DNA of 64,000 nt from a virus. Both the position numbers and the translations under genes were made by a program. Shown one piece after another: positions 1 to 64,000 of this stretch. Each line of letters starts with the position of its first letter. Within the stretch, counting starts at the first letter, position 1. The notes under the pieces were generated by a model, which did not search any database, was not told where the DNA came from, and saw only the letters and a program-made list of their open reading frames with translations. The stretch is taken from IMG/VR virus record IMGVR_UViG_3300044960_000172, positions 22,869 to 86,868 of that record. The stretch is one strand, 5' to 3'.

Positions 1-875
1 TTGACAGTTTCTTCCTGAACGAAAGCTTGAGAAAAAAGAACCTGATCTGACAATTCTTTAATTAAAAATTGTAATTCTTTTGGATATTCAGATTTATCCA
101 TTCCAGTAAATCTAAGTTCAATTATGGGAACTTTTATTTCAGCAGGTAAATCTTTACAATTGTTAATGATTTCTTCTATCTGCTTCTGCAAGTTAAATGT
201 GTCTGTTGCTTTATTTATCTCAAATCTAAATAGTTTTCTAGAAGGAATGCCTATTCTAGTTAATTCTTTACCATCAAAGAATAAGACAGATTTGTCTTCT
301 ACTTCTGAAATACTTTGTGGATACAATGTACCAGTAAAATGTAAGTTCTTAATAGATATAGGTTTATGATAATCTCCTGAGATAACTTCTTTAGCATCTA
401 TTAGACTAAGATTCAAAGTAGGCAAGAATGGTAATATCTCTTGCCATACTTGATGTGTTACTAAAAAATCTGCATTAGTAACTATCTTTTCCGTCGGTAG
501 AGTATCTAGAATAGATAGTCCATATATTTTGAAACTATTAAATTCAATTAATATCTTATCCAGTAACTTTACATAGGGATCTATAGCAGATAATATAGGA
601 ACCTCGTTTTTGTCGTGTTGCCCTTCTACAAAGAATAACTTTATTTTAAGTGTTTTACACAACTCAATTACATTGGTTAACAACTGGATAGCGTGACCGC
701 TAACTCTGTTAGTATCAAATATATCGCCAAGCAGAAAAACTGAATCTGGTTTAAGTTCTTTTAGTTTACGCGAGAATAAATTTATGGCTATTACTTGATC
801 ATTCTCTATAATCTTTCTAGCAATTACATTCTTAGGTTTATTTCGGATGTGCCAGTCTGCAGTGAATAAAAACAT
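1..875 (-). CDS. SbcD/Mre11-like metallophosphoesterase nuclease, C-terminus cut off by window edge
   Basis: The gene reads leftward and runs off the window, so only the first 291 residues are visible; the ATG is at 873-875. Calcineurin-type metallophosphoesterase motifs appear in order: D7-W-H9 (ADWH), G50-D-I-F-D54, G85-Q-H-D88 where the family usually has GNHD, H141 (VTHQ) and D168-Y-H170 (SGDYH). These are the metal ligands of the SbcD/Mre11/T4 gp47 nuclease subunit. In phages that subunit works with an SbcC/gp46 ATPase in recombination and DNA-end processing; the partner would be expected beyond the left edge. A terminator lies 28 bases upstream of the start, so the gene is separated from the preceding minus-strand transcript. 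The fold is certain; the SbcD assignment is likely but rests on the N-terminal half only. Confidence 0.85.
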   Translation of the reverse strand, partial: MFLFTADWHIRNKPKNVIARKIIENDQVIAINLFSRKLKELKPDSVFLLGDIFDTNRVSGHAIQLLTNVIELCKTLKIKLFFVEGQHDKNEVPILSAIDPYVKLLDKILIEFNSFKIYGLSILDTLPTEKIVTNADFLVTHQVWQEILPFLPTLNLSLIDAKEVISGDYHKPISIKNLHFTGTLYPQSISEVEDKSVLFFDGKELTRIGIPSRKLFRFEINKATDTFNLQKQIEEIINNCKDLPAEIKVPIIELRFTGMDKSEYPKELQFLIKELSDQVLFSQAFVQEETV

Positions 876-902
876 GGGAATGGTTTTTTAGCTAAAAGGG
901 AG

Positions 903-930
903 AAAAAGCCGCTGAACTTACTTCAGCGGC
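903..930 (-). terminator. Rho-independent terminator, minus strand
   Basis: A perfect 9-bp stem (GCCGCTGAA with TTCAGCGGC at 908-916 and 922-930, 5-base loop) is followed on the minus strand by five T at 907-903. It lies just after the 959-1321 gene and before the SbcD-like gene. It should end the transcript of the 120-residue gene and insulate or attenuate the nuclease gene. Confidence 0.85.
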
Positions 931-958
931 GTGTTCTGGCAGGCTGAATTTGTATTAA

Positions 959-1321
959 TTAGCGCCTGCAAATATTTAGCTTCACGTACTGAATCTTATG
1001 ACTAACTCTTATCTTTACGGTTTTACCGTTACATCTAACTTCTACTATTTTTCCATCATGTTCGCCTGGAACATAATAATTACCTTGTATAGTTACTTCC
1101 TGTAAAGAAGTAACACCTCTTACTACCATTGGTATTAGGGTAGTAAGAAATTGAGCTATTGAGCAAACTGCGAAAAGAGAAGCGCCTATCAATCCTAACT
1201 TATTATTATCTAACGCTTTACACTCTACGTGATATTCATTAGAATATTGTCTAGCTTTTGTATTATTAGAGATAATCCCTGATGTGATTTTATAAGTAGT
1301 TTTATCCACAATGAAACCCAC
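959..1321 (-). CDS. Hypothetical protein with one hydrophobic segment
   Basis: 120 residues, function not recognised. A hydrophobic stretch at about residues 42-68 (LGLIGASLFAV..., ending near MVVRG) could be one membrane helix. It is followed by a beta-rich, basic C-terminal part. The only start giving this length is GTG at 1321, which lies inside the first codons of the divergent terminase gene; a second GTG at 1309 is possible. No Shine-Dalgarno sequence is seen for either. A strong terminator directly after the stop supports a real transcription unit whose promoter must lie inside the terminase coding sequence. The reading frame is convincing; start and role are uncertain. Confidence 0.6.
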   Translation of the reverse strand: MGFIVDKTTYKITSGIISNNTKARQYSNEYHVECKALDNNKLGLIGASLFAVCSIAQFLTTLIPMVVRGVTSLQEVTIQGNYYVPGEHDGKIVEVRCNGKTVKIRVSHKIQYVKLNICRR

Positions 1322-3086
1322 AAGTAAAAATGATGATCTTGTACTAAAGGATTTCTTTAAGAAGCTAGAAGAACTTACTAGTAACCAGGCTAATTGTTCT
1401 TTAGAGCCGTTATTACCTATCTTCTTAAGGTTAAATGGACAACCATTTACATTAATTGATTATTTTCCATTATCTCCATTATTTAATAAGCACCTACAAA
1501 GAAAGATAGTAGTCAAAGCTGGTCGTCAGCTTGGTAAGTCTACATCTTTCTCTGCACTATCAGTACTTAGAGCTATGTCGATTCCTGGTCACAAAATAAT
1601 GATTATCACTCCATTGAAGAGCCAGGCATCTAACCTAAGCAACAGCTACGTAAAACCTTTCATAAGAACTTCTCCTCTCTATCACAAATTGGTAGATTCT
1701 TCATGCGCTCAAGGTACTTTATTCAAGGATTTTACTAATCAATCTAGAATTGCTTTTAACTATTCTCATGACGACCCGTCTCGTATCCGTTCTTACACGA
1801 ACGATGTGCTAATCATCGACGAAACGCAAGACTTTGATATAGATAATATTCCGGTTATCCTAGAGACCTTGAACGCTTCTCCTTGGCGTATTCAACTCTA
1901 TACAGGCACTCCTTTGTCCTTTGATGGAACTCTAGAGAGCCTCTGGCAAGAGAGTTCTAAATGCGAATTCGTTATTAAATGCGAGCATTGTGGTTTCTGG
2001 AATATTCCAAACCTAGCTCATCACATAGAGAAGATGATAGGTCCATTAAATATTCACATTTCAGAAGAGTATCCTGCAGTTGTATGTGCTAAATGCCGGA
2101 AAAACATTAGTCCTAGAAGGACTGGAGAGTGGGTTGCAGAGAAGCCAGATCTAGTTACTAAATCTTTTGGTATTCATGTACCTCAGATAATAATGCCCAT
2201 GCACTATGCAGACTATGATCGTTGGTCGGCTTTATTAGATAAGCAAAAAGGATTAGGTCCTACACCTAGATATCGTTTTGTTAACGAAGTACTAGGTGAG
2301 AGTTATGATGTTGCTGAAGCACTCATTGCAGAACATGAACTTAGAAATGCTTCAGTATTAGAGAAAGTCCGACCAGAAGACTTCTTAAACGTAAGGCATA
2401 TGTATGATTATGTAGCTATGAGTGTAGACTGGGGTGGTGGTGGATTAAGTGGAGATAGCTTAACGGCTGTATCTATTTTAGGGCTTACTTCTGACGGTAA
2501 AATTCACGTCAGATATGGACTTAAATACAAGGATCAGACTCCAGAAACAGAATCTAGATTATTATTACATATGTACCAATTAATTATGCCATCTTTTTTA
2601 TGCCATGATTACACAGGATCTGCAGGACACTTACGAGAAATTCTTTTGAGACAGTGGGGTATCGCTTCTTCTCAATTAGTACCAATATACCTTGTCGGAT
2701 ATTCTCCTAATTATTTGATAGTTCCTACTGTTTCTAGTCCCAGAAATAGAACTTATTATAAAGTAGATAAAACTAAATTGTTGCAAATAGTTTGTGCTTG
2801 CATACGAAGCAAAGATATTCTGTTCCATAAACCTGATGGAGAAGAAATAGACAGACCTCTAGTATATGACTTTCTGGATCTGGTAGAAGAAAGAACTCTA
2901 GGTAGAGGAGGTAAAGAAATCTATAAGATTACTAGAAGGAAAGGCGGTAAGGATGACTTTGCTCTTGCAACTGCTATAGGCGCAGTAAGCCTATGGCACA
3001 TTTCTAAGACTTGGCCTTCATACGCCTTCTCTAACTTTGAGGATATAGAAGGTTCAGATCCAGAGGAAACAGAGGAAATCAATTAA
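1311..3086 (+). CDS. terL: Terminase large subunit (DNA packaging ATPase/nuclease)
   Basis: 591 residues. Powers genome packaging into the prohead at the portal and cuts the DNA. The N-terminal ATPase has Walker A GRQLGKST at residues 71-78, Walker B LIIDE ending near residue 170, and a coupling segment YTGTP about 30 residues later. A zinc-ribbon-like insertion with CEHC and CAKC pairs (about residues 225-265) recalls the lambda gpA group. The nuclease half starts near MSVDWGGG (about residue 373), with a likely metal-binding Asp, and further acidic residues follow. It is one of two genes here on the plus strand, and its 3' end overlaps the convergent 3083-4147 gene by 4 bases. No clear ribosome binding site precedes the ATG. 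No small terminase subunit is recognised nearby. Confidence 0.93.
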   Translation: MKPTSKNDDLVLKDFFKKLEELTSNQANCSLEPLLPIFLRLNGQPFTLIDYFPLSPLFNKHLQRKIVVKAGRQLGKSTSFSALSVLRAMSIPGHKIMIITPLKSQASNLSNSYVKPFIRTSPLYHKLVDSSCAQGTLFKDFTNQSRIAFNYSHDDPSRIRSYTNDVLIIDETQDFDIDNIPVILETLNASPWRIQLYTGTPLSFDGTLESLWQESSKCEFVIKCEHCGFWNIPNLAHHIEKMIGPLNIHISEEYPAVVCAKCRKNISPRRTGEWVAEKPDLVTKSFGIHVPQIIMPMHYADYDRWSALLDKQKGLGPTPRYRFVNEVLGESYDVAEALIAEHELRNASVLEKVRPEDFLNVRHMYDYVAMSVDWGGGGLSGDSLTAVSILGLTSDGKIHVRYGLKYKDQTPETESRLLLHMYQLIMPSFLCHDYTGSAGHLREILLRQWGIASSQLVPIYLVGYSPNYLIVPTVSSPRNRTYYKVDKTKLLQIVCACIRSKDILFHKPDGEEIDRPLVYDFLDLVEERTLGRGGKEIYKITRRKGGKDDFALATAIGAVSLWHISKTWPSYAFSNFEDIEGSDPEETEEIN

Positions 3087-4147
3087 ACTGGAATCTCGTA
3101 ATTTTTCTCTTTCTTGAGAATAGGCTTTATCCTCTTTTCACGTAATAATTCTTCCACTATCAAAGCCTGTTTCTCTGGTAGATTGGCTAACTTAGTCTTA
3201 AGCTTATGTCGAGATACAAAAGTATCATCTACTATGACATCTTCTAAGAATTCCATTCCATCTTTAATATCGTCTACTGTAATGTCAATGTCATTAAAGT
3301 TGTAGCAAGAACCGCTCTTCAGTAGCACATAATTATTAAGCGATTTATCTAATTCAGTTTCACTTACAATTACATCAAATTCTATGGGTTCAGTTATTCC
3401 ATTATAGTTTATGGAAATATCAGATGCAATCTTGGTAAGCTCCCACAGCTTATCCTTGTCTGTAATCGGAGTAGCTTCTGCTAGAGCAGCTAAATTGATT
3501 AGATATGCAGCAGGATTAGCTCCATTACCATATGTGCCTCTTTTTCCATAATGTGTAACAAAATAGTTAGCAATTTTCTTTAATTGATCTTTATCAATGA
3601 GGCCATTGCCAGATAGTTTTTCCAGCTTAATTTTGTATTCACCTAAAGCATAGTTATTATCAGCAGCTTCTTTAAGGATATTATTAGCAATGGTCTCTCT
3701 GTGATCTGCAGGAATATCTCTCCAATGTTCTAGTAAGTAAGAAGCGGCTTTCTTAGTTTCTGTTTCATTTCTGATTGGAAATAAACGTCTTCTATTACCT
3801 TCAAGATCTACTATGTCTAAAGCATACTTCTCTTTTCTAGCAGGCTTGGTAGTCAGAATCTTAGTAATATCTTCTGCAATTTTAAGTTGCTGTGCATGAG
3901 ATAGCAGATTTTTCAATATGTATTTTCTTCTCTCTTCACTAAGTGTATCAAAGTCTTCTACAAACTGGGCAGCAGAAATGGCAGTAGCTGCCTTAGTATG
4001 ACATGGATATTTCTTGAATTTATCATCTGCATATAGATGGTCAGGAATACCTTCCTCTGGTATACTTACGTCATCAGCCGTTGCATTTTTAACGAATTCG
4101 GGAAATTCAAATTCATTCATTAGTCTATACAGATAGGCCGTTGTCAT
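3083..4147 (-). CDS. Hypothetical protein, mostly helical
   Basis: 354 residues, not recognised. Lys/Glu/Ala-rich and predicted largely alpha-helical, with no signal peptide or membrane segment. It contains hydrophobic-x-K-x-A motifs (FVKNA near residue 18, TKKAA later) like those in the head and internal proteins of this phage, so it may be a virion protein (inference). The ATG at 4147 has an AAGGAG site 11 bases upstream. It overlaps the start of the divergent plus-strand gene and converges on terL with a 4-base overlap. Confidence 0.75.
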   Translation of the reverse strand: MTTAYLYRLMNEFEFPEFVKNATADDVSIPEEGIPDHLYADDKFKKYPCHTKAATAISAAQFVEDFDTLSEERRKYILKNLLSHAQQLKIAEDITKILTTKPARKEKYALDIVDLEGNRRRLFPIRNETETKKAASYLLEHWRDIPADHRETIANNILKEAADNNYALGEYKIKLEKLSGNGLIDKDQLKKIANYFVTHYGKRGTYGNGANPAAYLINLAALAEATPITDKDKLWELTKIASDISINYNGITEPIEFDVIVSETELDKSLNNYVLLKSGSCYNFNDIDITVDDIKDGMEFLEDVIVDDTFVSRHKLKTKLANLPEKQALIVEELLREKRIKPILKKEKNYEIPV

Positions 4148-5318
4148 GTGGTTACCGTCTCCTTGTAATTATTTCTTAAGTATCAAGAAACTTGTCCAAA
4201 AAATGGTACCGGACAATTATTGTGCTGATTATTATCAATGTCAATATTGTAACAAAAAGCTAAAAGCAGAGGAAGAACCATATTTAGATTTTACTTATGC
4301 TTTCTGTCCAGACTGTAATGTTTGTATCTCTCCAATAATAGCCGCTATCCGACGGTTAATTAAGCTAGATCCCTATGGTATTCCTGACCTATCTATATAC
4401 GAAAGGTTCGTACTTAAGACTGTTAAAAGTAGTAAGTTGACGGCTTCAGCTTCCGTAAGAAATGTTCTAAGGTTAGGATCTAACTTAATTCAATGGAAAA
4501 TTAATAAACAATATACTCTTAATAATAAGTCTAGGTTTCTTAATTCATTAGGTATAACTCATAATATAAGTGATTTAACATTAACTAAATTATTGAATAT
4601 ATTAACTCTTGGAGATCCAGAGTATACTGCAGTATCCGCTGTTAGAGCTGTCTTTAACACAACTAAAAATACAGAAACATTAATATTACCTTTAGACTTG
4701 ATACCAGGGGTTCCTGTAGGATTTGCTATATCTGCTAATTGTGGTGCTGTTATCTCTTTACCTTCTACATTATTCTATAAGAATATGTTTTGTGGTTTAA
4801 GCGCTATCTACAATGATTTTAGTGGTAATGATACCATAAACGACTACATTTTTATTGTAGATAATTTAGAACTTTATTTAGATATTATCCGTAAAAGTAT
4901 AAATCAATATAACTGTATTCCTAAAATTCTATTAAATAGAAATTTAGATCATCCAACTACAGATAGAAGTGGAGTTTACAATAGGAATATAAAAGGACTT
5001 TATAGAATATATACGTGTGTTCTCAGAAGATTACCAAAGGTAATTTGGATATCTCAGTCTACAAAAGTTCAATGGAACATTAGCAAAAGTTCACTATATT
5101 TTGATTTAAATGATTACAAAGATACTGTTAATGTATTTCTGTATGGTAAAGATTATGTGAATTCTAAATTAGTAGAATTCTTGCTTACTGCTATAGATAA
5201 AGCAATGCCTGTATCTGACATTGAGAAAAGCAAAGATATGGCATCGTATTCAGACTGTATATCCTTGATCAATAAATCAAGACAAGGAGACCTTGAAGAT
5301 TTTCAGTTTAGACTCTAA
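4146..5318 (+). CDS. Zinc-ribbon protein, possibly primase/Toprim-like
   Basis: 390 residues. Near the N-terminus there are two cysteine pairs (CQYC and CPDC, about residues 33-36 and 54-57) typical of a zinc ribbon. The middle (PLDLIPGVPVGF... and later IFIVDNLELYLDII) faintly resembles the basic and Toprim parts of DnaG-type primases, but I see no clear catalytic Glu/DxD set, so this is only a suggestion. The frame opens at 4146, overlapping the start of the divergent gene; Met20 at 4203 is an equally plausible start because the first 19 residues look non-coding. The 3' end overlaps the convergent 5277-5873 gene by 42 bases, an unusually long convergent overlap. Confidence 0.65.
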   Translation: MWLPSPCNYFLSIKKLVQKMVPDNYCADYYQCQYCNKKLKAEEEPYLDFTYAFCPDCNVCISPIIAAIRRLIKLDPYGIPDLSIYERFVLKTVKSSKLTASASVRNVLRLGSNLIQWKINKQYTLNNKSRFLNSLGITHNISDLTLTKLLNILTLGDPEYTAVSAVRAVFNTTKNTETLILPLDLIPGVPVGFAISANCGAVISLPSTLFYKNMFCGLSAIYNDFSGNDTINDYIFIVDNLELYLDIIRKSINQYNCIPKILLNRNLDHPTTDRSGVYNRNIKGLYRIYTCVLRRLPKVIWISQSTKVQWNISKSSLYFDLNDYKDTVNVFLYGKDYVNSKLVEFLLTAIDKAMPVSDIEKSKDMASYSDCISLINKSRQGDLEDFQFRL

Positions 5319-5873
5319 ATCATCTAAAGAAGCTGCTGTAAGCTTCTCTTTCCTCTTCTCAAATTCGTTTCTGATAGCATGAACCATGTTCTTCATTCCT
5401 ACGACTATCCAATTATTTATTTCTGAAGAATCATAATTCTTAGGAGATAGGGTTGTAATAAACGGATATAGAGTAAATGGAAATTCCTGTTCATATTTAA
5501 TACGTTCTTCTATATAAGCCAGAATATTATCCTCTAAAACGGCTTCCTTCAGGTCTTGAGTTAATAAAGTAGTTTCTACAATAGACCATCCAATAGCCTC
5601 TATAGAAGCCATTGGGGTTATTTCTGGAAAGACATAACCATAGGTTATAGAATTACATAAGTGTAGGAAATGTTGTAAACGAGACCAGTAATAATTGGTT
5701 TCTATGAGACATTTAGCAGCCATGAATTTGTTATAAGCTGTTTTAGATTCCCTTCTTGCTTCAAATTCATCTTCTATTACAGTAGGGTCTTCAAATAGTA
5801 AATCGTTGTGTCTAATAGCTAATTGGATAGCAAATTCTCTGTCTATTATTTTTGGCTCTTTTGATTCTGTCAT
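5277..5873 (-). CDS. Hypothetical helical protein, last gene of the long minus-strand array
   Basis: 198 residues, not recognised. Soluble and largely helical, with a charged C-terminal helix. The start ATG follows the stop of the previous gene by one base and has no obvious Shine-Dalgarno sequence, suggesting translational coupling. It is the last gene of the minus-strand run starting at 63962, and its 3' end overlaps the convergent plus-strand gene by 42 bases without a visible terminator. Confidence 0.7.
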   Translation of the reverse strand: MTESKEPKIIDREFAIQLAIRHNDLLFEDPTVIEDEFEARRESKTAYNKFMAAKCLIETNYYWSRLQHFLHLCNSITYGYVFPEITPMASIEAIGWSIVETTLLTQDLKEAVLEDNILAYIEERIKYEQEFPFTLYPFITTLSPKNYDSSEINNWIVVGMKNMVHAIRNEFEKRKEKLTAASLDDLESKLKIFKVSLS

Positions 5874-5874
5874 A

Positions 5875-6096
5875 TTATGGTAGCGTAGAATAATCTCTGG
5901 CTATATCTTCTTGAACATTATCTGGAAAACTATTGATTCTTTTCAGTAAAGCATCATAGTCTACTCTAGTTTCCGATCTACAGCATGTTTTGACTGTAAT
6001 AGTTGGAAGATTATTAAACACATCTGGATATTTATCTTTCATGAACTGAGAGCTGGCCATCTTTTTCAGTGCATCATGACTAAAGAAAACGGACAT
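5875..6096 (-). CDS. Small hypothetical protein
   Basis: 73 residues, not recognised. Mixed charge, with a CC pair at about residues 38-39 and no membrane segment. It sits 8 bases after the previous gene and abuts the next, so it belongs to the baseplate-region transcript. No clear ribosome binding site. Confidence 0.6.
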   Translation of the reverse strand: MSVFFSHDALKKMASSQFMKDKYPDVFNNLPTITVKTCCRSETRVDYDALLKRINSFPDNVQEDIARDYSTLP

Positions 6097-6104
6097 ACCG
6101 TTAT

Positions 6105-6551
6105 CTACTCTTCTCCTGTTTCTTTAAGGTTTACCACTAATGAAGCTCCAACTTGGATTTTACCAAAGCGGAGTTCTTTAAGCGATATATATTCTAATGT
6201 TTTAACATCTATTGCTGTGGAATACTTGTCTTTGAAGAGTAAATAAATATATCTATTGTCAGCTATTACTAGCTGTAATAAATGTCGTCCTTCTACTATA
6301 TACTTTAAATCTATCTCAGTGATTTCAAAGTCTTTGATTATTAATATCAGTGCTGCTAAGACATTTAACTTGTCTGCATTTATTATCTTATCTAAAAGTA
6401 GTTTCTCTGTTACTACTATTTTGTAAAATATGATTTTTAGTAATTCTTTTCTTGTTAGGTTTAGTTCTATTAGTTTATCTACTATAGCATCTGCAGACTT
6501 TATAGTAATAGTATCGTTATCTATTCCATCAGATAATAAGGTGAAAGACAT
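6105..6551 (-). CDS. Hypothetical protein
   Basis: 148 residues, not recognised. Rich in Ile/Leu/Lys, with alternating helix- and strand-like segments. The leucine-rich central part (LAALILIIKDF) looks like a buried helix rather than a membrane anchor. A GAGAAAGG sequence precedes the ATG. Its place between small genes downstream of the putative baseplate protein suggests a tail or baseplate accessory role (context only). Confidence 0.65.
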   Translation of the reverse strand: MSFTLLSDGIDNDTITIKSADAIVDKLIELNLTRKELLKIIFYKIVVTEKLLLDKIINADKLNVLAALILIIKDFEITEIDLKYIVEGRHLLQLVIADNRYIYLLFKDKYSTAIDVKTLEYISLKELRFGKIQVGASLVVNLKETGEE

Positions 6552-6554
6552 ATT

Positions 6555-6887
6555 TCAGCCTTTCTCTGGACACTTGAATACAAAACGGAAATGATCGACG
6601 TGCTTAGTCTGATTAGTTGAAGGAATTACAAGATTACCCTCTTCATCTTCGGGTAGTACTTGCGGGTTAGCATCTACTGTAGCCCTGATTCCTCTTCTTT
6701 TCAAGTATTGATCTACGAACTCAAAGATATCAGGTTTGAACAGCTCTGCATTCTCTTTTGTGAGTACGGATAAGATATAATAGGTTCGACCTATCTCTTT
6801 CACTACTTCAGGCTCTTCTTCTTTAACCTGAAACTTATCTTTATTAAGTACTAGACTCTTATAGCTTCTTTTAGTCAACTCTTTCAT
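6555..6887 (-). CDS. Hypothetical protein, start set by a strong RBS
   Basis: 110 residues from MKELTKRSYKS. The frame is open 18 codons further upstream (to 6941), but a GGAGGG site stands 4-5 bases before the ATG at 6887, so I choose the shorter form. Charged, with a mixed alpha/beta look; not recognised. The C-terminal half (VDHFRFVFKCPEKG) ends one codon from the next gene. The roughly 90 bases upstream are more GC-rich than the surroundings and hold a direct repeat. Confidence 0.7.
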   Translation of the reverse strand: MKELTKRSYKSLVLNKDKFQVKEEEPEVVKEIGRTYYILSVLTKENAELFKPDIFEFVDQYLKRRGIRATVDANPQVLPEDEEGNLVIPSTNQTKHVDHFRFVFKCPEKG

Positions 6888-6903
6888 AATACCCTCCGGT
6901 CGT

Positions 6904-6978
6904 CGTCGAAGAAACGAAGCCTCTTCGCAGGCATTGCACAACTATCAGCCCTGGTCGGAGAAACGTCTAAGAAACGAA
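6904..6978 (-). repeat. Pair of 15-bp direct repeats flanking a short GC-richer intergenic segment
   Basis: CGTCGAAGAAACGAA at 6904-6918 and CGTCTAAGAAACGAA at 6964-6978 match at 14 of 15 bases and are spaced exactly 60 bases apart. A small hairpin (CGAAG/CTTCG, 3-base loop) overlaps the first copy, close to the ribosome binding site of the 6555-6887 gene. This could be an insertion or duplication scar, or an operator. No function can be read from sequence alone. Confidence 0.5.
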
Positions 6979-6979
6979 A

Positions 6980-7192
6980 TTAGTTATATCTCCAACTATT
7001 TAACTGAATAATAAAATCGTTATTAGCTACATCTGCTATTTCTATTTTATCTAGAAGCATACTGTAAAATTCTTCTAACTTATCTACTAATGAATTAGTA
7101 ATTACTTTATGTAACTCTACTAATTCTGGATTTTCTGCTGCTTCTTTAGGTAGTATAAAGATAAACAGTTTCCCATCAGTCTGTTTGTCCAC
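6980..7192 (-). CDS. Small hypothetical protein
   Basis: 70 residues, not recognised. Acidic, with a probable central helix (VDKLEEFYSMLLDKIEI). It overlaps the end of the putative baseplate gene by 17 bases, which suggests coupled translation and a related job, for example as a small baseplate or chaperone component. Confidence 0.6.
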   Translation of the reverse strand: MDKQTDGKLFIFILPKEAAENPELVELHKVITNSLVDKLEEFYSMLLDKIEIADVANNDFIIQLNSWRYN

Positions 7193-8618
7193 TTTCTTGT
7201 CCTTTATTCTCGATTTTTATAAGAGCAGGTAAAATAAATGCTGCTTCATACTTCTGAAGCTTCACTTCATTATCTACTTGTTCCTCTTCAAAATCTATAG
7301 TTATTCTATCTCCTGTCTTATTTTTAACCTGTCTGTAGATTTTACTGATAGTTACCTTTGCTTGTATGTTTCTTCTCAATAAATATGCTTCTATATCAGT
7401 ACTACGGAAACCCATGTCATTGTGTCTGTCTAAAATAATATCTTCTAAAATATTTAGGATCTCAAATAAATTAGGAAATGTGTTTCCCCCAACGACCATC
7501 AATTCAATACTTATCTCAGGGAGTACTATGTTAGCTAGATATGGCCTAAAAGTATTCATTTTCATATCATTTAATACTTCACAAGATTCCTTTAATATTC
7601 CAAGTCCTTGAATTCCATATGTAATTATTCCTATAACGTCTTTTGCTTCTATAGCAGATAATCCTGTCTCTATTTCTACTGTAGACATTAAGTCATTTAT
7701 CAAATAGCTTTCATTTTTAGTAAAGATTTCATAGTCCGTTTTTACTGCAGATCCATCTTTCTTTTCAAAGGCATTTATAGCAAATAATGGTTGCTCTGTT
7801 GTAAAAACAATCTTTTCTTCTCTTACTAATTGTTCTATTGGAATAAATATCTCTGTATTTAATACTCGATTTAAGGGTTTGAAAATAACATTAATGCAAT
7901 CTTTGTCTAAAAGATAAGTAATATTTCTTCGAGAAAAACTAAAAGAAGAGACTCCATTTAGTAAGCTATATAATTTGGCATCAAATTCTCCTAATTGGAA
8001 AGATTCTAAGATTAATTGAATTTTTCTTCCCTTACTTTGAATTTTTGAAAGTAATCTTTCATTGCAAGAAAGTATAGATAGAACTCCATCTATTGGATAC
8101 TTCAACTCAAAGGAATCAAATAAAAGGATATTATCCTTCTGTTGTGTTATTACACAAGTACCCATAGCTTTAGATACAGAAGAAGAAATTGGTTTGCACT
8201 TTTCTGGTGTTATAGATTCAAGAAGCAGCAATTCACATTTGTCATTAAATAAAGTTGAATTGTCTGGAATTAGAATATATGGAGATACTTTATTATCAAT
8301 TAGGAAACACACCGTTATCTTCTTATCACTACTTCTTTCTTTAGAATCTACTTTTGCTATCAGATAGTTCAGTATAATTTTATCAATAGGATTATCTAAA
8401 GAAATAGATTTCAGATTTAAAATTCTATCCATCAGTAGGTCTATAGTACCTATTACAATAGCTTGAGGCGTTAATATGTAACGATCAAAGGCGGGACCTT
8501 CTGGCTGTATTTTTATTCCTGCTTCTTCAAACAGCTTTCGTAGATTTTGTTTAATGGTTTCTAGATAGTCTTCTCTGAGTTCAGACTTTACAGCAGATAA
8601 CAATTCTTGGATAAACAT
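7176..8618 (-). CDS. Putative baseplate wedge protein (gp6/gpJ-like)
   Basis: 480 residues. The pattern resembles baseplate-J/gp6 proteins: an N-terminal helical part (about 1-100), then strands with an IPDNSTLF-type segment (about residues 117-124) like the 'IPaGt.f' turn of that family, then a long mixed region. It lies one gene after a gp25-like small protein, the usual gp25-gp6 order in contractile-tail phages. A partial AAGG site precedes the ATG. The similarity is weak and judged by eye, so 'baseplate structural protein' is safer than a precise family. Confidence 0.45.
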   Translation of the reverse strand: MFIQELLSAVKSELREDYLETIKQNLRKLFEEAGIKIQPEGPAFDRYILTPQAIVIGTIDLLMDRILNLKSISLDNPIDKIILNYLIAKVDSKERSSDKKITVCFLIDNKVSPYILIPDNSTLFNDKCELLLLESITPEKCKPISSSVSKAMGTCVITQQKDNILLFDSFELKYPIDGVLSILSCNERLLSKIQSKGRKIQLILESFQLGEFDAKLYSLLNGVSSFSFSRRNITYLLDKDCINVIFKPLNRVLNTEIFIPIEQLVREEKIVFTTEQPLFAINAFEKKDGSAVKTDYEIFTKNESYLINDLMSTVEIETGLSAIEAKDVIGIITYGIQGLGILKESCEVLNDMKMNTFRPYLANIVLPEISIELMVVGGNTFPNLFEILNILEDIILDRHNDMGFRSTDIEAYLLRRNIQAKVTISKIYRQVKNKTGDRITIDFEEEQVDNEVKLQKYEAAFILPALIKIENKGQESGQTD

Positions 8619-8636
8619 ACGTGATACCTTATTTTA

Positions 8637-8990
8637 TCAGTTAAAAAGTTGTGTTCTGTAAGTAATGTATAAATATTCACCATCAGACATAACAAGCTCA
8701 GCTTTTACAAGTAATAGATTATTGTTGATTGTAAATCCTCGAATTATACTGCCTTGTATTTGCAATCTTTTTAATGATTTATTCCACTTAGTTGTAGCGT
8801 AGATGTGTGCATTATATATTATCTTACGTTTCTTCTCATCATCTCCAAATCTTAGATCTTTGAATAGTACTCTCTTAGTTAAAATTCGATGTAAATATAG
8901 ATCGAAAAAGATGTTTAGATATTTTTCAATTTCAACTTTACTATCTATAAGAGAAATACTATTGTTTTTAACTTGAATATCAAACGGCAT
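8637..8990 (-). CDS. Possible gp25-like baseplate wedge protein
   Basis: 117 residues, close to the usual gp25 length (about 110-135). The layout fits: an early helix, then a segment (VLFKDLRFGDD, about residues 41-51) in the place of the family's 'pG.R...P.fG', a second helix, and two C-terminal strands with a charged turn. The next gene downstream is the putative gp6/J-like protein, as in many myoviruses. Key residues are not strictly conserved, so this is a structural guess supported by order. Confidence 0.4.
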   Translation of the reverse strand: MPFDIQVKNNSISLIDSKVEIEKYLNIFFDLYLHRILTKRVLFKDLRFGDDEKKRKIIYNAHIYATTKWNKSLKRLQIQGSIIRGFTINNNLLLVKAELVMSDGEYLYITYRTQLFN

Positions 8991-8994
8991 GGTA

Positions 8995-9423
8995 TCATTC
9001 GTTATTTGTATTATTACTATTAGTAATTACTACCGGATCTCTAGCAGTTGGGTTTATGTTTTCATATGCATAAAAGTAGGTGAAAACCTTATCCCATATT
9101 CCATTACCATAAGTGAAATGATAAAACCTCCTTACTTGATAACTCATCATGATTGGAGGTGTACAATATCGTAAATACAATGCTCTATTAATAGCATTAA
9201 AGTAATTGAGCTGCATTAATGCAGACATAGCAGTACCCGCAGGTACTTGCCTAGAAAGCATTGCCTGAAGATAAATAGACTCAGATTGACTGAAGGCATT
9301 ATTTAGTCTATTTTTAACCCGACTTTTGTCGTGCCAATTTACTTTGTTATTAAGATCTGCTATATACCATTCTCCAGGAGCACCTCTTTTTAGGCTTTGT
9401 AACATTGGTCGTAGAAATAACAT
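8995..9423 (-). CDS. Hypothetical tail-region protein
   Basis: 142 residues, not recognised. Rich in aromatic residues (many Tyr, Phe, Trp), with an Asn-rich C-terminus (SNNTNNE); no membrane segment. A good AGGAG site precedes the ATG. It lies between the sigma factor and the gp25-like gene, so it is probably a baseplate or tail component. Confidence 0.6.
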   Translation of the reverse strand: MLFLRPMLQSLKRGAPGEWYIADLNNKVNWHDKSRVKNRLNNAFSQSESIYLQAMLSRQVPAGTAMSALMQLNYFNAINRALYLRYCTPPIMMSYQVRRFYHFTYGNGIWDKVFTYFYAYENINPTARDPVVITNSNNTNNE

Positions 9424-9449
9424 TGTTTTTACTCCTAGGAGGAAATTGA

Positions 9450-10220
9450 TTATTCTAGTTCTAAATCTATACTAGAACCTGAAGTGGCAGTCTGTGTTAA
9501 TACTTTAAAATCTTCTCTTATTTTGTTTAATCTTTGATTCACATTGTTTCTAGATATATTTAAATCCTTAGCAATTTCTGATATAGTCTTTTTAGGTTTT
9601 CCGTGCAAACCAAACGTCGATTCTAGTATATATTTATCTTTATTATCTTCCAAGGCATCATAATACACATTATAGAGATACTGTAAATCTTTAGCTTTCT
9701 TAGCTGCGGGTAAAGAGGCTGAATCTTCTCCAGTAGCTTCTTCAAAAGAACCCTCATATCCAACTTGCTGCCTTTTACGAATTGTTTCTATTCTTTTAAT
9801 AGATATTCCTAGATTATCAGCTAATTCTTGATCAGATGGTTCTCTCCCAAGACTTTCTCTAAGTCTTTCTGTAGCTTCATTTAAGGCCTTAGATAACATA
9901 ATAGATTGCTCAGACATATGCAAGACATTCTGATGTTTTGACATATATCTCTGCAATCTTTGAAGATTAGTCCATGCAAAGGTAGTAAGACTACCCTTGG
10001 TTGGATCATACTTACCTAGAGACTCAAAAAGGACTGTTTTAGCCCGTCCCTGAATAAGAGGGTCATTTACATAACTAGCACCTAGATAAGTAGTAATGAA
10101 TGAATTAATAATAGGTGTAAATTCATTCATTAATTTAGTTGATAGCTGCTTGTTTTCTGGGTTTTCATACCACTGTTTCCAAGCTAATTTCAATCTGTCT
10201 TCTGTTTTTAACTCAGCCAT
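9450..10220 (-). CDS. RNA polymerase sigma-70 family factor
   Basis: 256 residues. Region 2 includes KYDPTKGSLTTFAWTNLQR (about 71-89), the 2.3-2.4 pattern 'yDPtkG.kFtTfA...I'. Region 3 has LGREPSDQELADNLGIS (about 124-140). Region 4 is a C-terminal helix-turn-helix (KTISEIAKDLNISRNNVNQRL, about residues 210-230). No region 1.1 is present and region 2 is short, as in alternative sigma factors. It should direct an RNA polymerase, host or phage-encoded, to a promoter class, probably late. It overlaps the hub gene by 8 bases, so it is co-transcribed with tail genes, an unusual position that would give feed-forward late expression (inference). Confidence 0.88.
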   Translation of the reverse strand: MAELKTEDRLKLAWKQWYENPENKQLSTKLMNEFTPIINSFITTYLGASYVNDPLIQGRAKTVLFESLGKYDPTKGSLTTFAWTNLQRLQRYMSKHQNVLHMSEQSIMLSKALNEATERLRESLGREPSDQELADNLGISIKRIETIRKRQQVGYEGSFEEATGEDSASLPAAKKAKDLQYLYNVYYDALEDNKDKYILESTFGLHGKPKKTISEIAKDLNISRNNVNQRLNKIREDFKVLTQTATSGSSIDLELE

Positions 10221-11958
10221 AATACAATTGATTTGCCATTGTACCGCCTATAAATGAATATTTATACAGAGGATGGCGTCTAACTGTAAAACTAAAGGTG
10301 TAACAATTTTCAAATATATTCCTCAAATTCGTTAGTCTAAAAATAGTTCTAGCCGGTGTATTCTGTCTATTTAAATCTATATCATATCCTACACTATATA
10401 CATATCCTATAACAGCTGTATCTGTTGCAAAAGAACCAGGCAAATAATTTGAACCTACTGCTTCTACAGCAATTGTACTACCAGGACAAATATCAAAACG
10501 TAATGGTCCCGCTATTTCTAGCTGCCTATGTTCTGTCAATTTCTTAGCATACAAAAATTTAGCCATTCTATCTAATATTGTCTGCTCTGCTAGTCCCGCT
10601 AAAGCTATTTCCCTATTAGTCTGTATCGCAGCAGGTAAGTTTCTCATAGTAGCTCTATTGAATGATATCATTTGACCTAGATATACAGATGGTACAGAAG
10701 ACATAGATAAGAAAAATGGAGCTTTCTCTAAAACTATTTGTCCTGCTGTTATCTCTGGGGCAGCATAATAGCCACCAATAAATGATTGTAAAGAATTACC
10801 TACTTCTAAATTACTTCCAGCTAATGGAGCATAATTACCATATAAACCAAATACTTTAACAGGAATCTGTGCTGCACTTGTTTCTACAGTAGAGAAAATT
10901 TGGTCTGTTCTTATTGTAAAAGAGACAACCTTTGAGTATTTAAAAGGTACATACCAGTTACTATCAAACGAGAAACTATCTATAGGAAATTTAACTGGAG
11001 CATATACAGGATTATATGGTATAACCCGAGCATACCCAGGCAATGGACATATTACGAATTGTAATTCAGGAGATAATTCGTTAACCAATTTAGACCAGAT
11101 TGTATTTTGTGCTAAAGACGTGATATTCAACAAATCATTCTTTGTATGGTTCGTAGTCCTACCAGCTAAAGAGTCTGCAATATTAGCAAGTATCCTTTCT
11201 GCATCAGGATAATCGGTTCTTGGTCTTAGAGCAGGGCGTAATTCTGGTCTAGTATATGGAGGTTCTATTACATAAAACTTGTAGATAATTGAATTTAAAG
11301 CATTTAAAACATATGGTTGAGCGAAATATGCCGCGTCTGTCTTTGCTAAAAAAGCCAGCCATCTATAGATTCCATATTCCCACGGATCATCTTTTAGTTC
11401 CTTAACTGTTAATAATCCTTGTACTACTTCTAAAGGAGAAAATCCTCTGGCTCCTCCACCAAGAAAACCCCCAGCTCCTGTTTTGTAGAAAGCTGGAAAT
11501 GTCAAATGGGCTGGATTATTTGGATGTATAACTGAAGAGATGCCAGAAGAGAAGTCCAACTGAGACAACCAATGTACACAAGAGAGACTGGCAAAAACAC
11601 CCTTCTCTCTTCTTATTACTGTTACTTTAGTTACATAACCAGAAAATAGTAAAAAGACTTTAGGATAAGCTAAAGGACTATCTAGTAATAGACCTAAGGT
11701 ACCCTGAGAACCAAAACCGTAATCTACAGAGGCTATTACTACTATTGGAATTCTAAATAAATTACCATTAAGTACATGAGCTGTACTAATAAGATAATCG
11801 CGCGTTACTCCTAGAGGAGCTTCAATTGTAGCCTGAGGAATCTGATTTATAGTATAATCACATTGGAAAGATGTTACAGAGAGAGGAGCCCATCCATAAT
11901 CAGGATGCTGGACAAAAGCAAATAGTCTAACGCCTAATGCAACATAAGGTACAGGCAT
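10213..11958 (-). CDS. Baseplate/tail hub protein (late control gpD / gp27-like)
   Basis: 581 residues, mostly beta. The N-terminal part has the hub hallmarks: INQIPQATIEAPLG (about 33-46), where gpD-type proteins have 'vn.iP.a.l.lp.g', then LFSGYVTKVTV and ASLSCVHWLSQLD, the typical 'f.G.V..v......g....v.c.....L'. Such proteins form the ring or cylinder linking the tail tube to the spike. It follows the 11965-12684 gene by 6 bases and lies in the same array as the spike and baseplate genes. Family assigned by pattern; length is above the roughly 350-400 residues of gpD, so extra domains are present. Confidence 0.65.
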   Translation of the reverse strand: MPVPYVALGVRLFAFVQHPDYGWAPLSVTSFQCDYTINQIPQATIEAPLGVTRDYLISTAHVLNGNLFRIPIVVIASVDYGFGSQGTLGLLLDSPLAYPKVFLLFSGYVTKVTVIRREKGVFASLSCVHWLSQLDFSSGISSVIHPNNPAHLTFPAFYKTGAGGFLGGGARGFSPLEVVQGLLTVKELKDDPWEYGIYRWLAFLAKTDAAYFAQPYVLNALNSIIYKFYVIEPPYTRPELRPALRPRTDYPDAERILANIADSLAGRTTNHTKNDLLNITSLAQNTIWSKLVNELSPELQFVICPLPGYARVIPYNPVYAPVKFPIDSFSFDSNWYVPFKYSKVVSFTIRTDQIFSTVETSAAQIPVKVFGLYGNYAPLAGSNLEVGNSLQSFIGGYYAAPEITAGQIVLEKAPFFLSMSSVPSVYLGQMISFNRATMRNLPAAIQTNREIALAGLAEQTILDRMAKFLYAKKLTEHRQLEIAGPLRFDICPGSTIAVEAVGSNYLPGSFATDTAVIGYVYSVGYDIDLNRQNTPARTIFRLTNLRNIFENCYTFSFTVRRHPLYKYSFIGGTMANQLYYG

Positions 11959-11964
11959 AGTTCT

Positions 11965-12684
11965 TTATGGATAACAATGAAAATGTAATTCAAACTTACC
12001 TATTTTATTTTCTGTATCACTGAACTCGAATCCTACATTTTCTAAAAAACCGATGAGGTACATACTGTCTGTTGCGATGTCCTTTTCTACCATTTGCCCA
12101 TAAGACTTAGATCTTGGATCATTGTCTTGCTCTACAGTCACGGTTACATTGCTAATGTCTATTCGACATAAGGCTCCATAATAACTTGCTGCTACTAATG
12201 TAGCCAAATTAGATAGCATAGAAAACGGAGTGGCTTGAATATTTTTAGCCTGTTTTGTAGTTACAAGTTGATTATTTATCCTTCTTGTCGTTTCTTCTTG
12301 GATAACTTCGTTTCTCAGAATATATCCAGCAATAATACATTTAAATGCAGAAGGTGGGAAGATATAAGTATACATTACTCCGCTTAAAGTAGGACTCGTT
12401 TGAATATTATTTACTGTAAGTGCTTTTATAAATGAAGGAATAAGACCCGCTTTCTCTAATTGCAGGACAGTAAAAGCACTTTGATCATCAGGAGGGTCTG
12501 GATTAACTATACTTAATGTTACTCCTAAATTAGAAATATTAGGAGTAGAATGGGTCATTGATGTTGGATATTTAGCTGAGGCAAAACCTCCTTCAAATAA
12601 TGAAGTAAAAGGGTCTTTAGATTTTTTTTCTTCAGGCGTAGGTTTAATAATCCAACTCTTAGGAGGAACAAAGTTATCTGCCAT
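11965..12684 (-). CDS. Tail-region structural protein, unknown
   Basis: 239 residues. A Pro/Lys-rich N-terminal 35 residues precede a beta-rich body (LGVTLSIVNPDPP, GVMYTYIFPPSAF) ending in FELHFHCYP. No catalytic motifs or membrane segment. Lying immediately before the hub gene, it occupies the place where many phages encode the small tube-hub adaptor, but I cannot assign it on sequence. Confidence 0.6.
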   Translation of the reverse strand: MADNFVPPKSWIIKPTPEEKKSKDPFTSLFEGGFASAKYPTSMTHSTPNISNLGVTLSIVNPDPPDDQSAFTVLQLEKAGLIPSFIKALTVNNIQTSPTLSGVMYTYIFPPSAFKCIIAGYILRNEVIQEETTRRINNQLVTTKQAKNIQATPFSMLSNLATLVAASYYGALCRIDISNVTVTVEQDNDPRSKSYGQMVEKDIATDSMYLIGFLENVGFEFSDTENKIGKFELHFHCYP

Positions 12685-12688
12685 ACTA

Positions 12689-13267
12689 TTAGTAATGTGT
12701 TACTTGTGTATTTAATGGACTAAAGTCTATATCACCGACATTTGGAATCTGTGGTCCGCTGTCTCTTATTCCTAAATTTTGTAAATCCATCATATTAAAA
12801 TTGGAATAAGATTCAGTATCCAGGGAAGGAATATTTGACTCTACAAGAGTTTGAGGAATTTCTATGTCCTCTGTATTTGATAAATTAGGTATATACACGT
12901 TTTGAGAATCTAGATTAATATTTGAAATGTCCATCTGTATATTCTGCTGTTGAATTTCTCCTAGATCAATATTTATTTCATCTCTATCTTCTGGAATATT
13001 AAGTTCATTCTGTTCTATTTTCTGAGTAGTATCAATGTCTTCTATTTCCACGTTTGCATCTGCATAAGATTGTTGATTCTCTGATTCTATTTCTATTCTT
13101 CTTACATCGTTTTTATTAATCAAAACCTCGTCGTCCACCTTTGGAGTAAAAGTATTGATTGCTGTCTTTTCTTCTCTACTAGACATAATAGCAGATAAAT
13201 TGTCATATCTTTTATCCTTTTTAAGATATTGTCTAGGTTTTCTTAACCTTCTGAATTTTCTAGGCAT
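12689..13267 (-). CDS. Low-complexity N/Q/D/I-rich protein with basic N-terminus
   Basis: 192 residues. The first about 20 residues are strongly basic (MPRKFRRLRKPRQYLKKDKR); the rest is an Asn/Gln/Asp/Ile-rich, probably disordered tract with repeated 'I.NL/IPNL' phrases. AGGAA stands 5-6 bases before the ATG, and the ATG overlaps the stop of the frameshifted tail-chaperone extension by 8 bases. Directly after a tail assembly chaperone one expects a tape measure, but this is far too short and not helical. Function unknown. Confidence 0.65.
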   Translation of the reverse strand: MPRKFRRLRKPRQYLKKDKRYDNLSAIMSSREEKTAINTFTPKVDDEVLINKNDVRRIEIESENQQSYADANVEIEDIDTTQKIEQNELNIPEDRDEINIDLGEIQQQNIQMDISNINLDSQNVYIPNLSNTEDIEIPQTLVESNIPSLDTESYSNFNMMDLQNLGIRDSGPQIPNVGDIDFSPLNTQVTHY

Positions 13268-14029
13268 TTAGGTTCCTGCTAGCTTTCAATCTCTCTAGCC
13301 TTTCAATCAAATCTGCGTATTTATCCTTTATATTTAAAGCTTGGGTGCTTTGTGTTAATGCAAAATTTGCATAGCTATTATAAGATTGAATAACAATTTC
13401 CTTATCTATTTTACTAATTTTAGCTAGAGAAGATAGAACTGTATTTCTAGTTTTGAGAATATCTATCTTCCTATTTACATAGGAATATCTAGTTTTAAGA
13501 CAAAGAACAAGCTTTCCTGGGAGATATTTTAATGTTAAAGATTTGTTATCTATAATATCTAAAAGGGAATCTATTAAGAAGTAGATTCCCTTGTACCTTG
13601 AAAAAAATCCGGGGCAGTCGCCTCCTTTACTATAGCTTTGATATAATTATTGAATTCTTTCCACCTTGCAATAAACAGAGAATAAAGTACTTGACTTTTC
13701 AGATTATTACATATACTGGAAAAATCTATATTCAAATTATTTGTTTTCTTATAGAAAATCTTATGTTTAGTAGAAGATAAAGAATATACGGATAATAACA
13801 TTTGTAATTTCTTCTTTTCCTTAATAGCTTGGACATTATTAGTTATTTTGGAATTAGAAATTAATTCATCTATGTAATTCTCTATTAACAAATGTTCATT
13901 ACTAGATAACAAACAGAAAGATACTTTAAGATCATCTATTAAAGAATATTCCTTCTGGAAAGAAGAAGGATCAGTAAATATTGCGATCAGGAAATTTTCT
14001 ATTTCTTTTTGAGTGAAGATAGTTGACAT
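13260..14029 (-). CDS. Putative tail assembly chaperone, long form made by -1 ribosomal frameshift
   Basis: Expected product 256 residues: 143 from the upstream frame, then 113 in the -1 frame starting SRYKGIYFLID and ending RLKASRNLNA, stop TAG at 13260-13262. The extension has no ATG near its start, is Lys/Ile/Leu-rich and helical with a C-terminal coiled-coil look (YADLIERLERLKAS), and fills an otherwise gene-free 306-base gap. This argues that it is translated. The alternative is a homopolymer sequencing or assembly error in a single 256-residue gene; the in-register heptamer and tail-gene context favour programmed slippage. Confidence 0.6.
13574..14029 (-). CDS. Putative tail assembly chaperone, short (unshifted) form
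   Basis: 151 residues, mainly helical, Lys/Asn/Leu-rich. It ends eight codons after a run of seven T (complement 13601-13607) that is in register as T TTT TTT, the classic -1 slippery heptamer. The -1 frame continues open for 113 codons to 13260. Two overlapping ORFs joined by a -1 slip upstream of hub/tail genes is the hallmark of phage tail assembly chaperones (lambda gpG/gpGT and analogues), which are otherwise very divergent in sequence. Assignment rests on this architecture and position rather than sequence similarity. Confidence 0.65.
   Translation of the reverse strand: MSTIFTQKEIENFLIAIFTDPSSFQKEYSLIDDLKVSFCLLSSNEHLLIENYIDELISNSKITNNVQAIKEKKKLQMLLSVYSLSSTKHKIFYKKTNNLNIDFSSICNNLKSQVLYSLFIARWKEFNNYIKAIVKEATAPDFFQGTRESTS
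13601..13607 (-). promoter_or_regulatory. -1 frameshift slippery heptamer T TTT TTT
   Basis: On the minus strand the zero frame reads GAT TTT TTT CAA, so the heptamer T TTT TTT has the X XXY YYZ form. Both tRNA-Phe codons can re-pair after a -1 slip, moving decoding from the 151-residue frame into the 113-codon extension. I see no strong GC-rich stem directly downstream; the region is AT-rich, as is common in AT-rich phages. Confidence 0.6.
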
Positions 14030-14032
14030 AAT

Positions 14033-16600
14033 TTATCCTACTATTTTGAATTTATGCATATTACTTCGTTGAATCTGCACTGAATAATTAGTATTGCCGA
14101 TATTATTTATAGTTGTTGTTACATTTCCATACTTATCAGAAAACTTCGGATTAACCCAAATGATAGGTTGTACATTCCCATCAAAAGCTGCTTCCCCTGG
14201 GAATGGATAGGTAATAGACGCTGTACTATCAGTCGTTGACCAAAGACCGTCTTCTTTCCATTCACTAGTTCCCCAGTCCTTCCATCTAGGAGCTATTATC
14301 GTGTATCCAGAACTCTTATACTGCTCGGAATTTCTAAAAGTGATAGACATATCTTCTAGTAAAGTCTGATTATTTTCTAAAAGATCTTCAGCAGCGTTTT
14401 TAGCCGTCCTTGCATTTATTTCTAGATTTGATTTTTCACTATTAGCATTATTGGCTGTACTGGCATCATCACATTTTACTTTGCATTTAAAGTGACCAGA
14501 AGATCCTCCTATAATCCTACCTCTAACAAAAAGATCATGTCCTAAATAATTGCCAGAGGCAGAAAAGGTATTACATTGGATGTCGGATGTACTAGATACT
14601 GGATTACATTCTTCAGACCCGCTACCTGATCCGCTACCTGATCTACTACCCGATCCGCTGCCTGATCCACTACCAGATCCACTGTTAGAGCTATCACCAG
14701 ACCCGGACAGATCGCCAAAAATCTGGTGAACATATTCTTTTGATACATCTATTAAATTGTTACCTGCCCTAACGATATTACCAGAGTCGGCGTATTCCAA
14801 TATTCCTCTAGTTCCATTTAAAAAGACAGATTTAGATTGAATAGCAATACAAGCGTTACTTGATTTCAAATTTATACCTGGATAAAAAGCATCATCCCCT
14901 ATTCCTGGTGTAGAATCTCCTGGGTCCGCTTCACTGTCTGCCTCTAATACTATTCCACTATTATTTTTCTTGTGTGCTGCTCTAACATAGAAGTTGGCAC
15001 CAGAAATATTACGTATGGAACCCTCAGTAGTAGATACGTCTACACAATTCTTAGCTCTAAGAATTACGTCTCTGCCGGCATGGACAATGAAGTTTCTACC
15101 GCTTATGAATTCAATTCCTAAAGGTGCATCTATTTGAATTTTTCCTCTTGTCATAGTTATAGTAGCGCCATACCCGTCTCCTAATATTATAGAACCGTCT
15201 GCAGTCATGCTAATGTATGAATTATTTTTATAGACTCTTATTTTTTCATCACTACCTACCGTGACCTCTTCAGAAGAAGGTTCTTGTAAAAGCTCATAAT
15301 TCTGACTAAAACCAGAAAGAGAGGGTCCTGATGTATTTTGGCTCCGGTTATTATCGTTTACATAAAATCTTTTATTGTTACTGCTAGGATAGTTATTAGG
15401 TAAATAATCAAATAGAAAAGCATGTATATCATGAATTACAAATGGCTTAGGTACCGCAGTTTCTGCTTGAAGAATTTCATATCTAAAGCTGTTAGGATTG
15501 TAATTCTCTACACTTTCATCAAAACCTCCAACTGCTTTTTCTTCAACAAAACGAATATGTGGAGATTTTACGAGATGAATTCCTGTAGCAGATTTAATTC
15601 CTATTTGACCAAATTTACATCTATAAAAATCTGATAATCCTTTGACGTTCTTAGTATCACCATATTTCCATTCCTGATCTCCAACAGCAATCATTAAACG
15701 TCTGTCGCCATTGAATAGAGAACCACTGAATCTTTTATCATAATGAAGAGGCTTCCTTTTTCTAGCGCTGTCTATTTTCAGAACTTCCTGGAGTCTAGCC
15801 CGAGTATCCATTTTAGTTGGAAGCCCAGCTTGTTCAGCTACATTTCGGGCTACCCCTTCATAGATAAAGCTATAGTGAAAGTCAGAATGTGCTCTGAATT
15901 CAGAAACACCAGACCATAACTCTAGATGTTGACCAGATACTCTAGTTAAAGAGTCAATATAGAAGCACCAGACACCGCTAATGTCTGATGCTCTAATCAT
16001 TGCCATGAAAGGATCTAGATGAATAGCAGAACCAGATTCGGAAATTAGTGTATGTTCACCTACTTCAGTACTATCTTCTGGAGTCCTACCTGAATAGTCG
16101 GCTAGCGCTGTCCTTCTATTATTATTGAATTGTGGGGTTAATAGTTTATATGCATTTTGATGCAAAGGTCCTATTTCAGATTCTTGACCTATTATTTCAT
16201 TGATTGCCGTAGTGGGATTTATATTATACTTAGGCTCAGCGCCTATGATTATTCCATATCTACTAGAGGGATCGTCTATATACCAGACTTTTGTATTTAC
16301 AGAAATAGTACTGGCGTCATATACACCCAAAATATTTCCAGAACCTCTCATTAAGTAGAGACATTCTTTTACAGGCCCTCCGTTTTCAGTTGCTACATAG
16401 TAGACACGTAGCATTGGATTAGAGAAGATTACTAATCCTTTTCTTAATGTCGGAGGTTCGTATATTCTGTTAGCTTTAAGATGAGAGTCAAACGCTTTTG
16501 TATATTTATTATGTACTTCTTGCTTAAGAGAAGCATTTAGATAAGAAGTTGGAAGGGCATTAGCCTGCCCTTGTTTTTCTTCGTGAAAAGCTCTTTTCAT
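14033..16600 (-). CDS. Baseplate central spike protein (gp5/gp45-like beta-helix)
   Basis: 855 residues. The N-terminal half carries beta-barrel/OB-like and insertion segments. At about residues 450-610 there is a run of short strands (SYISMTADGSIILGDG, KIQIDAPLGIEF, NFIVHAGRDVILRAKN) typical of the triangular beta-helix of membrane-piercing spikes such as T4 gp5 C-terminal domain and P2 gpV. Then comes a flexible Ser-Gly linker (about 639-661) with nine or more SG units, and a separate C-terminal domain of about 190 residues. An AGGA site precedes the ATG. No lysozyme motif is seen. It lies between neck/tail genes and the tail chaperone. The linker joining a spike to another globular domain is odd. 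Confidence 0.65.
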   Translation of the reverse strand: MKRAFHEEKQGQANALPTSYLNASLKQEVHNKYTKAFDSHLKANRIYEPPTLRKGLVIFSNPMLRVYYVATENGGPVKECLYLMRGSGNILGVYDASTISVNTKVWYIDDPSSRYGIIIGAEPKYNINPTTAINEIIGQESEIGPLHQNAYKLLTPQFNNNRRTALADYSGRTPEDSTEVGEHTLISESGSAIHLDPFMAMIRASDISGVWCFYIDSLTRVSGQHLELWSGVSEFRAHSDFHYSFIYEGVARNVAEQAGLPTKMDTRARLQEVLKIDSARKRKPLHYDKRFSGSLFNGDRRLMIAVGDQEWKYGDTKNVKGLSDFYRCKFGQIGIKSATGIHLVKSPHIRFVEEKAVGGFDESVENYNPNSFRYEILQAETAVPKPFVIHDIHAFLFDYLPNNYPSSNNKRFYVNDNNRSQNTSGPSLSGFSQNYELLQEPSSEEVTVGSDEKIRVYKNNSYISMTADGSIILGDGYGATITMTRGKIQIDAPLGIEFISGRNFIVHAGRDVILRAKNCVDVSTTEGSIRNISGANFYVRAAHKKNNSGIVLEADSEADPGDSTPGIGDDAFYPGINLKSSNACIAIQSKSVFLNGTRGILEYADSGNIVRAGNNLIDVSKEYVHQIFGDLSGSGDSSNSGSGSGSGSGSGSRSGSGSGSGSEECNPVSSTSDIQCNTFSASGNYLGHDLFVRGRIIGGSSGHFKCKVKCDDASTANNANSEKSNLEINARTAKNAAEDLLENNQTLLEDMSITFRNSEQYKSSGYTIIAPRWKDWGTSEWKEDGLWSTTDSTASITYPFPGEAAFDGNVQPIIWVNPKFSDKYGNVTTTINNIGNTNYSVQIQRSNMHKFKIVG
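14616..14684 (-). repeat. 12-bp-type repeats encoding a Ser-Gly linker
   Basis: Degenerate tandem copies of GGATCAGGTAGC encode repeated Ser-Gly dipeptides (with one Arg) in the spike gene. Imperfect copies suggest an older expansion rather than an assembly artefact. Replication slippage would alter linker length in steps of two or four residues. Confidence 0.75.
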
Positions 16601-17013
16601 TTTTGTCCTACATCATAATCAAAAAAGTAAAATCTCAAAGACTCTATAAATAAATATTGTTCTACTGTTATTCTTCCTTCTACTCCGACCAAGTATGCTT
16701 TACCTGCTCTAAACGCCAGTGCGCTTGAACTTCCATCTCTTCGAACTTCTACAGAGCCTTCCCTACAAGGATCTAATTTTGTAAAGCTATTTCCGCCTCC
16801 AGTAGGACTACCTTCCAAAAACAATACATGTACTACTTCTCCAATACCAATAGGCCTAGCATATACTAGGAAACTATTTTTGAGATTTAATCCCGTAACT
16901 ATAGCTGGTTTAAATTCATATTTAAATACAAAAGCTCTAGCAACACCTAAATTCCCAAATGCAGTTATCGTGATATCATTTACTGTAGTACATGAGCTTG
17001 AATACGTAGACAT
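16597..17013 (-). CDS. Small beta-rich tail/baseplate protein
   Basis: 138 residues, beta-rich, Gly/Val-rich, no membrane segment. Overlaps the spike start by 4 bases (coupled translation), suggesting a partner of the spike or baseplate. A GAGG site precedes the ATG. Not recognised. Confidence 0.65.
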   Translation of the reverse strand: MSTYSSSCTTVNDITITAFGNLGVARAFVFKYEFKPAIVTGLNLKNSFLVYARPIGIGEVVHVLFLEGSPTGGGNSFTKLDPCREGSVEVRRDGSSSALAFRAGKAYLVGVEGRITVEQYLFIESLRFYFFDYDVGQK

Positions 17014-17024
17014 GTAATTATCCT

Positions 17025-17687
17025 CTATTTATCTATAACTGGCGGAGGCCAACCTATCTCCATTAATGTTCTGTCTATTACCCCAACTATGTCATCAATA
17101 GATTTATCGTAAGACCAGCTTTCTACCCATGTATATTTAACTGTGACAGGGCAGGTATAATATTCTTTATGGTAAACAGACATTGATACTTTTTCTACAA
17201 GAGAAACATTGAATTGAGCTAAATTGAGTAGTCTTCTGATCACAGTCTGATATCTTATTAGTAAATTCATTACTTCTTCAACTAAATATTCTACTTCTCC
17301 CATTTCTGTTGATCTACAGAAAAATGCATGTCCGCCTTGGAAAGAAGTAGTAAAGGTGTTTTTTGTACTAGAATTAATTATTCCATCACCTAGTCCTAGT
17401 TGAACTGGAACCCATTCCAGTCTTCGTAGAGCGATTAAAGGGATTTTATCTGTAGTTACTTTCTCTCTAGCTGCAACAGATACAATTTTTACGCTATCTT
17501 GCTCTGATGGAGTTATTCCTCTATTTGGCTTTCCTTTAAATCTAGGAGTGACCAAATATTCTGGTTTGGTAAAATAATGACGTGTTAAATTGAGAAGTGT
17601 AGCATTCATGAGATTAGGTCTAATGGGGTATCTATATAGATACTTAATATCTAGTAGATCAATCGGATTTGCAGAAATGTCACCCAT
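17025..17687 (-). CDS. Tail/neck structural protein, unknown
   Basis: 220 residues, mixed alpha/beta, no recognised motif. It begins SANPIDLLDIKYLY and ends with a Pro-rich tail (GWPPPVIDK). Its stop-start neighbours overlap by a base or lie within a dozen bases, so it is part of the tail transcript. Position among neck/tail genes suggests a tail-completion or baseplate role, by context only. Confidence 0.6.
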   Translation of the reverse strand: MGDISANPIDLLDIKYLYRYPIRPNLMNATLLNLTRHYFTKPEYLVTPRFKGKPNRGITPSEQDSVKIVSVAAREKVTTDKIPLIALRRLEWVPVQLGLGDGIINSSTKNTFTTSFQGGHAFFCRSTEMGEVEYLVEEVMNLLIRYQTVIRRLLNLAQFNVSLVEKVSMSVYHKEYYTCPVTVKYTWVESWSYDKSIDDIVGVIDRTLMEIGWPPPVIDK

Positions 17688-18496
17688 TATTCTACTGGAA
17701 AACTATAAATTATGTCATCAAAATCAGCTACGCCCATGTCCAGATCTGTAATGACAGGAATTCCAGCCATCTCGGCTCTAGTAGATGTCTGTCTGACATA
17801 ATATCTTCTATCTACATCTTCCCGCACGATAACATCGTATGCTTCAGCAAATGGAATACCTACCGTAGCGGCTTTCACTATTTGATGACCAGTTTGTCCT
17901 GCTACTAAACTTGGATCTAATCTATCAGTATAAGAAGCGGTTGAAATATCTAGTAGTCTAATATCTGCTGCTTTCCAATATCCTCCTACATAACCAGTTC
18001 CATAGCATGTTGTACAATGTGAATCAGTAACTTCTCCAGTTTCAGAGTTGATACATTTACCACATCTTGGACCAAACCATTTTCTTTTCAACAGTTTAGC
18101 TTTTATTGGTATTAAAACCATACTGACTCTTCTTGTGATAGTTTTATATTGTACTTGTTGTTTATATGTTAATAATCCTTGATTACTGTAAATTTCTGAT
18201 TCATAAGAATTAGCTGGAGTTTCTAATCTTATTTTAAATCCAAAGGTTCTTATTCTTCCAGGAGTTCTGATATTACTGAATGAATAAGACGTTGCATTAA
18301 CTAATGGACCAGCAATAGTTATCCATTCGTCTGGATTATTGAATTCTGGATTGAAATCTATGTAATATTGATAAGGTAAAACATCTTTGAATGATGGCTT
18401 TAATTCCCAATAGATAGTAGAGAGCCCTTCTATATTGAAATCTATTACTACTCTTTTAAATACAGGACTTGAGTCTATTTTATAGAAATTAAACAT
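17687..18496 (-). CDS. Virion protein with DnaJ-like zinc knuckle
   Basis: 269 residues. An N-terminal beta-rich half with Ig-like spacing is followed by a zinc motif around residues 140-162: CGKC, then CTTCYGTGY, which is the CxxC...CxxCxGxG form of DnaJ zinc domains. Directly after it comes KAADIRLLD. A similar CxxC/CxxCGGTG knuckle occurs in the 61547-62314 protein. The zinc site probably stabilises the fold. Part of the neck/tail transcript; exact role unknown. Confidence 0.65.
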   Translation of the reverse strand: MFNFYKIDSSPVFKRVVIDFNIEGLSTIYWELKPSFKDVLPYQYYIDFNPEFNNPDEWITIAGPLVNATSYSFSNIRTPGRIRTFGFKIRLETPANSYESEIYSNQGLLTYKQQVQYKTITRRVSMVLIPIKAKLLKRKWFGPRCGKCINSETGEVTDSHCTTCYGTGYVGGYWKAADIRLLDISTASYTDRLDPSLVAGQTGHQIVKAATVGIPFAEAYDVIVREDVDRRYYVRQTSTRAEMAGIPVITDLDMGVADFDDIIYSFPVE

Positions 18497-18498
18497 CT

Positions 18499-19356
18499 CT
18501 ATAACAAGCCTGTAGAAAAAGGTCCTGTAATTGTAGTAGATACATTTACGTTCATTACGTACTTCTGATGTTTAATTTCAGCCAAGAATAGTTGTAATTT
18601 ATCCTGGAATGCTGCTCTATAAAGATTCATTTTATTCTTATCGTCTATAGATAGACCACCAGCAGAGTATGCTAATTGATTTCTTCTGTAATGCTCTTGA
18701 GCAATTTCAAATAAGAACAACTGTGTTCCATTAATCCATAAATTTCTAAATGGGAAATTTCTAGTAGTAAATACGCTGATATGCGGAGGAATGGTATTCC
18801 AATACTGGATAACTCTAGCCATAGCAAAACAGATTTCAGCAATATCAAAGTCTACATTTCCTAATAGTTCATTCTCAATAGGAGATGAATCTCTGACAGA
18901 TAGCCTTATATCACCTAAACTAGGTAATGTATAATTTACTTCTGTCCAATTGCTAGGCTCGTTATATAAATATAAAACATTAGAGAAATATATATCGTCG
19001 AGTTTATTCGAGCTACCATCAAAAAGAGCTATCTCTACAGTATATATTCCTGGTACTTTTCTTATTTCATCTGGTAATTTGAAGGCAATTTCGCCAGATG
19101 GTTTGTCTGTAATAGAGCAATTATCTTGATCTATGATTACCGTCGGATCGGCAAAAGAAGCTTCTCTATATGCAATTTTAGGAATGAATGTTTTCCCATG
19201 TTCTGATTGTAAATCATTGATATTTACAAGTTCTCCATTGAAGCCTTTTAGATTGTGAACGAAAGAAGTTATTAAATTCTGTCTAGAATGAAAGCCATGT
19301 GTTTTAGTTAATACTTCTTCGTTGTAGTAGGTATGCGGTTTAATTACATTAGGCAT
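18499..19356 (-). CDS. Structural protein, beta N-terminus and helical C-terminus
   Basis: 285 residues. The first about 130 residues look like a beta-sandwich (VPGIYTVEIALFDGSS, DDIYFSNVLYLY), and the C-terminal half is helical with aromatic residues. No enzyme motif. It follows a 107-residue beta protein by one base and precedes the zinc-knuckle protein by 2 bases, so the three may assemble together in the neck or tail. Confidence 0.65.
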   Translation of the reverse strand: MPNVIKPHTYYNEEVLTKTHGFHSRQNLITSFVHNLKGFNGELVNINDLQSEHGKTFIPKIAYREASFADPTVIIDQDNCSITDKPSGEIAFKLPDEIRKVPGIYTVEIALFDGSSNKLDDIYFSNVLYLYNEPSNWTEVNYTLPSLGDIRLSVRDSSPIENELLGNVDFDIAEICFAMARVIQYWNTIPPHISVFTTRNFPFRNLWINGTQLFLFEIAQEHYRRNQLAYSAGGLSIDDKNKMNLYRAAFQDKLQLFLAEIKHQKYVMNVNVSTTITGPFSTGLL

Positions 19357-19357
19357 G

Positions 19358-19681
19358 CTATTCTAAATCGCTTACTATGGCTTCTATTTTACTTTCTGCA
19401 TAACTTCTACCTAATGGAGATATTATATCAAATACGAGTATATACCTATCTCCTTTAGTAAGAGATCCAGTAACAGTTTCTGAAAATATTCCCCTCCACG
19501 TACCTGGCTGATCATTTATATGCGTTAATTCTACTAAACTACCATCAATCAAATTTCTATTTTTGTCTAATAATTTACACGTGACCATTCCATTTGTAAT
19601 TGGTAGTCCAGATATTTTATCGAAGATATCTACTTGAATAATTTCAGTACAATTAATTCTGATAACAGATGGTCTTGGCAT
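19358..19681 (-). CDS. Small Ig-like beta-sandwich structural protein
   Basis: 107 residues made almost wholly of short strands (IIQVDIFDKISGLPITNG, RYILVFDIISPLGRS), like a single Ig-like domain. Proteins of this size and layout are common beside neck and tail genes of large phages. No specific family assigned. Abuts the next gene by one base. Confidence 0.65.
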   Translation of the reverse strand: MPRPSVIRINCTEIIQVDIFDKISGLPITNGMVTCKLLDKNRNLIDGSLVELTHINDQPGTWRGIFSETVTGSLTKGDRYILVFDIISPLGRSYAESKIEAIVSDLE

Positions 19682-19691
19682 AGTGACATTC

Positions 19692-20276
19692 TCAATGTAT
19701 CAAGTTGAATAAACCAACTATGCTGGTGACAAGGATCACTAAAAGTATTATAAACATCAAAGTTACTTCTAATGCAAAAGAGTCTATAAAGTTTAATGTT
19801 TTATCTCTAAGCCATTCTGTTACTGGCTCTTTCTTGTCTTTGATAGTATTTATGAATGCATTGACAGCTTCTTTATATTCTTCATTCTCTTTTACAGTAT
19901 CTTTAACTTCTACAAAATCTATTTTTTCTTCTGGCTTGACTTCTTCTTTTGTTTTATTGTCTTCCTCTAACAGAGCATGTATCTCTTCATAAATAGAATC
20001 AAGGATAGCAGCTTCCTCTGAAGTTACCTTTTCTACATTATCTTTAGCCTCTTCTGTAATAGATTCTGGAGTTACATTTTCTACACTAGGTTGAGCTTCT
20101 TCTATTTTGACAGTAGGCTGTTCCTGAGTAAGTTCAATTTTAATCTCAGGAGTAATTTCAGATAATTGTTCTTTATTTAAATCTACTTGCGTTAATTGTT
20201 CTTTTATCTCTTCTTTAGCTACTGTTTTCTTAGATCTATTAGAAACATTTTTCTTTCTTTGTCTCTTTCCAACCAT
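19692..20276 (-). CDS. Acidic, tail-anchored membrane protein
   Basis: 194 residues. A basic N-terminus (GKRQRKKNVSNRSKK) precedes a long Glu/Lys/Thr-rich, probably disordered region. One strong C-terminal membrane helix at about residues 168-191 (VTLMFIILLVILVTSIVGLF) is followed by only a few residues. This topology is a tail-anchored protein. It is the first gene after the terminator at 20299-20324, only about 22 bases past it. Role unknown; a link to host membrane, lysis control or ejection is possible. Confidence 0.7.
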   Translation of the reverse strand: MVGKRQRKKNVSNRSKKTVAKEEIKEQLTQVDLNKEQLSEITPEIKIELTQEQPTVKIEEAQPSVENVTPESITEEAKDNVEKVTSEEAAILDSIYEEIHALLEEDNKTKEEVKPEEKIDFVEVKDTVKENEEYKEAVNAFINTIKDKKEPVTEWLRDKTLNFIDSFALEVTLMFIILLVILVTSIVGLFNLIH

Positions 20277-20292
20277 AACGAATCCCTAAATA

Positions 20293-20324
20293 AAAAGAGG
20301 GGAGTGATCCTTAAATCACTCCCC
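20293..20324 (-). terminator. Rho-independent terminator after the capsid gene block
   Basis: A perfect 10-bp stem (GGGGAGTGAT at 20299-20308 with ATCACTCCCC at 20315-20324, 6-base loop) is followed on the minus strand by TCTTTTT. It lies between the highly expressed capsid block and the neck/tail block. With only about 22 bases to the next start, it probably works as a partial terminator that reduces tail-gene expression relative to capsid. Confidence 0.88.
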
Positions 20325-20380
20325 AAAGTATACAATAAAAATATGAGTCTACAAAGATTAAATAAAGTAAAGTATTAAAA

Positions 20381-20761
20381 CTAAGCCCAGCAAGGGTTAG
20401 CTATACCGAAAGTATCGGTACCACCAGATATAGCAATAATCTTAGTATTACCAGTACCCCCAGAGTTGAACAAGTGTGGAACAGGAGTCTGTTGGATAAC
20501 ACATTTATTAAAGTTTTCATTACCGGTAGATGCATCAAATAGTCTCAATACAGAGTTTCTAGTTCTGTACCTTTTAGACTGAAGCCAGTCGGCAATACTA
20601 CCAACAAATACAACTTGCTCATTAGGAGCTACAGTTTTACCATGCCGTGGTACCAGAACAAAAACACTGCTAGACGAAGTATTCTTTATGATAGTGCATA
20701 AACAGACCATTTTAGAGCTAGTAGATATTTGAAAAATGGAACTATTATATGTATATTGCAT
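20381..20761 (-). CDS. Small virion protein of the capsid block
   Basis: 126 residues, beta-rich, Ser/Thr/Asn/Gly-rich, no membrane segment. It has a good AGGAG site and is the last gene before a strong terminator, in the block with the major capsid protein, so it is likely made in high copy. Head decoration or head-fibre protein is the best guess from context; no family recognised. Confidence 0.65.
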   Translation of the reverse strand: MQYTYNSSIFQISTSSKMVCLCTIIKNTSSSSVFVLVPRHGKTVAPNEQVVFVGSIADWLQSKRYRTRNSVLRLFDASTGNENFNKCVIQQTPVPHLFNSGGTGNTKIIAISGGTDTFGIANPCWA

Positions 20762-20765
20762 TTAT

Positions 20766-21161
20766 CTAGTCTCCTACTTTACCACCAGAGGTTAGATAGC
20801 CATAAATCAAAGCGGCTTTTCTAAGCTCTGGATCATCCACGACCGCATTGCGGCAAACAGCAGCATCTACTAACTCTTTATTCTGCTTCTGAACAGTCTT
20901 ACCACTGACAAGAGCAGCAAGATCATCAGCAGCAGTCTTTACGGCAGCTTTCAGAGCATTAGCCTCAGCATTCTCTTTCTGAATTCTGCCATATTCATTC
21001 AGAGTAGCTAAAGTTGCCGCCATACTAAACAGCTTCTGTACAGTCTCAGGATCATCAGTCTTGATTCCATACTCCGCCAATTTAGTCATAAAGGCAGGCA
21101 CATACCAATCTTTGATAAGCTTCTGAACGGCATCAGAAGCCATCTTAGTATTAAGTTCCAT
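20766..21161 (-). CDS. Small helical Ala-rich protein next to the major capsid gene
   Basis: 131 residues, Ala/Lys-rich and helical, with a GGAGG ribosome binding site. Contains an MTKLA motif near residue 25 of the K-x-A type seen in head proteins. Lying directly after the major capsid gene, it could be a capsid cement, minor head or head-completion protein. Not recognised. Confidence 0.65.
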   Translation of the reverse strand: MELNTKMASDAVQKLIKDWYVPAFMTKLAEYGIKTDDPETVQKLFSMAATLATLNEYGRIQKENAEANALKAAVKTAADDLAALVSGKTVQKQNKELVDAAVCRNAVVDDPELRKAALIYGYLTSGGKVGD

Positions 21162-21179
21162 ATAATTATCCTCCTGCCA

Positions 21180-22106
21180 TTACGCGAAGCGTACTTTGGC
21201 TAAACCGGCAACGTTCACAACAACTTGCGAGTAAGTCTGAGACGAATAGAATCTCAGGTCATGACCGTCAACGGTCAGATGGGTAGTGGTATCATTCAGA
21301 ATGTAGAACTTACCTACCGCACGCGGGTCGGCAAAGAAATACATTTCATCGTCAGCCACGATATGACGCTTGCTAGTGACTACCCAGTTGAGGTTATCGA
21401 ACTTCCACTGCGAGAACCCTTCACGGAAGATTCTACCAGCAGAATCGTCACCCAACTCTTCACGACCAAGTGACATCAATCTTCTAGCAGTAACTGTATT
21501 AATTACTACAGTTACAGGCTGCAGACGATATGCCGATTTCAACATAACGGCAGCCGCTTCCTGAAGAGTTTCTCTAGTATAACCACCATAAATAGTGGCA
21601 TAAGTAACGGACTGGGTTACGCTATTAACAGCGTCAGCAGCACCAACGAAGTCATTTACAGCATTAAAGAAGCCACCGTCTTCTCTAGCCAAGATATCGC
21701 GAATCATGTTATTAGCGATGACTTCCTGGATATCCATCTCCCAGGTACCAAGAAGTTCAATATCATACAGAGCTTCATTAGTCTTGATGCGGTTAAACGT
21801 AGCACGAACACGTCTAGCCGCGATCCAGAACATCGGAGAAGCAGAACCAAAGCCTACGCTGAAAGCAGCAGGGCTATTCGGTTCCACATCCACGATCTTG
21901 ACCATAACATCAGTATCAACCTGACGATCAAGATCGCTATACGTGATGTACTCTGGAACGAGTACCTGTCTATCTACAGCACCTTCACGCACCATTAAGC
22001 GGACCATAGAGGTCATTCTCTCCTGGGCCTGCTTAACTAGCTGAGGCGAACCAGATTGCACTTCATTAAGAAATGCTTCATTACGTAACGTAGTCTTTAT
22101 GGCCAT
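21180..22106 (-). CDS. Major capsid protein (HK97 fold)
   Basis: 308 residues. Position after protease and scaffold, strong AGGAG site and raised GC/codon bias mark it as the abundant shell protein. Segments typical of HK97-fold capsids are visible: a helical N-arm, an E-loop-like region with TYSDLDRQVDTDVMVKIVDVE, a long spine helix region around residues 170-190, and a C-terminal P-domain-like part with TVVINTVTARRLMSLG and DEMYFFADPRAVGKFYIL. LVKQA at residues 23-27 is a candidate maturation cleavage site that would remove about 27 residues. Very likely the major capsid protein; fold inferred from pattern. Confidence 0.88.
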   Translation of the reverse strand: MAIKTTLRNEAFLNEVQSGSPQLVKQAQERMTSMVRLMVREGAVDRQVLVPEYITYSDLDRQVDTDVMVKIVDVEPNSPAAFSVGFGSASPMFWIAARRVRATFNRIKTNEALYDIELLGTWEMDIQEVIANNMIRDILAREDGGFFNAVNDFVGAADAVNSVTQSVTYATIYGGYTRETLQEAAAVMLKSAYRLQPVTVVINTVTARRLMSLGREELGDDSAGRIFREGFSQWKFDNLNWVVTSKRHIVADDEMYFFADPRAVGKFYILNDTTTHLTVDGHDLRFYSSQTYSQVVVNVAGLAKVRFA

Positions 22107-22141
22107 TTTCTATAGCTCCTATCTATTTTAAATGTTAATTA

Positions 22142-22750
22142 TTAAGCCGATCTCGGAATAAACCAGGTATGGAAGTTTAACACAGACTTACCATGTGCAT
22201 TAGTCCCAATAGGAACAGCATTAGCTTGATTGGCAACGCTGCTAGTCAAGAAGTTTTCAGGAGTCTGGTGGAACGGGCTAGCAAAACCCACTACAGCAGG
22301 CGTGTTAGCAGCATATAAAGTTCCAGATAAGGCTTTTAACTTACCCTCTTCCCCAGAAGCAGTACCTACAGTCAGGGCATCACCATTGTTATAGGTGCCA
22401 GATACGAATTCGGTGGTTTGGAATTCATACCCTCCAGTACCAGCAAAGCAAGTGATGAAGCCTCTAGCGTTGCTAGAAATCCAGTGTCTCAGAGAAGAGT
22501 CACCAGAATCAGTACCGTCATTAGTAGTGTCAAAGTTATTAACACCGCGCCATACAAAGAACGGAACGCCTTTACCAATCGGACAAGGACCGTGAACCCA
22601 TTTGCCGTTGTTATCTAAATAACCGCAGCGACCTGCAACGGCAAAGGCTTTGCTAGTATCAGCAGGTAATACAACCTTCTGTAACATCCCGCGACCGAAA
22701 TAACCGGCCACGAAATTAAGTTGATTAGTGAATACTTGAGTTACCGGCAT
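22142..22750 (-). CDS. Capsid-block protein, likely decoration/cement protein
   Basis: 202 residues, Gly/Ala/Thr/Asn-rich and beta-rich, with four Cys. Ribosome binding site AGGAG. GC content and codon choice match the adjacent capsid gene and differ from the AT-rich neighbours, implying high expression. Best explained as a head decoration or second abundant shell protein; no family recognised. Confidence 0.65.
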   Translation of the reverse strand: MPVTQVFTNQLNFVAGYFGRGMLQKVVLPADTSKAFAVAGRCGYLDNNGKWVHGPCPIGKGVPFFVWRGVNNFDTTNDGTDSGDSSLRHWISSNARGFITCFAGTGGYEFQTTEFVSGTYNNGDALTVGTASGEEGKLKALSGTLYAANTPAVVGFASPFHQTPENFLTSSVANQANAVPIGTNAHGKSVLNFHTWFIPRSA

Positions 22751-22770
22751 TTTTTATCTCCTACTATTTA

Positions 22771-23154
22771 TTACAAGTATCTAGTCTTGTCTAAAGTCAA
22801 ACCATCAAACTCCACATATCTGCTAGAGAATACATTCTTACCAGAGAATCTATCACCAGCAACGGAATATGGAGTTCCAAGAGAATTAATATTAGAGTTG
22901 GCTACATTCTTTGCTACTTCACTTAAAGTAGTCAAAGCAGCAGTAGCACTTTTCAATAAATTCTCTTTCAATTTATTAGATTGATCTTCATTAATCAAGT
23001 TCGCTTCTCGCAAATCATTAATAATTTGATCTGCTAAAGACGAAGCATGCTCTTTATATTGAGCTTCCTTCGTATAATAATCACCTACTCTTTTAGTAAG
23101 CTCATTGTAGATATTCATCAAAGCAATGAGCTTCTCATTATCTAACTGTTTCAT
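22771..23154 (-). CDS. Small helical head protein
   Basis: 127 residues, helical, Lys/Asn/Leu-rich, with YYTKEA near residue 22 of the recurring K-x-A type. GGAG precedes the ATG. Lies between scaffold and decoration genes; could be a head chaperone or inner head protein. Not recognised. Confidence 0.65.
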   Translation of the reverse strand: MKQLDNEKLIALMNIYNELTKRVGDYYTKEAQYKEHASSLADQIINDLREANLINEDQSNKLKENLLKSATAALTTLSEVAKNVANSNINSLGTPYSVAGDRFSGKNVFSSRYVEFDGLTLDKTRYL

Positions 23155-23171
23155 GGTTTAGGATCTCCAAG

Positions 23172-24395
23172 TTATACCTTTACTCTCTTTCTAGTACTTC
23201 TAGTCAGTAATTCGGATACATAAGATTTCATGTAATCTAATGCTAATTTCTTAGCTAATGTATTGGGCTTAAATGGCTTAAGTTTACCTTCAGCAGAAGC
23301 TTTCTTAATTGCCGAAGCTAACTTAGCACCTCCTTCTCCCAATCCTTCTAACTGAGGAAGTCCTTGCTCGCCAGCAATCTGACTCAAAGCTGTTGCTAGC
23401 ATTTCAAGGATTTCTTTCTCATTACTTCCTTCCGCAGAATTCATTTCATTAAGCGCACCAAGAGCTTCTTCAAGATCTAAAGAATCAGTATCAGGAGCAG
23501 ACCCTTCTTCAACTGTCTTTTCAGCAGCTTCTTGGGCAGCATTTTCCGCTGCAGCAGCAGCTATCTCCTCCTTCAATCTTTTTTCGGTTTCCTCCTCAGA
23601 CCCCTCAGAATCTCCAGTGGAGTTGCTATTTTTTTTTTCCTCTGCTTCAACTAAAGCATCTACAGGTTCTTTATCTTCTTGAAGGTTCGGAGCTGGGTTA
23701 TCTGTATCATCGGCTGGCTCTGAATCCTCTTCTTTTTCTGTCTCTTCGTCAACTTTCTCCTCTTCAGCAGCCTTTACAATGCTTTTAGATAGCAAGTTTC
23801 CGTATAAATATTCACCTACTAACTGAGCGTGAAATTCAGCTTGCTTCTTAACAGCATCAAGCACGCCCGAAGACAATTGAACTACGTCTTCAGCAGTCTT
23901 TACATGCTCAAACTTAGAGGTATCTACTACAGCTTCTTTCTTTTCATTAGTATTTTGAGCTTGTGCAGGAACATGAGCTTGTTTTACAGGCTGTTCCTCT
24001 TCTTGTATAATGTCAAAAAGAATAGAGTTGCCAAGGCTGACAGCATCTCTCAATAACTCTTCTGTTGAAACTGCAGAAGCATGTTTCTTATACTTTTCCA
24101 AAGGAAAGTCTAGTCTGCCTACAGTTTTAGAAGGCTTCTCGTTCTTAGGATCTTCTCCTACAAAGGTAGCATCAGGATTTGGAGAAGCACCAGCTTGCCC
24201 GACAGAAGCATAAGAAATAGCGTCGTCCGGATCCGGCAGGTCTAAAGAACCAACGCTAGCAAGCGGATCAGCCGTAGGCTTAGTTTTGCTGACAGAACTC
24301 TTGTCAGCCATATTAGTATCCGAGGCCTCTTTTACGGATGCGATATCATCCAGTAATTTAATGATTCTGTTAAAAACATGATCGTTGTTCATCAT
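23172..24395 (-). CDS. Putative capsid scaffold / prohead core protein
   Basis: 407 residues, very acidic in the middle (long Glu/Asp tract about residues 210-300), helical and Ala-rich, with a basic C-terminus (TRSTRKRVKV), the general make-up of phage scaffolds. It contains many K-x-A motifs (VKEA, KKHA, VKQA, VKTA, KKQA, VKAA, IKKA), as expected if the core is degraded by the prohead protease. Its ATG overlaps the protease stop (ATGA) with GGAG upstream, and it precedes the major capsid gene: the standard protease-scaffold-capsid order. Confidence 0.75.
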   Translation of the reverse strand: MMNNDHVFNRIIKLLDDIASVKEASDTNMADKSSVSKTKPTADPLASVGSLDLPDPDDAISYASVGQAGASPNPDATFVGEDPKNEKPSKTVGRLDFPLEKYKKHASAVSTEELLRDAVSLGNSILFDIIQEEEQPVKQAHVPAQAQNTNEKKEAVVDTSKFEHVKTAEDVVQLSSGVLDAVKKQAEFHAQLVGEYLYGNLLSKSIVKAAEEEKVDEETEKEEDSEPADDTDNPAPNLQEDKEPVDALVEAEEKKNSNSTGDSEGSEEETEKRLKEEIAAAAAENAAQEAAEKTVEEGSAPDTDSLDLEEALGALNEMNSAEGSNEKEILEMLATALSQIAGEQGLPQLEGLGEGGAKLASAIKKASAEGKLKPFKPNTLAKKLALDYMKSYVSELLTRSTRKRVKV

Positions 24396-25792
24396 TTATC
24401 TCCGATTTGATTAGCAAGAACAAGTACTTGTTTTAAATCGTCTCTTGTATTTTCCAGTAAGAAACCTAATTGATAAAGAGCATATTCTTTTGCCAATTCT
24501 GGATTTCTTACTTCCTGTATTCTTCTAAAGTTAGCCTGTTTTTTCAAAAAAGCAATATCTTTATTCAACTTTTCTAAATTCAGTGACCAATTTTCCTTTA
24601 ACCAGTTTACTTTAATCCTATTAAGTTCACCTGAAGTATAATGTAGATATGGATTAGTTTCTAAATCAATATCTCTACTTGCAGATTTTAACAAATCTCT
24701 GAAACAAGTAGATACATCAATATGAGCATTTACTGGATTTTTCTTTCTAATAACTGGATATATCTCACGGAAGAATACTAATGGAGGAGCCACACAAGCA
24801 TATTTATTAAGTGTAGATATTACTGTAGGTACATGTTCATTGAGTTGAACTATAGGTCTGGAAGCGAGGGCGCTAGTATATTTATTGTACTCTGGAAGAA
24901 TTCCATGTCTTTCCAGAGCTGCCATTTTAGCAACAATAGTTAGAGTTATAGAATTAGGTTCTACTTTCTTTGATACTAACTCATATCTATGCTTAGGCTT
25001 ATCAATAGTTTTATACAGAATATTTCTAAGACCTACATCTGCTAATTTCTTGATAGAAACATTAGGATCTTTAACTAATCCAATACTAAATGCAATTCTA
25101 TCGGCAGGTATAGTTACATAACTGATATCAAAGAAGACAGGATCGGGGTTCTTCACATGAAGAGTATGACCATCATCAAATGTCTTCCCTAGATTGTCTT
25201 TACAACCTCCATATTTTACACAAATATTAGGAGTACATCTTTCATATACGTTCTTAGCTTTATGACCACAGCCAGAGCAAATGTCATAGCTTACATAGCA
25301 AGCCATGCTTACTGGAATAGTCTCTCCAGAATATAGCTTTTCTAGCTCCTTGTCTGCTATTAGACCACCGTTTCTATCTGCAGCGGTTTTAGTTGCATTT
25401 AAAGCAGCAATAAGATCTATTCTATTTAATTTAGGATCAAAATGAGATAACTTAACAACCCCATAAGAACGGCTAGGATCGTGATGAATATGGTTTCTAT
25501 ACCACTTGGCTTTCTTAGTAAAAGTAGGATGATATTTCTTGCAAACTTCTACTTCAAAAGCATCACCTACACGGTTGCAACCGTAATATTCTAAAGAACC
25601 AAGTGCTATTACATGAACATATTCTTCACCAGAAGCAGGTTTAATAAGATTCTTTACATCATGAGCAAATTCTTCGCTAGTTTCTTTGGCAAGATTCTTA
25701 TAGTCAATTCCTTTAATTCCAGTACTAGCTATCTTTACGTGGGAAACTACTTGAGATCCAAAATTCCAGGATGGTTCTACTAACTTTAGCAT
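24392..25792 (-). CDS. Prohead (capsid maturation) protease, S78-like, with Cys-rich insertion
   Basis: 466 residues. The N-terminal about 240 residues match the prohead serine protease pattern: WYRNHIHH with candidate His at 101-104, RSYGVVKLSHFD (108-119), VSMACYV with candidate nucleophile Ser162, and FFDISYVTIPADRIA (220-234), equivalent to the family's 'fEvSlVtvPAnp.A'. Between Ser162 and that segment lies a Cys-rich insertion (C172, C175, C186, C191, C197) that could bind zinc. Residues 240-466 are a helical extension with further K-x-A sites, including its own HVKIA at 18-22, so self-processing is possible. Immediately upstream of scaffold and capsid. Confidence 0.75.
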   Translation of the reverse strand: MLKLVEPSWNFGSQVVSHVKIASTGIKGIDYKNLAKETSEEFAHDVKNLIKPASGEEYVHVIALGSLEYYGCNRVGDAFEVEVCKKYHPTFTKKAKWYRNHIHHDPSRSYGVVKLSHFDPKLNRIDLIAALNATKTAADRNGGLIADKELEKLYSGETIPVSMACYVSYDICSGCGHKAKNVYERCTPNICVKYGGCKDNLGKTFDDGHTLHVKNPDPVFFDISYVTIPADRIAFSIGLVKDPNVSIKKLADVGLRNILYKTIDKPKHRYELVSKKVEPNSITLTIVAKMAALERHGILPEYNKYTSALASRPIVQLNEHVPTVISTLNKYACVAPPLVFFREIYPVIRKKNPVNAHIDVSTCFRDLLKSASRDIDLETNPYLHYTSGELNRIKVNWLKENWSLNLEKLNKDIAFLKKQANFRRIQEVRNPELAKEYALYQLGFLLENTRDDLKQVLVLANQIGDK

Positions 25793-25808
25793 GTTAAATT
25801 AAAATTTA

Positions 25809-26903
25809 TTAAACATACCTATTAATCGCTTCAGCACCACCATATCCTACTAAGCCACCTGCTAGCATTGGCAATAATGAATCTCCTAATGAATCGTATC
25901 GGCCTTCCTCGTTACCATATCTACGTTGTGCTAAACCACCAATTAGTAAAGCACCTAAGCCTGCAGCTAGTAATGGAGGTATTTGTTGTTTCGGTGGACC
26001 ATCTCCTTGATCTGATTCCGTTCTTTGATCTGTAGGGGCCGTTAAACTAGCGCTTGGTCCTCTAGCGTTTTGTTCTAAGCCTCTTAAAATCTGTCTATTA
26101 GTATTTTCACCCTTTGTCAGAGATTGTGATATTTGGTGTCCTGAGCCTAGTACAGAACCACCTATAATTAAACTATTTATCAAATCGCTTATCCAGGTTG
26201 ACTCTTTATTACTATTTTGAGTCGTATCAAGTGGTTGATCGGTTTTTGTTGCTTGAGCAGCATTTGCTAGTTGAGCAGTATCTGCTGGTTGATTAGTTTT
26301 TGCTGCTTGATCAGTTTTTGCTTCTTGTATTCCCTTTGCTACAACTTGTTTTAACTCATCCGGATCGAGGCTCTTAATCTTTTTTAAATTATCAGAAGTA
26401 AATCCTATATCTTGCAGTTTACTACTAAGTTCAGACTGTCTCTTGAGGAGTTCAACTAACTGCTTTTTATATTGTGGAGACCTAGGTAGTTTAACGATAT
26501 TTTTTTCGTTTTCCACAAACTCTGATACTAGTGGTAGTGCCTTTTCCACTTCTCCTATATCAAGCTTATTAGTTTGTATAATTTCTTTAAGTACATTTAA
26601 GCCTCTCTCAGCAGATTGCTCGACTTTAGCTGCACCAGGCACATCTGTGGGTTTAATATCAGGTAGATTTTTTTGTGCTGCTGTTGGAGCTGCTTTTGGA
26701 GCTGCTTTTGGAGCTGCTGTTGATCTTGCGCTTGGAGGCATTACTGATGTTCCTCTTCGAAATCTTAACCATTTAAGAACATTTCTTAAAAAATCACCCG
26801 GGCCAGCTATTTTTATCATAGAATCATTATTTAATAATTCTCTAGCTATCTTATCTTCAGAATAAGACGCAAGAACTACTGGAAATACTAATTCTGGTTT
26901 CAT
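25809..26903 (-). CDS. Virion-type protein with glycine-rich hydrophobic C-terminus
   Basis: 364 residues from the ATG at 26903; the frame is open to a TTG at 26930, but that start would overlap the upstream gene and has no better signal. A K-x-A motif (MIKIA) lies near residue 30. An Ala/Pro/Lys tract (about 65-85) and a Gln/Thr/Ala repeat region (about 195-230) are probably disordered. The C-terminal third has three hydrophobic Gly-rich segments (LIIGGSVLGSG, LLAAGLGALLIGGLA, LLPMLAGGLVGYGG), glycine-zipper-like. Possibly an internal or ejection protein; function not recognised. Confidence 0.65.
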   Translation of the reverse strand: MKPELVFPVVLASYSEDKIARELLNNDSMIKIAGPGDFLRNVLKWLRFRRGTSVMPPSARSTAAPKAAPKAAPTAAQKNLPDIKPTDVPGAAKVEQSAERGLNVLKEIIQTNKLDIGEVEKALPLVSEFVENEKNIVKLPRSPQYKKQLVELLKRQSELSSKLQDIGFTSDNLKKIKSLDPDELKQVVAKGIQEAKTDQAAKTNQPADTAQLANAAQATKTDQPLDTTQNSNKESTWISDLINSLIIGGSVLGSGHQISQSLTKGENTNRQILRGLEQNARGPSASLTAPTDQRTESDQGDGPPKQQIPPLLAAGLGALLIGGLAQRRYGNEEGRYDSLGDSLLPMLAGGLVGYGGAEAINRYV

Positions 26904-26919
26904 GTCGTAGTTACCAGTT

Positions 26920-27393
26920 CTATTTACCAATTATTTTATCTGCTAAAAAGTTTAATAGAACTGGGATTGAGAGAGCAGCAGTAGCACCTGCAGCTGGTCC
27001 AATAAATTTGCCTGAACTAGCAGCCATATTCTTTAAAGCTGTGCCAGGGCCTTGAGTAGCAATAGCATTTGCAACTCTTGAGCCTGCGTACGTGCCGGCG
27101 GCTGTTGCGCCTGCTACGGATAAAGGATGCCATATAGCCTTACTAACTTCTTCTTTGATTTTTGCTTTAGCGTAACTTTCTGGGTTAATAGCATTTAGTA
27201 TCTTTGGATCTTGATATTCTGCAGCGGCTAGACCTATAAGAGCGGGGATCAAAGGATTAGTGTTAGTAGCTAGAGAGATAGCTATGCCGATAGAAGGATA
27301 TAAAACATGAGGATCCGATAATAACTTTCCTACATCTAATTCAGCTTGCTTGAGAAATTCTTCTGTGTATGGGTTAACATCGTTAATGTTCAT
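26920..27393 (-). CDS. Small hydrophobic glycine/alanine-rich protein
   Basis: 157 residues. FLKQA near residue 14-18 (K-x-A motif) is followed by three hydrophobic Ala/Gly-rich segments (about 32-62, 92-112, 130-152). No signal peptide. The pattern matches its neighbours 25809-26903 and 27517-28083, suggesting a family of head-associated hydrophobic proteins. About 120 bases upstream hold no gene and no clear terminator. Confidence 0.65.
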   Translation of the reverse strand: MNINDVNPYTEEFLKQAELDVGKLLSDPHVLYPSIGIAISLATNTNPLIPALIGLAAAEYQDPKILNAINPESYAKAKIKEEVSKAIWHPLSVAGATAAGTYAGSRVANAIATQGPGTALKNMAASSGKFIGPAAGATAALSIPVLLNFLADKIIGK

Positions 27394-27516
27394 GTTTAAA
27401 GTTCATTTTTAAAACAATGCTGTTATCCTTATATTCTAATAAATAAGATATTAAGCAATGCTTTTTGCTTTTATTAGCAACGGCATCAATGGTTATTTAA
27501 TGACAATGGTAGGTGC

Positions 27517-28083
27517 TCAAGCCCTACCGCCGCCTGATCCACTGCCTTGCGTATTAGTACCTAAGGCTTTAGCTAACGCATCAATTACAGCTAGACCACC
27601 ACCAGTAACTAAACCAGTACCGCCTGCGCTTAACAGACTGATACCATCACCTTTAAGGATCTGACCCAAAATAGAAGCAAGAGCACCTACCCCAGCAGCA
27701 GGTCCATAATCAGATAAGGCGGAAGCAAGTACATTCTTGAGACTCTTTGCTGTAGCCCCTGGATTACTAAAAGCACCCGTGGCAGCCTCTGTCACAGGAT
27801 TAATTTTCTCTCTTACAGTATCTAATCCAGGAATCAGACCGTGCTTACCGGCACCATAAAGTGCAGCTATAAGACCACCTAAAACTAGGGGATTTAATAG
27901 CAAATCACCTAGACCACCAGGACTTACGCCTTCTAATTCATTAATACTAAATCTGCTACCAGCTGTCTTAATATTATTCTTTTTTGCAGAAGCTAATTTC
28001 TTAACCTTCTTTTGAGCAGATTCAAGTTCTTTAGAATACGATTGTAATACAAAAGCTAAACCTTCATTAGTTAGCTGAGTCAT
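27517..28083 (-). CDS. Hydrophobic glycine-rich protein with K-x-A N-terminal region
   Basis: 188 residues. Helical N-terminus with VKKLA and IKTAG motifs (about 27-46), then hydrophobic Gly/Leu-rich segments (LGDLLLNPLVLGGLIAAL, and LISLLSAGGTGLVTGGGLA) and a Gly/Ser tail. It resembles the two downstream genes in layout. Stop codon is TGA, showing TGA is not reassigned. Role unknown; ejection or inner-membrane interaction is a guess. Confidence 0.65.
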   Translation of the reverse strand: MTQLTNEGLAFVLQSYSKELESAQKKVKKLASAKKNNIKTAGSRFSINELEGVSPGGLGDLLLNPLVLGGLIAALYGAGKHGLIPGLDTVREKINPVTEAATGAFSNPGATAKSLKNVLASALSDYGPAAGVGALASILGQILKGDGISLLSAGGTGLVTGGGLAVIDALAKALGTNTQGSGSGGGRA

Positions 28084-28109
28084 CTTTTACTCCTTAAGTA
28101 ACTATTAAA

Positions 28110-28709
28110 TCATTCCTGTTGTTGTTTAAAACTAAGGCCTAAGTCTCTTAAGAATGCAATAGCTAGTCCAACACTGGCTCCAAAGACTAGCATCAACTCT
28201 ATAATTGCATCCTTATTATCTGCTTTGTCCAGGATTGTACTTGTCAATAATAAATTAATTAAACAAGACAACCCAATCAATATTTCATATTTATTATATT
28301 GAGTCAATATTGATTTTGCTTTGCTTAACATCACCTTAGATGTTACAGAGCAAAGTTCTAGTAATGTAGTCCATTCCGGGTGAATACTAGAACATACATA
28401 AGTAATTCTTTCTGCTAAATCTTTGTAGGGGCTACCTCCATGAGTTTCTTTATTTTCATTATTAATAGTAGTAGTAACTCCGGCTAACCCTGCATAAATA
28501 AGTAGATTCAGTAATTCCATATATTTGTTTTCTTCTGGTACATTCTTCAGAGTCTCTCCTGAAATAATGTATCCAATAAAAATACCACTTAATATTCGTT
28601 GAAATAAATCTTCTGGGAGATTGGCATTCTGATAATTGTTAATTATTTCATCAAAATTAGAGAGGATATATTCGAGTTCTTGGTTATCTGGTTGTGCTGT
28701 TATCGGCAT
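28110..28709 (-). CDS. Protein with two C-terminal membrane helices
   Basis: 199 residues from Met at 28709, two bases from the upstream stop (TGATATG arrangement). The frame extends 10 codons further to 28739 inside the upstream gene, without a ribosome site. A soluble helical N-terminal half is followed by two probable membrane helices (ILIGLSCLINLLLTSTIL and LMLVFGASVGLAIAFL, about residues 140-190) forming a hairpin. Not recognised; a membrane-active virion or lysis-related protein is possible. Confidence 0.65.
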   Translation of the reverse strand: MPITAQPDNQELEYILSNFDEIINNYQNANLPEDLFQRILSGIFIGYIISGETLKNVPEENKYMELLNLLIYAGLAGVTTTINNENKETHGGSPYKDLAERITYVCSSIHPEWTTLLELCSVTSKVMLSKAKSILTQYNKYEILIGLSCLINLLLTSTILDKADNKDAIIELMLVFGASVGLAIAFLRDLGLSFKQQQE

Positions 28710-28710
28710 A

Positions 28711-30009
28711 TCAAGATACGTTCTCAATGTGCTTTGCAATCTGGAGGTTAAACTTAATAAGATTAGCTACATCTAGCGGATCTAATGTACCAGTTTCTAA
28801 TATCTTCTGTAGTAAAGGAACCATGATAACTTCGCGAGTCATGGCGGCTGGGGCTAGAGCAGCTAATTTTGAATAAGCATCTAGTACTTTTTCTGGTTCA
28901 TATTTTGAGATTATAGGATCGTTTAACATTAAATTAGTTAAAATAACTTTAACTACATTTGCATTGGCTTTTAATATATCTTTACTATGCTCTGGTTGAG
29001 CTTTATCTACTGGAGTAAAACTACCAGGATAGGATATAGATTCTTGATCGAAAGTTGAAGCCGCGAAATCAAATATTTTTTTACGAGATTCTTCAAATTT
29101 AGAATATGTTTCTTCTAATGAAGGAGGTTTTATTTGTGATGAAGGGGGTGTTGCTTGTGCCGTTTTTGTTTGTTTATCTGAATTTAATTCGTTTTCTGAC
29201 TGGTTAGGTAGTTTTTTTTTAAATCCTTCTAATTTCTTGTCAATAATAGCTAATTCATTATCTAATACTTGGATTTTATCTCTAATTATATTAGCTTTCT
29301 TAGTGAACTCATTTATTCTTATAATATATCTATAAGGTTCCAATTTATTAGAGAAGGTAGTATTCTTAGAATAATACTGTTTATTATCAGGAACTTCTGC
29401 TGCCTTTAATATTGGTCCTGACACTATATTCAAAGTCTTGCAAGTTTCATTTACTATATGAGGATCAATAGCACCATCACGTTCGTAGTAGCTTGCTATC
29501 TTTCTCAGATCAGCATCTACTAATTCATATATCATTTTAAGTTCAGATTCTAAAATCTCTTTTTCTTTACGTTTGTATTGAATAAGCGTATTTATCTCTT
29601 TAGAGATAGATTCTACAGATCTGAACTCAGCAGCTTTAACTACTGGCTCGGGCGGACGATATCTACCGATGTCATGAAAGGCAGGAGAATATAGATAGAA
29701 AGGATCTACGTCTTCTGCCTTCTTACTTCTAGGAGTAAAAAGCTCTTTTATAACTTTCTCAGGCTCACAAAGTTCTGTGTCATATAATGCAGTAGCTCTC
29801 TTCTCATGATGAATATAATAGTTCGTAAGTCCACTATTGTAAGCAATTCCAACTGAACGAATGTATTCTGGGGATAGATTATTCTCCTCGGCTACCTTCT
29901 TCAAAGCCTCAGTTGGAGAATGACCTTGATCTACTAGATTATTGACACTATCAAGATATTTACTAAGTTTCTCTACTGTTCTCTCGGTTATTATCGGCAC
30001 CTGTGCCAT
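28711..30009 (-). CDS. Coiled-coil head/internal protein
   Basis: 432 residues, helical, with long Lys/Glu coiled-coil segments (about 130-175 and 225-270) and a Pro/Ser/Thr linker. Numerous K-x-A motifs (LKKVA, SKKAE, VVKAA, ILKAA, FTKKA) at spaced positions are compatible with processing into several pieces. Its start lies 47 bases inside the upstream gene in another frame. No enzymatic motif; likely an internal or core protein. Confidence 0.65.
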   Translation of the reverse strand: MAQVPIITERTVEKLSKYLDSVNNLVDQGHSPTEALKKVAEENNLSPEYIRSVGIAYNSGLTNYYIHHEKRATALYDTELCEPEKVIKELFTPRSKKAEDVDPFYLYSPAFHDIGRYRPPEPVVKAAEFRSVESISKEINTLIQYKRKEKEILESELKMIYELVDADLRKIASYYERDGAIDPHIVNETCKTLNIVSGPILKAAEVPDNKQYYSKNTTFSNKLEPYRYIIRINEFTKKANIIRDKIQVLDNELAIIDKKLEGFKKKLPNQSENELNSDKQTKTAQATPPSSQIKPPSLEETYSKFEESRKKIFDFAASTFDQESISYPGSFTPVDKAQPEHSKDILKANANVVKVILTNLMLNDPIISKYEPEKVLDAYSKLAALAPAAMTREVIMVPLLQKILETGTLDPLDVANLIKFNLQIAKHIENVS

Positions 30010-30892
30010 AAATCGAACTCTCTTTATTATTAGTATCGCAATCTAATATACTTAAACCAGAAACGTTTGGCAATTCTTCTAATTTAACAAAACGACTACC
30101 TACAGTCCAATTGATCTTCTTAATAACATCATGAATTCTTTCTGTAATATCTTTATTAACGTCCCCGACATCCAAATCTTTAGAAAGCTTAGCAATCTCT
30201 ACAAACTGACCAAGAATATTAGAAAAAGTATCCATATCACTAGTTTTGTTCTTTAATAATTCGACAGTTAATAACTGCTTAGCATAGGAAATACCGTCTA
30301 TATTAGATAGTGAATCCGCTGAATTTAAAAGATCTTCTGACGGACTTTTATTAATAATGAATTCCAAAGCTTCTGGAGATCCAAAGTAAGCTACGTGTTT
30401 CCACAATTTATAAGTATCAAAAGCGTCGTCAAGATAAGTATTATATATTATAGAGGAGATATAAGATTTATTCTCTATTCTATCTAAAACATTAAAAAAT
30501 AAAGCTTCATATGTTTTTACTACTTGTGGTTCCAGATTAAATCTGCTAGCAATAGTGAGTATCTGTTCTCTTGCTAATATTCTTGCCTCTATTTCTTTAG
30601 AAAAAGCATTAGAATCTTCTTCATAGAGTTCCCATGCTCTGAAAGCATGGGGTAGATCTCTTTTTATAGCTAAATATTCTTGCAATGAATTAGCTTGCTT
30701 TATTCTAGAAGCTAGTTCTATGGCAATGGATAAATATTTATCTTCTTTGTCAACTAGTATTTCTAAAGAGTTATTGTCTACTACCCTGAGCGCTAATAGC
30801 CATCTCCAGTTTACAGGACGAGATGGATGATCCTTGGATAACTTTAATAGTGTTTTGTCTATATTTAGATTCAATTTATCCTGAATCATCAA
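29963..30892 (-). CDS. Hypothetical helical protein
   Basis: 309 residues, helical, no membrane segment or known motif. One RIKQA motif near residue 90. It overlaps the previous gene by 4 bases and the next by 47 bases, the longest same-strand overlap here, so its C-terminus (a low-complexity Asn/Arg/Glu tail) is read twice in different frames. Unknown head-region protein. Confidence 0.65.
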   Translation of the reverse strand: MMIQDKLNLNIDKTLLKLSKDHPSRPVNWRWLLALRVVDNNSLEILVDKEDKYLSIAIELASRIKQANSLQEYLAIKRDLPHAFRAWELYEEDSNAFSKEIEARILAREQILTIASRFNLEPQVVKTYEALFFNVLDRIENKSYISSIIYNTYLDDAFDTYKLWKHVAYFGSPEALEFIINKSPSEDLLNSADSLSNIDGISYAKQLLTVELLKNKTSDMDTFSNILGQFVEIAKLSKDLDVGDVNKDITERIHDVIKKINWTVGSRFVKLEELPNVSGLSILDCDTNNKESSIYGTGADNNRENSRET

Positions 30893-31344
30893 TTACCTTC
30901 AGTGCAAAGAGCAATACCAACAGACCACGTTGTTACATTTGGCGCAGCGGATCCAAGAGTAATAGCTACATAAATATTGCGTGTTGGATTTGCCATAGAC
31001 GGTGCTGAAGTAATAGGAGAAACATCAATATTCATATAAGCATAACCATCATTGTCAGTTATTAGAGTATAGGTTCCACCAGCAGATACCTGCGCTTGAG
31101 TCGGAATTATTTTGTATAATTCTTTTGGTGTAACACTGAGGTTAATAGCTGGAGTTGGATTGTTAGCCGTTTTTACTACTCTAGCGCTATAGAGATTAAC
31201 TGTAAATGGTACCGAAGTACCACCCGTTTGTTTTACTACTAATTTCTTAACTTTTCCGTAGAACGGCACGGAAATAGCAAAACCATATTCCGTTTCATTA
31301 TCAGGTATCTGTAAATCGCCTATTGTACGTTCATATGTAAACAT
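30889..31344 (-). CDS. Beta-rich virion protein
   Basis: 151 residues, almost all beta-strand with Thr/Asn/Pro turns and one Cys near the C-terminus (ALCTEGN). No membrane segment. Such small jelly-roll-like proteins are common as head fibres or decoration subunits. Coupled to the next gene through a 4-base overlap. Function not recognised. Confidence 0.6.
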   Translation of the reverse strand: MFTYERTIGDLQIPDNETEYGFAISVPFYGKVKKLVVKQTGGTSVPFTVNLYSARVVKTANNPTPAINLSVTPKELYKIIPTQAQVSAGGTYTLITDNDGYAYMNIDVSPITSAPSMANPTRNIYVAITLGSAAPNVTTWSVGIALCTEGN

Positions 31345-31347
31345 TTA

Positions 31348-33684
31348 TTACACCTCTAAAGAAGTTAATGGTTTGAAGTTAGAAGTATTAGGTCTATTGA
31401 ATAACCTTACTACCATCTTTCCTAAATTTCTGAAATTATTTCTAACTAGATTTTCTATCTCTTTATAAGATTCTTTACCATATACTTCTTCAATTTTGTC
31501 TTTATGCATGTAAATATTAAATAATAGTTGTCCAATAGCATTTAGACCATCTACTATGTCATCAAAATATTTATCTATTAATTCTCTCTCATCAGTAGCA
31601 TGGATCAAACCAGTAAATACGCTAGTGTCCAGAATTTCTTTTTCCCCGGATTGAATCGCTTGATTGACAATCTTATCAAAATCAATAGTACCTTTGAGAT
31701 CAGAATAAGGATTATCAGGCAATGGGAGGCCTGGAATTTGATTTACTAGAATAGAGTAAAGAGGACTAGTTGCAGGAGCTTGTCCAAACGAACCTAGATA
31801 AGGCTGCATCTTTTCCAATGCAGGTCCTCCTGGAGGCGGAGGAGCATTTGGAAAATTCATATCATCTGCTTTTTTATAGACGTATCTAGCTTCCTTCTTA
31901 TATGCAACTTTCTTCAATACTTCTTTAGCGTCAGCTTCACTCAAGCCATAGTCTAGAATTAGATGTTGAAAGGCAGCTTTCTTATTCAAGGGTTTGTTAT
32001 TAATGATTACCTCATCGTTAGATATTTCAAATGCCTTTAATTCACCATCTGCACTCTTAAGAAGAGTACGTAAAATGTCATTAGAACTAACAAGACCATG
32101 CCTAATACTATTTATTTCTGCCTCTTCAGAATCAGAGTCTACATAATCGTTTATTAGTTTCACATATTTAGCATTGACAGGAACATGTAATCTTATAGAC
32201 TTTTCATTCCATTTAGCATTATTATCAAATCTCTTATGGAACTTAATTTCATTAGTTAGAACAGGATCTAATACAAGATGGGTAGGATATGGCTCGATTG
32301 GTCCCTCAGATACACAACCACAGTCTAAGTCTACAGAGAATAGTGTCCTACCTCTATGTTGTTTATCTAATTTCTTTAACTGCCTAATAGGAGGAGTAGC
32401 ATTATTTGCTGTAAATACTATATATCTGCTGTAATAATCTTTATTACCTTCGATATTTCTTAATGACTTAAAGTCATTAATAGAATGTTTATCATAGTCT
32501 TTTGGAGTATTAATAGCCACTAAGCTATCAGAATAAGCGACAAAGCCAAGGTCACCAGAATAAGTCTTTAAGATTTCACCATCTTCTGCCATTCTATAAA
32601 TAGGAACTACTAAATAAGAATGCTTAATATGCTTATCACGACGCTTTCTTTCGTTCTCATTAGAAGACGAATAAACATCTTCATCAAATTCAGCTACGAT
32701 AGGTACTACAAAAGCACACACTCTAGATAGATCGGCAAGTAATAGATGATAAAAACCTGCTTTATCTACCGTCTGTGCTTTCTTATTGTTAAATTCATAC
32801 GGTTTTATAATAGTAGTTTTATTTCTCTTATCCTTTACATAATATCCTTGTCTTCTAAGGGTGGCCAATTCTGTCTCAGTAAGTTTATGAATAGCGTCTG
32901 AATGGATATTAGTATAAATCTCTACATCAGCAGGTTTACCAGATTCCTCCAATGAAGGAATTACTGGTTTTTTGTCAGTATCAGCCGCTGTTTTAATAGC
33001 TTCTTTAATACGATTCAAACCATAGGCTTTGTCAAAAGATTTAATGTAAATAGGATGCTCAAGTAAAAATTCACTAAATTTCCTTGCGGCAGAAGCGGAT
33101 TTAGAAAGTAAATCTAATAATCTCTCTTTTCTCTCTACTTTAGGTGCTCTTTTGTTATTTACTAGTTCTACAGAGAAAGGTCTTAGCCATTCAGGTAGGT
33201 CCATAGCCCACTTGAGCGTATAAGGCTTAAATTGCATTAAATTAGGTAATTCAGATAATAACGATTTAGATAGAGCATCTACTGGACTACCTACAGCTGC
33301 TTTAGAAGAATTAATTAATTTCTTTACAAATTCTCTCTCAAGAGGAATCCAGCGCTTAAAATTATGAACAAAGAGAAGATCTAGGCCAAAAATGTCTCCA
33401 TCAATAAAGAAAATAGGAATATAACAAACTAAGTTGTTTATCTTAAAACCAAATACACCAAGGGCTCTATTAGCGTCTCTGTTCTTTTCAACTAACTGAA
33501 ATCCCAATTCATAAGGAAGTAGATCTGGGGCTACGTCTTGTATATAAGCATGAGCAATGTTGCTCAAAGCAGCTTCATAATTACCTTCATCCCCCTCTGC
33601 GGCTGCAAATTTATAATTACCCAGAAACCTCTTTTCAGGTAATTTTCTTAAGACAGAAAAACTAGTACTTAAGCTAGAAGTCAT
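31348..33684 (-). CDS. Large head-region protein rich in K-x-A motifs
   Basis: 778 residues, not recognised. N-terminal mixed region with hydrophobic strands (VCYIPIFFIDGDIFGLDLLFV, about 90-112, probably buried core), then helical domains. About ten K-x-A motifs (YKFA near residue 25, LSKSA, IKTAA, NKKA, LLKSA, NKKAA, LKKVA, YKKEA, YKKAD), the densest set in the window. A Pro-rich linker (NAPPPPGG, about 620) separates a C-terminal helical part. It lies directly downstream of the RNA polymerase genes. Probably an internal virion protein; could be processed by the protease. Confidence 0.65.
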   Translation of the reverse strand: MTSSLSTSFSVLRKLPEKRFLGNYKFAAAEGDEGNYEAALSNIAHAYIQDVAPDLLPYELGFQLVEKNRDANRALGVFGFKINNLVCYIPIFFIDGDIFGLDLLFVHNFKRWIPLEREFVKKLINSSKAAVGSPVDALSKSLLSELPNLMQFKPYTLKWAMDLPEWLRPFSVELVNNKRAPKVERKERLLDLLSKSASAARKFSEFLLEHPIYIKSFDKAYGLNRIKEAIKTAADTDKKPVIPSLEESGKPADVEIYTNIHSDAIHKLTETELATLRRQGYYVKDKRNKTTIIKPYEFNNKKAQTVDKAGFYHLLLADLSRVCAFVVPIVAEFDEDVYSSSNENERKRRDKHIKHSYLVVPIYRMAEDGEILKTYSGDLGFVAYSDSLVAINTPKDYDKHSINDFKSLRNIEGNKDYYSRYIVFTANNATPPIRQLKKLDKQHRGRTLFSVDLDCGCVSEGPIEPYPTHLVLDPVLTNEIKFHKRFDNNAKWNEKSIRLHVPVNAKYVKLINDYVDSDSEEAEINSIRHGLVSSNDILRTLLKSADGELKAFEISNDEVIINNKPLNKKAAFQHLILDYGLSEADAKEVLKKVAYKKEARYVYKKADDMNFPNAPPPPGGPALEKMQPYLGSFGQAPATSPLYSILVNQIPGLPLPDNPYSDLKGTIDFDKIVNQAIQSGEKEILDTSVFTGLIHATDERELIDKYFDDIVDGLNAIGQLLFNIYMHKDKIEEVYGKESYKEIENLVRNNFRNLGKMVVRLFNRPNTSNFKPLTSLEV

Positions 33685-33704
33685 AATTCAAAAACTCATT
33701 TGCA

Positions 33705-35555
33705 TCAACTTTGCAGAATCTTTTTAGGCCACTCCGTGGCAAATGCTTTCCCGGTAACGAAAGGAGGTACATAAGAAGTAGAGAAAATCTCACTCTTATG
33801 TCCCTCACTAACAGCTTTTATTAAGCTTCTCTTCTGTCCAAAGGTACCACCTAAAAATCGTACTAACCAATCTGGATCATAATCAATAACTTTAGCAGCC
33901 GGAACCATGTAAGGTTCAAATGGCGGAGGATCGTCATGTACTAAAACATTGTCAATATTAAATTGTTTTAATATTTTCACCATAGATGGTGCAATAGCTG
34001 TTCCGATAGTATAATGTAAAACTGGCAATTCTAGATATTTTCCTGCAGCTTTATCTACTGATATCCATTTACTACCTTCCCGTGGTGTCCACTTAGATTC
34101 TAACCACGTGTAAGATACCACATCTCCAGGAATGTAATTCCCTATGGGTTGAGTTAATTTTACATGATCTATTAATCCAGAAACTAATATTTCAAAGTTT
34201 CTTCTTATTATATTAAAACCTGTTTGCTTATAAATATCTCTTAATAATTCTACATATTTCCTTCTACCTTCTCCAATGCCTTTATGCTGTACTAACTTAG
34301 AAATATTTGGAATTCCAGAACTAATAGGATCACCAGCTTCTACAAAGTCACCAATTTTTACATTTACTTCTTCTTGCGGAGGTACGTAATACTGTTCATT
34401 ATCAATGGTAACAATCTTACCACCAGCAGAAGCATCCGTAATGTTTTTAACAGTACCTGCATTGTCGGTATGTACAGCTCCCCTATATTGTTTGGGTACT
34501 TGCAAAGCTAGAATCAAAGAACCAATGTCTATCTTAGTCTTAGAAGTACCACCAGAATGTTTAGCCCCAATAACCATTTGTGTTACAGGTTCACCTAGAG
34601 ATTGAGAAGCAATTATTCCAATCATATCCCCTGGGCTTAACATTCTACCGTTTTCCATTAATCCAACATCTTTAGCAGTTACTCCACCACCTGGTAGTCT
34701 TTTGGTTAAAACGCTTCTGACAAGAATCTGGTTAAAACCTTTATTTTTCAAATCAGCTAATATCTCTGGAGTTAATAAAGTATTTCGTTTATAGCCGCCT
34801 ACATCTGCGGCAAGAAAGCTACCAGCATTATCAGGATCTGAAGTATCTACTGGTAATCCAATAGGTAGTGGATCCTTACCTTTATAATCAACAGCAGTGA
34901 CTATAAGTCTATGAGCAGCATTAGTTAATTGTTTGCTTAGGTACCCAGCATCTGCTGTTCCAAGATTCGTAGTCACGAATCCTTTTCTGGCGCCGAAAGT
35001 TGCTAGCCAGTATTCGCTTGGTCTTAGACCCATTGAATAACCGCGTAATACTGGAACAGGAATAGGTCGATTCTTATGATCTACGTAGAGAATATCACCC
35101 GTTAGAAGTCTTCTAATATCTACAGGTTTACCTCTAGTACCAGAAGAAGACTGACCGTAAAGAGCCCCACCTCTCTGTTTCAATATCTCTTTGGTTTTTT
35201 CCAAGAAGAGATCATCATATTTAGATACTATATCTATTATTTTACTAGACTTTTTATCCCAGTCTGTAGTGGAATCGGAAATTATTTCTCTAACTTTAGA
35301 ATATAAATCTTTTCTTAGATTATCTAATTCGTATGTAGGAGCTAATTCCTCCCAAGAAAAAGAAGACTTTGGGTGCCGATATGCAAAATCGGCACCCAAG
35401 TTCCCTAACTTCAAAGAAATCTCTGGAAATTTATCTGGATACTTCTGAGCTACTTTAGACAAAAGAGCCCTTATCTCTTTTACGTCTAAAGTACCAGATA
35501 CTTTTATATCCTCTGGTAATATTGCATTTATTAAAACAGCACCTGCTGTAGTCAT
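33705..35555 (-). CDS. RNA polymerase beta' subunit, C-terminal part
   Basis: 616 residues. Begins TTAGAVLINAILP, matching bacterial beta' just after the active-site domain (TTVGRAxxxxIxP). The bridge helix is clear at about 175-220 (GLRPSEYWLATFGARKG...TADAGYLSKQL). The trigger-loop region lies at about 310-335 (GIIASQSLGEPVTQM, then AKHSGG): the catalytic His is kept but the Arg of the bacterial TMRTFH is absent. It pairs with the beta-beta' N-terminal fusion encoded just upstream to rebuild a full catalytic core. Shorter than bacterial beta' C-terminal parts, lacking long insertions. No alpha or omega gene is seen. Confidence 0.93.
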   Translation of the reverse strand: MTTAGAVLINAILPEDIKVSGTLDVKEIRALLSKVAQKYPDKFPEISLKLGNLGADFAYRHPKSSFSWEELAPTYELDNLRKDLYSKVREIISDSTTDWDKKSSKIIDIVSKYDDLFLEKTKEILKQRGGALYGQSSSGTRGKPVDIRRLLTGDILYVDHKNRPIPVPVLRGYSMGLRPSEYWLATFGARKGFVTTNLGTADAGYLSKQLTNAAHRLIVTAVDYKGKDPLPIGLPVDTSDPDNAGSFLAADVGGYKRNTLLTPEILADLKNKGFNQILVRSVLTKRLPGGGVTAKDVGLMENGRMLSPGDMIGIIASQSLGEPVTQMVIGAKHSGGTSKTKIDIGSLILALQVPKQYRGAVHTDNAGTVKNITDASAGGKIVTIDNEQYYVPPQEEVNVKIGDFVEAGDPISSGIPNISKLVQHKGIGEGRRKYVELLRDIYKQTGFNIIRRNFEILVSGLIDHVKLTQPIGNYIPGDVVSYTWLESKWTPREGSKWISVDKAAGKYLELPVLHYTIGTAIAPSMVKILKQFNIDNVLVHDDPPPFEPYMVPAAKVIDYDPDWLVRFLGGTFGQKRSLIKAVSEGHKSEIFSTSYVPPFVTGKAFATEWPKKILQS

Positions 35556-35562
35556 TAATTAA

Positions 35563-36156
35563 TTAGAGGTTCTCGTTCTCGCCTCTAGAAGTACCAGCCT
35601 TATTAGTTAAAGCATCTCTAATATCTTCTAGTACCCTTAACATTGAATCTGCAGAATTAGCGAAACCTTTTTCTACAGCATCAATCACTAAGGTTTTGAA
35701 CTCTTCGGGTTTCATTTCCATTAGAGTACTGGTAGAAGTACCGGTACCTTGCTCCTCACCGACTTCAGAGCCAGGAGCGCCAGAATTATCAGTGGACTCA
35801 GGAGCACCGCCGGGCGGAGAAGCTAATAACTGCATCAATTCCGGAGGAAGCCCACCGCCCATCGGAGGAGGAGCGCCTCCACCAGGAGGAGCCCCGCCAC
35901 CCATCATTGATGGATCCATAGGCATACCTCCAGGCGGAGGAGCCATACCCATCATGGCAGGATCCATTGGAGTAGCACCACCACCGGGAGGAGCTGCCAT
36001 ACCCATCATGGCAGGATCCATAGGCATACCTCCAGGAGGAGCACCAGGAGGAGCACCGCCACCAGGAGGAACAAAGGCGTTCTTTTCGGAAGCTAATTTA
36101 GCTAAAGCCTTCATGAAAGCATTAGGATCTAATTGAAATAAATGAGAACCTTTCAT
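35563..36156 (-). CDS. Pro/Gly/Met-rich repeat protein between the two RNA polymerase genes
   Basis: 197 residues. Starts with K-x-A motifs (LAKLA, SEKNA, about residues 18-28), then about 90 residues of low-complexity repeats of the form PPGGMPMDPAMMGMA, then a charged helical C-terminal domain (TLMEMKPEEFKTLVIDAVEKG). AGGAG precedes its ATG, so it is an independent gene and not a spliced insert of beta'. The C-terminus of the portal has a similar Pro/Gly/Gln/Met-rich tail. Function unknown; a virion or polymerase-associated linker is possible. Confidence 0.7.
   Translation of the reverse strand: MKGSHLFQLDPNAFMKALAKLASEKNAFVPPGGGAPPGAPPGGMPMDPAMMGMAAPPGGGATPMDPAMMGMAPPPGGMPMDPSMMGGGAPPGGGAPPPMGGGLPPELMQLLASPPGGAPESTDNSGAPGSEVGEEQGTGTSTSTLMEMKPEEFKTLVIDAVEKGFANSADSMLRVLEDIRDALTNKAGTSRGENENL
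35895..36036 (-). repeat. Tandem repeats encoding PPGG-M-D-P-A-M-M units
   Basis: At least three related copies of a unit containing CCCATCATGGCAGGATCCAT and GGCGGAGGAGC-type segments encode Met/Pro/Gly-rich repeats. Copies are imperfect. Repeat number could vary between related phages. Confidence 0.75.
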
Positions 36157-36179
36157 TCAAACTCTCCTAATAAAAAAGA

Positions 36180-39100
36180 CTAACCAATTTCTACTGGCGT
36201 ATTTATTGTAATTTCACCTCTATTATATGCTTTAAGTAGGTCGCCAATAGATTTAAACCTTACAGGTTTTTTAGTTTTATCTTCGTAAGCTGTTGCCAGC
36301 CATAAACCTAAAGCATACTCTCTAATCGGAGGATATAACAGTCCAAAATTAGCAGAAGAGAATAAATTCTTTGATGGTAGCATTTTCATCTTAGCTTCTT
36401 TTTGAGCTTCATCAAGTATGGGAAGATGTACTTGAACAGCATCACCATCAAAGTCTGCTCCAAAAGCTGACGTTATTTGAGGATTGAATTCTACTACTTT
36501 ATTCTTTGTAAGAACTGGCTTAAATGCCATTACACCATATCTATGCAGTACTGGCGCTCTATTTACTATAACTACCCTGTTATTTATCTCTTCTAGTAAC
36601 GCATCTACTGCATATTTAGATTTATCATTATATGCTTTTATTGCATCTACTAGAGAAAGTCCGCGTTTAGTCAGATTTCTTATTATTACTGGCCTGAATA
36701 AAGTCCAGGCCATTTCTATGGGAATACCTACATGATCTATATCCAAGGCAGGATTTGGAATGATTACAGCTCTACCTACCAAGTCAGTAGTTATACCAAT
36801 AAGCTTACGCATTACATAGCTTGTTTTAGACCTGGTACCTACTATCTGCTGTAATAAACCCCTTAACCCCTGCTGCTTATGTTTAACTTGAATAGGATCA
36901 CCTATTCCTGCTACAGCCTTCATGCCGTTGTAGACAGCAAGTCTAGCTTCTGATGGATTTTCCATGAATTTCTTCTGAGAATTTAATATTTCATTAGCTT
37001 CATACAAATCTTGATACAAAGCATTAACATCAGCTACCGTTATTACTTTATTAGTTAAGGAGACTGGACGAAAGATTGGTGGAATAATAGGCATTCTCGT
37101 CCAGAACCATTCTTCTGGCTTTTGATTAGTTTGCTTTATAGCCCGTAGATATCTAATCTTCTTTATCAAAGCACTTTTTTTGCTAGCAGGAGCTACTTTG
37201 TAATTGCGAATAGCTGTATCTAGTTCTTTATCAACATTAAATTCTGATAAGACTTCCTTAAGGGCTTCTGGCCCTAATTTATTTGAACCTTCAAGAGTTT
37301 TCTTTCCTATTAGAATGTCAATGTAATCTTTCTCTGTTAAATCCAATAATGTACGAATTACATCTTCCATTACTGGATTTGGAAATGGTTCAGATAATTC
37401 AAAATAGCTCCAATGCCTACCATCTAGACCTCCAGTAATAGTCGGATCAAATAAACCGCCTGTTATTGGCTTAACATCATCACGTAATACTTTAACAGTA
37501 TTTGGATTTCTAATTACCCTATCTGCAGTCAGGTTAGCGATATCAGAGTTTGTAAGGGCGAAAAGATTCAAAGTGTCGTTGTTACTTTCTATATTTATAC
37601 CTGCAGCTTTTAATAGGTTTACAAATTTATCATAAACCAATGTTGATGTATTGACTGTGGGAGTAGCACCACGCATGAAATCTAGCCAAAATCTGTCATT
37701 TCTTTGTCCTCTAACAAACTTGGCATCTCTAATAACATTGAAAGCATTGTGACCTAAGATACCCATCAATTCCAAGAAACCTATATATTTTGCCCCTGTC
37801 TTACCTCCTCTAGCAGGCATGTCTTCTGCTGTATATTCAGCAGTCTCTCTTTCTTGCAACTTAGATTCTGCCATGTGATGCAATTTCATCACATATTTAT
37901 ATCCAGTTAAAACATTAGGAATATATGTGCCAAATTTTGGGTCATAAACAGTATCTGTGGGGGAAACCCTATTGGCCTTCAACATATTATCAGCAAAAAC
38001 GTAATAGTCGCTCATGAAGGCTGGAACAAATACAGGTTTCTTATTTTTAGCGGCAATTTTACCTAGAACAGCCTCATAGATTTGCCCCATATTACCTCTA
38101 GTAGCTAGTCCTAGAGGATTAACTAGTAAATCAAAGGGTCTGCCTAGACTATCTCTAGGCATTTCACTATCAGGAATGATCCTAGCGATTACACCCTTGT
38201 CACCAAATCTACCGGTTAACTTGTCTCCTTCAATTGCTAAAGAATTAGACTTAATGTTGATATAAAGATTGTCTCTTCCTTTATGAGTATCTATTACTAC
38301 ACCAGGATTTTCATGATCCCAAATAATAGATGCATCAGAAAGTATCTTCTTTTTTGCTCCTATTCTACCCGGATCTGCAGATTTTACAGCTAAAATTAAT
38401 GGTTGTCCTTTAATAGCTTTTCTACCTGGTTTTAAGAATCCATTTTCATCATAGTTATTGTAAAATTCCTCTGAATACTTACCTGGAAACGCCGCTTTAT
38501 AAGCATCTTTTCCAGTGATTATGTTTGGAGCTATATCCAGAGTTTCTTGATACATATGTTCAGAGTTTAATCTTTTAGCAAAAGATTCAGATACCACGTA
38601 AGCATCTTCATAGTTGTAACCACGATAAGGTAAAAATGCTATGTAAGCATTTAATCCGAAAGCGGGATTGCCATTCTTATCGGAGAAATTAGAAGTCGCT
38701 AATAATTGGTTCTTGTATACTTCATCCCCTGTTTTAACTACTGGGGTGTTATGAATGAACGTCTTTCTATTGAAAGGGAAATTATTGTATAATTCGTATA
38801 CAGTTTTCTTATTAGATCTTTTGTCTCTGACAACTATTCTATTAGGACTTACAGATTCTACTATTCCATCTACATCACTTTTAACTACACCGTAATATTT
38901 ATATGCAGCTCTTTGGAAAGAGTTATCTTGATTAGGTAGCTTCCCCTGAACTAGAGGTTCTTCAGCATTAATTAATGGAAGGGCCTGCAAATGCATTTGC
39001 TGACCCATCATGATACGTTGGGGGAAGGTTGTTCCTTGTGCAGGTAGAAAATTAGTAATTGTATTGAAATATTGTTCCCCATAAGGTAGTTCGTAATCTA

Positions 39101-40583
39101 CTTCTTCTCTGTTGAAATATCTAATTCTGCCGTTCTTAGATCCCAATACATAATTATCTTTATTATCCATTTCACCAGGATAAACTACTACGGCATTAAT
39201 GAGATCTTCTGGAGAACGCCATACGAATTTACCGGACTTTACATCTTTAAATACTGTATAAAGTTTACCGTTCTCATCTCTCCTAGTAAGATATGCAAGT
39301 CTTAAATCTACGCCTACTCGCTTTAACTTACCTGTTACTGCTGGATCTATAAAACCCATGTGGGTCTGATGTACAGATCTAGCTTCCTCTGGTACGGCTT
39401 CTACTTGTTCAATACCACCGGCGCCTAACTTAGTAACTCTGTATAGTCTATCGAGGGTCTCAGTGGGATTAATTTCTTCCAAAATCTCGGCTAAGCCACT
39501 ACCGAGAAGTAAATCTGAGATGCCTGTCCAATAATAATTACTAGGGATAACGCTTAAATCGAAATTCTTTCTTACAGCTCTAGGAATGAACTTACGTAAT
39601 CCTTGATGTGCTCTGAATACATATTCTGGAATTAAATGTTCTACTCCTGCTATTTTCTGGAAGTGTAAAGCATCACGCTCATCAGCTTCTGCTTCTCCCT
39701 TCCATACTTTTAGCATTTTCTTAGTAGCTTCAAGCATTACGTCTGGAGTGACATGGGTAGCAGGAATACCAATAGTTAGCTGGGTAGCTGTTGGATCTAA
39801 CTTCATGCTCTCTAATAGTTTAGGAAGAGCTTGATTTATCTGTTCTGGAGATAATCTGTTCTTAAATAATTTAGCAATGTTAGCTTTAGCTCCGGCAGCG
39901 GCGTTAGAAGCATATAGTTTCTGACCCCAAGCACTTAGAATCTTTTCATCAGGGACGTTGAGTGCTTTTAGAACGGTAAATAGTGGAATATTTACATTAC
40001 CAAAGGACATGTAGAATATACCCTTTTCAGGGTCAAGGGTATAATGATGAGTCAATCCTTTGACAGTATTTACGAAAGTATCTGCATTACCATCACCACG
40101 GAGACGTATGAAGACGCCAGGCTTTAAACGTAGTTGATTGGCAATACTGTAAGCATTTCCATTGAAAATGAAGGATCCATGACTAGTAAGATAAGGTACT
40201 CTAGCTACTAACTGCTTTCTTCTAGCTATCTCTTTCCCAGTCTTGGCATCAATAAGAACATAATCGCCTACTAGTCTTCTAGTAAGAGAATTACCTTTAA
40301 TAATTGCATCTCTTTCGTCTTGAATAGAAAACTTATCAGGGTCAGCATATTTAAGATTCTCTAATTTAAGAACATAATTACCATAAGCGTGTGCTGGAGC
40401 AGAAGATAATGTTTTAAGTACATTATCAAAGATTTTATGTCTGATTGCTTGAATGTCATCTACTGCTATAGAATTCTTGGGAATGTCAGTAATAGTAGGT
40501 AACGTTGGAGATGTATCTACAGACTTAAAGGTATCAGGATTCAATTCTTCAAGTTCTTGAACAGGCCTAGCTAATGTCTGCAT
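36180..40583 (-). CDS. RNA polymerase beta subunit fused to beta' N-terminal part
   Basis: 1467 residues. The beta part (1 to about 1000) shows EEPLVQGKLPNQDNSFQRA and GDKLTGRFGDKGV (about 786-798) followed by MPRDSLGRPFDLLVNPLG, matching the bacterial beta active-site-proximal regions. Beta' begins near LFALTNSDIANLTAD (about 1005) and continues with KPITGGLFDP, IPPIFRPV (about 1163), VGRAVIIPNP, NRAPVLHRYG and FGADFDGD, whose three Asp (1377, 1379, 1381) bind the catalytic Mg. The beta' zinc-binding segment between GLFDP and the 'GHIEL' equivalent is missing. The polypeptide stops just after the active site; the rest of beta' is encoded 625 bases downstream. This fusion-plus-split differs from the phiKZ pattern, in which both large subunits are split. 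Confidence 0.95.
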   Translation of the reverse strand: MQTLARPVQELEELNPDTFKSVDTSPTLPTITDIPKNSIAVDDIQAIRHKIFDNVLKTLSSAPAHAYGNYVLKLENLKYADPDKFSIQDERDAIIKGNSLTRRLVGDYVLIDAKTGKEIARRKQLVARVPYLTSHGSFIFNGNAYSIANQLRLKPGVFIRLRGDGNADTFVNTVKGLTHHYTLDPEKGIFYMSFGNVNIPLFTVLKALNVPDEKILSAWGQKLYASNAAAGAKANIAKLFKNRLSPEQINQALPKLLESMKLDPTATQLTIGIPATHVTPDVMLEATKKMLKVWKGEAEADERDALHFQKIAGVEHLIPEYVFRAHQGLRKFIPRAVRKNFDLSVIPSNYYWTGISDLLLGSGLAEILEEINPTETLDRLYRVTKLGAGGIEQVEAVPEEARSVHQTHMGFIDPAVTGKLKRVGVDLRLAYLTRRDENGKLYTVFKDVKSGKFVWRSPEDLINAVVVYPGEMDNKDNYVLGSKNGRIRYFNREEVDYELPYGEQYFNTITNFLPAQGTTFPQRIMMGQQMHLQALPLINAEEPLVQGKLPNQDNSFQRAAYKYYGVVKSDVDGIVESVSPNRIVVRDKRSNKKTVYELYNNFPFNRKTFIHNTPVVKTGDEVYKNQLLATSNFSDKNGNPAFGLNAYIAFLPYRGYNYEDAYVVSESFAKRLNSEHMYQETLDIAPNIITGKDAYKAAFPGKYSEEFYNNYDENGFLKPGRKAIKGQPLILAVKSADPGRIGAKKKILSDASIIWDHENPGVVIDTHKGRDNLYINIKSNSLAIEGDKLTGRFGDKGVIARIIPDSEMPRDSLGRPFDLLVNPLGLATRGNMGQIYEAVLGKIAAKNKKPVFVPAFMSDYYVFADNMLKANRVSPTDTVYDPKFGTYIPNVLTGYKYVMKLHHMAESKLQERETAEYTAEDMPARGGKTGAKYIGFLELMGILGHNAFNVIRDAKFVRGQRNDRFWLDFMRGATPTVNTSTLVYDKFVNLLKAAGINIESNNDTLNLFALTNSDIANLTADRVIRNPNTVKVLRDDVKPITGGLFDPTITGGLDGRHWSYFELSEPFPNPVMEDVIRTLLDLTEKDYIDILIGKKTLEGSNKLGPEALKEVLSEFNVDKELDTAIRNYKVAPASKKSALIKKIRYLRAIKQTNQKPEEWFWTRMPIIPPIFRPVSLTNKVITVADVNALYQDLYEANEILNSQKKFMENPSEARLAVYNGMKAVAGIGDPIQVKHKQQGLRGLLQQIVGTRSKTSYVMRKLIGITTDLVGRAVIIPNPALDIDHVGIPIEMAWTLFRPVIIRNLTKRGLSLVDAIKAYNDKSKYAVDALLEEINNRVVIVNRAPVLHRYGVMAFKPVLTKNKVVEFNPQITSAFGADFDGDAVQVHLPILDEAQKEAKMKMLPSKNLFSSANFGLLYPPIREYALGLWLATAYEDKTKKPVRFKSIGDLLKAYNRGEITINTPVEIG

Positions 40584-40585
40584 AA

Positions 40586-41530
40586 TTAAATTTTCTGTTC
40601 ATTAAATAATTCTTCAAGGCTGACAGAAGATTTATGTTCTTTAGTAGCAGTTTCTTCTAGCTTATGCTCAGATTCGAGTTTATTCTCGGGAGTAAAATTC
40701 TTGACTATAGGAGTTCTTCTGGTATTTTTCTGTGGAGAAGATTCCATTGCTGCTAATCTATTCAATTTCTTCATCAAGCTAATAGAGAATTTGTTTAGAG
40801 CTTGCACATCACTTAGTCTAGTACCAGCAATCTGAGCATAGCTTTCAATCATATCTTCATCAGATTCCACTTCTTTAGTCTTAGCAGCATAAGTTTCTTG
40901 CGCTTTGCCTATAGTATTACCTAAGAGATACATTCTTAATAAAGCACCGTATCCTCCAGTCCAATCCATAATCTTAGAAGTTATAAAAGGAGATGCGATA
41001 ACACTTGCTATAGTAGCTAGCGGAAGTAATGCTGCTTGCCAAGTAGCTTTCTTAGATAACTTTTGACGTTCTTTAGCTAGAAGCCAAGTATTAGTTAATA
41101 CTTCATCTAATTCTTTTTCTACTTCCTTAGATTCTGCTTTAATATTCTCGTAATCTTTTTTATTCTTGAAATAACCGAATAAAGCGGCAGCTCCACCTAC
41201 TATAGTTATAGGTAAAATCATTTTAAGAACATAACTGTCTGCATTAGATAATAGACTCTCAAACAGACTGGGCTTTCTAAACGGCCAAAAATCAAATGAC
41301 CCTTTCTTGGATAAAGAATTAGTTTCTATATTAGTAAATTCATCAATAGTAGGAATATCGACTCCGTATAAGTCTTCAAGATATTCTGCATCAATATCGT
41401 AAGATACTTCTTTACTTATACTAGATTTTCTTTTACGCTTTTGATAGTCGTTAAGAACGTATGTAAAGAGTCCACCTGTAATTATTAGTGGAACCAAGTT
41501 TTTAGCTGTAAAACTAAGACCACCTAACAT
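40586..41530 (-). CDS. Multi-helix membrane-type head-region protein
   Basis: 314 residues. Hydrophobic segments at about 11-29 (NLVPLIITGGLFTYVL), 98-117 (MILPITIVGGAAALFGYF) and 163-188 (AALLPLATIASVIASPFI) are likely membrane helices, separated by Lys/Glu-rich coiled segments; a charged C-terminal tail follows. Has LSKKA near residue 158. It lies 2 bases before the RNA polymerase gene, suggesting coupled expression. Role unknown; a virion protein inserting in the host membrane during ejection would fit. Confidence 0.65.
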   Translation of the reverse strand: MLGGLSFTAKNLVPLIITGGLFTYVLNDYQKRKRKSSISKEVSYDIDAEYLEDLYGVDIPTIDEFTNIETNSLSKKGSFDFWPFRKPSLFESLLSNADSYVLKMILPITIVGGAAALFGYFKNKKDYENIKAESKEVEKELDEVLTNTWLLAKERQKLSKKATWQAALLPLATIASVIASPFITSKIMDWTGGYGALLRMYLLGNTIGKAQETYAAKTKEVESDEDMIESYAQIAGTRLSDVQALNKFSISLMKKLNRLAAMESSPQKNTRRTPIVKNFTPENKLESEHKLEETATKEHKSSVSLEELFNEQKI

Positions 41531-41926
41531 TTATTTATCCCTGTGCTCGTAGTAGGATTGAACCCATTCTACATATACTAACATAGTTTTATGTTCATTA
41601 TTCCACATTCTATTGATATACAGACATTTAAATAAACCATTACAAATTCTATCCATAACCCAATTATAATATTCTTTATCTTCTGGCTGACTCAAGTCAA
41701 AAGTTTGACATTTAAAATCATTGACTAATACGAGTCTATTTCGTTCTTCTTCTTTTAAGTCAACTACTGGACCTCTAAATGGTATTCCTTCTATACCAGG
41801 CCAAGATAATACACCACCATGTCTAGGATCCTGCTCACCTTTAAATTTGGTGTCAAAAGAAGGAGGTAATATATCCTTGCCCCCTAAAGTGGGGTCAAAA
41901 GGCATATTCAGGAAGTTTTCATCCAT
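41531..41926 (-). CDS. Small conserved-looking phage protein
   Basis: 131 residues. Pro/Gly-rich N-terminal half, then a compact Trp/Tyr-rich C-terminal part (YYNWVMDRICNGLFK, MLVYVEWVQSYYEH). No membrane segment or catalytic motif. Abuts the membrane protein gene. Family not identified. Confidence 0.65.
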   Translation of the reverse strand: MDENFLNMPFDPTLGGKDILPPSFDTKFKGEQDPRHGGVLSWPGIEGIPFRGPVVDLKEEERNRLVLVNDFKCQTFDLSQPEDKEYYNWVMDRICNGLFKCLYINRMWNNEHKTMLVYVEWVQSYYEHRDK

Positions 41927-41928
41927 GA

Positions 41929-42309
41929 TTACAAGTATTTGTTCTGTTTAATATAGAAACTAGCAGATTTAGTCTGTTGCTCTTCTTCGTCAGAGGTCTT
42001 ATTATTTCTTATCAACTCTAATGATTTATTTATCTCTTCTCTAAGTAGCTTTTTAGCTGTTTCTAGACTCGCCTTGTTTTGTGCAAGTGCTACTTCCTTG
42101 GCTATTATTTTGCTTCTCTTTACAGAAGGAAAACTTAAACCAAAAGTATTCCTGATATTAGCTAATGCATTACCGATTGCGGTACCAGATAAATTATGAA
42201 TTATGGGAAAGTAGCTCGCTACATAGCTAGCTGACGTTGGAATAGCAGTATATAGGAAGTTACTAATATGATCTATAACAGGGGTGGGCGTATTCGTAGG
42301 ATTAGGCAT
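41929..42309 (-). CDS. Small helical protein of the head region
   Basis: 126 residues. A moderately hydrophobic N-terminal half and a charged helical C-terminal half (KEVALAQNKASLETAKKLLREEI), ending QTKSASFYIKQ. Neighbours are 2-3 bases away on both sides. Not recognised. Confidence 0.6.
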   Translation of the reverse strand: MPNPTNTPTPVIDHISNFLYTAIPTSASYVASYFPIIHNLSGTAIGNALANIRNTFGLSFPSVKRSKIIAKEVALAQNKASLETAKKLLREEINKSLELIRNNKTSDEEEQQTKSASFYIKQNKYL

Positions 42310-42312
42310 GTA

Positions 42313-42822
42313 TTACTCCGTAATTACCGTATTGTAATCTATTCCATTTAGAAAAATATCATCTACGTTAGCAGAATTCGATGCTCTTAATTCGTATATT
42401 TTTCTCATGAAAGCTTTGCCAGAAGGTCCTAGCAAATTACTTTCAAACAAAGGTCTAGGACTAGCAGAAGGAAAGATTCTACTAGGACCGTAATTAGCCA
42501 TAGAAAGTTTAACTGGTCTACTATCTTCTAGTTTCTGCTGTAAAATCTTGGGATTGGAAATATCCCCTTTCTTATTAGCTTCTTTAACACATTCCATAGC
42601 GTCTTCTAACATCTTCTTAGCTTCTCGCCGATCAATAGCTGAATGAATACCGTAGGCTGCTATCACATTTTTGATAAAATCACTGATAAATACATATTTA
42701 GTAGCATTCTCTACGCTTTCCCTAGAACTACCAGCTTTAGATGTATCTAGGATAGCAATAACACCATCAGCAGCCCAAAATTCATAATTTCTAAATTTGT
42801 AGCGCTTTCCCGATTTCGTCAT
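42313..42822 (-). CDS. Hypothetical head-region protein
   Basis: 169 residues, basic N-terminus (MTKSGKRYKFRNYEF), mixed alpha/beta, no membrane segment or enzyme motif. Its start overlaps the ligase gene end by 32 bases, implying translational coupling. Not recognised. Confidence 0.6.
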   Translation of the reverse strand: MTKSGKRYKFRNYEFWAADGVIAILDTSKAGSSRESVENATKYVFISDFIKNVIAAYGIHSAIDRREAKKMLEDAMECVKEANKKGDISNPKILQQKLEDSRPVKLSMANYGPSRIFPSASPRPLFESNLLGPSGKAFMRKIYELRASNSANVDDIFLNGIDYNTVITE

Positions 42823-45085
42823 AAGTCTTATCTCCAGTATTTAATAATACGTTCTTAACAGATCCAGTAAAACCTTTTAATAATCCAGTAAGGCGACCTG
42901 TTCTTTGTAGATCTTCTTTAACATCCCTGGGTAAACCTAGTATAGGTACGGCTAAATCACCTAATAGCCTACCGAACAATGATCCTAATTCCATATTAGC
43001 AGATACTTTAGCAACATCAACAGGAGTTACCCAATCAGAACCTCTATACATAGAAGCTGTTAATGGCACAGTTACTAACAGAGTTTTCTCCCAGGGAGAT
43101 AAATCAGTATCTAATACTGTCTTACCCCATTCAGATACATCAAATTTAGCAGCTAATTTAACAGAAGCTTCTTTTATGAATTCAGGATTTATATCATCTA
43201 TTATTTTCTTTCCTGTTAAATCTTCAGCAAGTACTCGAAGTTTCTTAGCATGATAATCAATAGCAGATTTAGTCAGTGCCTCTTGGATTGGAGAAGGAGT
43301 TAAAAGACCTTTTAATCCGTGTGTACTGAGATTTTGAATTCCGTGGATATAAAATGGTAAAGAAGCACCTAATAGAGAACCAGCTAACCAAAGCCTTTTT
43401 CTGAATTTGCTATCTGCAAAGAATCTAGGAAAAGCAAATTCCAAAGTTCTACCAGCTAGATCTCCTAATGCCATTCCGATAAGAGCATCTAAAGCCATAG
43501 CAGTTAATGGATTAGGTCCACCTAATATCTTCTGAATATTGTTATGGACTTTAACAGGTAATTCTAAAACAGGGATATCTAGATAAGAAGAAGCATCTCC
43601 TTTCTTAATAAAATTATCTACTTTCTTTAGAATGTCTATGGCTAATAACCATTTCTCATCTTCTTCTGGTAGAACAAAACTTGCCTGCTTTTCTTGAACT
43701 GTAGGATAGTCTTCGTGCAAAGCAATGAAAGAAGGGGCTCTCAAGGCGCCAGAAGGAAACTTCTCTTGATAAGTTACCCTAGCTCGTCTTCCTACTAGAG
43801 ATTCAACATTTTCCATCATGAATTTTCTGAATTCATCAGAAAATCCAGTTCCTACTGTACCTACTACAGGGCCGTCAGGGGTGTAGCTATATTCAAAAGC
43901 ACCAGCAGAATCTGAATATTTCCCTAGTCCTGGAATAATTCTTTTTATATATACATCTTCTTCAGGTCTTATTTTATATTTGTATGGATAACCATACCTT
44001 CTGTAGACAACTATTCCCTCTTTTGTAAGAGGATGTTGCCCAGATTCTATTTCCTGGAGTAATTTCAGGATGTCCTCTTTCTTATCTACATAAGGAATTA
44101 CTGTAAAAGTATCTTTAGGTAAATATTGTAAGATTTCTAGTAACATCTTACGTCTAGCGGGATAGTCAACTGTTTCTGGATCTAAATGATTTCCACCATA
44201 ATTTGTGATATCAAATAATCCTATCTTAAGTTTAAGACCGAGATCTCTTAATCTATCCCAAGCATTCTTTACAGAAGAATTTAATACTGCACTAAGTATT
44301 TGTGGTTCTACAACTACTTCTGAGCCGTCTGGTAAAGTCTTTACGGCATAAACTTCACCCCGCAGAATACTTCCTGCATACTTTAATGGAAGGTTCAGAG
44401 TAGGTTTAGTCTTGAATATCTTATCCGTATATTGGATAGGGTATCCTGTAACTCTGGAAATTCTATGCCCAAAGATTTCTAATCCTTTGTCGCCTAGTTG
44501 AACTAAACCAAGAGCACCGTCAATCTTAGGTTCTGCAACTAAATAGTCTTCTTTCTCTAATAGTTGTTGTAACTTCTTTTTGTCAATAACGGGGTATTTT
44601 ACCTTGGCATAAGGAAGTGGCTTATTTGGAGTGATATTAATTAATAGCCAAGCATCCTTACCGTATTTATCTGTATCAGGTTTTAGTAATATGAATTTAC
44701 GTGGATGTCTATCAGAAGCAATGGTGAAGTAAATTCTCTTTTTATCAGGATCTATGGCCGTAACGAGAGCATTACCAGAATAAGCTAGAGATACGTTACC
44801 TTTACCATAACCAGAAGGTATTTCTCCTACAAAGGTTCTGTAATCGTAGGAATGAAGAGGTTGCTGGATAGCTAATACTTTTTCCCCAGGCGCCGGTAAT
44901 TTTGCAGAAGGTATAGCCCAAGATAATAAACCAATATCAGAATTTCCTAATCTAAAGTCATAATGTTTGCCGGCGCGTTCAGCGTCATGTTCTTGTAATA
45001 CTAGATCGTAGAAGTTTCCTTCTTGTAATGCTTTAATATTTCCATAATTTGCTTTATCTGGGATACCAACAGCAAATGGAGGCAT
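42791..45085 (-). CDS. ATP-dependent DNA ligase with N-terminal LigD-type phosphoesterase domain and hydrophobic C-terminal region
   Basis: 764 residues in three parts. (1) About 25-150: LigD-like 3'-phosphoesterase with H33-D34, H41-Y-D43-F-R45, PGEKVLAIQQPLH78 and FVGEIPSGYGKG, matching 'KHDARR.HYDFRLE...DHPLDYADFEGVIPEGNYG'. (2) About 180-450: ligase with motif I EPKIDGA (adenylated Lys187), LRGEVYA, EGIVVY and YKIRP, then an OB fold starting near VGTVGTGFSDEF. (3) About 500-764: helical, with hydrophobic stretches (ALDALIGMALGDLAG, LAGSLLGASLPFYI) and K-x-A motifs. It could clean 3' ends and seal nicks. Location among virion genes and the C-terminal tail suggest it may be packaged or membrane-associated (inference). 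Confidence 0.88.
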   Translation of the reverse strand: MPPFAVGIPDKANYGNIKALQEGNFYDLVLQEHDAERAGKHYDFRLGNSDIGLLSWAIPSAKLPAPGEKVLAIQQPLHSYDYRTFVGEIPSGYGKGNVSLAYSGNALVTAIDPDKKRIYFTIASDRHPRKFILLKPDTDKYGKDAWLLINITPNKPLPYAKVKYPVIDKKKLQQLLEKEDYLVAEPKIDGALGLVQLGDKGLEIFGHRISRVTGYPIQYTDKIFKTKPTLNLPLKYAGSILRGEVYAVKTLPDGSEVVVEPQILSAVLNSSVKNAWDRLRDLGLKLKIGLFDITNYGGNHLDPETVDYPARRKMLLEILQYLPKDTFTVIPYVDKKEDILKLLQEIESGQHPLTKEGIVVYRRYGYPYKYKIRPEEDVYIKRIIPGLGKYSDSAGAFEYSYTPDGPVVGTVGTGFSDEFRKFMMENVESLVGRRARVTYQEKFPSGALRAPSFIALHEDYPTVQEKQASFVLPEEDEKWLLAIDILKKVDNFIKKGDASSYLDIPVLELPVKVHNNIQKILGGPNPLTAMALDALIGMALGDLAGRTLEFAFPRFFADSKFRKRLWLAGSLLGASLPFYIHGIQNLSTHGLKGLLTPSPIQEALTKSAIDYHAKKLRVLAEDLTGKKIIDDINPEFIKEASVKLAAKFDVSEWGKTVLDTDLSPWEKTLLVTVPLTASMYRGSDWVTPVDVAKVSANMELGSLFGRLLGDLAVPILGLPRDVKEDLQRTGRLTGLLKGFTGSVKNVLLNTGDKTYDEIGKALQI

Positions 45086-45087
45086 AA

Positions 45088-46824
45088 TTAATCGCTACTC
45101 AAGGATCTCCCTATAGAAGAAAAATCTGACAGAACAGGTTCTGGCATTGAATCTTCTCTTATAGAAATACTATCTCTTCTTTCCATTACATCTATAGGTT
45201 TAATTTCCGTAGCTGGAGTAGGAGTCGCCAATCCTAGGTTTATATCTAGTCCTTTGGGTTGTCTGTAAAATTGGAATACAGTACTAGCCAAATCCCCTAC
45301 GGAGAATTTCTGTTCTCGCTTACCGGAGCCGATATCTTGTAATGCTGCCATTCCACGGGCAGGTCCACCCCAGCTAGCATTATCATAACCAGCTAGCTCC
45401 ATTTTATTTACTGCAGATCTAGTTACTACCTCTCTGATCTGTGGCATAGATTGCAATACAGGACCGTGTAGAGCTAAGAAATGGTATATGTTTTTATAAC
45501 CACCATCTGCTACTACTTTTGATAGCATCGCTTCTCTCACTGCTCTGGATTGGGGATCGTTACCAGGGAAAGAGGCTGCTATAGCTTGAAATCTAGGCAT
45601 CCAATCTACTTGCATCTGCATTCTTCTTATAGCTTGGACATCATTAGGTGTTAACCAATGAGAATTTTCTTCTGGAGACGATAACATAATAGAAGCTACA
45701 CCAGGGGCAATTCCAGAAGAAACAAGAACTTCAAAAGCATGCTGTGGATAGATCATAGGAGGAACTCCTCCAGCTTGAATATTTTGATATATCCTACCAG
45801 CAGGACTATTCGGAGATACCATTCCAGTTCTTACAGCCTTAGCAATAGCCCCTATAGCAGAACCCATGTAAGAATTTACTGCATTTTCCTTGAGTTCTTC
45901 ATGCTGCTTTTCCAGCTTTTCTACTGGTACACCAGATTGGCGAATATAGGAGGCTGCTTGTGGATCTAAGGTCAAAGATCTATATTCACCTCCAGCAGCA
46001 TCTAGTTCAAATCTACGTCTAATTTCTACAGCAATATCTCTAAGAGAAGCAGAAGGAAATTGCTGTGCTACTTGATTAGCTAGAGATAAAGCATTCTCAA
46101 TAGAAAACTGACCACCACGACGCAGAGCTTCTTCTCTGACAGGAGCTACTATTGCAATAGTATCTATTAAATCATCTGTAAATTGCTGACCGGAACCAAG
46201 TCTTACTAAACCGAATTTAACAGCCTTTTCTGCAACTTCTGCTATTTCGTGAGCATCTAATCCTTGATGATATTTAGGATTTGAAAGAATTTTAGTGGCA
46301 GCAGATGCTGCTAAATCTGCTAATTCTTCTGGTGAAGCGAAAGGTGTGAGTCTTTCAAAGACTTTATTTAATGAATTAGCTAAAAATAATTTAGATCTAG
46401 GATTTATAACTTTAATAGCACTAGGATATGCGAAAAATAGTAACGGATATACTTTTTCAAATAATCTTGCTAGTCTATCTATGTGCTCTTCAACGGGAGA
46501 ACCTGGTACAAGTGTTGATCTATCAACTCCAGAGGAAATCAATAATCCTCTAATGGCATTTTTCATATCATCGATTTCACTGGGGAGAAGCCTTTTTATA
46601 GATTCATAAGATCTTCTATGAGCAGTAAGTCTTTGGATTTGATCCCCTACAGATTGATCTGGTGCTACATGCATCATCCCTTGACCAGACAGAAATACGC
46701 TAGCCAAGGGTGCTACTGCTCTATAGAGAGAATACAAAGAGTCTAGTACACCTATTCCTGTAGTAGAAGGTGTTCCTAAAGTAGATGGTGTACCTAGTGT
46801 GATTAAAGACTCAGGGGTAGGCAT
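45088..46824 (-). CDS. Large helical Ala-rich internal-type protein
   Basis: 578 residues, helical with many Ala/Leu/Ile and few Cys; a short TLGTPST repeat near the N-terminus and a Ser/Asp-rich C-terminal tail. A moderately hydrophobic segment at about 30-50 (LYSLYRAVAPLASVFLSG). No enzyme motif. Ends 2 bases before the ligase start. Possibly an internal or ejection protein by size and composition; not recognised. Confidence 0.65.
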   Translation of the reverse strand: MPTPESLITLGTPSTLGTPSTTGIGVLDSLYSLYRAVAPLASVFLSGQGMMHVAPDQSVGDQIQRLTAHRRSYESIKRLLPSEIDDMKNAIRGLLISSGVDRSTLVPGSPVEEHIDRLARLFEKVYPLLFFAYPSAIKVINPRSKLFLANSLNKVFERLTPFASPEELADLAASAATKILSNPKYHQGLDAHEIAEVAEKAVKFGLVRLGSGQQFTDDLIDTIAIVAPVREEALRRGGQFSIENALSLANQVAQQFPSASLRDIAVEIRRRFELDAAGGEYRSLTLDPQAASYIRQSGVPVEKLEKQHEELKENAVNSYMGSAIGAIAKAVRTGMVSPNSPAGRIYQNIQAGGVPPMIYPQHAFEVLVSSGIAPGVASIMLSSPEENSHWLTPNDVQAIRRMQMQVDWMPRFQAIAASFPGNDPQSRAVREAMLSKVVADGGYKNIYHFLALHGPVLQSMPQIREVVTRSAVNKMELAGYDNASWGGPARGMAALQDIGSGKREQKFSVGDLASTVFQFYRQPKGLDINLGLATPTPATEIKPIDVMERRDSISIREDSMPEPVLSDFSSIGRSLSSD

Positions 46825-46862
46825 ACGTAATATATTATTCCAAAAGATATTAAATTTCTAGT

Positions 46863-47546
46863 TTATGTTTTGGCTTTTAAAAACTTGCTAAGTACAGCAA
46901 GAAGAGATTCTTTAGATACTTTCTTAAGTTTAACATTGTCAACAGACAATCTAGATAAGACATCTTTAGGAGAAGCTATATCTAAGAGAATAGCTAAGTA
47001 AAGCTTCCCGTGATCATATTTCATGCCAAGATAAGCAGTCTTAGAATCTTCATTTCCTAGAATTAAATCAGCACAAACTTTGCCATTTTCTACTTTCTCA
47101 ATATAAACTTTCTTACCATTTATATTTTTGAAGGTAGTACTACGTAAAGAAGCATTTACATTATCAGCTAAGACAGGAGGAATAATATCTGGGAAAGGAA
47201 GTAGGTTTTTAATTATACTCTCAGGAGTAAAATGTCTCTTCTTGGAAATAATTACTTTAATCCTAGGAGATATCTTAGGAAATATATTAAATAGTTCCGG
47301 AGGATGTTCAATAATATCTCCAAAGAAGCCTAATCTTCCAAACGGATCTGATAGCAGGCTGGTTGCTGGTCTTACTTTTACTAGTTCATCTAATAAACGT
47401 AAAGAAGAAAAGGGATCGTCACAAGAACAGAGATCAGAGATACCTTCAAGACCCTCCGTAATTCCAGAGAAGGAATTGGATAATTCTGAGTTAGGGATAA
47501 CAATAATAATTGAACTTTTGGGCCTAGCTCTTATTGTTCCTAACAT
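46863..47546 (-). CDS. Hypothetical protein
   Basis: 227 residues, mixed alpha/beta, basic overall. N-terminal strand-rich half (SSIIIVIPNSELS) and a Lys-rich C-terminus (LAVLSKFLKAKT). The start lies 23 bases inside the upstream small gene. Not recognised. Confidence 0.6.
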   Translation of the reverse strand: MLGTIRARPKSSIIIVIPNSELSNSFSGITEGLEGISDLCSCDDPFSSLRLLDELVKVRPATSLLSDPFGRLGFFGDIIEHPPELFNIFPKISPRIKVIISKKRHFTPESIIKNLLPFPDIIPPVLADNVNASLRSTTFKNINGKKVYIEKVENGKVCADLILGNEDSKTAYLGMKYDHGKLYLAILLDIASPKDVLSRLSVDNVKLKKVSKESLLAVLSKFLKAKT

Positions 47547-47736
47547 TTTTGGAATAACAATATGCTTCAGCTAATTCTGATGTAACTTCTTCTGGAGACT
47601 TATCATTTAACGTCTTCAACGTTTCTTTTATGGCTAGATAAGTATCGCCACCATACTTCTTAAAATTATAGGTATACAATAGTTTAGATTTAATATCAGT
47701 CAACGTCTCTTCTAACTCATTGAAGTCTCGAATCAT
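47524..47736 (-). CDS. Small hypothetical helical protein
   Basis: 70 residues, helical and charged, no motif. Overlaps both neighbours (20 and 23 bases), so expression is coupled with them. A genuine small gene is likely because it fills the gap in frame, but this is not certain. Confidence 0.55.
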   Translation of the reverse strand: MIRDFNELEETLTDIKSKLLYTYNFKKYGGDTYLAIKETLKTLNDKSPEEVTSELAEAYCYSKNVRNNKS

Positions 47737-48256
47737 TATCTTCTGATTTGCCTTTTAATTCATCTTTCAAAACAAGTGGATCTAAATAGCCTGTATTTAT
47801 AGATTTCAGTAACAAACCTAGGGAATCTTCATCTTCCCCGAAATAAGTTTCTAACGACGGAGCGTACCAAGGAGCTATTCCTAGAAATAAAAGGAATTTA
47901 TCCCATTTACCAGGTTTATCAACTTGTTCCCAAGTTTCATAGTTTGTAATGGATGTATTAGAACCTTCGCTATCAACCTGAATTTTACTTAGGTTTTCTT
48001 CTATTAATGATTTAGCCAATTCATTAGGATCATCTTCAAATATTGACTTGATAGCCGCTAAAATAGCATTTTCTGAATATCTAGTTTTCAAAGAAAATAG
48101 TCTATCTGCAATTGCATCCATTAGCACTAAAAGAAACTGAGATTGTATCTTCTCATTAGGAAAGGATTTCATATCCAATCCTTCCGAGATCGTTATAGAG
48201 TCATCAGTGGTACCAGCTAAGAGTTGACTTAAATCTAATTCAGATAATTTCTTCAT
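47717..48256 (-). CDS. Hypothetical acidic protein
   Basis: 179 residues, acidic (rich in Asp/Glu/Ser), helical. Includes WDKFLLFLGIAPWYAPSLE (about 117-135) as the most hydrophobic part. Overlaps the upstream gene by 4 bases. Not recognised. Confidence 0.6.
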   Translation of the reverse strand: MKKLSELDLSQLLAGTTDDSITISEGLDMKSFPNEKIQSQFLLVLMDAIADRLFSLKTRYSENAILAAIKSIFEDDPNELAKSLIEENLSKIQVDSEGSNTSITNYETWEQVDKPGKWDKFLLFLGIAPWYAPSLETYFGEDEDSLGLLLKSINTGYLDPLVLKDELKGKSEDNDSRLQ

Positions 48257-48903
48257 TTCTCTTCTGCTTGAGGTTTAGTACCTATTAGACTGAAAGCTAA
48301 AATATTAGAGAATTTACCCACAGTAGTTAACAAATCTTGCAGTATTTCATCCTCTGCCTTCTTTTGAAAAGTCTTAGGAGGCAGTCCTAGCAAAGTAGCA
48401 AGTTTATCTGCAGGCTCTAATTTCTTCCATTCATCAATAAAAGATTCAGAAGCACCTTTAATCATAGCAAGTTTAGAGACAGAAGCAGGATACATTCCAT
48501 CATATTCATTATTCTTGATTTCAGAGTCTACCCTATTATCCAGGTATTTAGCATTCTTCTCACCCAAGACAGCAGAGATAAAGGGATCATTGACTAGGGA
48601 TCCTCCTGCTTCTTTAACGTTCTTAATATAATGAGCAAAAGATTTTCTAACATAATCATCGCAGTCTGGTATTGTTACGTATTCAGCATTTTTAGTCATA
48701 TAATGACTAAATAAGAATTCACCGATAGTATCACAGCGCTCAAATATCTTTTCACAAATATATTTAGAATTAGCAGCGTCAGAGTCAGAAACAAGACTGG
48801 CGGTTTTAACTACTTTATCTGGATTCAGCTTAGAGCTGAGAAAAAATAATAATCTACTAGATTTCCATCCATTGTCAATTTTATCTAACAGATGTCTATC
48901 CAT
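48253..48903 (-). CDS. Hypothetical helical head-region protein with K-x-A motifs
   Basis: 216 residues, helical, Lys/Asp-rich. K-x-A motifs VVKTA (about 32-36), MTKNA (about 69-73) and FQKKA (about 178) are spaced along it. No enzyme or membrane motif. Placed in the block of internal-type proteins between portal and ligase. Confidence 0.6.
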   Translation of the reverse strand: MDRHLLDKIDNGWKSSRLLFFLSSKLNPDKVVKTASLVSDSDAANSKYICEKIFERCDTIGEFLFSHYMTKNAEYVTIPDCDDYVRKSFAHYIKNVKEAGGSLVNDPFISAVLGEKNAKYLDNRVDSEIKNNEYDGMYPASVSKLAMIKGASESFIDEWKKLEPADKLATLLGLPPKTFQKKAEDEILQDLLTTVGKFSNILAFSLIGTKPQAEEK

Positions 48904-48917
48904 AATTTTTTTACCTT

Positions 48918-49406
48918 CTATGACACTAACTTTTCCATAAGAGTCATAAATTCAGAAACAGGATCTGTACGTTGGGGAGCGAGCTGTCTAACTAATTGCA
49001 GTTTAGCAAGCGCGCTATTCATTCGCGTATTCTCCAAAGCAGCTTGACCTTGTGCCTTTGCTATTTGACTTTGTAACATTGATGCTTCTGGATCAAATAT
49101 ATTAATTCCTGCCGAGCCTAAGGCTTGCAAAGGATTGATTCCAGCAGCAGCAAAAGATCTAGCAGCTCTCTTATAAGGCTCTGGGAGACCCTCTAAGGAA
49201 TTAGCCACACGTTCGGCTTCCCATACATTTGGGTCCCCAAGCCAGCGTTTCACTCCATAAGAAATATAATCTCCAAACATACCTAAAAGAACAGGAGCAG
49301 CGCCAGCTAACGCATAGAGAAGGGGACCGTATGCTGTTTTGACGAAAGGAGCTTCTTTTGTATTAGTACAATAGATGTTTAACATTTTATCAGTCAAGGT
49401 GTCCAT
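48918..49406 (-). CDS. Small protein with one membrane-like helix
   Basis: 162 residues from Met at 49406, chosen because GGAG stands 6 bases upstream; the frame also has an ATG four codons earlier at 49418. FVKTA (about 20-24) precedes a hydrophobic segment (YGPLLYALAGAAPVLLGMFG, about 25-44); the rest is an amphipathic helix with Gln/Ala-rich repeats. The order K-x-A then hydrophobic helix recurs in other proteins here. Unknown role. Confidence 0.65.
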   Translation of the reverse strand: MDTLTDKMLNIYCTNTKEAPFVKTAYGPLLYALAGAAPVLLGMFGDYISYGVKRWLGDPNVWEAERVANSLEGLPEPYKRAARSFAAAGINPLQALGSAGINIFDPEASMLQSQIAKAQGQAALENTRMNSALAKLQLVRQLAPQRTDPVSEFMTLMEKLVS

Positions 49407-49442
49407 AATCGACTCCATTGTTAGTCAGAAGCAGGTTTAGTA

Positions 49443-50657
49443 CTAAAGGCCTAGTTTCCTTCTCGTTTCAGCATCACGAACGACATTTGCTACAACATGC
49501 TTATACTCAGAATTGCCAGCCCCAAATACATTCATAAGGGTAGTTTCATTAAGGTTAGACTTCTCTGATAGATACTTAAGGCCCCTTTCAACAATATATT
49601 CATCTCTTGCTCTTCCTACTTGAGATACGGGCCCGCTCTTTAGTCTATCAAGAGCAGCAGCTACACCATTAACTACTCCTTCAGAATCAGGATCTTCTCT
49701 AAGTGCTGCATAACGCGCTAAATCTTTTAGTATTACATTTGCTCTCGCTTTATTAGGATAACCTGTTATCCCAAAGGTGTTTGGAACTATAAGCTTAGCA
49801 TAGTCAAATACTTCGTCAAAAGATGGAACAGGAGCTGTCTCTTTTAAGCCTTTTACAGTCTGTGCTAGAGCCTGAATGTGTGCTTCTCGTTCCTTTGCAA
49901 CAAGAGTATGATTGTACATTCTTTGTTCCAAGATCCTTCTACGTTTTTCACTCTGAAGAACATTAGCCGCTTCTGGATTTCTAGGATATATTCCACGAGC
50001 TGCCTGCAAAGTACGATAACCCGCATAAGAATCTAGCACAGCTTGTGCCCCACGGCGCATAAGTTCTTCCCGTTCTCTCCGTGCATCCTTTAATATGTTG
50101 TTTATTGGATTATCTATTTCAGGCAATGACTTAAAGACTTCATCTAAGGCTGTTCTAGCCACTTCGTCTACTTTCTTCATTTCTTCGTGACGAAATTGCA
50201 TTGGGTTTCTATACCCACTATTATAATCTCTACGAAGAACTTCATTAATTAATTCATAAAGAATAAAAGGAGGAATATGCTCAAGAGAAGTAATTCCGGC
50301 TACAGAGGTAGGTGTAAAACCTGCAGTTGTACTTCCAGTAGTACCGGCAGCAGTACCTGCAGTTGTACTTCCAGTAGCAGGCCCTACAGCAGTACCTGCA
50401 GCAGGACTTCCAGTAGCAGGCCCTACAGCAGTACCTGCAGCAGGACTTCCAGTAGCAGGCCCTACAGCAGTGCTTCCAGTAGTAGCTGCTGTAGCGCCTC
50501 TAGTACCTGTCGAGAGACCTCCAGCCGCAGGAGCAGAATCAGTAGTATCCGAATCAGATTCCATTCCTACAGAAGACGAGAGAGCATCTAAACTACGTTC
50601 ACCTCCATCCGCTGCTTTCTTAGCATATTTAGTTAAATACAAATGTAGCAAATCCAT
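49443..50657 (-). CDS. Internal-type protein with Gly/Ala/Thr-rich tandem repeats
   Basis: 404 residues. After an N-terminal LTKYAKKAA comes a low-complexity region (about residues 25-125) including three exact-type 13-residue repeats of AVGPATGSPAAGT, then a helical, Arg/Glu-rich C-terminal two thirds. No membrane or enzyme motif. The repeat is probably a flexible linker. Not recognised. Confidence 0.65.
   Translation of the reverse strand: MDLLHLYLTKYAKKAADGGERSLDALSSSVGMESDSDTTDSAPAAGGLSTGTRGATAATTGSTAVGPATGSPAAGTAVGPATGSPAAGTAVGPATGSTTAGTAAGTTGSTTAGFTPTSVAGITSLEHIPPFILYELINEVLRRDYNSGYRNPMQFRHEEMKKVDEVARTALDEVFKSLPEIDNPINNILKDARREREELMRRGAQAVLDSYAGYRTLQAARGIYPRNPEAANVLQSEKRRRILEQRMYNHTLVAKEREAHIQALAQTVKGLKETAPVPSFDEVFDYAKLIVPNTFGITGYPNKARANVILKDLARYAALREDPDSEGVVNGVAAALDRLKSGPVSQVGRARDEYIVERGLKYLSEKSNLNETTLMNVFGAGNSEYKHVVANVVRDAETRRKLGL
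50348..50464 (-). repeat. Three tandem 39-bp repeats in a coding region
   Basis: Three consecutive units of 39 bp at 50348-50386, 50387-50425 and 50426-50464 share the phrase CTTCCAGTAGCAGGCCCTA; units 2 and 3 are identical and unit 1 differs at a few positions. They encode 13-residue Gly/Ala/Pro/Ser/Thr repeats. Near-identity implies recent expansion by slippage or unequal exchange. Confidence 0.85.
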
Positions 50658-50683
50658 TTTTAGCTACCTCGTTCTCTATGCGT

Positions 50684-51091
50684 TTAAACTTGTTTTTTAG
50701 GTGATTGTGGCTTTTTCAATATTTTGCTAGCAAAAGGACCTAATCCTTCGCGTAACGAATCCATGATACTACCGATATTGACTTCATTTCTATATGGATT
50801 TCTAGATATCGTATTTAATACTTTAACCATATTAGGTGTACCAGGAGTAATTGATAATTTAGGTAATGGTACTAATTTTTTGTTAGGAAGATTCGTTTCT
50901 AAACTTGATAATTTTAACATAAACTTACAAAAGTCGATAGCAAAACTTGCTTTCTTTTTAGACTTCCTTTCTGGTAGAGCTTTATAATTCTTAGTATGTT
51001 TCAACCATTTCTTTGCAGTACCCTTTGGTACTTTACCTTCAGATTCTAGTACATATAGCTTCCTCAACTGCGCTTTACTCTTTAGAGGCAT
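50684..51091 (-). CDS. Small basic protein with KSKAQ N-terminal motif
   Basis: 135 residues, very basic. Opens MPLKSKAQLRKLYVLESEGK and continues with GTAKKWLKHTK, the signature of a small domain that recurs in phage and bacterial proteins ('MP.KS.aQ.r.l......gk......a.eW...t'). The remaining part is basic with Pro/Asn. GAGGAAAG precedes the ATG. Function of this domain is not known to me; nucleic-acid binding is plausible from charge. Confidence 0.65.
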   Translation of the reverse strand: MPLKSKAQLRKLYVLESEGKVPKGTAKKWLKHTKNYKALPERKSKKKASFAIDFCKFMLKLSSLETNLPNKKLVPLPKLSITPGTPNMVKVLNTISRNPYRNEVNIGSIMDSLREGLGPFASKILKKPQSPKKQV

Positions 51092-51209
51092 TTCTTTCCT
51101 CTTGATTCTTAATAACTACAGCGCTTTCTACTAGAGTCATGAGAGTTATCACAACTTCTGGTGATATAGAAAACAAAAAAGCGGCTATCTTATGATCGTC
51201 ATCACTCAT
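51075..51209 (-). CDS. Very small protein (44 residues) overlapping both neighbours
   Basis: An ATG at 51207-51209 opens MSDDDHKIAAFLFSISPEV, ending NQEERNASKE with TAA at 51075-51077. It overlaps the stop of the 51202-51489 gene by 8 bases and the start of the 50684-51091 gene by 17 bases, filling exactly the space between them. Acidic N-terminus, then an amphipathic or hydrophobic helix (AAFLFSISPEVVITLMTLV). This coupling pattern supports a real gene; no function known. Confidence 0.55.
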   Translation of the reverse strand: MSDDDHKIAAFLFSISPEVVITLMTLVESAVVIKNQEERNASKE

Positions 51210-51489
51210 TTGTTACATTCTCTTCAGGAGAATTTTCTGGGACAACTTCTTCAGTACGCCTTCTACGTCTCCTAGGAGCATCTTCAGATTTAAGTTCAGA
51301 TACATCTTCACTTTTAACTTCTACTACCTCAGGTTCCCCAGATCTAACTGGATTGGAAGGTACAGGCTTTAAAGGCACGAAACCATCAAGCTGAGGTCCA
51401 TTTTCATTACCTTCTACTATGATAGGTTTAGCATCAGGGTCTGGTTCAAAAGCTACAAAACCGTCAGGAAGTAGATAATTTTCATCCAT
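51202..51489 (-). CDS. Small Pro/Glu-rich protein with an Arg cluster
   Basis: 95 residues, acidic and Pro-rich, probably disordered, with two DGFV phrases and a run of six or so Arg (about 73-78). GGAGAAAT stands upstream of the ATG. It lies about 125 bases after the portal gene; that gap has no clear gene or terminator. Not recognised. Confidence 0.6.
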   Translation of the reverse strand: MDENYLLPDGFVAFEPDPDAKPIIVEGNENGPQLDGFVPLKPVPSNPVRSGEPEVVEVKSEDVSELKSEDAPRRRRRRTEEVVPENSPEENVTNE

Positions 51490-51614
51490 TTCTTTATTTC
51501 TCCAATTAAAAATAGTGGGTATGAAACAAATTCACAAATTTAAATATAAACTAGTAATTTAATAAAAAGCAACAGCTAGTATCTTGTCTGCATTATGTCG
51601 TTAGTATTAATTTA

Positions 51615-54284
51615 CTACATAGGAGGTTGTACAGAACCGGCAGCTGCTTGAGCCGCTTGTTGCTGTCCCATAATTACTCCTTGGCGGCTATCCGCAGCCC
51701 TCATATCATTCAATTTCTCTTTAACTACCATCCATAGCATTTCATTCTTAACCTTAAGCTGCCTCAACAAGGAATCCTTCTCAGGCTCGGGTCTACCTCT
51801 AATAGACAGAGCTACCTGTGTAGCTAGATTATCTAGCTCCATAGGATTAACATTTTGCATGGGACCTTGTGGTAAGCTAGCCAAGATTTGAGATACAGGA
51901 TCATAAGCCATTGAAGCGCCCTGTTGTGGGGGTGCACCACCTCCTCCACCAGGAGCGCCTCCTACGCCTCCTGGAGGAGCTTGTTGTTGCATTTGCTGCA
52001 TGTAAGCTCCAGAGGCCATGTCTTTACCTAGATTTAGTTTTTCTATTCTTTCTTGAGCTTTATTAGTCTCTTGAGCAGACAGGATCTGCTCTTCTAACTG
52101 TCTCCTGAGATCTTCTTCATAGTTCATACCCATAGAGCTAAACATTTCATCCTTACTTAGCTGACCACTCATAGCAAGTCTAGACTTAAGCATCTGAGTA
52201 TTAATGTCATCAACGTGAGTCGGAGAGGCTAGTCTAACTCTTACAGGTTCCCAATCTAATTCTGAAGAAATTCTATTTGATAACCAAGATAAGAAACCAT
52301 TAAGTGCTCCTACTAAATGATTCCAGTTAGAATTTAATACTCTCATAGCAAAAGGGGCCGAGCTTACTTGAATTGATCCTTTGTAGAATTCAATTGGAAT
52401 GCTCAGACTATTTAATAACTGATCTACTGCAAATTCAAACATTTCTCTTGGAGCAAGATTTCTACCATCTCCACCAATAGATTTATAATCAAGTGGATAT
52501 GGAGAAATATGCCACAAAGTAGGATCCCTTCTACGCATATCTAAAATAGAAGCTAATCTAGCAGAGAAACCGCCGAAGTTGATATCTCTAATAGGATCAC
52601 CACCTTCCATAGAAGATCTAGGCATAGGAGTAATAATTCTTAATGGTAGTACATAGTCTAAAGCAATAGCCTCATTCATTCTATGAAGCACTTGTACGTA
52701 CCATGCTTGTTGGATGCAAGAAAAGATTCTACTTAATCCCCAACCCTTGAGTCTTACTCCACTCAAAGATTCTTCTTTCCCATGATAAATAGTATCTCTG
52801 TTAAATTTTAAATCAGAATTAGTATCAACAGCGTCAAGCACTTCTCTAGGTACTGATCCAATAGTTCTATTAGTAGCTTTATTTCTTATAAATTCTTTAT
52901 ATTCCTGAGGAATTACCCATAGAATGTCGTAATTGCCAGTAAAGTCATCAAATTCAAATAATCTGATATCATAAATTTTCCACCTTTTAAGTATTAATTT
53001 ACTATTCTTATCTTTATATTCCTTGGTTTTAAACTCTACATGTTTTTCACAACTATCACATATTCCTTGGAATTTACCATTAGAATATTTAATTCTGTTA
53101 TTAAATTTACTAATAGATTTAGTGAAACTACATTCGGGACATCGTGCTATTCTATTTATAGATGGTAAAACAGAAACAAAGAAATTACCATAAGTTATGT
53201 AATCAAAAGCACAATATCTTAAGAATTCCTTAATTCTCAGATCATTGACAAGATAATCATAATATTTCTTTCTAAGAGAATTATCTGCGTTCTCTACTTC
53301 TATATCTGTAATGAAGAAACTGATAATTCTATCTATGGCAGAACGTAAAATTCCGCTCTTAATAACAATGTACTCACAATTGGCAACGAGAACGCCGTTA
53401 GCTACATATTTGTGTAAATCTGCAATAGTTAAACTGTATACCGGTCCAGTGTAGTGATAATGTAATACTTGTTTAACCCTTCTAAAGATATAACCGTCTT
53501 TGTAGACAACATCTTTAGAAAATGTAGTCCTAGGTTTAGGTACAAAAGGGTCGTTAAGAATCGGAAATAGGAGATCTCTCTTTATCTTTATTTCAAATAA
53601 TTCATCTACATAAGATACCATTCCAATAGAGTCTAAGAATCTATTTAATGAATAAACTACGGGAAAAGCATCTGATACAGGAATTCCATCTAATTTAAGA
53701 TAGTACCAATTAGAATCTTCTCTAGTTTTGTAGTTATCAACTAAAAAGCGTAGATAGTTATGAATCAAGTCGGTATTATTTATTCTTAACAATTCGTTAT
53801 GAAGAGTAATAGATTCTTTAGATAGCTTTATAAAAGACATTCCTTCTGAAGCATTAACTTCAGCAGAATTACTTTTCCGAGATGGAACTAAAATGTAATG
53901 ATCTGGTGTAACATCTACTGCTGGGATAAGTTGTACATCAGAGAAATTATCAAATATTACATAAACCTTGTGGTCTGCGGTTACATCTAAGTGGAAACCG
54001 CCATGTGGATATATTCTTACCATATCCCCAGAATATTCTCTGGAGATTATATTAGTAACTTCTAAATATTTACCGTTATCTGCAAGTACTTTATCTCCTA
54101 CTGAAAGTTGTGTAATAGGCTTTATATTAGAATCGCATTCTATCCAAGTATTAGGATGATGACACCACCGTAGAGCATTAGTCCAGTTTGACGGTTGGAA
54201 TAGGCTAGAATAATCCAAGAATGGATTTAGATGAGATAGTCTATTGGTTATAGGTTGACTTACATCAAATTCTTGGAATGCCAT
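51615..54284 (-). CDS. Portal protein interrupted by an intein
   Basis: 889 residues as encoded; about 627 after intein removal. The host protein (residues 1-40 and 303-889) looks like a portal: a helical N-terminal domain, a zinc-like pair (CPEC ... CDSC, about 367-400), YGNFFVSVLP, a stem/crown region with RLASPTHVDDINTQMLKSRLAMSG, and a C-terminal Pro/Gly/Gln/Met-rich tail. It forms the head-vertex ring through which DNA is packaged. The intein (41-302) begins Cys41 and ends Asn302, with Cys303 as the +1 residue. The tail resembles that of the 35563-36156 protein. Confidence 0.88.
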   Translation of the reverse strand: MAFQEFDVSQPITNRLSHLNPFLDYSSLFQPSNWTNALRWCHHPNTWIECDSNIKPITQLSVGDKVLADNGKYLEVTNIISREYSGDMVRIYPHGGFHLDVTADHKVYVIFDNFSDVQLIPAVDVTPDHYILVPSRKSNSAEVNASEGMSFIKLSKESITLHNELLRINNTDLIHNYLRFLVDNYKTREDSNWYYLKLDGIPVSDAFPVVYSLNRFLDSIGMVSYVDELFEIKIKRDLLFPILNDPFVPKPRTTFSKDVVYKDGYIFRRVKQVLHYHYTGPVYSLTIADLHKYVANGVLVANCEYIVIKSGILRSAIDRIISFFITDIEVENADNSLRKKYYDYLVNDLRIKEFLRYCAFDYITYGNFFVSVLPSINRIARCPECSFTKSISKFNNRIKYSNGKFQGICDSCEKHVEFKTKEYKDKNSKLILKRWKIYDIRLFEFDDFTGNYDILWVIPQEYKEFIRNKATNRTIGSVPREVLDAVDTNSDLKFNRDTIYHGKEESLSGVRLKGWGLSRIFSCIQQAWYVQVLHRMNEAIALDYVLPLRIITPMPRSSMEGGDPIRDINFGGFSARLASILDMRRRDPTLWHISPYPLDYKSIGGDGRNLAPREMFEFAVDQLLNSLSIPIEFYKGSIQVSSAPFAMRVLNSNWNHLVGALNGFLSWLSNRISSELDWEPVRVRLASPTHVDDINTQMLKSRLAMSGQLSKDEMFSSMGMNYEEDLRRQLEEQILSAQETNKAQERIEKLNLGKDMASGAYMQQMQQQAPPGGVGGAPGGGGGAPPQQGASMAYDPVSQILASLPQGPMQNVNPMELDNLATQVALSIRGRPEPEKDSLLRQLKVKNEMLWMVVKEKLNDMRAADSRQGVIMGQQQAAQAAAGSVQPPM
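53379..54164 (-). other. Intein (262 residues) inside the portal gene
   Basis: Residues 41-302 of the portal ORF. Block A: CHHPNTWIECDS...LSVGDKV with Cys1. Block B: LDVTADHKVYV with the TxxH motif. C-terminal blocks: VYSLTIADLHKYVANGVLVAN followed by Cys+1. The penultimate residue is Ala (A301) instead of the usual His, with terminal Asn302. The middle (about 141-270) has no LAGLIDADG or HNH motif that I can see, so a homing endonuclease is absent or decayed. Splicing would restore W40-C303. Confidence 0.88.
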
Positions 54285-54287
54285 ATA

Positions 54288-55637
54288 TTACCTGCTCTTG
54301 TGATAAGGAAACACAATAATTTTGTTAGGATCTCTAGCAAACCTAGCTCTTTCTTCTGCTGAGGAAATAGACAACCAACTAGCCTGCTTAAGTACTATAG
54401 GTACACTTACAGTGCCCATTCTAAAAGAAGTAAAAGTAATAGTCAATTGCATATGGATAGGAATACGTAGCATCGGGGCATACGTATAATCAAGTTCTAC
54501 TGGATTTTCAGTAGGTACATAAATGATATTATAAAAATCTATTGTAGGATAGAAATCGAGTAATACATCAGCAGAAATATTTACTTCATGTGTATAGTTA
54601 GTAGGAACGAGAATGAATGGTAAAGATCCTGTTACAAAATTGTAGAATTCAGTATCAGGACTGTGTTGTATATCAGTAGTGACCTCAACATTAAGAGAAG
54701 CGTCAGCAGCAAACCATTGATCAAGATAAGCAATAGTTGAACTTTCAATATTACTATCTATGTATGCATCAAATTTAATTTGGTTTCGTAAAAAGTGATC
54801 AGGTGATACTGTAAGTTCATTAGCAGCAAAAGATAAGAATAGTAAATTAGTACCTTCAGCCTGATTAAATAACTTATGATTCTCTGGTTGAATAATAGAT
54901 ATCAAATTTGATGTTTCGACATAAGAAAGATCTTTGTTTAGTAAGAAAACAGGTCCAAGTAAAGTAGAATCATATGGTTCTACTGGTGGATCATCGTTTG
55001 GAGCAGAATTTCTCTCATATTTTATTTCTATCGTAATAGGACCTTCGTACTCAACTGCATCAAAATCAATAGTTGTACTTTGTGTAATAGAAGGAGGTTT
55101 TACTGTAAGTGGAAATGTATGTAACCTTCTAGTCTTTCTAACAGAAGAAAGAGCTACCCAATTCCAATTATTCTTAGATAAAAAACCAGTTAAATAAAAT
55201 GTATGTATCTGATTAGTAGCAGTAATTTTGTTTGGTATTTCATTATCTACAGTTACAGAGAAGTCTAATTCTGGGATAGATAAAGTAAATTTAGGTACTT
55301 TAGTTACACTTGGATTAAAATTATCTATAATTACAGGCCTAATAGCAAAAAGAAGCGTAAATTCATTTGTTAATGGAATTTCAGATTCAAATTTTAGTGT
55401 CGAAGTTGGAGGCAGCTTAGGAAAAGCAGGTATACCGCGATGGGCATCTAAAGTAGAAGTAGCAAATTTGAAATCATTAAATGAAGCGTCACTAAAGTCT
55501 AAAGAATAAGTTACAGGGTTATAGCCTATAGAAGAGAAGAATCTTTCAGATGGAATTATCCCCATCAATAAATGTGTAGAATATCCGTGTAAACTTCTTA
55601 TTGGACTCCAATTTAACCCTATATGAGGAACCAACAT
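54288..55637 (-). CDS. Beta-rich structural protein next to the portal
   Basis: 449 residues, largely short strands with many Pro, Thr and Asn, no membrane segment. A weak RBS; the frame starts ATG at 55637 and has another Met at codon 26. It ends 3 bases before the portal gene. Size and composition suggest a virion fibre or decoration protein; no family identified. Confidence 0.6.
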   Translation of the reverse strand: MLVPHIGLNWSPIRSLHGYSTHLLMGIIPSERFFSSIGYNPVTYSLDFSDASFNDFKFATSTLDAHRGIPAFPKLPPTSTLKFESEIPLTNEFTLLFAIRPVIIDNFNPSVTKVPKFTLSIPELDFSVTVDNEIPNKITATNQIHTFYLTGFLSKNNWNWVALSSVRKTRRLHTFPLTVKPPSITQSTTIDFDAVEYEGPITIEIKYERNSAPNDDPPVEPYDSTLLGPVFLLNKDLSYVETSNLISIIQPENHKLFNQAEGTNLLFLSFAANELTVSPDHFLRNQIKFDAYIDSNIESSTIAYLDQWFAADASLNVEVTTDIQHSPDTEFYNFVTGSLPFILVPTNYTHEVNISADVLLDFYPTIDFYNIIYVPTENPVELDYTYAPMLRIPIHMQLTITFTSFRMGTVSVPIVLKQASWLSISSAEERARFARDPNKIIVFPYHKSR

Positions 55638-55655
55638 TACTCATTCTAGTATAGA

Positions 55656-56075
55656 TTACACTAACTTAAACTCCATATGTCTAGTATATAGTTCTGCACT
55701 TACTATGCACTCCTGATTAGATATATTTAACACAACTAATTTAAATGGATAAGGCAAGATAAAAATATTCTTTACTAGTTTGATTGCAATGTTATCTCTA
55801 ATTGGTACAACATCTATAACAGGCGATACTTCGTAGCTATCGTAGCTTACGCCACCATCTAAAGAATAAATTAAGTATAAATTTAAAAAAGGAGACAATG
55901 TTGGTGCACCAGAAGTAGGAACATATGTTATTTTAAAATCTGCATACATAAACTTATTCAGATCTGAAGAATTATCAAATGGAGTAGAGTATAAAGCTGT
56001 ACTAGGTGTTGCAGTTGCATTAACTATTATATGACCTTTATTTTCTGCAGAAGTATGTGTATAGATGCTACCCAT
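55656..56075 (-). CDS. Small beta-rich structural protein
   Basis: 139 residues, beta-rich, with one Cys near residue 128. Opens MGSIYTHTSAENKGHIIVNA. Lies within a cluster of three beta-rich genes upstream of the portal, likely surface or fibre components. Not recognised. Confidence 0.6.
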   Translation of the reverse strand: MGSIYTHTSAENKGHIIVNATATPSTALYSTPFDNSSDLNKFMYADFKITYVPTSGAPTLSPFLNLYLIYSLDGGVSYDSYEVSPVIDVVPIRDNIAIKLVKNIFILPYPFKLVVLNISNQECIVSAELYTRHMEFKLV

Positions 56076-56084
56076 ATCTTATTA

Positions 56085-56687
56085 TCACCTTATCGTTATT
56101 CTCAAAACAGGTAATCTAACTATCTGATCTTCTGCGATAAGAACATTATCTAAGCCAGCTTCACCAGTATGAATGTGAGTCCATGTACCAGTATATGTAC
56201 TAATATTCTCCCCTATAAAAATAGTAGTTTCATCTAAAGTAGAATTGTAAGAGGATCCAGGCGCTCCTAGCAAAGTATATACATTCAATGTAGTATTTGT
56301 ACTATTATGTAATGTAACATTAATTTTATCTGTAAAGATTGCAGTCTTATTTCCCTTTACTTTAACGGTACCTGCTGATTTATTTACATCTATTAATTTA
56401 TATCTTTGACCTACATTTCCACTGATTATGAGAGTACCATTACCCTCTTTAAGCATCCATGCAACAGCAGTACCTCCAAATGTTGCTGGAGTATCGGCGA
56501 TGGTTGTTGAATTAGCTACACCACCACTAGCAGGAAACATTTTTACATTTTGAAACGTAACAAGAGGAACATACATATTGTCTAATATCTCCAAAGTACC
56601 AGCTTGATTACCACCGGTAGTACGGATAGGAAAAGTCAACCCATCTACGGCCCGATTTCTAGCTTCTGTAGTTAAAAAAAGCGGCAT
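56085..56687 (-). CDS. Beta-rich structural protein, possible fibre
   Basis: 200 residues with regular short strands and Gly/Asn/Thr turns, a composition typical of phage fibre or decoration proteins. N-terminal TEARNRAVDGLTFPI resembles capsid- or tail-attachment segments. No membrane segment. It is the first of three beta-rich genes leading to the portal. Confidence 0.6.
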   Translation of the reverse strand: MPLFLTTEARNRAVDGLTFPIRTTGGNQAGTLEILDNMYVPLVTFQNVKMFPASGGVANSTTIADTPATFGGTAVAWMLKEGNGTLIISGNVGQRYKLIDVNKSAGTVKVKGNKTAIFTDKINVTLHNSTNTTLNVYTLLGAPGSSYNSTLDETTIFIGENISTYTGTWTHIHTGEAGLDNVLIAEDQIVRLPVLRITIR

Positions 56688-56713
56688 TGTTATTACCTAC
56701 AAGTATTATTCAC

Positions 56714-57271
56714 TTAATCTTGGTTAATTGTAGTCAGTACTAAGAAAAACTTGTTACTAGATTCAAAAGATGCTTTAAACAGGAAGATCTGTTCTTTACC
56801 ATCAAAAATATCATGCTTAAATTTAACCAACACAAAGTCTGGTAATTTAATTTTAATATCTTTCATAAAAGAGAGTACTATACAATCCTCATCTTCAGTA
56901 ATATCTAAATATGGAACAGTAATATCTACTAAATTAACTATATTCTTACCATTTTCAGAATCTAAGGCAACACAAAAACTAAGCCTAATAGATTTATTAT
57001 TTGACAAAATTGGATTACTTTCTTGAGTAAAAGGAGTAGAAGGGCTTGAGTCAGATCTAGGAACTAGGGTAGCTTGTGCTTGAACTTGAATTCCATGTTT
57101 TATTATTGATAATGCTTCTTCGTAAGCCAATTTAACTCTATTGAGTCTATCATCATCTATTTCTGCTAATTTATATTTATTAATTAGATATTCTCTAGTT
57201 TGCTTATCTAGCTTATTCCAAGCAGAATGTTCTTCTTGTGAAATAGCAATCCCATATGCGTTTTTTTCCAT
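56714..57271 (-). CDS. Hypothetical protein
   Basis: 185 residues from the ATG at 57271. The frame is open to a TTG at 57319, which would add a hydrophobic 16-residue leader resembling a signal peptide, but TTG with no ribosome site makes that less likely. Starts MEKNAYGIAISQEEHSAW. The body is mixed alpha/beta. Not recognised. Confidence 0.6.
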   Translation of the reverse strand: MEKNAYGIAISQEEHSAWNKLDKQTREYLINKYKLAEIDDDRLNRVKLAYEEALSIIKHGIQVQAQATLVPRSDSSPSTPFTQESNPILSNNKSIRLSFCVALDSENGKNIVNLVDITVPYLDITEDEDCIVLSFMKDIKIKLPDFVLVKFKHDIFDGKEQIFLFKASFESSNKFFLVLTTINQD

Positions 57272-57343
57272 ACCAACACCAATGAATAGAAAAAAAATAG
57301 AGAGAGGCAACTCAATCAAACTTAATAATATTAATATACTACT

Positions 57344-57823
57344 TTATCCTGAAAACCAATTAAATCCATTTCTAACATAAGGCATTAACCCAGATACTAG
57401 TCTATCATAATAATTATTATGCGGACCCAAGTAAGGATCTTGTTGACGAAGGCTGCGCAACTGTATGAGTAAAAGAAGTAAAGGAGTCACAGTACTAAGC
57501 ACTTTTGCCCAACTGTCTGCCTCGATTTTTTTAGATTCTAATTGGGTAGACGTTTCATCACGCTTAATTCTGGCGTCAACAAGTTTGTCCCAAAGCGGAC
57601 CCCATTTCTCAAGCACCCTCTCGCGAAAAGCGGCGTCAGCTCGTTGTTGCTCTATACCGAAGTTCATATACCGATTTAGTGGGTCGTCAGTTGGCAGAGT
57701 ATTAGGTCCAGTGCTGTTCCCGCCGGGAGGATCATCTGCCCTCTTTAAAAGTGGGAGATTAGGTTCTAAATTAGATTTAATTAAATGATTAACTATATCT
57801 ACCAAAGAATACTCGTTGCTCAT
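57344..57823 (-). CDS. Protein with one membrane helix and K-x-A N-terminus
   Basis: 159 residues. LLKRA (about 22-26) precedes a Pro/Gly-rich stretch; then a charged coiled-coil segment and a single hydrophobic helix (VLSTVTPLLLLLIQL, about 108-123); then an Arg/Asn-rich tail. It ends KNGFNWFSG-like. It may be anchored in the host membrane or be a virion protein. Not recognised. Confidence 0.6.
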   Translation of the reverse strand: MSNEYSLVDIVNHLIKSNLEPNLPLLKRADDPPGGNSTGPNTLPTDDPLNRYMNFGIEQQRADAAFRERVLEKWGPLWDKLVDARIKRDETSTQLESKKIEADSWAKVLSTVTPLLLLLIQLRSLRQQDPYLGPHNNYYDRLVSGLMPYVRNGFNWFSG

Positions 57824-57844
57824 GATTATTATAAACCTCGCTAA

Positions 57845-60082
57845 TTATTTACCGATACCAGTAGTTGACGATGAAGGAACTTTGCCTTTATTAAAATACA
57901 GTTTGCCAGTATTAGGATCAACTATAATTTTACCAGGCGAAGCAAATTCAGCCAAGACGGCATTTTTTAAATTTGGACCACCAGGAAAGGATGGATGATC
58001 AAATGCAAATTGAATAAAATTTTCCATATCTTTATAAGTGGAAATTTCATTCTTATAATCCTTTAGTATGTTAGAAATATACTGGTCAACAAGGTATTCA
58101 TGATACAAGCCACGTTCCCTTAACTGCTTTTGAACTACAGATGACAAATGATTTATTATAGTAGATGTATTAGCATCTACTAACGTGTTTGCTAGCTTAT
58201 CTTGGAACTCATTTAGTCTCTTAACACTCGACTCTGAAATCGGAATTTCTTGTCTCTGGACAACTATTCCTTTCTCAGTTGGTACAGGTACAAGGCTAAG
58301 AGCATAGAGCTTGGGCAGTTTACGCCCGTCTTTTGTTTCAGTAGTTAAAGGTTGTAGGCTAGGTGGTCCTGTACTTACCTTTTCTTCACCAAAGCCAGCA
58401 GTAGGTTCAGTATATTGAACTTTCATGTAAAGTGGATTATTTGGCTTTCCACCGATAGGTACGGCATAAAATTTATTTTTCTCTAATAAGCCAGCTCTTG
58501 CTAGTAGGGATAATTGAGCTAAGCTAGATGTAGTAGGGCTACTTAACGAATCATGTATTATATCTCTAGATTTATTGCGCACTAAAGTTCTAGCCCGTTG
58601 CTGACTTCCCGTATCTTGTTCTGTAAAAAGTGGCAGTTCCCTATAAGCTTGAGGTCTAATGTAAATTTCAGTAGGAGCCTTGTTCTCATCTTCAGACGTA
58701 GAAATTCTAATAGGCGAAAAAGCAGGTAATCCAACGGGATTATATGAATCTACTTTTACAACTTCTTCTCCTTTAGGTGCAGAGTGGGATATGGCCCAGG
58801 GTCTAAGCCACGATGGATAGTTATACGAAATATCATTTGTAGAGGGTATCGCGGGGAAATCTCTAAGTTCATATTCTGGGTCAATTGGTTGATTCTTTGA
58901 CTTCAACGTGAAAGCGTCGAAAAATTTATTCGATTCCTGAAAAAGTCTTAAGGCATTTTCAAATTCCTCCTTGTTACCATTTTTTGGAAGAGGTATCTCC
59001 GGAAAATCATATCCAAGCACATCTCGTGCAAATACATTACTATGTAATAGAGCATTAATCTTAGTAGCGTAATCATGTGGATAAATAGGACTTCCTGCTA
59101 AAAGATGGCTATTGCGTAAATTAATCAAATCTTTATAGAAGTCTGCCATCTTCTCGGCTAAAATGTATCTAACTTCGGGCGATTGTTGCAATAAATTACG
59201 GGCGTTGGAAGCTGCTGGATGATTATCTAGGCGTAAGTCTGACTCAGAAAATATACGAAGAGGATTACCTTCAACATCATCTTCCCGAATATAGTTATGC
59301 CCAAAAGGCCTATTTAGTAAACTATGATAACTATGTAATAAATGCCCGTAATAGTTCTCCGCTTTATCAAATGCCGCTCTTGCTTTTGTTATATCTTCAC
59401 TAGTTGCATTTGATTCAAGAGCCTTAATATAATTATCTTTTGCGCTTTTGTAATCTGCTTCCGCCTGACTCAATGAATTAATAAATGCGTCTTTACTACT
59501 AAGACCGTATACAGGATTAATGGCGGGTGTATGTCCTAGGTTATTTATTTGATAACGAGTATATCTATCAGAGAAAGAGTGAGATAAAGGCTTTTTTGCA
59601 TCTTCGATGATAGATCTACCAGCGGTATTTATAGGTGCTAGAGAGTTAGCTACTACATAGTCATGATATGGAGGTAACCAGGTATTGTAATGAGAAAGCA
59701 GTTGTCTTATAGTAACTGGCCTTTTAAAAGCTTCATTTGGATTTGAGGGGATTTTATCCTCTGCTAATTGATCATCAATAGGCTTATTAGGGTCATAACC
59801 TAAATAATTATGTCTTAATTTAGGCCATTCTTCATATGAAAAAGAAGCGAGTGGCTCACTAGTAGTAGGAGTAGTAGTTTTTTGTTGTTCGTTCGATTCT
59901 CCTGAGGATGCTAATTTTACTACAGGTGAGGTACCAAAGTTTCTAGCATTACCTACATTATCTAGAGACTGGGCCTGTTTCAATAAAAAAGGAGCAGTAG
60001 CCTGGAAAGGAGGTGTAATATTGACTTTTACAGTATCGTTTATGATTTTATTAATTTGTTTAAATAAATTCGAGACATACAT
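57845..60082 (-). CDS. Large internal-type protein
   Basis: 745 residues, helical, Pro/Ser/Asn-rich. N-terminal K-x-A motifs LLKQA (about 33-37) and VVKLA (about 54-58) precede a low-complexity linker. The middle has long Leu/Ala-rich helices (SLSQAEADYKSAKDNYIKAL). No enzyme motif. Length and helical composition suit an internal or ejection protein; not recognised. Confidence 0.65.
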   Translation of the reverse strand: MYVSNLFKQINKIINDTVKVNITPPFQATAPFLLKQAQSLDNVGNARNFGTSPVVKLASSGESNEQQKTTTPTTSEPLASFSYEEWPKLRHNYLGYDPNKPIDDQLAEDKIPSNPNEAFKRPVTIRQLLSHYNTWLPPYHDYVVANSLAPINTAGRSIIEDAKKPLSHSFSDRYTRYQINNLGHTPAINPVYGLSSKDAFINSLSQAEADYKSAKDNYIKALESNATSEDITKARAAFDKAENYYGHLLHSYHSLLNRPFGHNYIREDDVEGNPLRIFSESDLRLDNHPAASNARNLLQQSPEVRYILAEKMADFYKDLINLRNSHLLAGSPIYPHDYATKINALLHSNVFARDVLGYDFPEIPLPKNGNKEEFENALRLFQESNKFFDAFTLKSKNQPIDPEYELRDFPAIPSTNDISYNYPSWLRPWAISHSAPKGEEVVKVDSYNPVGLPAFSPIRISTSEDENKAPTEIYIRPQAYRELPLFTEQDTGSQQRARTLVRNKSRDIIHDSLSSPTTSSLAQLSLLARAGLLEKNKFYAVPIGGKPNNPLYMKVQYTEPTAGFGEEKVSTGPPSLQPLTTETKDGRKLPKLYALSLVPVPTEKGIVVQRQEIPISESSVKRLNEFQDKLANTLVDANTSTIINHLSSVVQKQLRERGLYHEYLVDQYISNILKDYKNEISTYKDMENFIQFAFDHPSFPGGPNLKNAVLAEFASPGKIIVDPNTGKLYFNKGKVPSSSTTGIGK

Positions 60083-60102
60083 GCTAATTCAATCCATTAA
60101 TA

Positions 60103-61098
60103 TTATGAGACCCTTCTCAAGCTTGGTTCTATTTTAGGAACATGTTGAATGTTACCTAAAATTGATTTTGCCAGTTGATTAGCTTCTGAATTATTACTTC
60201 TATTACCATCATTCCTACTTTCCCTAAGCAATTCTATAAGTAGACGTAGTAGTAGCATAGTAGGATCATATGATCTTGATTGATCTCCTTGTAATTGTAC
60301 TAAAACATTAGTACTGCCATTAGTACCATTAGAAGGTTTGCTGGTCATTATATTATATAAATAAGGATGAATGAGTTCAAGATTGCCGTCTGGTATCTTA
60401 GCCCCTAGCAAATTAGGAGATCCAATTACGACATTCTCACTACCATCAGGACCCTTAAATACAAGGGCCCTAGACCCGTTCTTGAGATTTAGTAATACAG
60501 GATGTTCATCAACAGCTAATTTATGATCACCAAGATTTACGCCTAATTCTTTTAACAATTGTTCGGCATCATGTGTAGTAAGTACAGCGAATGTTTCTTG
60601 TCCAGGACCAGTATAAAATCTAGCCCCTTCCCATAGGGAAGCCCTTCTTGCTTCAGCCACATCTTCAGCAGGCTCAGGAGCAGGAGCTGGAGCTGCTGGT
60701 GCTGCCGCCACTGCAGGCGTTGCTGGTGCTGCTGGTGCTGCTCCTCCAGCTGCTGGAGTTGACCCTATGGGCCCAGCTGGTGATCCTACTACTGCTGGAG
60801 ATGCTCCTTCTGCTATTGTTGGGGTTGAGCTTCTTTCTCTAGAAGGGGTCTCTGGTAACTCTGATACTAGTTTTTCTGTTGCACTAGATCTCGGTTCGCT
60901 GTATCTAGATTTTGAACTCGATGCAGCAGGAGTCTCTAAACTCTTGTCATATAAAGTCCCCATGCTAGTTAAGAATTGACTAGATGTAGGAGGAGAAGTT
61001 TTATATTCCAGAAAATCTGCTTGTTTAGTATAAACAGACTTGTACAATTTTTTATTTATAATAGCATCTAAAATATCCATTGGACGTTCATTATTCAT
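60103..61098 (-). CDS. Ala/Pro-rich linker protein with globular C-terminus
   Basis: 331 residues. YTKQA (about 22-26) is followed by a Ser/Pro/Glu-rich region and a long Ala/Pro tract (about 100-145) that is surely disordered. A globular beta-rich domain (about 155-240) and a Leu-rich helical tail with a basic C-terminus follow. Resembles multi-part virion proteins with flexible arms. Not recognised. Confidence 0.6.
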   Translation of the reverse strand: MNNERPMDILDAIINKKLYKSVYTKQADFLEYKTSPPTSSQFLTSMGTLYDKSLETPAASSSKSRYSEPRSSATEKLVSELPETPSRERSSTPTIAEGASPAVVGSPAGPIGSTPAAGGAAPAAPATPAVAAAPAAPAPAPEPAEDVAEARRASLWEGARFYTGPGQETFAVLTTHDAEQLLKELGVNLGDHKLAVDEHPVLLNLKNGSRALVFKGPDGSENVVIGSPNLLGAKIPDGNLELIHPYLYNIMTSKPSNGTNGSTNVLVQLQGDQSRSYDPTMLLLRLLIELLRESRNDGNRSNNSEANQLAKSILGNIQHVPKIEPSLRRVS

Positions 61099-61117
61099 AC
61101 AAATACCCAGTTATTTA

Positions 61118-61390
61118 TCACTTATTGCCAGTAGAACCCGAATCCCCGATTCTTAATTTACCCTCTATATATTTAACTCTGTCTTTAAGGGCTCTAGTAT
61201 CCCAATCTAACTTATCAAGTCTATCCTCTACATCCCTTCTCCAAGGTAAAAGGGTACCATTGAAAATAGGACTGCGAGAATCGCAATTCTCACAGTGTTT
61301 TGCATGTTGATAAACTAAATAAGAAAGTAACCCAACAGTCACTAAACCAAGAACTAGCAAGACTTTACCTAAAGAACCTTCGATCTGCAT
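61118..61390 (-). CDS. Small N-terminally anchored membrane protein with coiled coil
   Basis: 90 residues from Met at 61390, chosen because AGGAG lies 7 bases upstream; an upstream ATG at 61414 lacks a ribosome site. A membrane helix at about 7-25 (KVLLVLGLVTVGLLSYLVY) is followed by CENC and a coiled-coil-like stretch (DRLDKLDWDTRALKDRVKYIE). Size and topology recall small phage membrane proteins such as spanin- or holin-associated ones, but no lysis gene is nearby. Confidence 0.65.
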   Translation of the reverse strand: MQIEGSLGKVLLVLGLVTVGLLSYLVYQHAKHCENCDSRSPIFNGTLLPWRRDVEDRLDKLDWDTRALKDRVKYIEGKLRIGDSGSTGNK

Positions 61391-61422
61391 TTTACTGCTC
61401 CTGTAGCCAAACAATCTATTGA

Positions 61423-61428
61423 ATTATA
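61423..61428 (-). promoter_or_regulatory. Possible -10 box TATAAT before the virion-gene array
   Basis: Between the strong terminator at 61480-61510 and the 61118-61390 gene, the minus strand carries a consensus TATAAT. No good TTGACA-like -35 stands 17 bases upstream; TTTATT is the nearest. A promoter is expected here because the upstream transcript ends. Low confidence. Confidence 0.3.
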
Positions 61429-61471
61429 GAACATCATGAACTAAATAAAAATAGCTATTTAAGTTGTAGCT

Positions 61472-61510
61472 AAAAAAAAGAGGCTAGCCTGAAATGATCA
61501 AGCTAGCCTC
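61472..61510 (-). terminator. Rho-independent terminator, minus strand
   Basis: A perfect 9-bp stem (GAGGCTAGC at 61480-61488 with GCTAGCCTC at 61502-61510, 13-base loop) is followed on the minus strand by eight T (61479-61472). Ends the transcript of the 61547-62314 gene. Confidence 0.88.
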
Positions 61511-61511
61511 C

Positions 61512-61548
61512 GCATCTTACTCTTTAGAGTAAAATGCTACTTTTTTTT
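61512..61548 (+). terminator. Hairpin with plus-strand U-tract
   Basis: GCAT-c-TTACTC-ttta-GAGTAA-a-ATGC (61512-61537) forms a near-perfect hairpin with one internal mismatch, then eight T at 61541-61548 on the plus strand. Read on the minus strand it is a hairpin without U-tract, adjacent to the stronger minus-strand terminator. The tract overlaps the stop of the 61547-62314 gene. It may stop antisense transcription into that gene; no plus-strand gene is evident nearby. Confidence 0.55.
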
Positions 61549-62314
61549 ATTCTTTGGGAAGTTCTTTCGAACATAGGCAATAGAAACTGGTAGTACAGTC
61601 AGGGGTCATAGCTTTTTGCATTGCAGCCCTGACAGCTTCACCAGGAAATTCTATTTTTGTGTTGGTCATTTCGTCATAGTCAATAGCCCCGCCATTAGAG
61701 CTATAAAATTTAAATAATGGCCTGAATATTTTGGACAATCTAAATTTCTGATCTTTCCGTAACCGTTCTACCGCCACCAAAGATACGTTACCTACGTGCT
61801 TATCATTCTTATATCTATCGTCCACGACTAAAGCGATAGTTACGTAAAATACAGCGTGAACGCCGTTAGGCTGAGAGCCTGAATAGGCACACCGTAACTT
61901 TTCACCGTGTGTACCACAGACAACTACAGCCCTTCCTGTACCATCTTTATCTAGACCGCCAAATTCCTTAAGTTCTACGGTCGTAGTATATCTATTTAAC
62001 AATAAAGATTCATGCTTGTAAAGGAAGTCAGTCAGTGCATCTAAATGAGACAGATTGTTAGGATTATACCGGATTCTAGCAGCTGAAACTACTTTACAGA
62101 AGCCAGTACCTCCACAGTATTTACATTTAGATTTTGCACTGGGACCATTTACAGCACAGAAGTTACAGTTCTCGTCAAATGCTAGCTTAGCGAATCTCTT
62201 ATCTTTTACGGGAACTGTAGTAAATCTGATGGTTAAACCTACCTCAGATAGCATAGAGAAATTTAGTTTACTATTGATGTCATCAAGCGGTGCAATTTGA
62301 ATATTCATTTGCAT
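61547..62314 (-). CDS. Zinc-knuckle protein, function unknown
   Basis: 255 residues, mixed alpha/beta. A zinc motif at about 50-72 (CNFC, then CKYCGGTGF) is followed by AARIRYN; the same CxxC/CxxCxGTG knuckle followed by AxxIR occurs in the 17687-18496 protein. A second Cys-rich part lies at the C-terminus (CTTSFYCLCSKE). A GAGG sequence precedes the ATG by about 12 bases. Followed by strong terminators, so it ends its transcript. Not recognised. Confidence 0.65.
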   Translation of the reverse strand: MQMNIQIAPLDDINSKLNFSMLSEVGLTIRFTTVPVKDKRFAKLAFDENCNFCAVNGPSAKSKCKYCGGTGFCKVVSAARIRYNPNNLSHLDALTDFLYKHESLLLNRYTTTVELKEFGGLDKDGTGRAVVVCGTHGEKLRCAYSGSQPNGVHAVFYVTIALVVDDRYKNDKHVGNVSLVAVERLRKDQKFRLSKIFRPLFKFYSSNGGAIDYDEMTNTKIEFPGEAVRAAMQKAMTPDCTTSFYCLCSKELPKE

Positions 62315-62349
62315 CTGAAAGTTAACCTCACAAATAATAAACCGTAAAA

Positions 62350-62374
62350 ATGATACTCACGAAACGCACGTGAG
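62350..62374 (-). terminator. Weak minus-strand terminator or regulatory hairpin
   Basis: CTCACG (62356-62361) and CGTGAG (62369-62374) form a 6-bp stem with a 7-base loop, followed on the minus strand by TATCATTTTTA. It lies in the 105-base gap between the 62420-63442 and 61547-62314 genes. Short stem and imperfect U-tract make it doubtful; it could also be in the leader of the downstream gene. Confidence 0.4.
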
Positions 62375-62419
62375 AGACCTTACAAATAGATTATTCCTTA
62401 TGTAGTAATACGGCAATAT

Positions 62420-63442
62420 CTATTCTTTGGTTTTAGTTTTGAACAATAGAATTTCCCTGTAAAGATCCCCCTTAGTAATATTCTTTTTATGAGATGTAGA
62501 AGTCTCTAACTGAGATATTCTAGCCTGAATCATAGTCTTTATATCTTGATAAATAATAGAAATCAAGGCATAAAAGATTTGCTGTAGTATTTTATCATTA
62601 CAACCAATAGAAGAAAAATAGGTGTCGGGATATTTGTAATAAGCATACAAACTATTTAGTGAACCCTTATCCTTTGATTCTCCATACATAGTAAGGGCAA
62701 TAGAGGATAGCTTATTCCTGCTTTTATTAGAAGAATTACGCACTGAAGTAGTAATCTGATAAGAATAAGAAGGTATTAAATCGAAATGAACGGCGGCATC
62801 AATAGATTGAATTGATGAGGATTTGATAGCTACTGTAACAGATGTAAGAACTTTATTAATTAGTACTAAATAAGGTTCTGGTGTATAATCCGAGGTAAAA
62901 GGTAAATATTTACTAAATAATGAAAGTAAGTTAGTTATTGTATCAGATATTTTTTGACTGACATCAGCAGCATTTGTTAAAGATGTTAAAACTTGATTGA
63001 GTCTACTTTCTTCTAACCCCAGCTTATCGTTCTTTTTAAGTCGAGCCTTTGTTGTGAAATGGTTAATGTAGACTACAGGAATAACAATATCTGATAGAAC
63101 ATTATCTATACCTTTTACAAAAACTCTAGTTAAATACTTAGCATTATTTATCTTATTACTATCAGCCATTATATTCAATAAACTCAACAAGTAATATAAT
63201 TTGTCAGGAGTATGAACAAAAATCGTATCTTTTAGCGTCGAGTCAGAATTAAATAAAGAAAGGTACCTTTGTAATCCATGATAGTCATTTACTATTGATT
63301 CATTTACTACCGAATTATCTGTTTTAGAAATAGTTAGCCAAGAAGTATAGCAGCGACCCATGTATTTAACTAGTCGGCTAACTTTTATATCAGAAAGCGC
63401 GTCCAAATAATCATTATCAATTAAGAGACTTGATTTACTCAT
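62420..63442 (-). CDS. Hypothetical helical protein
   Basis: 340 residues, helical, Ser/Leu/Lys-rich, no membrane segment or enzyme motif. Overlaps the upstream gene by 8 bases. Ends TKTKE with TAG. Not recognised; the pair with the upstream gene may form one unit. Confidence 0.6.
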   Translation of the reverse strand: MSKSSLLIDNDYLDALSDIKVSRLVKYMGRCYTSWLTISKTDNSVVNESIVNDYHGLQRYLSLFNSDSTLKDTIFVHTPDKLYYLLSLLNIMADSNKINNAKYLTRVFVKGIDNVLSDIVIPVVYINHFTTKARLKKNDKLGLEESRLNQVLTSLTNAADVSQKISDTITNLLSLFSKYLPFTSDYTPEPYLVLINKVLTSVTVAIKSSSIQSIDAAVHFDLIPSYSYQITTSVRNSSNKSRNKLSSIALTMYGESKDKGSLNSLYAYYKYPDTYFSSIGCNDKILQQIFYALISIIYQDIKTMIQARISQLETSTSHKKNITKGDLYREILLFKTKTKE

Positions 63443-63962
63443 AAAAGTTGCACCAAGTGCCGAGAATTCTGGTTAGATATAGTGGTACGTGTTGATATAC
63501 TACAGGATCCGACGACTCATCTAGAGTGAACAAGCCTTCCTTTTCATATTCTTTTTTGAACAAAGACAAGCAAGAGTTGGCAAATCTGGTCCATTTCCTT
63601 TCTGATGTAGAGAACTCGTTTGTACCCAGAGCTACTTGATGCATATTAGTAGATAAAATTTTGGTAGACATGTCATCTAATACGAATATACTTGTTTTAT
63701 TTTCTTTTCTGTCTACGCAAATATACAAAAATGGAACATGGGCAAATGAATATTCATAGATTGTAACACTGTTATAAGTAAATACATCATTTAGATAGTG
63801 TTTAGAAACAATGGAAGTACCAAAACGTCTTACAATAATACGCACTATATCCAATACATGTTTAATACTTGTATAACATGTAGTATTAGATGCTATATAA
63901 TATGTCAAATAAAAAAGCACTGTATCATAAATATTCCTAGCATAAGCTAGATCACGTTTCAT
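63435..63962 (-). CDS. Hypothetical protein
   Basis: 175 residues, mixed alpha/beta, with aromatic-rich segments (YEYSFAHVPFLYICVDRKENK). ATG at 63962; upstream sequence continues beyond the window, so a start further right cannot be judged. Overlaps the next gene by 8 bases. Not recognised. Confidence 0.6.
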   Translation of the reverse strand: MKRDLAYARNIYDTVLFYLTYYIASNTTCYTSIKHVLDIVRIIVRRFGTSIVSKHYLNDVFTYNSVTIYEYSFAHVPFLYICVDRKENKTSIFVLDDMSTKILSTNMHQVALGTNEFSTSERKWTRFANSCLSLFKKEYEKEGLFTLDESSDPVVYQHVPLYLTRILGTWCNFYE

Positions 63963-64000
63963 TAAATTAGTATGATTTGACTTAAGGTTATCAGGAAACC

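Follow-up and report, generated by a model that had tools for sequence, protein, structure and literature searches.

A phage RNA polymerase encoded as a beta-beta' N-terminal fusion and a separate beta' C-terminal protein

Few anatomies in biology are as strongly conserved as that of the RNA polymerase (RNAP) core, and the locus described here raises the question of what kind of enzyme a phage encodes when beta and the first part of beta' form one chain and the second part of beta' is a gene of its own, and by what route this layout arose. The locus lies in a 64,000-nt stretch of viral DNA (hereafter the window; positions 22,869 to 86,868 of IMG/VR record IMGVR_UViG_3300044960_000172). The source record is itself an 86.9-kb fragment, so that a second RNAP or an alpha-like gene may lie beyond it. 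We consider it probable that the two genes of the locus together specify the complete catalytic core of a bacterial-type phage RNAP, which would have been fused, cut again, guided by sigma and, by analogy with Salmonella phage Arash, packed into the virion. Such a lineage would reveal which subunit boundaries and parts of the enzyme are dispensable, beta and beta' having been joined and cut again elsewhere and sigma having been kept, with no recognisable alpha or omega and no beta' zinc ribbon.

The two RNA polymerase genes of the window

The larger gene (36180..40583, minus strand) encodes a beta-beta'N fusion of 1467 aa, delimited by its open reading frame (ORF), Pfam matches and residue alignment with E. 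coli beta+beta', and contains the whole of beta followed by beta' until just beyond the active-site double-psi barrel. Pfam matches in this protein were Rpb2_3 (3.5e-5), Rpb2_6 (9e-52) and Rpb1_2 (2e-25), with Rpb1_1 (1e-6) falling under the curated cut-off, and PDB matches covered bacterial beta at residues ~108-958 and beta' at residues ~1100-1466, ending at a gamma-like end. Downstream on the same strand, after a gap of 624 bp, lies the beta'C gene (33705..35555, minus strand; 616 aa, supported by ORF, Pfam and a structure model), in which Rpb1_5 was detected (5e-29) and whose PDB match to beta' resumes from the next residues after the fusion end. The gap is occupied by a gene for a Pro/Gly/Ala/Met-rich protein of 197 aa (ORF at 35563..36156, minus strand). 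Both RNAP ORFs are open and retain their catalytic residues. A preliminary description of the window had located the fusion, a Pro/Gly/Met-rich gene and the separate beta'C at exactly these places, giving the gap as 625 bases, and Pfam and PDB searches agree with it on the identity of the two RNAP proteins.

The beta/beta' junction was placed approximately at residue ~1000 (37570..37600, minus strand) and has no linker (..AAGINIESNND/TLNLFALTNSD..). In the alignment the beta C-terminal helix continues as the beta' N-terminal segment, and one uninterrupted chain, shorter by ~18 residues than E. coli beta+beta', takes the place of the bacterial beta stop and beta' start. An AlphaFold model of residues 340-1467 (mean pLDDT 78) is ordered across the joint; its best structural match was bacterial beta, viral RNAPs matching more weakly. 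Natural rpoB-rpoC fusions, with beta joined end to end with beta', occur in Helicobacter and Wolbachia; unlike the window protein, they hold a complete beta' in the chain and belong to a cellular enzyme with alpha and omega.

By alignment, the active-site lysines K788 and K796 of beta (GDKLTGRFGDKGV; 38196..38222, minus strand) correspond to E. coli GDKMAGRHGNKGV, and D1377, D1379 and D1381 of the beta' catalytic motif DFDGD (residues 1377-1381, context GADFDGDA; 36441..36455, minus strand) fall on the DxDGD of the E. coli beta' barrel. The clamp helices, which form the sigma-binding site in bacteria, are also retained in the fusion. The beta' N-terminal zinc ribbon (CLCGKYKR..CEKCG in E. coli) is deleted in every aligned member of the lineage, and is not deleted in the unrelated Carin-5 enzyme. 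Arash, Vibrio phages D69, D148 and D181 and the single-chain relatives retain the second zinc site, the cysteines of which are absent in the window and most of its subclade.

Within beta'C, residues 179-214 form the bridge helix (34914..35021, minus strand), predicted as one long helix by alignment and model, and the trigger loop EPVTQMVIGAKHSGG (34548..34592, minus strand) aligns with E. coli EPGTQLTMRTFHIGG. The model of this protein (pLDDT 85) was matched by Foldseek over its length to bacterial (Thermus) beta' (TM 0.75 by query length). With lysines, DxDGD, bridge helix and trigger loop all present, the window pair is, as judged from its sequence, a two-barrel (DPBB) multisubunit RNAP, in which the first polypeptide would supply both active-site barrels and the clamp helices, and the second the bridge helix, the trigger loop and the C-terminus of beta'.

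Joint alignment with E. coli beta+beta' equates the fusion end ..GEITINTPVEIG with ..ASLHARVKVR and the beta'C start MTTAGAVLINAILP with TTVGRAILWMIVP, which is the break position proposed in the preliminary description. The break thus falls in one short linker just before the TT.G motif of beta' (TTAG in the window), and the only part of the core lost at the cut is the loop that joins both segments in bacteria.

Distribution of the two-protein layout

The same two proteins with the same break were found in Salmonella phage Arash (gp206, 1525 aa, and gp216, 606 aa) and in Vibrio phage D69; Arash, D69, D148 and D181 are cultured or isolate-derived genomes. These phages share the fusion and the separate beta'C with the window at 31-33% and 24-27% identity (27-33% for Arash) but belong to a different subclade, and their proteins are annotated merely as beta and beta' or as hypothetical. 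The intervening genes of Arash and D69 differ from the Pro/Gly/Ala/Met-rich gene of the window; a similar gene stands between fusion and beta'C in most examined members of the window's own subclade.

IMG/VR scans with single window proteins returned no relatives, but alignment-based scans did, yielding 294 fusion relatives; 80 of them were examined. A complete fusion ORF was present in 100 loci; in 87 of these, beta'C followed downstream in the same orientation as a gene of its own, 0.6-5.9 kb off. The 87 include the window, L001 (the same locus as the window) and some near-identical contigs. Most of the remaining contigs end too early to show beta'C, and in a few long loci (L042, L066 and L069) it was not found within ~10 kb. 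Since loci were collected with patterns from fused proteins, these counts are not prevalences. The layout is conserved across roughly 25-45% identity.

The preliminary description had regarded the layout as unusual, a view at odds with these 87 loci and with its presence in cultured Arash and in Vibrio D69. Its reservation that the arrangement might already be common in described phages applies to deposited sequences, where it is common, and not to the openly accessible main texts searched, in which we found no description of the two-protein layout. The closest account is of a hydrothermal phage MAG with a single RNAP gene, 'beta and beta prime' (PMC10159854). The architecture is genuine and conserved, and apparently undescribed, for a known kind of enzyme.

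The multimeric-RNAP-encoding Caudovirales (mReC; Weinheimer and Aylward 2020, PMC7481178) resemble the window lineage in having a deep-branching phage RNAP recognisable with bacterial beta/beta' models, and in their occurrence in aquatic and sediment metagenomes. The main text of that study handles beta and beta' as a pair of subunits, reports fusion only for crAss phages and leaves the window layout unmentioned. Its filter for NADxDGD in beta' would have passed over the window, which carries GADFDGD, whereas relatives such as L064 carry NADFDGD; named mReC contigs were not among the results of a scan aimed at them. From comparison through the mReC main text, we infer that the window lineage probably overlaps mReC in part. 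The RNAP of crAss-like phages, which is not recognised by COG0085/COG0086 models (PMC7481178), also has beta and beta' in one chain, and differs from the window in that the latter has beta'C as a separate gene.

Sigma factor, alpha subunit and virion

A sigma-70-family factor of 256 aa with regions 3 and 4 is encoded in the window (9450..10220, minus strand; phrog_351, 1.4e-15; Pfam Sigma70_r3/r4) and is the probable promoter-recognition subunit. Sigma-70-family factors were present in 19 of 22 related records, the window phage included, and sigma genes occur in Arash and D69 as well. Alpha-type PF01193 and omega PF01192 had no match in 22 whole records, under a Pfam search that matched cellular controls and is blind to diverged or structural alpha analogues. 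Gp23-type capsid (PF07068) was found in 0/22 records, the positive control likewise giving no match.

The failure to find a phage alpha or omega, together with the bacterial-like character of the enzyme, would suit a core that is not self-sufficient and forms a hybrid enzyme with alpha and/or sigma of the host. We regard such a hybrid as unlikely, though it is the alternative that survives best: a phage sigma is almost always present, the phiKZ/AR9 enzymes are active without alpha (PMC7598289), and fusion is an alternative means to keep beta and beta' together. On the reading that we prefer, the enzyme is most likely sigma-dependent and alpha-free. Joining beta to beta' in one chain would mean that alpha is no longer needed as an assembly scaffold, and the phage sigma would direct the enzyme to phage promoters via the retained clamp helices.

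Arash virions contain gp206 (with the most spectra of all), gp216 and the sigma factor gp10, with the authors' reservation that detected proteins could be carry-over (PMC10585845). That paper calls the two RNAP proteins beta and beta', and its passages on them do not remark on the fusion. The genes for fusion, beta'C and sigma are common to Arash and the window, the virion content having been reported for Arash only (PMC10585845). By this analogy the enzyme is probably packaged in the virions of the window phage, where, packed together with sigma, it would start early transcription after injection. Catalysis, assembly without alpha, use of sigma and packaging are all properties that we infer for the window phage. 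Arash grows on a Salmonella laboratory strain and carries these proteins in its virions, which makes the model testable now.

Origin of the cut in beta'

The closest kin of the two-protein form are single-chain fusions. In twenty IMG/VR loci a single ORF spans beta, beta'N and beta'C (~2000-2960 aa if complete), and L166, from a Nitrospirae-labelled MAG, is an additional, deep single chain. At the position of the cut, single chains run through an uninterrupted short linker (..VVINNQKTTLGRALVNRILP in L091). Single-chain members would be bacterial-like, sigma-guided polymerases made of one polypeptide, attractive for biochemistry and as tools.

Full-chain trees of 66 representatives, single chains included, were built with few and then with 10 bacterial-type references (E. 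coli, Acinetobacter, a firmicute, Armatimonadota, Dojkabacteria, Clostridia and one rpoC1/rpoC2-type contig) and rooted on bacteria. The two-protein form made up one clade (SH-aLRT 100 in two trees, 100/100 with a mixture model), which bears out the suggestion of the preliminary description that it defines a distinct lineage, and the phage RNAP clade stood apart from bacteria, with which alone it was compared (100/99). Single-chain L166 and L128 diverged before the two-protein clade at 100/100 nodes; L091 and the main single-chain group stood beside it in a branching order that is only partly resolved. The window protein forms a long branch (~44% identical to its nearest kin) inside the large subclade with the Pro/Gly/Ala/Met-rich gene. 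One beta-beta' fusion followed by one new cut inside beta' is apparently the best-supported and simplest history. The ancestral phage RNAP would have had beta joined to beta' in one chain, and one descendant would have cut it again within the linker that precedes the TT.G motif, the pieces now assembling non-covalently.

A direct origin, with a cyanobacterial-style cut in beta', a fusion of beta to beta'N and single chains as later re-fusions, ranks second among the alternatives and is improbable. The cyanobacterial and plastid RpoC1 (gamma) and RpoC2, like phiKZ/AR9, have beta' cut in the same region as the window, and some room is left for it by the branching order of L091, the remaining single-chain groups and the two-protein clade, which is only partly resolved. 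However, the rpoC1 end lies ~20-25 aa after the fusion end, beyond TTPGR, and, with single-chain L166 and L128 outside at 100/100, a direct origin requires several independent re-fusions at one linker. Cyanobacteria and plastids keep beta separate and possess alpha and the zinc ribbon, in which they differ from the window.

The phiKZ/AR9 RNAPs of jumbo phages resemble that of the window in a beta' cut after the active-site barrel, in showing no alpha or omega and in a trigger loop with KH. As the preliminary description had pointed out, they differ in that beta is split too and no beta-beta' fusion exists; they also have no recognisable sigma and are far more diverged. The two-protein chains end their trigger loop in KH ([IL]-x-x-K-H, 85/85), bacteria having QLTMRTFHIGG (RTFH); in single chains K is absent in 18/19 and KH present in 1/19, and the loop is mostly MRTFH or a near variant.

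That the phiKZ/AR9 and window cuts were inherited from one phage RNAP already split in beta' appears rather doubtful, and comes third. Both cuts lie in the same linker region, an L-S-A/T-K-H trigger loop is common to AR9, Machias, Goslar, PA7 and Noxifer, and a joint clade of jumbo enzymes and the two-protein form was neither supported nor rejected (AU p 0.18). Against this, the best beta'C tree sets the jumbo enzymes, on long branches, outside the clade of single-chain and two-protein forms (95/99), the residue of the cut differs (AR9 gp270 ends ~45 aa before the fusion end), and a KH trigger loop is present in some uncut phage beta' too (Va2, 1.031.O). According to a review, the phiKZ/AR9 beta' cut lies beyond the active-site barrel, like that of cyanobacteria, and may have come from cyanobacteria (PMC7598289). 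The more specific proposal that phiKZ/AR9 descend from the same cut as the fused-then-recut lineage, with RTFH changed to xxKH, has a slimmer chance still; if it were true, the jumbo-phage beta' split would have arisen in phages and not from cyanobacteria.

The weakest alternative, an assembly error, frameshift or split-intein artefact hiding an intact beta', has practically no chance: homing endonucleases and probable inteins do exist in RNAP genes of relatives, but the same break recurs in dozens of loci, which excludes the assembly break that the preliminary description had allowed for, an unrelated gene lies in between, and Pfam found no Hint domain in either window RNAP protein. In Vibrio D148 and D181, a homing endonuclease interrupts the fusion, in which they differ from the window.

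A scan of genome contigs gave 25 loci, of which some phage-type ones belong to MAGs labelled Planctomycetes, Lentisphaera and others, and the two-protein locus L153 sits in a GTDB MAG; phage-type loci in MAGs may reflect mis-binning and carry little host information.

Length and interruption of the fusion gene

Among the RNA polymerase (RNAP) loci gathered for comparison (L-numbers), ORFs encoding the fusion of whole beta to the N-terminal half of beta' reached 1760–2383 aa in L045, L048–L051, L058–L060, L077, L081, L082 and L153, an increase in length of 300–900 aa in which the added part was not RNAP sequence. This surplus probably consists of putative inteins. The fusion gene of Vibrio phage D181 (L004) was interrupted at 13429–14377, sharing its point of interruption (profile position ~515) with L124. 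A homing endonuclease was carried by the D181 insert and, by annotation, likewise by that of Vibrio phage D148; the endonuclease perhaps lies within a self-splicing intron.

Loci where beta'C was not found and records of probable other origin

The separate gene for the C-terminal part of beta' (beta'C) was not found in the sequence present at L066, L068–L070 and L042, though the fusion was complete; at L066 and L069 this covers up to 10 kb downstream of the fusion. L171, from a MAG labelled Alphaproteobacteria, had rpoC1 and rpoC2 as separate genes, and the contig is therefore probably of plastid or cyanobacterial rather than alphaproteobacterial origin. Ordinary bacterial rpoB-rpoC in phage-collection records OR844998, CAKLQH020000005, AFYI01000006 and AGRM01000005 is apparently host DNA.

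Features of beta'C and neighbouring genes

In Salmonella phage Arash, beta'C was followed by a superfamily-2 helicase, there of SNF2 type (L002, 26055–27473); in the jumbo phages AR9, Noxifer, Goslar and Machias (L144, L146, L148 and L149) a superfamily-2 helicase likewise lay directly after beta'C or within a few genes. Close to the beta' C-terminus, the window's beta'C contained a ~45-aa insertion (residues ~495–540; window 33930–34080), also present in L064 and Arash but absent from E. coli beta'. A few genes upstream of the window's fusion was a DNA ligase with a LigD_N phosphoesterase domain (window 42791–45085), homologues of which sit close to RNAP genes in several relatives. Hint/intein splicing domains were observed in an 889-aa protein (window 51615–54284).
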